Origin: a virus | DNA length: 23,496 nucleotides | IMG/VR virus record: IMGVR_UViG_3300044625_000270 | Coordinates: 1 to 23,496 of that record | Direction: 5' to 3' (one strand) | Shown: positions 1-23,496 of the stretch, in pieces | How positions within the stretch are numbered: position 1 is the first letter of the stretch | How the letters are laid out: each line of letters starts with the position of its first letter | Notes under the pieces: model-generated | Databases searched by the model: none | What the model saw: only the letters and a program-made list of their open reading frames with translations | What the model was told of the DNA's origin: nothing | Position numbers and translations under genes: made by a program

Positions 1-631
1 GATACATAGGATCCCATTTGCTTGGAGTCTTCTCGTTAGTAACTACTTGCTGAGAAGCATTCTTAGACACACCATAGAACACGCTCTCGATTGTATTAAG
101 AGGTTTATCAAAGTAGTTAAACAGAGGAACAGTCTTACCTTTCCAGAAGAAATAGAAAGATCGTTCACGAATCTGAGGAACACCGTGCAACAGTGACTTA
201 GTTCTGTAGATAGACATTGTATAACCATTGCGAGTAGCAATGTCATGTAGCTTATCTACGATAGGTTTACCAAGTTTGCCCGCAAATCCTGGCGCATTCT
301 CTCCCCATAATACCATAGGCTTAATTTGTTCAAGCACATATGTAGTTGTAGTATACATCCATTCATTGGCTGCAGCATCAGAACTAGCATATCCACTGAG
401 TGAAGATAATCCTGCGCATGGGCATGTAGTTCCAACAACGTCTACATAGTGCGGATGCTTTCCGCCTTCATCGAGTAGAATATATGGTACATCCTTATAG
501 TGATTAACTAAATGAGAATCATTCGATGTAAACGGAGTATATGAAAGTAGATAATCAGGTCTACTTCCAAACGCTGCAGCTTGACCAAGAGCTTGACCGC
601 CAATCAAAGGAACGATAAAGGCGTGCTTCAT
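1..631 (-). CDS. C5-cytosine DNA methyltransferase-like protein (C-terminus off window)
   Basis: The frame opens at ATG 631 and stays open to the window edge (about 210 codons seen), so it is a 3'-truncated gene. Three hallmarks of C5-cytosine methyltransferases occur in order: a motif IV-like TCPCAGLSS with the Pro-Cys catalytic pair, a motif VI-like GENAPGF, and a motif VIII-like QIRERSF (QxRxR). The N-terminus (LIGGQALGQAAAF) fits the AdoMet-binding motif I only loosely. The start codon overlaps the TGA of agt as ATGA, so the two are probably translated together, last in the base-modification operon. A methyltransferase in a phage that probably makes hydroxymethylcytosine is odd: it could act on residual or host cytosine, or have a changed reaction. 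The target-recognition domain and motifs IX-X are outside the window. Family call fairly firm; substrate unknown. Confidence 0.72.
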   Translation of the reverse strand, partial: MKHAFIVPLIGGQALGQAAAFGSRPDYLLSYTPFTSNDSHLVNHYKDVPYILLDEGGKHPHYVDVVGTTCPCAGLSSLSGYASSDAAANEWMYTTTTYVLEQIKPMVLWGENAPGFAGKLGKPIVDKLHDIATRNGYTMSIYRTKSLLHGVPQIRERSFYFFWKGKTVPLFNYFDKPLNTIESVFYGVSKNASQQVVTNEKTPSKWDPMY

Positions 632-1833
632 AGGTTATCCTTTATCTTCTGCATCATTTCAGCAAAGGTATTCTCAGAGTCTTGATGTTCTTTATAAAAT
701 TCAAAAGCCATGTTACGGTATTCATCTCGCATAACGTTATCCTTAGACAACTTAGCGATGAGATCATATGCTGGTTGCATATCATTATCATCAAGCCATA
801 CTGTGCCATTATCCTTGCAGTTGATTAACTTATCTCCGTACTTACGGTGAGTACAACGTTCGCCATATGACTTGCGGAACACTGGCACTACGCCAGTACA
901 TGCTACTTCACAGTGAGTATACTCAATTGAACGCTCAATAAATCTTTCATCGAGAATTGATAGCTGATAGCCAAAGCCGCATGCCGACATGCGATATAGC
1001 ATCTGCTCATTCACATATGGGCCAAACACATACGCCGGCTCATTCTTTTGTAAGTTCACAGTATTAATATCATCGGCGATGTGACCATTAAATTCTGATA
1101 GTTCTCTGAATGCAAGATACGCTGGAGATTTTTCAATTCCTTCGAACGTAGTGATACATCCATTTGGACGTAGGAATTCGTTATGAAACTTAAACATTTG
1201 GACATAGCCTTTCCAACTTGTGGTACGGCCAATCCATTTATGCATATGAGGTCTGGTCTGATCAATGTCAAGCCAGTACTTAGCTCTTACTGAATCGAAG
1301 TCCATCCCTGGTTGAAAGTTAAGAATCTTCTTAGAGTTATCCTCTTCAAAGAATCCTGCTAAACCTCCGCCATCGGTTACTGTAGAGACATACCTAGCGA
1401 AATCGTTACTAGTACTATGGCCAAACAGAATGCTAGCTTTTCTAACAGACTCATTGATTGCAGCATTGCGCTTAATCGAGAGTGACGAGTGATCATGTTG
1501 AATGAGAACAACTGGTTTGACGATTTCATCTAGTGCTCTCTTAAACTGATTAATGCATTCCTCACTGTGACCAACCGAGGGCAGACTATTGATGATGACT
1601 ACATCAGCCTTGTTACAACCCTCAATCATCTTGTTAGTTTCTTCAGGCTTTGCAAACTTCAACTGTACTACGTTCGAAACATCATGAGCATTCTTACGAG
1701 TCCATGATTTGTCCTTAGACGAGAAGACAACAAAGTCGTATCCGTTCTTTGCCATCCATTTAGTTTGCTCAACAGTAAATTTAGTGACGCCACATCCTTC
1801 GATGCCACGTCCCATAATGATTGCTATTTTCAT
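628..1833 (-). CDS. agt: DNA alpha-glucosyltransferase (T4 Agt-like)
   Basis: In T4 this enzyme transfers glucose from UDP-glucose in alpha linkage to 5-hydroxymethylcytosine in phage DNA, shielding it from restriction. The protein is 401 residues, against 400 for T4 Agt as I recall it, and is close along its length: the N-terminal MKIAIIMGRGIEGCGVTKF, the central HKWIGRTTSWKGYVQMFKFH, the later FGYQLSILDERFIERSIEYT and the HQDS near the end all have near-identical T4 counterparts. I place the start at ATG 1833, not at the in-frame ATG 1848, because it matches the T4 N-terminus, sits behind AAGGAAGA and overlaps the preceding stop as ATGA. With the upstream dCMP hydroxymethylase gene it implies glucosylated hmC DNA. 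A change of donor sugar cannot be excluded from sequence alone. Confidence 0.93.
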   Translation of the reverse strand: MKIAIIMGRGIEGCGVTKFTVEQTKWMAKNGYDFVVFSSKDKSWTRKNAHDVSNVVQLKFAKPEETNKMIEGCNKADVVIINSLPSVGHSEECINQFKRALDEIVKPVVLIQHDHSSLSIKRNAAINESVRKASILFGHSTSNDFARYVSTVTDGGGLAGFFEEDNSKKILNFQPGMDFDSVRAKYWLDIDQTRPHMHKWIGRTTSWKGYVQMFKFHNEFLRPNGCITTFEGIEKSPAYLAFRELSEFNGHIADDINTVNLQKNEPAYVFGPYVNEQMLYRMSACGFGYQLSILDERFIERSIEYTHCEVACTGVVPVFRKSYGERCTHRKYGDKLINCKDNGTVWLDDNDMQPAYDLIAKLSKDNVMRDEYRNMAFEFYKEHQDSENTFAEMMQKIKDNL

Positions 1834-2387
1834 TCTTCCTTGCTCCATTCTCCGGTTTTATTTCTTTCTGCTGATGCATCTTCTCCGTAAGTTTCATCAG
1901 CATGAGCATCACACAGAGTTCGATGCCAACCTTGATAATAAGTACGACCTGGAGAACCACACTGTTCGCAAGTACGATAGCTCATGTGTTCTGCAAATGA
2001 AATATAATTATAGTGCTCGTCTGTACCGCCTTCAACATAAAATCTAAGTCCACCAAACTTTTCTTTTACTTGAGATGCAACGGGTACTAATTCCTTTTGT
2101 CTTTCCATTTCTAGACGACGTTCTTCAACTTGTTCAGCGGTAATTGGCTTACCTTCTTTCCAAGGCCAGCTACCACTTGTGTCATAGTATTGTTTTATGT
2201 ATTCGTATCTATCTTTAGCTTGTCGATACTTTGAAGTTAGTTTAGAACATAAAATATCAATAATATTATACCATCCATTGCCGCAATCGAAACCCCAGCA
2301 CATGGCTGTTTGAGTCATTGGCGCATGACGATTCTTAAATATCAAAGGATATTTAGCGCATAGTGCTTCATCTAGTTCTTGTTTCAT
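1830..2387 (-). CDS. zinc-ribbon phage protein of unknown function
   Basis: A 185-residue protein of a type often seen in phages but without a function I know. The N-terminal half has conserved-looking patches APMTQTAMCWGFDCGNGWYNI (Trp and Cys rich, about residues 22-42) and SQVKEKFGGLRFYVEGG (about 105-121). The C-terminal part has C140-x2-C143 and C159-x2-H162, which would form one zinc site. The gene lies 17 bases after the dCMP deaminase gene and its TGA overlaps the agt start (ATGA), so it belongs to the modification operon. A nucleic-acid or nucleotide-linked role is an inference from position only. Confidence 0.75.
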   Translation of the reverse strand: MKQELDEALCAKYPLIFKNRHAPMTQTAMCWGFDCGNGWYNIIDILCSKLTSKYRQAKDRYEYIKQYYDTSGSWPWKEGKPITAEQVEERRLEMERQKELVPVASQVKEKFGGLRFYVEGGTDEHYNYISFAEHMSYRTCEQCGSPGRTYYQGWHRTLCDAHADETYGEDASAERNKTGEWSKEE

Positions 2388-2404
2388 TTCAAATAATCCT
2401 TAAA

Positions 2405-2857
2405 TTAAGATTGGATCCATTCGTATTTCACATTAGTTTCATCAAACATACTTACAGTATTAGACCATGATTCTGTCCACATATCTGGTACTGCATCATC
2501 AGTAAATACTGTTACATTTTTAATTCCTACTTGTATGATACCCTTTGCACATTCCGAACATATAGGCAATCCGTATACGTACAATGAAGCGCCATCAAGT
2601 GACACTCCATTAAATGTTGCATTGTAGATAACATTCATTTCAGCGTGAACTACGAGACGATATTTAGTAGATCTATCGTTATATCTATCAGCTGAGTCTA
2701 GAATTCCTCGTGGAAACCCATTATAACCCTGTGCAAGAATCTGGCCTTTAGAACCTACTGCAACTGCGCCAATCTTTCTACTTGGATCTTTACTCCAAGT
2801 AGAAACTTCTTTAGCTAGCGATAGATAACGACTTTGCCAATTCTTGACGTTTGTCAT
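2405..2857 (-). CDS. cd: dCMP deaminase
   Basis: Converts dCMP to dUMP, feeding dTMP synthesis and balancing pyrimidine pools. The 150-residue protein carries the zinc-dependent cytidine/deoxycytidylate deaminase signature: H71-A-E73 (VVHAEMNVIYNA) with E73 as proton shuttle, and PICSEC with C100 and C103 as zinc ligands. The N-terminal DPSRKIGAVAVG and QGYNGFPRG are typical substrate-binding loops. It is shorter than T4 Cd (193 residues), so probably a compact deaminase without the T4 insertion. The start at 2857 follows AAGGAAGAAT and lies 47 bases inside the 3' end of the dCMP hydroxymethylase gene, so the two are translationally linked and compete for, or partition, dCMP. Confidence 0.93.
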   Translation of the reverse strand: MTNVKNWQSRYLSLAKEVSTWSKDPSRKIGAVAVGSKGQILAQGYNGFPRGILDSADRYNDRSTKYRLVVHAEMNVIYNATFNGVSLDGASLYVYGLPICSECAKGIIQVGIKNVTVFTDDAVPDMWTESWSNTVSMFDETNVKYEWIQS

Positions 2858-3575
2858 ATTCTTCCTTAGTGATACTCAATTCGCGTGTCTTAATGTAGTT
2901 ATCAACGAGATAGAATTGACGTTCATAGATATGTAACGAACCTGCATTCCAAATAATCTCGCCTCGGTCATAGAACTTTCCGCGATAGCGAAGTTCTTGC
3001 GTTACTTGTTCTAGAACATAAACTTGCCAAGCATAATCATTGCGATAACCAGCCCAAGCATCATTACTTCGCATATCAACTACTGCATGAATCCTATTAT
3101 CGCGAATTAGATATTGCACAGTGTTAGTGCACATAAAGTCTGAACGACCATTCTTATTATGATCACCCCACATAGTAGGACGTGTGTAAATCATAATAGC
3201 ACGACGAGAATCTGGACGATCTTCAAGTTCAGTTACTACATGAAGAAACTGATTATTGTTTTCACCTGAATAGATACACCATCCATAGTTTGAATTGATG
3301 TAACCTTCTTTGTCTGCCACTTGTTTCCAAATCGCCGGAGGTCCACCAGGAATATCATTTACATTTAACGACATAGACTTATACCAGTCTAGTTCTCGCT
3401 CGATGTACTCTTCATTTATTGCACCAAAGATAAAAGGAGAGTTAGCCCAGAAGCTAGCGCCTACAATTTCAAGAGTCTTTACACCAGACTTATCAGTTAC
3501 AAACTTGCCGGCTTTATAAAGTTGCGCAAATTCCTGACGAATTTCATGTACAGTTTGTTTGTGAGTGAACATCAT
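2811..3575 (-). CDS. 42: dCMP hydroxymethylase (T4 gp42-like)
   Basis: Makes 5-hydroxymethyl-dCMP from dCMP and methylene-tetrahydrofolate; a thymidylate-synthase-fold enzyme. The 254-residue protein matches T4 gp42 (246 residues) along its length: GVKTLEIVGASFWANSPFIF, DIPGGPPAIWKQVA, INSNYGWCIYS, DSRRAIMIYTRPTM and SDFMCTNTVQYLIRD. The catalytic cysteine is C149, and D180 in RNDYAWQ corresponds to the T4 Asp that selects the cytosine ring. Its first two codons are ATGATG, overlapping the TGA of the preceding gene, so the start is either 3575 or 3572. It implies that this phage replaces dC with hmdC, consistent with agt downstream. A kinase for hm-dCMP (gene 1 in T4) is not in this window. 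Confidence 0.95.
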   Translation of the reverse strand: MMFTHKQTVHEIRQEFAQLYKAGKFVTDKSGVKTLEIVGASFWANSPFIFGAINEEYIERELDWYKSMSLNVNDIPGGPPAIWKQVADKEGYINSNYGWCIYSGENNNQFLHVVTELEDRPDSRRAIMIYTRPTMWGDHNKNGRSDFMCTNTVQYLIRDNRIHAVVDMRSNDAWAGYRNDYAWQVYVLEQVTQELRYRGKFYDRGEIIWNAGSLHIYERQFYLVDNYIKTRELSITKEEYDKRQELAKSLSIAS

Positions 3576-4042
3576 TCTGCAAACCTTCCCTTTGGAATAT
3601 ACTCACCAATCTTATCAATGTCATTGATGACATATGATTCCTTAGGCATTCCACGGAATTTGCTAGGATACAATTGCGTAGTTGGATGAGTTTCCTTAGT
3701 TACACGACGATTGAAGATATCCTTACCCATTTCTTGACCATCGATTTCGCCACGCATATATGCAACGAGGAATGATGCATAGTTAATCATGTCAATTGCA
3801 GAATCTTCAACTGATTCGAAATTAACTTTGCCACCTTGTTCCATAGTTTCCAACACCGAATACATACGAAGCATCTTACCATTGATGGTATCTAGAATAG
3901 TATATACGCCACGTGGATAGTGATCGGCTTGGCGTACACGACTCAATGGGTTCTGATAGTCTTGGCCTTTGCGTTCTTGAAGTTCTGCAGCTTCCATCAG
4001 GATGTTTGCTGATTCTCGAGTAAATTGTTTGCCTTCTTTCAT
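3572..4042 (-). CDS. putative nucleotide-modification-associated domain (Nmad1/DUF1599-like) protein
   Basis: A 156-residue protein. The core KGQDYQNPLSRVRQAD ... INGKMLRMYSVLE ... NFESVEDSAIDMINYASFLVAYMRGE follows the pattern of the alpha-helical Nmad1 (DUF1599) family as I remember it (KG-DYG, then K-Rl, then vnfES-D-liDl-NYa). That family was predicted to act in base modification because it keeps company with modification enzymes. Here it lies directly before gp42, dCMP deaminase and agt, which supports a link to the hmC pathway. The start ATG 4042 follows AGAGGAATAAT; an in-frame ATG 18 bases upstream lies inside the previous gene and lacks a good ribosome site. The biochemical role is unknown. 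Confidence 0.6.
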   Translation of the reverse strand: MKEGKQFTRESANILMEAAELQERKGQDYQNPLSRVRQADHYPRGVYTILDTINGKMLRMYSVLETMEQGGKVNFESVEDSAIDMINYASFLVAYMRGEIDGQEMGKDIFNRRVTKETHPTTQLYPSKFRGMPKESYVINDIDKIGEYIPKGRFAE

Positions 4043-4043
4043 A

Positions 4044-4688
4044 TTATTCCTCTTTAACAAAATTTAAGTCATCATAGTATTCTTTAGTACGGGTTTCCAT
4101 ACTTCTGATTATAACACAATCTCCACGTCTAGCCGCAGTAAAATGATCATAATAATTATTAGTTGCTTTTTTATCGTTACGATAAAGACTAGGTGTCCAA
4201 TAATTATCAAATGTTTTTGGATTAATTACGAGGCTGAAGTTTATTCCATAGTGATCTGAAAATTCATCAACATAACCAGTTACTAGTGCATCTAGCTTTG
4301 CAGTATGTTTTCTGAACGTACTAACTTGTTCTTGCTTCATTGAAAACCACTTACTGACCATGCGTTTGAATTCTAGTTTATAAACATCAGGATGACGATA
4401 GTGCACAACGTCATACATAAAACTTTCTTCTACACGATGATTCCATGTGTTAGGATTACGTTCAGACAATTCGCCAACACTAAGCAATACAGATTCAAGC
4501 GCAAACTCACCAGCGATTCTAGAGCAATTACGATAAACTTCTTCGTAACTACGTCCTTGTCTATTTCGAATAGGACAAGGATAGATATCGTCAGCCATAG
4601 GCTTTACATAAGGATCTACAATTTTCTTAGAAATCTTAATGTATTCATTATCTCTAAGTACTCGTGCAAGTTCACTAATGTAACTCAT
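4044..4688 (-). CDS. hypothetical protein, 214 residues
   Basis: Not recognised. The protein is soluble-looking, basic and rich in Tyr and Arg, with no membrane segment or signal peptide. Notable stretches are YVKPMADDIYPCPIRNRQGR near residue 30, a helical middle section (FKRMVSKWFSMKQEQVSTFRKH) and a Tyr/Asn-rich end. Its start follows AAGGGTTGAT at the stop of the upstream 74-residue gene, and its TAA is directly before the next start, so it is the second gene of the modification operon. The position suggests a role linked to DNA modification or early takeover, but nothing in the sequence shows it. Confidence 0.7.
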   Translation of the reverse strand: MSYISELARVLRDNEYIKISKKIVDPYVKPMADDIYPCPIRNRQGRSYEEVYRNCSRIAGEFALESVLLSVGELSERNPNTWNHRVEESFMYDVVHYRHPDVYKLEFKRMVSKWFSMKQEQVSTFRKHTAKLDALVTGYVDEFSDHYGINFSLVINPKTFDNYWTPSLYRNDKKATNNYYDHFTAARRGDCVIIRSMETRTKEYYDDLNFVKEE

Positions 4689-4689
4689 A

Positions 4690-4914
4690 TCAACCCTTCA
4701 GCGTGAACTTAGATAACGCAGACTGTGCTTCAATGAGTTGTTCTACATCATCGGTTTTGTCGAGAAATTCAACAGTTAGTTCCGATTTACGCATGCGCAA
4801 TAGTTCAATAGCATAGTCGATATCGTCTTCATCAGCCTGATCCATCCAGTCATCAAAGACTTCGGGACTTACGGTCAAAAGAAAGTTAAGATTATTACGA
4901 TCGTGATCATTCAT
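4690..4914 (-). CDS. small acidic hypothetical protein, first gene of the modification operon
   Basis: 74 residues, acidic and probably all helical (NLNFLLTVSPEVFDDWMDQADEDD at the N-terminus, then leucine-rich helices). Function not recognised. It is the first gene after a strong conserved promoter (4941-4969), with a predicted leader of about 20 bases and the ribosome site CTAGAGAT. Small acidic proteins expressed first from early phage promoters are often inhibitors or DNA mimics of host systems; that is only a possibility here. Confidence 0.7.
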   Translation of the reverse strand: MNDHDRNNLNFLLTVSPEVFDDWMDQADEDDIDYAIELLRMRKSELTVEFLDKTDDVEQLIEAQSALSKFTLKG

Positions 4915-4940
4915 GACAAATCTCTAGTAGTTGTAATAAT

Positions 4941-4969
4941 ATTATATCAAATAGACGAATATTTGTACA
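4941..4969 (-). promoter_or_regulatory. conserved TGTACAAATATTCGTC promoter, copy 1
   Basis: Minus-strand -35 TGTACA (4969-4964) and -10 TATAAT (4946-4941) are separated by exactly 17 bases. The first 10 spacer bases, AATATTCGTC, are the same as in two of the other copies. A second AATATTCGT stands upstream near 4984-4976. It would drive the 74-residue gene and the whole modification operon. Confidence 0.85.
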
Positions 4970-4991
4970 GGGTTTTACGAATATTCTTGCC

Positions 4992-5960
4992 TTATAGGGC
5001 ATTCTTATAAGCAAATTCTATGGCTCGTGAAGCCTCTACATTAAGAGGTCGCTTTGCGTACCTATTTGACGTATCACGGTCAAGCTGGCGTACGAGATCT
5101 ACTATTTCATACTCAGTGATAGGATACTTATTCTTAATAGCATTGCATGCTATCGAGGTCATAATCTTATAAATCATTGAGTAACGACCAGAACCATCTA
5201 CACCAGAGATCTGTTTATACTCACTTACAAGTTTACGATTTACGAATGGGCAATCACTGTATGACTTCCATTCATAAGTTCTTTTATTATTCTGAAGTTG
5301 CTGCTGACGGTGCGCTACAACTTCCTTTTGAATCTCAAGAGGCAACCTATCAATAAAACTATTAGAAGAAGAGTTGTCATTGTATTCGTGCTTTCTTAAA
5401 AGAGCATCAACATCAAGATAGTTATCTGAGCGATGAGTAAAGATAAAATTGTAAGCATTAGGATATTGCGCTGGGACGTAATACATTCTAGACAAATCCT
5501 TAGTCTGTCTATCTCCCACCATGCCAAATTCGGTGTTGAGTGCAAACCAAAAGTGCCTAATTTCCGTTGACCTAACAGCTCGCGTAAGTGGGAACACCAA
5601 GCGGAACTTCGGCGCACTGCGACTACTACTAGCAGTTGAATAACAAATAAAATAAGTATTGGGATAAAGCCTAGCCAATTCATTCTCAAGATCTCCATCA
5701 TATGTTGTGTTATCTACATCTAGAGCAGCCCATGACGCCCATTCAATCACATTAGCATTTGCTCTAGTTGTATCAGATTTATAAATCGCTGGAGAAATTA
5801 GAGGTGATGCTTTGTTAGTAAATTCACCGCGCTTAGCTTTGTATCCAGGAAGAGTAGACAGATGATACAGTGATTTCTCAAACTTCTCGAAAGAATCGAA
5901 GTCAACTCTCGTATCTGTCTTGTTATCGAAGATAGACTTAAAGACGGTGAGTGAATACAT
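4992..5960 (-). CDS. archaeo-eukaryotic-type primase (AEP)-like protein at the gp61 position
   Basis: 322 residues. Three features match the AEP/Rep-like primase core: a motif I-like hydrophobic strand with two aspartates (WAALDVD, D81 and D83), a motif II-like CYSTASSSRSAPKFRLVFPL (about 107-124), and a motif III-like KDLSRMYYVPA (D155, R158). I see no N-terminal zinc finger and no Toprim-type motifs as in T4 gp61, a DnaG-type primase of similar length. The C-terminal 120 residues are helical. The gene lies two genes after the gp41 helicase gene, where T4-like phages usually keep gp61, and starts by a TAATG overlap with the NTP-pyrophosphohydrolase gene. I infer that it primes lagging-strand synthesis with gp41. 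A Rep-like nicking or other AEP role is possible. Confidence 0.62.
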   Translation of the reverse strand: MYSLTVFKSIFDNKTDTRVDFDSFEKFEKSLYHLSTLPGYKAKRGEFTNKASPLISPAIYKSDTTRANANVIEWASWAALDVDNTTYDGDLENELARLYPNTYFICYSTASSSRSAPKFRLVFPLTRAVRSTEIRHFWFALNTEFGMVGDRQTKDLSRMYYVPAQYPNAYNFIFTHRSDNYLDVDALLRKHEYNDNSSSNSFIDRLPLEIQKEVVAHRQQQLQNNKRTYEWKSYSDCPFVNRKLVSEYKQISGVDGSGRYSMIYKIMTSIACNAIKNKYPITEYEIVDLVRQLDRDTSNRYAKRPLNVEASRAIEFAYKNAL

Positions 5961-6397
5961 TAAACGAATACCTTATTTAGAAGTCCAACATTATCTTCGT
6001 GTGTTGGAGCAGTCCATCCTTCAGGTTTGATTAGATCTGGCAAGCCAAGAGGATTAGGACGAGATTCTTTGATACCCACTTCCTTCGCCATATTAGCTTC
6101 ATACACACGATTCCATGCAGTATACTCATTAACGTCATAGGCATTAAGAGTTCCAATAGCAACAACACATAAATCGATTAGAGCATCGACTGTATCATCT
6201 GCTGCTTTATTGCTACTGATTTTTCCAGATTGAAAATCAACTACAGCTTTACGCATTTCATCAAGTTCTTCTTGAAGAAAGTCAATTCTAAATTTTAGAA
6301 AAGCCATAAGCTTATCACTATCAAAATCACGAACAACAGGATTAACACCATACTTCTGATGCATTGCCTGCATGTCAGCTACCCAATTCATACTCAT
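5960..6397 (-). CDS. all-alpha NTP pyrophosphohydrolase (MazG/PRA-PH-like)
   Basis: 145 residues, probably hydrolysing a (d)NTP or related nucleotide to its monophosphate and pyrophosphate with Mg2+. The helical core carries acidic metal-binding positions in QEELDEMRKAVVDF (about residues 37-50) and DDTVDALIDLCVVAIGTLNAY (about 67-87), the pattern of the phosphoribosyl-ATP-pyrophosphohydrolase-like clan. The tail AWNRVYEANMAKEVG also fits. The start follows AAGGAGTTATT. It lies between the helicase and primase-like genes, where house-cleaning of modified or unwanted nucleotides or dNTP pool shaping would make sense. The exact substrate cannot be told. Confidence 0.78.
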   Translation of the reverse strand: MSMNWVADMQAMHQKYGVNPVVRDFDSDKLMAFLKFRIDFLQEELDEMRKAVVDFQSGKISSNKAADDTVDALIDLCVVAIGTLNAYDVNEYTAWNRVYEANMAKEVGIKESRPNPLGLPDLIKPEGWTAPTHEDNVGLLNKVFV

Positions 6398-6432
6398 AAT
6401 AACTCCTTAGTATTATTGTAACACATTTACGA

Positions 6433-7824
6433 TTAAAAGTTAAATCCATCTCCAGCTTGTTTCATCCTTTGTCCAAAAGATGATTTATCAAAAGATGGTC
6501 CATCATCTTGACCAGAATCTGCAATATTCTTTTGTGCAGTATCTTCTACATCATATAGTTTCATACGGCTACGGTCAACACCAATGACGAAACGCTTATA
6601 ATAAGAAGGATCATTGTAGCGATTCTTAAGCTGTTTAACCATGATCTGGTTAAGATTTTCAAGCTCTTCAGTTGAAATAAGGGCGAACATAAAATCCACA
6701 GTAGCAGGCAAGCCAAAAGACTCGGAAGTATCAGTAAGGTCAACGTCGGTATTATCATATCCACCTCGAGTTGTTTGCGTTGCTGAAAGAACCGGAACAT
6801 TATACTCTACACCTAGACCACGAAGTTCTTCAGCGATAGACTTAACATATGTATAGGAATTAACACCTGAGCCATGTTTGATTCGAGATGATGCACAGAT
6901 GTTTAGGTAATCGATTACGATAAGATCTGGTTTGAAGTTACGCTTCATCTTAAGTTCTTCAAGTAAAGCTTTGAAGTGACCAGCATGAGCAGATGCAGTT
7001 GGGTATTCCTTAACGATTAGTTTACCCGATGTCTTCTTAATAAGCTTTCCAATACGCGATTCATAAACATCTAGTTCAACTTTATTAAGTTCATCCATTG
7101 TCATGTTAAGAAGGTTTGCATCAATACGTTCTGCAATACGTTCCTCAGCCATTTCAAGTGTGATGTATAAAACATTCTTACCTTGCATCAAAGAAGATGC
7201 TGCGTAGTGACACATGAATAGAGACTTACCAACACCAGTGCCAGCAAGAATTACATTAAGAGTTTTCTTAGATAAACCACCCTTTGTAATCTTGTTAAAA
7301 AGATCTAGATCAAATTCAAGTTTTTCTTCTTGTCGGTGGTAGAATCCGTACCTCTGTTCAAAATCTTCGAGATAATCATGACCAACAGTACTATCAAAGG
7401 ATACTGCAAGGGCGTCTGAAAGAAGTGAAGGTATTGCGTCTTGTGTTCTGGCTTTATCTTTTCCATCAATGATTTCAATAGAACTAATGATAGCATTATA
7501 GACAGCACGGTCTTTGCAGAACTTTTCAGTGTGCTTATGTAACCAATCGTCGTTGTCAGTTTTATACGTAAGTTCATTGATATAAGATTCGATTTGACCC
7601 AGCTGTTCGCCGCGAAGATCCTTGCGATTTCCAAGTTGGATTGCGAGAATATCTAGTGATGCAGGTTTATTATACTCTGTAAAGAACGATAGAAGTTCCT
7701 GTGCGATCACATTCTCGAAGTGATCAGAAAAATATTCCGTTTTTAGAAATGGTACAGCCTTCCGACAAAATTCCTCATTGTGAATTAGATTCGAAAGGAT
7801 GGTCTGTTCTATTCTCTTGGTCAT
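6433..7824 (-). CDS. 41: replicative DNA helicase (T4 gp41-like)
   Basis: DnaB-family hexameric 5'-3' helicase that unwinds the fork and carries the primase. The protein is 463 residues (T4: 475). It has an N-terminal helical domain, the linker DLDLFNKITKGGLSKKTLNV and the RecA-type core with Walker A AGTGVGKS (about 194-201), then YITLEMAEERIAERI (DnaB motif 1a), the Walker B-like LIVIDYLN and the SATQTTRGGYD loop. The start is taken as ATG 7824 (AGGA eight bases upstream) rather than the TTG at 7827. It begins about 50 bases inside the 3' end of the upstream gene, so the two are translationally coupled. Confidence 0.95.
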   Translation of the reverse strand: MTKRIEQTILSNLIHNEEFCRKAVPFLKTEYFSDHFENVIAQELLSFFTEYNKPASLDILAIQLGNRKDLRGEQLGQIESYINELTYKTDNDDWLHKHTEKFCKDRAVYNAIISSIEIIDGKDKARTQDAIPSLLSDALAVSFDSTVGHDYLEDFEQRYGFYHRQEEKLEFDLDLFNKITKGGLSKKTLNVILAGTGVGKSLFMCHYAASSLMQGKNVLYITLEMAEERIAERIDANLLNMTMDELNKVELDVYESRIGKLIKKTSGKLIVKEYPTASAHAGHFKALLEELKMKRNFKPDLIVIDYLNICASSRIKHGSGVNSYTYVKSIAEELRGLGVEYNVPVLSATQTTRGGYDNTDVDLTDTSESFGLPATVDFMFALISTEELENLNQIMVKQLKNRYNDPSYYKRFVIGVDRSRMKLYDVEDTAQKNIADSGQDDGPSFDKSSFGQRMKQAGDGFNF

Positions 7825-8122
7825 CAATAAATCCTAGTTTGTCGCGTTCAAGTCCATAATATAGCAATTGTACCACAAAGTCGCCGAGTTCTTTTTCAAA
7901 AGCTTCTTTGTTATATCCATAACATTCTTTTGGAACATCATGAACATAGTACTCAAATCCGACTACAAGTTTGTCATTCTCTGTGTCTTCCTTAAAGTTA
8001 ACATCAGTGTAAGTAAAGATGATGTTAGCAAACTCTCCAGTCGTAAAACACAAAGCATGAGAGTCACCATTGTGACCCGGTCTTCCAAGAACTTTATGCG
8101 GCCTCAACTGTGTTGTCTTCAT
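7775..8122 (-). CDS. hypothetical protein at the gp40 position, between uvsX and 41
   Basis: 115 residues, not recognised from its sequence. It starts inside the 3' end of uvsX and ends inside the start of 41, so its translation is coupled on both sides. In T4 the gene in this place is 40 (head vertex assembly chaperone, about the same length), so a gp40 counterpart is possible. A visible helix ELGDFVVQLLYYGLERDKLGF lies near residues 81-101, preceded by beta-like strands (HALCFTTGEFANIIFTYTDV, LVVGFEYYVHDV). No membrane segment. Confidence is for the gene, not the function. Confidence 0.72.
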   Translation of the reverse strand: MKTTQLRPHKVLGRPGHNGDSHALCFTTGEFANIIFTYTDVNFKEDTENDKLVVGFEYYVHDVPKECYGYNKEAFEKELGDFVVQLLYYGLERDKLGFIDDQENRTDHPFESNSQ

Positions 8123-9176
8123 ACGATTCCATTTGCGTTAAGATCTCTTCGTCACGAATGATATCACCATGCGCGATTGCATACTTGTTTTGCACATAGT
8201 CGTTGAAAGATTTAGATGTAACGATTGGCATCCAGAAATCTCTAGTATCTGTATCTTTAATACGATACTTTTTATCTTCAATTTCTCCGGTTTCTTTATT
8301 TACTTTCGAATACCAACCATTGCTAGGCTTGATAACATGTCCGGATTCGAGAGCAATATCAAGTAAGCCAGACCATTTGCTAATACCACCATCAAAAGAT
8401 ACAGAGACAGGTATTTTAGATTTTTCTTTAACATATCGTGATTTTTCTACATTGATAATGAAGTTGTAACCAATGACTTCTGTTCCTTCTTTTTCTTGCT
8501 GACGGCCAAGAATGAAAATATTATCAGCTGAATAATAAGGACCAGTTCCGCCAGAAACAATTGCCTTAGGAAACATTCCCTGTTCCATGTAAGTGTGATT
8601 CACTACAACCATAGGAATGTCTTTAATTGTCAAGTGTGGTGTTACCATACGGAACAAAGATTTAATCTGTTTAGCACGAGACATATCAGCAACTGACTTA
8701 CCTTCCAATGCATCCTCTACTTCTTTCTTAGAAGCAAGGTTGCCAATAGAGTCAATGACAATCATAACACGATCACCTCGCTCTATATTGTTGATCTGTT
8801 GCATTGCATCAAACTTTAGTTGCTCAAGGTCGGTAATAGGAGTATGAAGGACGCGATCAGTATCAATACCAAAGCTATCGAAATAAGACTGCGGAGTACC
8901 GAACTCAGAATCGTAAAAAAGAAGTGCTGCATCTGGATACTTATCTAGGTATGATCTTGCCATAAGCAAGCTGAACGCTGTTTTGAAATGTTTAGAAGGA
9001 CCTGCCCACATCGTAAGGCCTGGAGTAAGTCCACCATCTAGTCTTCCACTTAGCGCAACGTTAATCGCTGGAATAGAAGTAGAAATCATGTCCTTCTTAG
9101 TAAAGAACTTAGATTGCGAAAGAATTGCTGATTCTTTAATCGTAGTATTCTTTTTAATTTTATCTAGTATGCTCAT
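8094..9176 (-). CDS. uvsX: UvsX, RecA-like recombinase
   Basis: Strand-exchange protein of the T4 recombination-dependent replication pathway. 360 residues (T4: 391). The Walker A GPSKHFKT (59-66) is the unusual UvsX form (T4 GPSKSFKS), Walker B is VMIVIDS (137-143), and the L2/catalytic region VVNHTYMEQ ... SGGTGPYYSADNIFILGR is present. The C-terminus is acidic (TQMESYEDNTVEAA), typical of RecA-type proteins. The start follows AGGAGAAACA. It overlaps the next gene by 29 bases and sits downstream of gp43 and the oxygenase, the order common in marine T4-like phages. Confidence 0.95.
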   Translation of the reverse strand: MSILDKIKKNTTIKESAILSQSKFFTKKDMISTSIPAINVALSGRLDGGLTPGLTMWAGPSKHFKTAFSLLMARSYLDKYPDAALLFYDSEFGTPQSYFDSFGIDTDRVLHTPITDLEQLKFDAMQQINNIERGDRVMIVIDSIGNLASKKEVEDALEGKSVADMSRAKQIKSLFRMVTPHLTIKDIPMVVVNHTYMEQGMFPKAIVSGGTGPYYSADNIFILGRQQEKEGTEVIGYNFIINVEKSRYVKEKSKIPVSVSFDGGISKWSGLLDIALESGHVIKPSNGWYSKVNKETGEIEDKKYRIKDTDTRDFWMPIVTSKSFNDYVQNKYAIAHGDIIRDEEILTQMESYEDNTVEAA

Positions 9177-9184
9177 TGTTTCTC

Positions 9185-9757
9185 CTATGTGTAATGCAGG
9201 TATGTTGATAGAATATATTTGTCATTGCTGATTGGCTTTCTTCCTTTATGAGGATACATCCACATAGGCGGGAATACCACCATTCTACCACACTTTGGTT
9301 TGACAAGACAATCTATTTCGAATTCAGTTTCTCCGCCTTCTTCAACATCATTTAGATAAGTAAACATTACTAGATATCTTGATGCTGATGGTCTATCTCC
9401 AACGTCTACATGCCATCCGAATTGATCGTAATCGTTATTGAAGTATCGTTTTAATCTTGCATCTTCAAATGCAAACTTTGGTGGAAAGAACTCTACACCA
9501 GTTACTTGTTTATAATGTTCGTAAACGTTTTTCATTCTTGCATAATAGTCTTCAACAAATTCTTTGAATGGCTCTTCAACAGTAATGTTAACTTCTACAA
9601 ATGATCTATAATCTTTTTCCCAACTGTATTTTGATTCTCGACGAGAATTAAAATCATTTTGTTTTTCATTGAAGACGTCAATCATCTTCTTACACGTATC
9701 TGGTTCTAATACATCATCATATACTCTAACATAATGACCTAAGCTTTTTGTATTCAT
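9185..9757 (-). CDS. 2-oxoglutarate/Fe(II) dioxygenase (prolyl 4-hydroxylase-like)
   Basis: 190 residues. The double-stranded beta-helix iron site is visible: H-x-D in FGWHVDVGDRPSASRYLVMF (about residues 111-130), the following LNDVEEGGETEFE, and the distal histidine in MYPHKGRKPISNDKYILSTYL, with the Lys/Arg that would bind 2-oxoglutarate. Such proteins are frequent in aquatic T4-like phages, but their target is unknown to me; protein hydroxylation is the usual reaction of the family. The start overlaps the gp43 stop as ATGA, tying its translation to the polymerase. Use on nucleobases is conceivable in a phage with modified DNA, but the motifs are of the prolyl-hydroxylase type, not TET/JBP. 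Confidence 0.85.
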   Translation of the reverse strand: MNTKSLGHYVRVYDDVLEPDTCKKMIDVFNEKQNDFNSRRESKYSWEKDYRSFVEVNITVEEPFKEFVEDYYARMKNVYEHYKQVTGVEFFPPKFAFEDARLKRYFNNDYDQFGWHVDVGDRPSASRYLVMFTYLNDVEEGGETEFEIDCLVKPKCGRMVVFPPMWMYPHKGRKPISNDKYILSTYLHYT

Positions 9758-12267
9758 CCAAAGAAGTCCTCTAGAGTTGCTTCCTCTTCTGCTTTCCAGC
9801 CAATAGCATTCAAAATAATCTTAGCTGGATCGAGGAATGATTTTTCAAATTGTTTATCGTTATCAATGTAACGGTGTAGTCCAAATTCGGGAGGAAGTAC
9901 TTCAGGGAATGCGATAACATCTTCGCGCATAGGATTCTTCGGATCAAGGTAAATATACTTAATCTTCTCGCCTTCCTTGATCATTTCATATGAATTTTCT
10001 AGGCTGTGTTGCTTTAATAGATTATTGTATAACAATGCAGCACGAGAATTTATTGGCGTTGACTTTTTGTAGATTGTTTTGGAATCCGCATATTGCTTGA
10101 GGGAGGATACACCACGTGGGAAAGCTTTCTCTTCGACGGGAAGACTGTCAAAGGTATTCCTAAATTCATGTATAAAGTGTTGAGTTTCAGACTCAGTACC
10201 ATTAATGAGAATCTGGAAGAGGCTCTCCATAGCTTCTCTACACGGCGCTGGTGTAGACGACTTAATGGCTTCGATGCCCATGATCTTGAGTTTAGCGTTT
10301 GCATAACGAACTCCTTCATTGTCCCATACATTAAGTATATATCGTTTCTTAGCAGTCCAGATTCCACGATCTGCAATGCCTTCACGTTTCATTCCGATTC
10401 GGTGTTTGAAAACATTAAGGTTTGTGCCAAGTTGTTTGAACGCTGCGTCGAAGACATCCGTCTCGATTTTCTTACAAACTTTGTCGAGGAAGTCAACTTT
10501 CTTTGCTGTGGTTGCGTCGGGGACGACTGCATCAACCAAGTTTGAGAAGTTTGCATAAATTGAGTCAGTATCGATTGCGATAACATAGTCTTTATTACTC
10601 TTAAGTGCTTTATTAAGATACTCGTTAATATATTTCTCGCCCCACTTAATAATCAATTGGCCAGTCAGAGTAATACCTTCTGCAATCTCCATCGTGAAGT
10701 AACGGAAGTACTTGTTGCCAAGTGCACCATAAAGCGAGTTAAGAAGAATCTTAATTGCTAGTTGTTGATTTTCGTAATGATTAATGTCACGTTCGATTCT
10801 ATAAATCTCAGCCTTATTATTCTTATCAGCTAGTTCAAGTTCTTGTTTAGCGACAAGCATCTTCTTCTTGATCGCAGAACGTTCATCATACATTTCTTCA
10901 ATGATCTTTGGCATAAAGCCTTGCTTCTGCTTTGAAAAGAATTGGCCGGTTGCAGCCATAGACTTGTCGGTGTCATTGACCAAGCCATTAAGACATCTAT
11001 CTACTGTGACACTAGGTTGAATATCACCTTTCAGAATTGTCTCGGGACTCATGTTCCATTGAACAATGATGTTAGGATATAGCGAGTTAACGTCAAAGGA
11101 ACATACCCAGTCGTGAATGCCACACTGTGGTTCTTTTACATAACCACCGTCATAGTCTCGCTTGAAGCTATCGTTATTTGGCGGAACGATAATGTTCTGC
11201 GACATAAGAGTTCTATGAATTAGAGAATCCCATATAGCAACAGTACCCATTGTGTCAGAGTAATTAACACCAGCTTTATACGCCATAGTTAGTGTGAGCG
11301 TAATCATAGCAATCTTATCTTCCATTCGGTCAACAAGATCTACGTCTTTAATGTTGTAGTCAATAAATTTCTGGTGATCAGTTTGATACAACGTATGTAG
11401 TGTTCCATCATATGCAAGTTTGCGTTCACCGAGAACTACATATGCAATGTGATCAAGACGATATGATTCTTGTGGACCAAAGGAATAACCAAACTTCATG
11501 AATAAATCCATGTAGTCTAGCTGTGCAATACCAATCAGATCATAGATTTGTACTTGGCCTTTACGCATTGATACCATACGTTCTTCAACCAATCCCCAAG
11601 GAGATAGTTTCTTGGCGTCATCTTGACCGAGCATACGATTGATTCGGTTTACAAGATATGGAATATCGAATGTGCGAATGTTCCATCCAGTGATTGCATC
11701 AGGGCAAGTGAATTCATCATGCCAAAACGCAATGAACTGCTTTAGCAGATCTTGTTCATCCTTGCATTTCGTATATCGAACCTGAGAAGTTTTCATGATA
11801 GACTTCTCAACATCATAATCGCCAAGAGCCCACACGAAGTATGTGTCGAGGATACTATCTTTAATAGCAATAGCAATTACTGGATGAAGTGCTTGGTTGG
11901 GTTCAGGGAAACCCTGATCAGACGCAACCTCAATATCAATTGTATGAACACGAATCTTATTGCGTTCAAACTTAATTTCATTGGGAAATTCTTGTGCAAT
12001 GAATTGCGCAATATAGTTCGTATTACCATAGACATTAAAGTTCTCAACGTCTGAGTATTTTTCTACAAACTCTTTTGCTTCGCGCATAGAGTCGAACTCG
12101 ATCGCATCTACATTGACACCATCGAGAGAAGTAAATTTAGAGTTGCCCTTACCCTTCACATACAGTGTAGGTTTAAAGGCAATCTTTTTCTTGATGCGAC
12201 GACCGTCTTGATATCCACGATATAGAAGGTTGTTTCCGTAGCGGTTAACTGATGTATAAAATCGCAT
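9754..12267 (-). CDS. 43: DNA polymerase, family B (T4 gp43-like)
   Basis: Replicative polymerase with proofreading. 837 residues (T4: 898). Exonuclease motifs: ExoI HTIDIE (D111, E113), ExoII GWNIRTFD (194-201), ExoIII YNIKDVDL (304-311). Polymerase motifs: A SFDVNSLYPNI (about 390-400), B KILLNSLYG (506-514), C IAIDTDSIY (D566, D568), and AKKRYIL further on. The C-terminus EEATLEDFFG looks like the clamp-binding peptide. The N-terminus (MRFYTSVNRYGNNLLYRGY) aligns with T4, so the start is sound, yet no Shine-Dalgarno sequence is visible before it. A promoter inside a hairpin lies 14-55 bases upstream. All catalytic residues that I can check are present. Confidence 0.97.
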   Translation of the reverse strand: MRFYTSVNRYGNNLLYRGYQDGRRIKKKIAFKPTLYVKGKGNSKFTSLDGVNVDAIEFDSMREAKEFVEKYSDVENFNVYGNTNYIAQFIAQEFPNEIKFERNKIRVHTIDIEVASDQGFPEPNQALHPVIAIAIKDSILDTYFVWALGDYDVEKSIMKTSQVRYTKCKDEQDLLKQFIAFWHDEFTCPDAITGWNIRTFDIPYLVNRINRMLGQDDAKKLSPWGLVEERMVSMRKGQVQIYDLIGIAQLDYMDLFMKFGYSFGPQESYRLDHIAYVVLGERKLAYDGTLHTLYQTDHQKFIDYNIKDVDLVDRMEDKIAMITLTLTMAYKAGVNYSDTMGTVAIWDSLIHRTLMSQNIIVPPNNDSFKRDYDGGYVKEPQCGIHDWVCSFDVNSLYPNIIVQWNMSPETILKGDIQPSVTVDRCLNGLVNDTDKSMAATGQFFSKQKQGFMPKIIEEMYDERSAIKKKMLVAKQELELADKNNKAEIYRIERDINHYENQQLAIKILLNSLYGALGNKYFRYFTMEIAEGITLTGQLIIKWGEKYINEYLNKALKSNKDYVIAIDTDSIYANFSNLVDAVVPDATTAKKVDFLDKVCKKIETDVFDAAFKQLGTNLNVFKHRIGMKREGIADRGIWTAKKRYILNVWDNEGVRYANAKLKIMGIEAIKSSTPAPCREAMESLFQILINGTESETQHFIHEFRNTFDSLPVEEKAFPRGVSSLKQYADSKTIYKKSTPINSRAALLYNNLLKQHSLENSYEMIKEGEKIKYIYLDPKNPMREDVIAFPEVLPPEFGLHRYIDNDKQFEKSFLDPAKIILNAIGWKAEEEATLEDFFG

Positions 12268-12280
12268 AATAAAATTGAAA

Positions 12281-12305
12281 ATGGGATATAGTAATTATAT
12301 CCCAT
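12281..12305 (-). terminator. perfect hairpin upstream of gene 43 (terminator-like or translational operator)
   Basis: Read on the minus strand, ATGGGATATA, loop ATTAC, TATATCCCAT: a perfect 10-bp stem followed by TTTTCAATTTT. It ends 14 bases before the gene 43 ATG, and that start lacks a Shine-Dalgarno sequence. It could end readthrough from the Hsp20 operon, or serve as an RNA operator for autoregulation, as known for T4 gp43. Its right arm and loop hold the -10 box of a promoter. Confidence 0.6.
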
Positions 12306-12322
12306 TCATGATTAAAAGTACA
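12294..12322 (-). promoter_or_regulatory. promoter of gene 43, -10 embedded in a hairpin
   Basis: The -35 TGTACT (12322-12317) and -10 TATAAT (12299-12294) are 17 bases apart, the same layout as the TGTACA family but without the AATATTCGT block. A start about 7 bases past the -10 would give a leader of some 20 bases without a ribosome site and without the complete hairpin. Confidence 0.65.
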
Positions 12323-12328
12323 ATACTA

Positions 12329-12439
12329 TTACGTATTTTTATACTTTTGGTCTCTTGCTTTTTGGATCGAAGTTCTAATTTCTTGTGTTGTTTCGATCAA
12401 AAACACGATTGCTTTCTTAAAGAGATTCAGTAATTTCAT
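12329..12439 (-). CDS. 36-residue small protein overlapping the hsp20 3' end
   Basis: A short gene within the 150-base stretch between hsp20 and gene 43. ATG 12439 follows a strong ribosome site (GAGGAGCG, then TAAAA) that lies inside the last codons of hsp20, and the frame ends at TAA 12331-12329, just before the gene 43 promoter. The peptide begins MKLLNLFKKAIVFLIETTQE and continues as a charged helix rich in Lys, Arg and Gln: an amphipathic or membrane-touching N-terminal helix with a basic tail. Support is the ribosome site and the way it fills the gap. No homology known to me. Confidence 0.6.
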   Translation of the reverse strand: MKLLNLFKKAIVFLIETTQEIRTSIQKARDQKYKNT

Positions 12440-12923
12440 TTTTACGCTCCTCGGTTAGGAGTTGTTTTTTACCGCCTTCTTTAACAGCGATCTTTTTAGG
12501 CTTTTTATATTCTGGAATAATACGCTCAAGGAATACCTTTAGCATACCATTAAACAACTCTGCATCTTTAATTTCAATCTGATCTTCAAGAGCGAAGGTG
12601 CGAGTGAAGTTGCGAGCTGCAATGCCTTTGAATAGATAATTGGTATCATCTTCTTCAGCATTCTTAACATTACCCTTAACAATAAGTTGACCACCTTGAA
12701 TTTCAATATCAATGTCTTGCTGCGCAAAACCTGCTACAGCAATTTCAATAGTGTATTGATTATCACCGGTCTTCTTAATATTATAAGGAGGATAGTTAGG
12801 AATAGATTTAGTTATATCATCGTGAATCTTGGCTAGTCGATTGAACTGATCGTCAAATCCTACATAGAATTTATCGAAGTCTTTAAAGACATCACGGCCA
12901 AATACATCTTTAATGTATGTCAT
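12417..12923 (-). CDS. hsp20: small heat-shock protein Hsp20/IbpA-like
   Basis: 168-residue ATP-independent chaperone that holds unfolding proteins. The alpha-crystallin domain runs about residues 43-140: YNIKKTGDNQYTIEIAVAGFAQQDIDIEIQGGQLIVKGN, then FKGIAARNFTRTFALEDQIEIKDAELFNGMLKVFLER, the classic IbpA pattern. The N-terminal DRFNRLAKI-like segment (FDDQFNRLAKIHDD) also fits. The tail KKPKKIAVKEG may hold the C-terminal I-x-I/V anchor. The start follows GGAGTGAACT. Hsp20 genes are common in aquatic T4-like phages. Here it lies between a phasin-like gene and the polymerase gene, and a 36-codon gene begins within its 3' end. Confidence 0.93.
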   Translation of the reverse strand: MTYIKDVFGRDVFKDFDKFYVGFDDQFNRLAKIHDDITKSIPNYPPYNIKKTGDNQYTIEIAVAGFAQQDIDIEIQGGQLIVKGNVKNAEEDDTNYLFKGIAARNFTRTFALEDQIEIKDAELFNGMLKVFLERIIPEYKKPKKIAVKEGGKKQLLTEERKNEITESL

Positions 12924-12933
12924 AGTTCACTCC

Positions 12934-13158
12934 TTATTTCTTAGCGTAAGCTTTTTTAGCGTCAAAGCTATATGCAGCAAGACCAAGCGTTGTAAAAAAC
13001 TTAGATGCTTCTGCAGTTACAGCTTTAGCGTAAGCGCTTTGTGCTTGAATAAAGGCGTTGAGGGGTTTTGCAAGTTCTTCATTCGTGACGAATGTTTTGA
13101 CGAACTGAGTTTTGGCGTCTTGAAATGTATCAATAGCCGTGTTGATGTTTTGCAACAT
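12934..13158 (-). CDS. small helical protein, phasin-like
   Basis: 74 residues, rich in Ala, Lys, Phe and Gln, apparently one or two long amphipathic helices: LNAFIQAQSAYAKAVTAEAS in the middle and a basic C-terminus ending KKAYAKK. The pattern (F-x-A-Q-x-A-x-A-K-A-V) recalls phasins, the coat proteins of polyhydroxyalkanoate granules, but such helices are low in complexity and the resemblance may be only compositional. The start has a good ribosome site (AGGAGCAAACT). It is followed 10 bases later by hsp20 and preceded by the candidate structured RNA. Phasins can act as chaperones, which would fit beside Hsp20; that is inference. Confidence 0.6.
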   Translation of the reverse strand: MLQNINTAIDTFQDAKTQFVKTFVTNEELAKPLNAFIQAQSAYAKAVTAEASKFFTTLGLAAYSFDAKKAYAKK

Positions 13159-13184
13159 AGTTTGCTCCTATTAAGCGAGTAAAA

Positions 13185-13310
13185 TAAAAATGACACCCCG
13201 AAGGCATGTCGGTTAAATCCTGCTTACTGGCTACAGGGACACCTTATCGTAGTGTCAGCTTTAGACGCTCCTAAGGTAGAAGAGCCTTACGTTCCCATCC
13301 CGAGGGATAT
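13185..13310 (-). ncRNA. candidate structured RNA ending in a terminator-like hairpin
   Basis: A 163-base gap (13159-13321) holds no good reading frame but several hairpins, and is visibly more GC-rich than its surroundings. In minus-strand order: ATCC/GGAT (13308-13297); TAAGG/CCTTA (13289-13272), whose loop CTC can pair with the following GAG (13285-13267) as a pseudoknot or alternative stem; GACAC/GTGTC (13256-13238); CCTG/CAGG (13237-13219); and GACATGCC with GGGGTGTC (13210-13192, one mismatch), followed by ATTTTTATTTT, which looks like an intrinsic terminator. A late promoter sequence stands just upstream. It may be a stand-alone small RNA or a leader that controls the phasin-like and hsp20 genes. 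No known RNA family recognised. Confidence 0.5.
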
Positions 13311-13313
13311 AAC

Positions 13314-13321
13314 TATTTATA
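13314..13321 (-). promoter_or_regulatory. T4-type late promoter sequence upstream of the structured RNA
   Basis: Minus-strand TATAAATA, the T4 late promoter consensus recognised by gp55/gp33/gp45-bound polymerase, lies between the stop of the 68-residue gene and the structured RNA. It overlaps the stop-proximal bases (CTAATATAAATAG). An 8-base match in AT-rich DNA is weak by itself; its intergenic place and fit to the RNA start raise it. Confidence 0.45.
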
Positions 13322-13528
13322 TTAGTTTACGGCTTCTGCTTTAACTTTTTCTGCAGCTGCAGCCTTAGCTTCTGCCTCGGCCTTCATTTTAGCTTCTAGA
13401 GCTGGAAGTTGAGGTTGAGCTTGTTCTTGGATTTTGGTAATAAGACTTGCCACTATGTCAAATGGCTGCTTGCCTAGTGAACCAAGAACTGTGTTTGCTT
13501 CATCGAGTGTCAATTCAAATTTTAACAT
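13322..13528 (-). CDS. small hypothetical protein with alanine/lysine/glutamate-rich tail
   Basis: 68 residues. The first 40 (FELTLDEANTVLGSLGKQPFDIVASLITKIQEQAQPQLP) form a compact helical motif that I have seen in many small phage proteins of unknown function. The rest is a run of Ala/Lys/Glu, probably a single helix or flexible tail. Its start is directly behind the regA stop (TAAATG), using GGAGAAATAA inside the regA end as ribosome site, so it is co-translated with RegA. Function unknown. Confidence 0.75.
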   Translation of the reverse strand: MLKFELTLDEANTVLGSLGKQPFDIVASLITKIQEQAQPQLPALEAKMKAEAEAKAAAAEKVKAEAVN

Positions 13529-13960
13529 TTATTTCTCCATACTTAGTTTTTTGTTGCCAATATTATATTTGGCGGTTAGTGTCCAATCGGCCTTTTCCTT
13601 AAAGGATACAACCTTGATTTGCGACAAAGAAACTCGTTGTTCCGCTTTAGCCGGTACAACGATTTTTAACAATCCCCAGTCTGATAAAAGACCGGTGATA
13701 GTATTCCTACGCTCTATATCTCCACTTGTAAGGTTTGCTTCTTTACCATCAAGCGCAAACAATTCTTTAAAGTGAACGATAAAATATCTACCTTGCTTAT
13801 GCAAAATGTGGCAAGATTGATACAGTGTTTTATCTTTACGGGAAGCCACTCCGATACGAGTGAGTGTTTCACGAACCTTTAGAAAGTTATCAGGTTCTGG
13901 CAAAATCACCTCAAGCATTGAATCAGGAGTCCAATCGTAATAAATTAATTCTACAGTCAT
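13529..13960 (-). CDS. regA: RegA translational repressor
   Basis: RNA-binding protein that represses translation of phage early mRNAs by covering their start regions. 143 residues; from residue 15 on it matches T4 RegA (122 residues): PEPDNFLKVRETLTRIGVASRKDKTLYQSCHILHKQGRYFIVHFKELF, LLSDWGLLKIV, IKVVSFKEKADWTLTAKYNIGN. It carries about 14 extra N-terminal residues relative to T4 (MTVELIYYDWTPDS) and a short C-terminal extension. I chose ATG 13960 because AGAGGTAG stands before it; the in-frame GTG at 13966 lies between that site and this ATG, and the internal ATG matching the T4 start has no ribosome site. A TATAAATA sequence precedes the gene. Confidence 0.94.
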   Translation of the reverse strand: MTVELIYYDWTPDSMLEVILPEPDNFLKVRETLTRIGVASRKDKTLYQSCHILHKQGRYFIVHFKELFALDGKEANLTSGDIERRNTITGLLSDWGLLKIVVPAKAEQRVSLSQIKVVSFKEKADWTLTAKYNIGNKKLSMEK

Positions 13961-14009
13961 TTTCACTACCTCTTGTATTTATTGTCATAATATTTGCATT
14001 AGACTGTAA

Positions 14010-14017
14010 TATTTATA
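14010..14017 (-). promoter_or_regulatory. T4-type late promoter sequence upstream of regA
   Basis: Minus-strand TATAAATA in the 60-base gap between the gp62 and regA genes, followed by an AT-rich leader of about 40 bases. It matches the T4 late consensus, but regA is a middle gene in T4, so either late expression of RegA is intended or the match is chance. Confidence 0.4.
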
Positions 14018-14020
14018 CGT

Positions 14021-14407
14021 TTATCTACCTCCGATTTTGTATTTTTCCTTAAGAGTTTTAACTTGTTCTTCAGTAAGTAACTCTAAAGCTCTAGCAGCTT
14101 TTTCAGAGGAGTAACCATACTCTTTCATAACAATCTTAATTTCATCAGTAGCTTGATCTTTTTTATGCCACTTTGAAAAGCGTTTCTTTTTTGGTACACC
14201 GATTCTATAAAAATCAAATTGCCAGTTTTTATTGATAGAAGAATATGAGTTCATTTCGTTTGCAAACATAACAGTGTCTGCAAAGTAAGATAACCCACGA
14301 TTAACCATGAATGGAACGTAATCCTTTTCACTTTGAGGATCTTCCTTTATTAGGTCAACCTTAGTGTCGTTTATAGAATTTAGAAAATCAAAGAATGATG
14401 TTGTCAT
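14021..14407 (-). CDS. 62: clamp loader small subunit (T4 gp62-like)
   Basis: Non-ATPase subunit that completes the gp44(4)/gp62(1) complex and helps to open the gp45 clamp. 128 residues, clearly shorter than T4 gp62 (187). The diagnostic patch is YRIGVPKKKRFSKWHKK (about 67-83), matching the T4 VPRGKRYGKWAK segment. DYVPFMVNRGLSYFADTVMFANEMN upstream corresponds to the T4 KFMVENALSQFPEC region. The place right after gp44 and before RegA is the T4 order. The C-terminal domain is reduced. The start overlaps the preceding stop as ATGA. Confidence 0.88.
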   Translation of the reverse strand: MTTSFFDFLNSINDTKVDLIKEDPQSEKDYVPFMVNRGLSYFADTVMFANEMNSYSSINKNWQFDFYRIGVPKKKRFSKWHKKDQATDEIKIVMKEYGYSSEKAARALELLTEEQVKTLKEKYKIGGR

Positions 14408-14718
14408 TTGCTTAATTTCAAAAGATCTTGAGCAGATGCTGCAAAGGTTTTACCTGGAAACTTTTCCATTAACATTTTTTCTATACCCTCGTGATCTTTG
14501 CCGTGAGCGAGATATCGAAGAGTATCTCTTTCGTAAATAAAAATCATATCATCTTTTATATCTACAATGATTTGTACTTGACTAGAGTCTTTCTCTTCTT
14601 CTTCTTCAACATATGAAACGTTTTTCCTTAGCCAAAGATATGCACGCAACTCTCGGCAATTCCAGCCTAGCCAGAAGAAAAAAACATGTGTTAAAAAAAC
14701 TAGAAGAATTGGATCCAT
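14404..14718 (-). CDS. hypothetical membrane-anchored protein between gp44 and gp62
   Basis: 104 residues with one N-terminal hydrophobic helix (ILLVFLTHVFFFWLGWN, residues 4-20), then a basic segment, an acidic run (VEEEEEKDSS) and a compact soluble domain with beta-like strands (VQIIVDIKDDMIFIYERDTLRYLAHG). The N-terminus outside and the soluble part in the cytoplasm would fit the positive charges following the helix. The start shares bases with the gp44 stop (TAATG) and the stop with the gp62 start (ATGA), so it is locked into the clamp-loader operon. In T4, gene 62 follows 44 directly; this insertion is notable. Function unknown. Confidence 0.75.
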   Translation of the reverse strand: MDPILLVFLTHVFFFWLGWNCRELRAYLWLRKNVSYVEEEEEKDSSQVQIIVDIKDDMIFIYERDTLRYLAHGKDHEGIEKMLMEKFPGKTFAASAQDLLKLSK

Positions 14719-15656
14719 TACTTAAACTTCAGTTGAGCCATACATTCAGTAAGTGCCGCCATCGTATTAATTTCACGATCTGCAACAAACGCCGCCTTAT
14801 ATTGATATTCAGCGAGTATCAAAACGAGTTGAGGGATAGAAGACTGCTCGAGATAATCAACAGCTTTATCATAGAGTTTGCGAAAAAGTTCAGTGGATTC
14901 AATATCACTATTTCTTCCTACCCACTTACGAACTTCGGTAAAGTTTTTAGCTTTAAGATTCTTAACAAGTTCTAGGTATGATTCATCACCTAGATTAACG
15001 AGAAGACCCGAATCAATAACACCACTTACAGAATACCGTTGGAGCTCGTTTAGGATCCTACGATAATCTGGAAAGTATTTAGTAATTAATTCAGCAACAA
15101 CTTTACTATCAGCCTCAACCTTTTCAAAAGAAAGGATGTCCATTACGCGGCGATAAAAGCCTGCAGCAATCTTTGGCTTCTCAGAATTTTCAATCTTAAA
15201 TTCGACAACTGCACAACGAGAGTGTAGAGGTTCAATGATACGATTCTTAAAGTTACACGTAAAGATGAATCTACAATTACTACTGAACTCTTCAATGAAC
15301 CCACGCAGAGCTGGTTGAGTAGAGTTAGCATTAAGATAATCAGCCTCGTCAAGGATGACTACTTTCTTCGCATCAGTTAGTGAAACAGAAGATGCAAAGT
15401 TTTTAATTTTACTACGAAGAATATCAATTCCCGATTCTTCAGAACCGTTAATGAAAAGATACTCTGCACCAATCTCATTACAAAGTGCTTTTGCAACTGT
15501 AGTCTTACCTACACCTGCTCCACCACAAAACAAAAAGTTAGGAAGTTCACCAGAGTTGATGAATTCCCTAAACGTCTTCTTCATCGAATCGGGCAGAATG
15601 CATTCATCGATAGTCTGAGGACGATACTTCTCGACCCACAAATATTGGTTACTCAT
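14718..15656 (-). CDS. 44: clamp loader ATPase (T4 gp44-like)
   Basis: AAA+ subunit that loads the gp45 sliding clamp. 312 residues (T4: 319). The N-terminal LWVEKYRPQTIDECILP is the clamp-loader signature; Walker A CGGAGVGKTTVAKAL lies about 44-58, Walker B VVILDEADYL about 98-107, sensor 1 FIFTCN, and the SRC motif (LHSRCAVVEF) supplies the arginine finger. The C-terminal helical collar domain follows. The gene follows a 47-codon membrane peptide by an ATGA overlap and precedes another membrane protein by TAATG. Confidence 0.96.
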   Translation of the reverse strand: MSNQYLWVEKYRPQTIDECILPDSMKKTFREFINSGELPNFLFCGGAGVGKTTVAKALCNEIGAEYLFINGSEESGIDILRSKIKNFASSVSLTDAKKVVILDEADYLNANSTQPALRGFIEEFSSNCRFIFTCNFKNRIIEPLHSRCAVVEFKIENSEKPKIAAGFYRRVMDILSFEKVEADSKVVAELITKYFPDYRRILNELQRYSVSGVIDSGLLVNLGDESYLELVKNLKAKNFTEVRKWVGRNSDIESTELFRKLYDKAVDYLEQSSIPQLVLILAEYQYKAAFVADREINTMAALTECMAQLKFK

Positions 15657-15796
15657 AATATAGTAATGCTCACGTGTTTATATAACCAAATAACAATGTC
15701 TACTAGTTTCCAGATTCCTAGTGGAACGAAGATGCAGCAAACGATAAAGAGGAGAGCTACTGTCTCGCCAACTCCTCTGAATGCACTTCCATCCAT
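15653..15796 (-). CDS. 47-residue membrane peptide between gp45 and gp44
   Basis: A short gene filling the 140-base space between the clamp and clamp-loader genes. ATG 15796 follows CGGAGTTTTAA (ribosome site inside the last gp45 codons), and the TGA overlaps the gp44 ATG as ATGA. The peptide has a short N-terminus (MDGSAFRGVGET), one long hydrophobic stretch (VALLFIVCCIFVPLGIWKLV, then DIVIWLY) able to form one membrane helix or a hairpin, and a short tail with Lys and His. The exact fit to both neighbours argues that it is real. Function unknown; it could tether or signal to the membrane, or be a small effector on the host envelope. Confidence 0.75.
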   Translation of the reverse strand: MDGSAFRGVGETVALLFIVCCIFVPLGIWKLVDIVIWLYKHVSITIL

Positions 15797-16456
15797 TTAA
15801 AACTCCGAGTCAGCCTCGATTGCAACGTAGTAAGTTAGATCGGATGCGGTATGCTTGAAGCGAGAAATCTTCTTCTTCGAGATAGCTACATCGTAATCGT
15901 TAGGAAGCATCTTCAGGTTTTCAACCTTAATGTTTGCTTTAAATTCTTCAGATGTTTGACCAATGGTAACTTCATACGCATTGGATGTTGCATTTTTCTT
16001 GTCAGATACAAGAACTTTAATGTTAGTTCCATCACCAACGATTGATACATCACTTGCTTTAAGAACAGATGATGTGCGTTGAATCATTGCAAGTTGTGAT
16101 GCATCTAGTCTAAAGGTTACATCTTCACCTGGAAACTTAACAGTATTAGGTGCAGATTTTACAAGACCTTCACCGGCCGCAAAGTATTTGATCTTGCTAG
16201 TTCCACCATCAGAAACTGTGACATGCTTCTCAGAGAAGTCAAGATTCGTAGTAGGGAATAGCGATATTACATTTAGGAATTCACCTAGATCATAGATAGG
16301 AAAATCCATAGGCAGTGATTCAGCGATAGACGCCTCGGCCATTACGTTCTTGCCTTCTGAGATCGTAGCCAATTTATTTCCTTGCTTCAAAACAATGCTG
16401 CCATTGATGCTAGCAAAGTTTTTAATAAGTGCAAGTGTTTCTTTACTTAGTTCCAT
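15797..16456 (-). CDS. 45: sliding clamp (T4 gp45-like)
   Basis: Trimeric ring that gives processivity to gp43 and, in T4, couples replication to late transcription. 219 residues (T4: 228). The N-terminus MELSKETLALIKNFASINGSIVLKQGNKL and FPIYDLGEFLNVISLFP match T4 gp45 closely; the rest keeps the two-domain clamp length. The start follows AAGGAGAATATCA and lies 14 bases inside the 3' end of the diphosphohydrolase-like gene. The presence of gp45 agrees with the TATAAATA late promoter sequences seen nearby. Confidence 0.95.
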   Translation of the reverse strand: MELSKETLALIKNFASINGSIVLKQGNKLATISEGKNVMAEASIAESLPMDFPIYDLGEFLNVISLFPTTNLDFSEKHVTVSDGGTSKIKYFAAGEGLVKSAPNTVKFPGEDVTFRLDASQLAMIQRTSSVLKASDVSIVGDGTNIKVLVSDKKNATSNAYEVTIGQTSEEFKANIKVENLKMLPNDYDVAISKKKISRFKHTASDLTYYVAIEADSEF

Positions 16457-16793
16457 TGATATTCTCCTTAGAATATTTTATGTCGTGTTCGTATAAGAAA
16501 GCAAGGCAACACATAGCGTGTGCTAAGTGATGGATATTACTTTCAGGATCTATTTGCTCTCCCATTTTCCACGCCCAGATGTGTCTTTCTAGAGCGTCAA
16601 AATATCGATTAAGCGAATCAGGTACTTTCTTCCAGTTGTCTGGCTCGTATTTCTCTGCGCCGAAGGTAAGAACCTTTACCATTTCAGCTTGAGCAAGAGG
16701 AGGTATCAATCCATAACGAAGTTTACCACCGTCGAACTTACGTCCACCAGTGGTAGCATTTTGTGATTTCTTTATATCTTCTTTAGTTGCCAT
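16443..16793 (-). CDS. dATP/dGTP diphosphohydrolase-like protein (DUF5664/MazZ-like)
   Basis: 116 residues of the all-alpha family: GRKFDGGKLRYGLIPPLAQAEMVKVLTFGAEKY (about 17-49), NWKKVPDSLNRYFDALERHIWAWKMGEQIDPESNIHHLAHAMCCLAFLYEH. The conserved E/D residues (ALERH, GEQIDPES, H-x-x-HA) are those of the MazG-like metal site. Relatives hydrolyse purine deoxynucleotides to monophosphates. Its promoter is the hairpin-embedded one at 16823-16851. Co-transcription with gp45 suggests dNTP pool control during replication. Ribosome site weak (GGTGA). Substrate not determined. Confidence 0.8.
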   Translation of the reverse strand: MATKEDIKKSQNATTGGRKFDGGKLRYGLIPPLAQAEMVKVLTFGAEKYEPDNWKKVPDSLNRYFDALERHIWAWKMGEQIDPESNIHHLAHAMCCLAFLYEHDIKYSKENINGTK

Positions 16794-16807
16794 AATTCAC
16801 CAATAAA

Positions 16808-16841
16808 AGAGGGCTCAGATTGATTATAACCTGAGCCCTCT
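16808..16841 (-). terminator. strong intrinsic terminator enclosing a promoter -10
   Basis: Minus strand: AGAGGGCTCAG, 12-base loop, CTGAGCCCTCT, then TTTTATT: a perfect 11-bp GC-rich stem with a U tract, placed after the HTH gene. The loop contains TATAAT, used by the overlapping promoter, so upstream transcription ends where a new transcript begins. Confidence 0.8.
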
Positions 16842-16851
16842 CCTAAGTACA
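16823..16851 (-). promoter_or_regulatory. promoter of the diphosphohydrolase-gp45 operon, inside a terminator
   Basis: The -35 TGTACT (16851-16846) and -10 TATAAT (16828-16823) have a 17-base spacer. This is the same -35/-10/spacer layout as at gene 43. The left arm of the terminator stem lies in the spacer and the -10 is in the loop. Predicted leader about 23 bases. Confidence 0.7.
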
Positions 16852-16857
16852 AATCAA

Positions 16858-17103
16858 TTAAGCAAACAAGCCGAGCGAGTGTGCTACTTGAATCATGGTC
16901 TTGGTAGGACGACCAACTGCGTACTTGGTAGTACGTTCGCCAGTAGTGAGAGTGGCGCGGTTTGCATAAACGCAAACACCTTTGCTACGCAATGCATGAA
17001 TAGCAGCGGTAGGATTAGCGATGCCAAACATACCAGTGATCTGGCGGGGAGTGGCGGTGGAACCTGAATTCAGGTATTTTTCAAGACGTGCAAGTTTAGA
17101 CAT
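16858..17103 (-). CDS. small helix-turn-helix DNA-binding protein
   Basis: 81 residues. A winged-helix-type fold is suggested: ARLEKYLNSGSTATPRQITGMFGIANPTAAIHALRSKGVCVYANRA has a helix, a T-x-x-QI-x-x-x-FG turn, a recognition helix (NPTAAIHALRS) and a beta wing (VCVYANRATLTTGERTTKYAVG). Similar small HTH proteins occur in T4-like phages. Ribosome site GGAGATATT. The gene is isolated between two intrinsic terminators (17138-17166 upstream, 16808-16841 downstream), so it should have its own promoter, which I cannot place surely; a CGTC-N7-TATATC near 17132-17116 resembles the -10 half of the conserved promoters. A regulator of the phage promoter family is a fair guess. Confidence 0.8.
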   Translation of the reverse strand: MSKLARLEKYLNSGSTATPRQITGMFGIANPTAAIHALRSKGVCVYANRATLTTGERTTKYAVGRPTKTMIQVAHSLGLFA

Positions 17104-17137
17104 AATATCTCCATGATATAACCATCAGACGAAAAAA

Positions 17138-17166
17138 GAAGTGCAGCGATGGCTAAGCCGCACTCC
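17138..17166 (-). terminator. intrinsic terminator after the adaptor gene
   Basis: Minus strand GGAGTGCGGC, 9-base loop, GCTGCACTTC (10 pairs including two G-T wobbles), followed directly by TTTTTT. It lies 19 bases after the stop of the adaptor gene and ends that short transcription unit. Confidence 0.8.
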
Positions 17167-17184
17167 TAGGAATGACTTAATTGC

Positions 17185-17538
17185 TTAAGCTGTTTCTATA
17201 ATACCATAGTCTTTAAGGTTTGTAAAAAATTCTTTTTCTTCTTCGTCAACTTTTACGCTAGGAGCAGAGACTTTAGATTTAGAAGTAGTCTTTGCCGGAG
17301 CAGTATCAAGTTTAGGAGCAGGGAATTGATACACGCCACGAGAGATCTTGTCACCTTTGACAAGCCACATAGGGTAACCAATTTTGGATCCACCATTTGC
17401 ACGCTCTGCATGCAATTTGAAGAAGAGTTGTTCAACTTCTGTGCGAGTGATGGTAGCCTGAGATTCTAGCTTAGGATTAAGCTCGATGAAGGCATCAATA
17501 CAACGCTTTTGAGTTTTGTTAAGATCAGAGTAGTTCAT
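17185..17538 (-). CDS. stand-alone copy of the CobS-like N-terminal domain (putative adaptor)
   Basis: 117 residues from ATG 17538, chosen because AAGGAAATTTATT precedes it; an in-frame start 39 bases upstream has no such site and would crowd the promoter. Residues about 10-70 repeat the N-terminal domain of the adjacent AAA+ protein: IDAFIELNPKLESQATITRTEV ... YPMWLVKGDKISRGVYQFP here against INALVEAHPDVGSTGTVSRAQI ... YPMWIMENKVSRGLYAIP there. The rest is an Ala/Lys/Ser-rich linker and a short acidic C-terminal helix (EEEKEFFTNLKDYGI). It has its own conserved promoter and a terminator. I infer a domain duplication giving a free adaptor or competitor for the AAA+/VWA complex. The molecular role of the domain is unknown to me. 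Confidence 0.78.
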   Translation of the reverse strand: MNYSDLNKTQKRCIDAFIELNPKLESQATITRTEVEQLFFKLHAERANGGSKIGYPMWLVKGDKISRGVYQFPAPKLDTAPAKTTSKSKVSAPSVKVDEEEKEFFTNLKDYGIIETA

Positions 17539-17568
17539 AATAAATTTCCTTACGGGTTTCAAAATAAT

Positions 17569-17597
17569 ATTATACAATATTCACGAATATTTGTACA
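17569..17597 (-). promoter_or_regulatory. conserved TGTACAAATATTCGT promoter, copy 2
   Basis: The -35 TGTACA (17597-17592), a 17-base spacer beginning AATATTCGT, and -10 TATAAT (17574-17569). Here the block continues as AATATTCGTGAATATT, an inverted repeat. Drives the adaptor gene with a leader of about 24 bases. Confidence 0.85.
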
Positions 17598-17600
17598 GGG

Positions 17601-18704
17601 TTAGAATGGAATTTCTTCCGTTGCTGAAGGCGCTTGAGCTTCTACTTCAACTGCTTCAGGAGTGGTTACCTTTTCAAACAGATCAGCGAAGGCATTTCTA
17701 GTTATATCGTCAAATCGATTAATACACAACTCGATCGCTTTCTTCTTATCTTTGAAGATTGAGAAGGCACGTACGATATGCACTAATCGACGAGTGGTAA
17801 TGGTTTCATCCACACCACCATCTGCAAAGGTCCTACGGATTGCATCAGCCCATTTAACTAGGTTGTTTGCAAACTCCTCGTCTTCACATGAGTAGGACTT
17901 CATTAGATTCATGACAATTTTCTTTTCAACCATAGCTGATGGATAGTCTTGATTGAAAGTGATTGCAAATCGCTCAAGGAATGCTTCGTTCAAAACGTTG
18001 GTACCAATGTATCGTCCATCGTCCGAACCCTTACCTTTAGTGTTTGCAGTTGCGAACACAGTGAATCCAGCTGCGGGATACACGAGCTCATTCTTAAGCT
18101 TGAAGTAGTAGGGTTTACCTTCAAGAACTGGTTGCAAACACAGCAGAGTGTTTGCAGAGCCTGCATCAATTTCATCAAGCAGAAGGGGAATACCCATACG
18201 CATTGCGATTAGAACTGGACCTTCGACAATCTGAACGTTACCATCAACCAAAGTCTTAGAACCAATGAGTTGATCTTCGTCAGTCATCATATTCAAGTTG
18301 ACTCGAATGAGTGGAACTTTATTCTTAGCGCAACACTGTTCGACAGTCGTTGACTTGCCGTTGCCAGTAGGACCACTAATGTATGCGGGATAAAATTGAC
18401 GTGACTTAATAATAGTGTCAATGTCTTTATGATTACCAAAGGGAACGTAATTAGTATCTACCTTCGGCACAAGTGATGTGTCTTTTTCGACTGTGGTTGA
18501 TTGCATTGTTTCTTCTACCGTTACAGCATTACCGCCTGGGATTGCATAAAGACCGCGACTGACTTTATTCTCCATAATCCACATAGGGTATTTAGTCGTG
18601 CCAAGTCGTTGCATCACATCAAGAATCTGAGCTCGAGAAACGGTGCCGGTTGAACCGACATCAGGATGAGCTTCAACCAAGGCATTAATAAAATTTTGAT
18701 CCAT
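17601..18704 (-). CDS. cobS: MoxR/CobS-type AAA+ ATPase
   Basis: 367 residues. An N-terminal domain (about 1-57) is shared with the next gene, then a linker, then an AAA+ core: Walker A GPTGNGKST (111-119), Walker B LLLDEID (174-180), sensor 1 FATAN (217-221), arginine-finger region NEAFLERF (239-246), and a helical lid ending in a Pro/Glu-rich tail. This is the form annotated as CobS (cobaltochelatase subunit) in many aquatic T4-like phages. MoxR-type AAA+ proteins work as motors for VWA partners, and the VWA gene lies just upstream here with the same promoter type. No CobN-like metal-chelatase subunit is seen in the window, so a protein- or metal-remodelling motor is as likely as cobalamin synthesis. 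Ribosome site GGAG ten bases before ATG. Confidence 0.88.
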   Translation of the reverse strand: MDQNFINALVEAHPDVGSTGTVSRAQILDVMQRLGTTKYPMWIMENKVSRGLYAIPGGNAVTVEETMQSTTVEKDTSLVPKVDTNYVPFGNHKDIDTIIKSRQFYPAYISGPTGNGKSTTVEQCCAKNKVPLIRVNLNMMTDEDQLIGSKTLVDGNVQIVEGPVLIAMRMGIPLLLDEIDAGSANTLLCLQPVLEGKPYYFKLKNELVYPAAGFTVFATANTKGKGSDDGRYIGTNVLNEAFLERFAITFNQDYPSAMVEKKIVMNLMKSYSCEDEEFANNLVKWADAIRRTFADGGVDETITTRRLVHIVRAFSIFKDKKKAIELCINRFDDITRNAFADLFEKVTTPEAVEVEAQAPSATEEIPF

Positions 18705-18737
18705 AATATAGGTACTCCATCAAGTTGTTGTATATCT

Positions 18738-18766
18738 ATTGTATCTAATAGACGAATATTTGTACA
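18738..18766 (-). promoter_or_regulatory. conserved TGTACAAATATTCGTC promoter, copy 3
   Basis: The -35 TGTACA (18766-18761), 17-base spacer beginning AATATTCGTC, -10 TACAAT (18743-18738). A perfect 10-bp inverted repeat AATAGACGAA / TTCGTCTATT encloses the -35 (about 18779-18747). Drives the AAA+ gene with a leader of about 27 bases. Confidence 0.85.
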
Positions 18767-18805
18767 TACTTCGTCTATTATTTTTTGAATACTTTTGTTT
18801 TAAGC
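18751..18805. repeat. 55-bp direct repeat, copy A (stop codon through promoter)
   Basis: This stretch, from the last codons of the VWA gene to the promoter core of the AAA+ gene, reappears at 20971-21025. The outer 16 and 24 bases are identical (GACGAATATTTGTACA on one side, TTTTTGAATACTTTTGTTTT with the following AAGC on the other); only the middle differs. Confidence 0.85.
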
Positions 18806-20932
18806 CACCATGCCGATGAACTTATTGAGCACTACCCGTGAAGTCTTACGACTGTTGAACACTTTGCCTAGCGCCTTAGACATCTGAGAAGATGACATTG
18901 CCGTATTCACAGAATCAAGGTTGCTATCTTCAATTCTAGCTTTAGAATTCAGAAGATAGTACTCATCGCGTCCTGCAACATTGTCGAGAATACAATACTT
19001 TTGTTTTCTCAGAGATGAGGTGATCTTCTCCATCATAGCATATACGCTATTTCCATCAGTGCATATATTCGACATGTTGTGTCGAACAAAGTTGTTTGCT
19101 GATCGAGTAGTTGACGTCATAATGAAGAACCCGATATTACTCGTGTTGTATCTATCTTTAATGACGTTAAGCAGAACAGAAGTTTGTTGTTGACCATCAT
19201 CGCTAAAGTCATAATCTTTCTTAGTGATGGGATCACGCATATAACTTTTCACATTGATTTTACGTGCTAAACCCTGCTTATCATATCTCCAAGAGCTTCC
19301 ATTGCTGATTCTCTTTTCGTTAGAATAGAGTGCACCGCTTTCGCCATCAGTAAGTGTAATGAACGACATCTTTTCGACTGCATTATTCTTAATGAACTTG
19401 CCAATGTAATCAACCATAAACAATAGTGATTCATTCAGTGGTGTGCCATTTAGTCCATAGTTAGGAACACTGTATGGACGAGACATAAGAACATCAATCA
19501 TCTTGTTGAATTCGCTAGTTGACATTTTATTCGAGAAAAATTCAAGCAGAGTAAATCTATTTCCGTTACCAATTCCACCTTCAACATGAGAACTTGCAGG
19601 CTGATCATAGGAATTGTACCTATCGCCATATCCATCCGTGAAGGCAAACACTTGGTAAGGAATTTGAATTCGCTGACAGAACATAGCAAGGTTGATAACT
19701 TGCTCAATAGTTTCTTCAATATAATCAAACATTGAACCAGACCAATCGAGCAAAAAGATCATGCCGTGTTTCTTTCCATCTTTCACTTGCATGATTTGAC
19801 GGAATAGATCATCTTTCAGTTTGTATGCATAAAGTTTACGACTATCGAGTTGACCGAGCTTAGCGATCTTAGCCCTCTTCATAGAAGAGGCAGACTTACG
19901 CATTTCAAATTCTTTGACTAAATAACTAACAACAGGAGAGTTAGTAGTCTTAAACTTAAGAGACTTTTCTTTGTTGAAGCAACTCTTATAATCGCTAATC
20001 TCTTTGATAATACGCTTGTAATCTACAATAGGATTTGTGCTTTCGTTGAATTCAAAGCGTGGTGTGAAGTATTGAATCTCGAGATCTTCATCAGCAAATT
20101 GATTCAGAGTTTCTTCAAACTTGTTTGCCGTCACCGACTCAAGTTGAGTTTCATCGTCTTCTTCTTTTTGTGGAGAATAACCAGTGCGAGTAGCTTTAGG
20201 CTTTTCTTTAGCTTCTTCTTCATAAGAATCTACATCATCGCTATCTTGAGTATCCCACTCATCGATGTCGTCCATGTCATATTCATCACCATCTTCATAG
20301 CCACTATCTTCCTCGTCGTCTAACTCTTGTTGAAGTTCTTGACGCATGGTCTGACTTAGCTTTTTCTTTTCTTCATGACTAGCTTTACTGTACTCATAGA
20401 TTTCTTCGGCTAGTTTGATAACGTCGTCTTCGGTGTTACATAGATCTACACGACGAAGGAACAGTTGTTCTTCAGAAGTAAACTTTACGCCACAGTTAAA
20501 TCCTACTTTGTAGTAGAGATTAATGCGATCAATAAGCAGAAGTTGTGATAGATCACGGGTTTTGACACCAAAGAAGTCTCGTTCGTTAAGTTCACGGTAG
20601 CCAATATTAAACGACTTACGTGAACCTGGATAACGTTCTTTCATTTTCTTTTCAATGCGAACGTCTTCAATAACGTTGGCGTATGTCTTAAGGTGTTTCT
20701 TTGTATCGAATACAACACCATATGCTTCCTGACCAGTGAAGAGTGCATGACCTACTTCATGTAGCATGAGCATTTCTTCAACAGTAGAACTCATCTCCTT
20801 CCAGCGAGGGAGGATCAATCGACGATTAAGAATGTCGAACATAGCAGTACGAACTCGACCACGTACAACATCGATGTTCTCTGTGGCTAGCAGACGAGCT
20901 AGCATATCTTGTGATTGGGATTGGATGTCCAT
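18800..20932 (-). CDS. CobT-like protein with HExxH and von Willebrand A domains
   Basis: 710 residues, the largest accessory protein here. An N-terminal metallopeptidase-like region has H58-E-V-G-H62 (LHEVGHALFTG) and a possible third ligand in NVIEDVRIE (about 88-95). A helical part and a strongly acidic segment follow (about 206-244, Asp/Glu rich). The C-terminal VWA domain has a complete MIDAS: D397-W-S399-G-S401, T498 in NGTPL, D530 in LTDGESG. The layout matches CobT-like partners of MoxR/CobS AAA+ motors, whose gene is next. The HExxH may bind zinc as an active protease or only structurally. It lies downstream of gp46 with its own conserved promoter; ribosome site GGAAAGG. Target unknown. 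Confidence 0.88.
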   Translation of the reverse strand: MDIQSQSQDMLARLLATENIDVVRGRVRTAMFDILNRRLILPRWKEMSSTVEEMLMLHEVGHALFTGQEAYGVVFDTKKHLKTYANVIEDVRIEKKMKERYPGSRKSFNIGYRELNERDFFGVKTRDLSQLLLIDRINLYYKVGFNCGVKFTSEEQLFLRRVDLCNTEDDVIKLAEEIYEYSKASHEEKKKLSQTMRQELQQELDDEEDSGYEDGDEYDMDDIDEWDTQDSDDVDSYEEEAKEKPKATRTGYSPQKEEDDETQLESVTANKFEETLNQFADEDLEIQYFTPRFEFNESTNPIVDYKRIIKEISDYKSCFNKEKSLKFKTTNSPVVSYLVKEFEMRKSASSMKRAKIAKLGQLDSRKLYAYKLKDDLFRQIMQVKDGKKHGMIFLLDWSGSMFDYIEETIEQVINLAMFCQRIQIPYQVFAFTDGYGDRYNSYDQPASSHVEGGIGNGNRFTLLEFFSNKMSTSEFNKMIDVLMSRPYSVPNYGLNGTPLNESLLFMVDYIGKFIKNNAVEKMSFITLTDGESGALYSNEKRISNGSSWRYDKQGLARKINVKSYMRDPITKKDYDFSDDGQQQTSVLLNVIKDRYNTSNIGFFIMTSTTRSANNFVRHNMSNICTDGNSVYAMMEKITSSLRKQKYCILDNVAGRDEYYLLNSKARIEDSNLDSVNTAMSSSQMSKALGKVFNSRKTSRVVLNKFIGMVA

Positions 20933-20957
20933 AGTACCTTTCCTAGTTTGTAGGGTA

Positions 20958-20986
20958 ATTCTATCTATAAGACGAATATTTGTACA
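20958..20986 (-). promoter_or_regulatory. conserved TGTACAAATATTCGTC promoter, copy 4
   Basis: The -35 TGTACA (20986-20981), 17-base spacer beginning AATATTCGTC, -10 TAGAAT (20963-20958). Drives the VWA protein gene with a leader of about 19 bases. Confidence 0.85.
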
Positions 20987-21025
20987 GGACTTCTATTATT
21001 CTTTTTGAATACTTTTGTTTTAAGC
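20971..21025. repeat. 55-bp direct repeat, copy B (stop codon through promoter)
   Basis: Second copy of the repeat at 18751-18805, running from the gp46 stop region to the promoter core of the VWA gene. It includes the shared TTTTTGAATACTTTTGTTTT tract read through the stop codon. The inverted repeat around the -35 seen in copy A is degraded here. Confidence 0.85.
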
Positions 21026-22732
21026 TATGGTTGAGAAGTCATTCTTCTTTTCAAATTTGACAACAGAATGGAACTTGTCAAATAGTTGATCACCTTTATG
21101 TGATATCACAAAGATGTTTGACTTTTCTCCAAGCGCATTCATCACTGAGAGGAAGTAGTCTGTGCCAGTGTTATCTAAACTTGAGTCAAAGATCTCGTCA
21201 AGAATTAGAAGATTTGTATTAACACTGTTCTTCATCTTTGCGATCTGACGCCATGTGAAGAGTATTGCTAGATCTATTCGCATCTTTTCGCCTTCGGAGA
21301 AAGATGCATAAGTAAATTCATCTCTGAATCTAGACTTAATCTTCTCGTTGAATGCTTCATCTAACTCGAAGTGAACATAAAAATCCATAGCAGTTAGATA
21401 GCCATTAATTAGTTTGTTCATGACAGGAAGATACTCTTTAATAATAGCAGTCTTGATTCCAGTATCTTTTAGCAATAAAGCAGACACATCATGTATCTGC
21501 TTTTCCTCGTACAATTCACTTCTTCTATTAATCAAAAGAAGTGCTTCATCAGCCATCTCTTTAAGTTTGGTTCGTTCAACATCTATGTTTGTAGTATCTT
21601 TGTTCGCAAGTAAAATGTCTTGTTCTAATTTTTTGTTCTGTTTTATGAGAGTTGAATTAGAACTATTGATAGCGTTGCATTGAACGTTAAGTGCTAAGAG
21701 TTCTTTATTAATTTCATTAAGCTTTTCTTGACGTTCTATTAGTTTGACGTGTGCTTCTTCAATAACTCTTAGACTATTATCAATTTCATTCTGATCTTTA
21801 GTAAGAGTATCAACAATAGATGTCTTGTGATAGTGTGGTATTCCTTGAGAACATGATGGACATGTTTCGTTGCTAGAAAAGAATGTTAATGTCTTTTCGT
21901 TCTGTTCTCTAGTATGAGTGAATAAGTTCTTGGCTTTTATAGATGCAGATACAAGTTTCTCGAGTTCTTTTGCATTATCACAAGATACCATTAGGTCATT
22001 CATTTGGTTATTGAGAATCTCCCAACGCGCCTCATTCGAAGCAATCTCTGTTTCATTATCATTAATCTGCTTACGGATCTGTGCCACCTGATCCCTTTTA
22101 GAATTAACCAACGTCCCAATGAGTTTTTTCTGTACCTCAGCACTACTTTTGGCCCCTTCGATCTTGGAGTCAATCGCCTTAAGCTCATCTTTGTTTTCAT
22201 TTATTCTTTCCTTCAGAATTTGATTCATCGTAGAGAATACACCAATATCAAGAATGTCTTCAATAACTTCACGACGTTGCCATGCTGGAAGTTGCATGAA
22301 AGGTACGAATGATGCTGAACCTAAAATGACTACTTGAGTAAATGTCTTATAGTTGAGACGAAGTATTTGTTGCTCTAGAGCCTTTTGATAATCTTTTGCT
22401 GCAGCATCTTGATTAATCATGTTACCATTACACCATATCTCAAAGATGTTTGGCTTGATACCACGTATGATTTTATATTCTGTACCACCAATAGAAAATT
22501 CTATAGTGACTACACAATTCTTTTGATTGATGGAGTTAATTAGTTGAGGTTTGTTGATGTTACGAAATGGTTTACCAAACAGAGCAAAGGTGAGAGCGTC
22601 AAGCATAGTTGACTTACCTTCACCATTACGACCTACTACTAATGTGCTTTGCGATTTATCTAGAATAAGCGTATTGGCTACATTACCAGTAGACAAAAAG
22701 TTTTTCCATGATAGAGTTTTGAATATAATCAT
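21020..22732 (-). CDS. 46: recombination nuclease ATPase subunit (T4 gp46, Rad50-like)
   Basis: SMC-like ATPase that works with gp47 in end resection, host DNA degradation and recombination-dependent replication. 570 residues (T4: 560). Walker A VGRNGEGKSTMLDALTFALFG lies near the N-terminus (about 33-53), followed by two coiled-coil arms separated by the zinc hook CPSC (in SNETCPSCSQGIPHYHK, near residue 290). The signature YASFSEGEKMRIDLAILF and Walker B NLLILDEIFDSSLD are near the C-terminus, with the final switch histidine in VISHKG. It follows gp47 after 19 bases. Confidence 0.96.
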   Translation of the reverse strand: MIIFKTLSWKNFLSTGNVANTLILDKSQSTLVVGRNGEGKSTMLDALTFALFGKPFRNINKPQLINSINQKNCVVTIEFSIGGTEYKIIRGIKPNIFEIWCNGNMINQDAAAKDYQKALEQQILRLNYKTFTQVVILGSASFVPFMQLPAWQRREVIEDILDIGVFSTMNQILKERINENKDELKAIDSKIEGAKSSAEVQKKLIGTLVNSKRDQVAQIRKQINDNETEIASNEARWEILNNQMNDLMVSCDNAKELEKLVSASIKAKNLFTHTREQNEKTLTFFSSNETCPSCSQGIPHYHKTSIVDTLTKDQNEIDNSLRVIEEAHVKLIERQEKLNEINKELLALNVQCNAINSSNSTLIKQNKKLEQDILLANKDTTNIDVERTKLKEMADEALLLINRRSELYEEKQIHDVSALLLKDTGIKTAIIKEYLPVMNKLINGYLTAMDFYVHFELDEAFNEKIKSRFRDEFTYASFSEGEKMRIDLAILFTWRQIAKMKNSVNTNLLILDEIFDSSLDNTGTDYFLSVMNALGEKSNIFVISHKGDQLFDKFHSVVKFEKKNDFSTIA

Positions 22733-22751
22733 TTATCTTTCTACTTCCAAC

Positions 22752-23496
22752 CTATACTACCTCAACGTTCACAGCTTCTGTATAAAGTGTCTTCATAAAA
22801 CTCTTAATACGTTCTTTGTCTACATCAGTCTCGAGTGAATCAATATAGTTAGACAATACACTAGACGTATCCTCAAGGTTAATTGTATCATCTACTTGAC
22901 CTTCTGTAAACTCCGAAAAATCTTCTATGATTTTAACTTCAAGAGGATTGGAATTATATAAGTTAGTAATGAACTTATCAAACTTGTAATAATCAGTCTT
23001 ATTAACGACAACCACTTTAACATACTTATCTTTAAAGTTTACAAAGAGTGGATCTTCTTCGTTTAATGTATCATCATATTCATATCGCTCGAATAGACTA
23101 TAGGGATTCTGAACAAATTCGAGTTGACGAGTTGAAAGATCGAAAAGATGAAAGCCACGAGGATCTTTATAATCTTGCCACGTTAACTCGTAAGGATTCC
23201 CGAGATAATAAATATGCCCGTCGTCAGAACGATGATGGTAATGTCCTGAAAATACCATGTCAAATTTACTGAAAGCATCTTTAGATAATCCATCATGTGA
23301 TTCTACTCCTCTATACATTGCAAAACCTGCGATCTCAAGGTGACCCATACATAGGTCAGCCTTAGTGTTCTTTATCTCATTCATCGAGTCTTGGTAGTTG
23401 TCTGCACATATCCAAGGCAGAAAACATACTGGAACTCCATGAATGTTTACAGTCTCTGGCCTAGTCACAATATTAATATTGATATACTCTGCTAGT
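22752..23496 (-). CDS. 47: recombination nuclease subunit (T4 gp47, Mre11-like), N-terminus off window
   Basis: Metallophosphoesterase nuclease partner of gp46. The frame is open to the right edge; a GTG at 23468 is internal, since the residues before it (LAEYININIVTRPETV) still align with T4 gp47 (LLAKYPNVKVYDKPTTV). About 248 residues are seen, and roughly the first 100 of the T4 protein (339 residues) are missing, with the first metal-binding motifs. Visible C-terminal nuclease motifs are CMGHLEIAGF (GH) and FSGHYHHR (GHxH), then YLGNPYELTWQDYKDPRGFHLFD, as in T4. The C-terminal part would hold the gp46 interaction. Confidence 0.94.
   Translation of the reverse strand, partial: LAEYININIVTRPETVNIHGVPVCFLPWICADNYQDSMNEIKNTKADLCMGHLEIAGFAMYRGVESHDGLSKDAFSKFDMVFSGHYHHRSDDGHIYYLGNPYELTWQDYKDPRGFHLFDLSTRQLEFVQNPYSLFERYEYDDTLNEEDPLFVNFKDKYVKVVVVNKTDYYKFDKFITNLYNSNPLEVKIIEDFSEFTEGQVDDTINLEDTSSVLSNYIDSLETDVDKERIKSFMKTLYTEAVNVEVV

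Follow-up and report, generated by a model that had tools for sequence, protein, structure and literature searches.

A MoxR-type AAA+ motor, an HExxH-VWA partner and a free adaptor in a T4-like phage: a probable role at DNA replication rather than in vitamin B12 synthesis

The DNA analyzed here is a 23.5-kb fragment of a T4-like phage genome (IMG/VR record IMGVR_UViG_3300044625_000270; hereafter the window), in which three minus-strand genes at positions 17185-20932 encode a VWA protein, an AAA+ ATPase and a small protein related to the N-terminal domain of this ATPase. As judged from its sequence, the locus is a MoxR-type AAA+ motor with a VWA co-factor that retains a metallopeptidase-like HExxH domain (Table 1), and the evidence favours protein remodelling at phage DNA replication over vitamin B12 synthesis. 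The best reading, to which we assign a probability of about 0.5, is that the locus encodes an early-expressed remodelling and perhaps cleaving machine that would be tied to replication or recombination, with an adaptor that may target it or compete with it. An earlier note on this DNA had described a motor plus VWA plus metallopeptidase-like module with a separate adaptor gene, and all of these elements were found in the sequence. The same note considered the trio an undescribed system. This view has to be given up for the AAA and VWA genes, which are a core pair of T4-like cyanophages and are already in the literature, under the name cobST (PMC8651126) and as a MoxR-vWA pair that includes an N-terminal metallopeptidase (PMC7824862). 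Of the trio, the adaptor is the sole part that looks new.

Table 1. Positions of the genes, motifs and promoters of the locus within the window
Feature	Position	Strand	Details
VWA protein with N-terminal HExxH (metallopeptidase-like) domain	18800..20932	-	710 aa; PHROG 459 'peptidase', phage 'CobT'
HEVGH motif, residues 58-62	20747..20761	-	alignment of 15 sequences
MIDAS DWSGS, residues 396-400	19733..19747	-	alignment; T497 at 19442-19444, D529 at 19346-19348
MoxR/CobS-type AAA+ ATPase	17601..18704	-	367 aa; PHROG 249 'CobS'
N-terminal domain of AAA protein, ~residues 1-60, homologous to the small protein	18525..18704	-	BLAST, hhalign
Walker A GPTGNGKS, residues 111-118	18351..18374	-	motif in AAA protein
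C-terminal EIPF-COOH tail of AAA protein, after variable linker	17604..17615	-	C-termini comparison
Free adaptor: AAA N-domain copy, disordered linker, conserved C-terminal segment	17185..17538	-	117 aa, ATG start
Small winged-HTH protein, immediately after the adaptor in relatives covering the region	16858..17103	-	81 aa; PHROG 4973; weak Pfam HTH_39
Sigma70-like promoter of VWA gene	20958..20986	-	TGTACA, 17 bp, TAGAAT
Sigma70-like promoter of AAA gene	18738..18766	-	TGTACA, 17 bp, TACAAT
Sigma70-like promoter of adaptor gene	17569..17597	-	TGTACA, 17 bp, TATAAT

The AAA+ motor and its VWA partner

The pair corresponds to PHROG 249 and PHROG 459, whose members in hundreds of cyanomyoviruses bear the annotations cobS and 'peptidase'. 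The two profiles cover most of the AAA protein (E 1.3e-103) and of the VWA protein (E 4.1e-173), respectively. Moreover, the AAA protein matched the Pfam families AAA_5 (4e-13) and CbbQ_C (7e-6) as well as the NorQ and CbbQ profiles, and its nearest solved single-chain relative is CobS (9ujv, E 5e-36). The matches to AAA_5, CbbQ_C and PHROG 249 agree with the earlier assignment to the MoxR/CobS-type motors. As in MoxR AAA+-VWA pairs, this AAA_5-type motor adjoins a VWA protein with an intact MIDAS. In the window protein and its relatives the residues H58-E59-x-x-H62 (HEVGH), E89-D90-x-R92-x-E94 as well as D396-x-S398-x-S400 and D529 of the MIDAS were unchanged in all 15 sequences, and T497 almost so. 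The complete MIDAS and the HEVGH motif previously reported for the CobT-like protein are thus both present and conserved, and the invariant residues E89, D90 and E94 are candidate third zinc ligands. HEVGH is also retained in S-PM2, HTVC008M, S-SSM7, P-SSM7 and AG-345-L05, and vB_OspM_OC has HESAH at this place. A PDB sequence search with the VWA protein gave no match; in a low-depth AF2 model the predicted VWA fold matched NorD, which was among the top structural matches, and other VWA domains. A scan of genome contigs for cellular VWA relatives revealed 20 loci of 23-46% identity, many of them on short metagenome-bin contigs that are possibly phage DNA, so the scan is not informative on a cellular origin of the gene.

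The AAA protein ends on EIPF in 19 of 27 C-termini and on EIAF or EVPF in three further ones. Among the 422 complete ORFs of the genomes G001 and G003 a single one, namely the AAA gene, ends on [ILV]PF. This acidic-IPF end after a variable linker is similar to the bacterial SSB tail DDDIPF, a likeness that would fit the replication/recombination reading. EIPF is absent from the AAA proteins of L003, L041-L044 and the cyanophages examined and is therefore not essential to the basic mechanism.

The free adaptor

The short protein had been thought to contain only the N-terminal domain of the motor. The homology was corroborated by BLAST (30% identity over 61 aa, E 2e-9) and by hhalign (probability 96.8%, 64 columns), but 'only' has to be dropped, since the domain copy is followed by a linker that varies and by a C-terminal segment that is conserved (EFxxELxxxGI). 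The listed ORF begins at TTG 17577; as the relatives align from ATG 17538 (MNYSDL...), the adaptor gene is likely the one of 117 aa at 17185-17538. Its structural model resembled phage CobS/AAA proteins in BFVD with a probability of 0.84-0.87 and an E of just 0.03-0.05, and a PDB fold search with this model gave no match below E 0.48. Residues 1-80 are predicted to have the element order H-E-H-H-E-E (pLDDT ~77-92), and a winged-helix fold is tentatively suggested by this order. Besides, no match to the adaptor was obtained in Pfam, PHROG, NCBIfam or a PDB sequence search.

The adaptor gene was found on 36 IMG/VR contigs and is restricted to one uncultured clade. In all 32 contigs that hold both genes, the window included, it lies directly behind the AAA gene, and the synteny of the trio is strict in relatives. 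In contrast to this clade, none of 50,697 phage records, searched for the adaptor in cultured phages, contained it (tblastn; E 0.01 for the window adaptor, E 1 for a divergent adaptor), and a search in seven of the genomes from the scan for VWA relatives gave one weak partial match.

Related pairs, gene neighbourhood and promoters

Similar pairs are known from several groups of elements. The T4-like cyanophage core pair, for example S-PM2p122/123 of S-PM2, comprises the same two genes in the same order and at the same gp46-gp45 place, and has the HEVGH, ED(A/V)RIE and MIDAS motifs of the window proteins. However, its AAA N-domain is unrelated by sequence to that of the window (hhalign 0.5%), and the EIPF tail and the free adaptor are missing. 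The Pelagibacter phage HTVC008M harbours the same peptidase-CobS pair (I899_gp107/108), and here the N-domain of CobS is homologous to the window AAA N-domain and to the adaptor (hhalign 93-94%); neither an adaptor gene (tblastn, two adaptor queries) nor an EIPF tail was found in this phage. In the clade of the window the pair sits between gp46 and gp45/gp44, and the genes are likewise adjacent in this position in S-PM2, HTVC008M, vB_OspM_OC, S-SSM7 and P-SSM7. T4-like phages crowd many unrelated genes into the region of gp46-gp45. The neighbouring genes speak more strongly for a target in replication/recombination than for a generic host protein, although neither they nor the promoter class are proof of it.

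More distant VWA and AAA pairs have dnaE as a neighbour in SSU5-like phage-plasmids of E. coli and in one Acinetobacter plasmid, and an IncC plasmid has its pair around ssb-bet-exo. The SSU5-like and IncC pairs combine a homologous HExxH domain (hhalign 98% between the clade of the window and the phage-plasmid proteins, 95% for IncC) with a nearby AAA gene and replication/recombination neighbours, and no adaptor was seen with them. The SSU5-like AAA protein has an N-terminal zinc-finger-like segment (CxxC), unlike the window AAA protein, and the VWA domain is nearer to true CobT. In the Acinetobacter pair HExxH is lost, and peptidase activity would therefore not be universal.

All three genes are preceded by TGTACAAATATTCGT followed by 8 nt and TAnAAT (-35 TGTACA, spacer 17 bp), and the shared promoter type noticed before could thus be confirmed. 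The unit occurs three times at the trio and once more at 4941-4969, and the same promoter type was seen again in relatives. Sigma70-like promoters lie upstream of uvsY, gp55 and CobS in both G003 and G001, of the VWA gene in G003, and of uvsX and gp45 in G001. Among 17 structural genes one had a sigma70-like match, a weak one, and a few have TATAAATA. The late promoter TATAAATA was also considered for the trio and rejected, since no exact copy is located there and its count in the window is at chance level. The main texts of cyanophage and pelagiphage transcriptome papers do not name the AAA and VWA genes; early timing is therefore suggested by the promoters.

In the mechanism that we propose, the proteins would form a complex driven by ATP hydrolysis in the AAA ring. 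The VWA/MIDAS domain would hold the substrate and link it with the ring, while clipping may be the part of the HExxH domain. As substrate we consider most likely a protein or nucleoprotein complex that serves phage replication/recombination, or a host factor encountered there. The winged-helix-like N-terminal domain of the AAA protein would place the motor, and in this clade the EIPF tail may be an extra tether to host SSB-binding proteins. As the adaptor combines the N-domain of the motor with a different C-terminal peptide, it could either recruit different clients or be a competitor of the motor at a shared docking site.

Alternative functions and implications

The usual reading of cyanophage 'cobS' is that of an auxiliary gene, and Liu et al. 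(2021) proposed that phage CobS and CobT join host CobN, or a ChlH-like subunit, in a cobalt chelatase that supplies more cobalamin for DNA synthesis (PMC8651126). Like CobNST (TIGR01651/TIGR01650), the phage pair consists of AAA+ and VWA partners, CobS is the nearest solved full-length relative of its AAA protein, and cobN without cobST occurs in many prokaryotes (PMC8651126). Nevertheless, we give this proposal little credence. The earlier note had reported that a chelatase large subunit is missing and had doubted a cobalamin role, and indeed no CobN was found in the window, in nine long relatives or in any of the 463 phage records that encode the VWA protein; it was present in two of 50,697 phage records, both outside the groups that have the VWA gene. 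HExxH was found in none of 15 true CobTs, and the ribonucleotide reductase of the relatives is the B12-independent class I enzyme (NrdA and NrdB). Because of these three observations a chelatase role is unlikely. Moreover, the VWA protein matched neither Pfam CobT, CobT_C nor TIGR01651 and aligns just weakly to true CobT (hhalign 21%), the AAA protein reached 105.4 bits against the TIGR01650 CobS cut-off of 558.55 bits, and the distant pairs reside in E. coli elements while no CobN was found in the E. coli control genome.

For jumbo phages Iyer et al. (2021) suggested virion assembly by analogy with the Acidianus two-tailed virus, and the group 2.2 phages in the relevant part of their paper, in which a separate adaptor is not mentioned, are described with the same domain architecture and gene pairing (PMC7824862). 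As a chaperone of this kind, the MoxR-VWA pair would build the head or tail, and the metallopeptidase domain would trim structural proteins. We regard this as rather doubtful for the present locus, as its genes lie in a replication cluster behind sigma70-like instead of TATAAATA late promoters, the T4-type prohead protease gp21 is already present in long relatives, and IncC conjugative plasmids bear the pair yet make no virions. A minor possibility, along the lines of the earlier note, is early host takeover or counter-defence, in which the machine would unfold or cleave a host protein, for instance of defence or of the nucleoid, selected by the adaptor. The sigma70-like promoters, the conserved HExxH and the confinement of the separate adaptor to one clade agree with it, and SSB-binding proteins of the host could be docking partners of the SSB-like tail. 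However, nothing points to a target, and the synteny of the pair in Synechococcus, Prochlorococcus, Pelagibacter and Ochrobactrum phages is closer to a core function than to a host-specific weapon.

The phage pair has the motor-plus-VWA logic in common with NorQ-NorD, CbbQ-CbbO and RavA-ViaA, whose clients are cellular enzymes. In a wider and more tentative view, phage 'CobS/CobT' could be a widespread replication/recombination-coupled AAA+ unfoldase-metallopeptidase of phages and plasmids and no B12 accessory; true CobT would then be the member from which HExxH was lost, and one uncultured T4-like clade would have gained a free adaptor for targeting as well as a tail that mimics SSB. The name 'CobS/CobT' is probably a misnomer for the phage pair. 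The free adaptor offers a natural handle on the recognition by the motor, and through the distant pair that occurs in phages of E. coli K-12, such as Escherichia phage PhiR41_1 with its HEVAH motif, the question is accessible to experiment in a laboratory strain. Ocean virus surveys routinely count cobS as a vitamin B12 auxiliary gene and use it as a marker of myo-cyanophages (PMC9983427, PMC7029224). Should phage CobST instead act at the replication fork as a machine that remodels or cleaves, the ecological inferences drawn in this way would be wrong, and there would be a testable function for a gene pair that ranks among the most conserved unexplained ones of T4-like phages.

Gene content of the window

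The 23,496-base virus record is a genome fragment from a T4-like phage. Almost every gene lies on the - strand, and the record encodes gp47, gp46, the VWA protein, the AAA protein, the adaptor, a small wHTH protein, a dATP/dGTP pyrophosphohydrolase domain, gp45, gp44, gp62, regA, gp43, UvsX and gp41. The finding concerns the VWA, AAA and adaptor genes. As the earlier note had observed, the VWA protein combines an HEVGH motif (residues 58-62) with a complete MIDAS (D396, S398, S400, T497, D529), the AAA protein belongs to the MoxR/CobS type of ATPases, and its N-domain is repeated in the small protein. Profile searches agree with the ATPase type. Both VWA motifs, together with EDVRIE (residues 89-94), show little or no variation across 15 sequences, and homologues from cyanophages, pelagiphages and an Ochrobactrum phage also have HExxH. 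Among solved structures CobS was the best full-length match of the AAA protein, outscored by midasin, which has several AAA repeats. An exact 24-nt repeat covers the stop codons of gp46 and the VWA gene, directly ahead of the next promoter; no copy precedes the adaptor in the window.

Four modification-type genes of the window, including a DNA alpha-glucosyltransferase (Pfam AGT 5e-92), make it possible that the phage DNA is hypermodified and glucosylated. The C-terminus of gp43 reads EEATLEDFFG, and EEQSSLESFFA in the related contig L047, where a different protein of 432 aa ends in EKSSLESFFG and may have a clamp-binding tail in common with the polymerase. NrdA of the relatives G001-G005 and G007 is short, at ~600 aa, and leaves a gap in the profile from about position 337 to about 374. 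In G004 a stretch of ~660 nt with stops splits it, perhaps an intron or homing insert. Broken fragments of gp45 and gp44 in two related contigs appear to be assembly errors or inserts.

Coordinates of the features discussed
Feature	Record	Position	Remark
VWA gene	window	18800-20932 (-)
AAA gene	window	17601-18704 (-)
Adaptor gene	window	17185-17538 (-)	ATG 17538 likelier start than TTG 17577
24-nt repeat	window	18782-18805; 21002-21025	exact
Fourth promoter copy	window	4941-4969	TGTACAAATATTCGT box with TATAAT
74-aa gene	window	4690-4914	uncharacterized
TATAAATA copy	window	14010-14017	44 nt upstream of regA ORF start (13966)
regA region	window	13529-14017
Modification-type genes	window	628-1848; 2405-2857; 2811-3575; 9185-9757	DNA alpha-glucosyltransferase, dCMP deaminase, thymidylate synthase, 2OG-Fe(II) oxygenase (PHROG match)
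gp43	window	9754-12267
Tail comparison loci	L047	2-1537; 4332-5630
gp45 fragment	L019	2495-3169	broken
gp44 fragment	L037	3212-4130	broken
CobN	OQ572414.1	16274-19957	near-full

Chelatase subunits or a remodelling machine

The three-gene module had been called possibly undescribed, which is wrong for the pair of AAA and VWA genes, since this pair is included in PHROG 249 and PHROG 459 and has been treated in two studies. Liu et al. 2021 reported that cobST is widespread in tailed viruses, that 'peptidase' is the usual misannotation of cobT, and proposed that viral cobST hijacks host CobN (PMC8651126). For jumbo phages, Iyer et al. 2021 described a MoxR-vWA pair that carries a metallopeptidase at the N-terminus, and proposed a role in virion assembly (PMC7824862). 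By tblastn we found AAA in 592 phage records and VWA in 463; most are cyanomyoviruses in which the genes bear the annotations 'CobS' and 'peptidase'.

The doubt already raised about cobalamin was borne out. CobN was not found in nine long relatives by a search positive on controls, and occurred in only 2 of 50,697 phage records, neither within the organism groups carrying this VWA gene. OQ572414.1, a 67-kb record titled Pseudomonas phage Y13, has a nearly full CobN that shares 48% identity with a bacterial CobN, possibly as host DNA inside a phage record. The remaining cobalamin route would be that the phage AAA and VWA proteins work with host CobN as chelatase. Against this, the AAA protein reached 105 bits with the CobS profile (cut-off 558), family profile searches gave zero CobT matches for the VWA protein, HExxH occurred in 0 of 15 true CobTs, and the relatives encode NrdA and NrdB, a class I ribonucleotide reductase, which works without B12. 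We favour a remodelling machine rather than part of a chelatase, with a probability of about 0.75. Working with the VWA protein as its coupling partner, and with a domain that is probably a metallopeptidase, the AAA+ ring would remodel a target protein and perhaps cleave it.

The free adaptor and the EIPF tail

The small protein had been described as only the N-terminal domain of the motor. The N-domain copy was confirmed (BLAST 2e-9; hhalign 96.8%), but the adaptor contains more than this: a disordered linker follows, and at the C-terminus there is a conserved segment of its own. It had zero matches among 50,697 phage records and is encoded on 36 IMG/VR contigs. Synteny is conserved: in the 32 distinct contigs with both genes (window included) the adaptor lies directly 3' of the AAA gene, in the same orientation and 9-204 nt away; where contigs cover that part, the same wHTH gene comes next. 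An adaptor-like gene also occurs on L046-L049, four contigs with no AAA gene in the part covered; the adaptor is missing from S-PM2 and marine virus AG-345-L05. Since an adaptor-type N-domain is fused to CobS of HTVC008M (hhalign 93-94%), the domain is older than the free adaptor; the cyanophage CobS N-domain is unrelated (0.5%). The AF2 model of the adaptor has a winged-helix order of elements and gave no significant match in a PDB fold search. In a viral structure library, an uncharacterized phage protein of 136 aa (E 1e-6) was among its better matches, as were phage AAA and PD_CobS proteins at E 0.03-0.05 (probability 0.84-0.87). The first interpretation is partly supported: the pair was known, and the adaptor looks new.

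Of 27 AAA C-termini in this clade, 19 are EIPF after a variable linker and three more are EIAF or EVPF; the contigs are related, so the 19 are not independent events. A C-terminal [ILV]PF occurred in 1 of 422 complete ORFs of two relatives' genomes, namely this AAA. The bacterial SSB C-terminus is DDDIPF, a tip to which numerous proteins of genome maintenance bind (PMC5872125, PMC7145534). The EIPF tail may link the motor to host proteins that bind SSB.

Promoters, neighbours and proposed role

Each gene of the trio is preceded by TGTACA-17 bp-TAnAAT, a 29-nt repeat, in agreement with the shared promoter type noted before. The element recurs in relatives, where it drifts towards TTTACA and, in distant ones, TTGACA. 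A fourth exact copy of the TGTACAAATATTCGT box, with TATAAT at the same spacing, lies upstream of a 74-aa gene, and a TATAAATA copy precedes regA here and in the relative G003. We surveyed two long relatives of 167 and 169 kb (G001, G003). This promoter type lies ahead of uvsY, gp55 and CobS in both, of VWA in G003, and of uvsX and gp45 in G001. Among 17 structural genes, just one had a match, a weak one, and a few carried the late motif TATAAATA. Judged from this distribution, transcription of the pair probably falls in the early or middle phase, together with that of replication genes. Rival roles for the pair are virion assembly and host takeover.

Similar pairs occur in other mobile elements. 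E. coli phage PhiR41_1 and an SSU5-like phage-plasmid have the order HEVAH-VWA, AAA, dnaE; in an Acinetobacter plasmid CobT-AAA without HExxH lies near dnaE, and in an IncC plasmid AAA and HEAAH-VWA genes flank ssb-bet-exo. Through these neighbours the pair is tied to modules for replication and recombination in several unrelated mobile elements. The HExxH domain of the T4-like protein is common to the phage-plasmid and IncC proteins (hhalign 98% and 95%). In turn, the VWA domain of the phage-plasmid protein matches true CobT (hhalign 99.8%; Pfam CobT 3e-35). These findings suggest that chelatase CobT is the branch that lost HExxH. CobN is absent from the E. coli control genome.

The target of the remodelling machine would be a protein in the replication/recombination complex of the phage, or a host factor at that complex, a link to which we give even odds. 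The winged-helix-like N-domain would position the motor. More tentatively, the free adaptor might deliver or block clients, a role we consider somewhat less likely than its alternatives taken together. What makes the locus of interest is the adaptor, the EIPF tail and the case made here against a B12 role, the reading in wide use.
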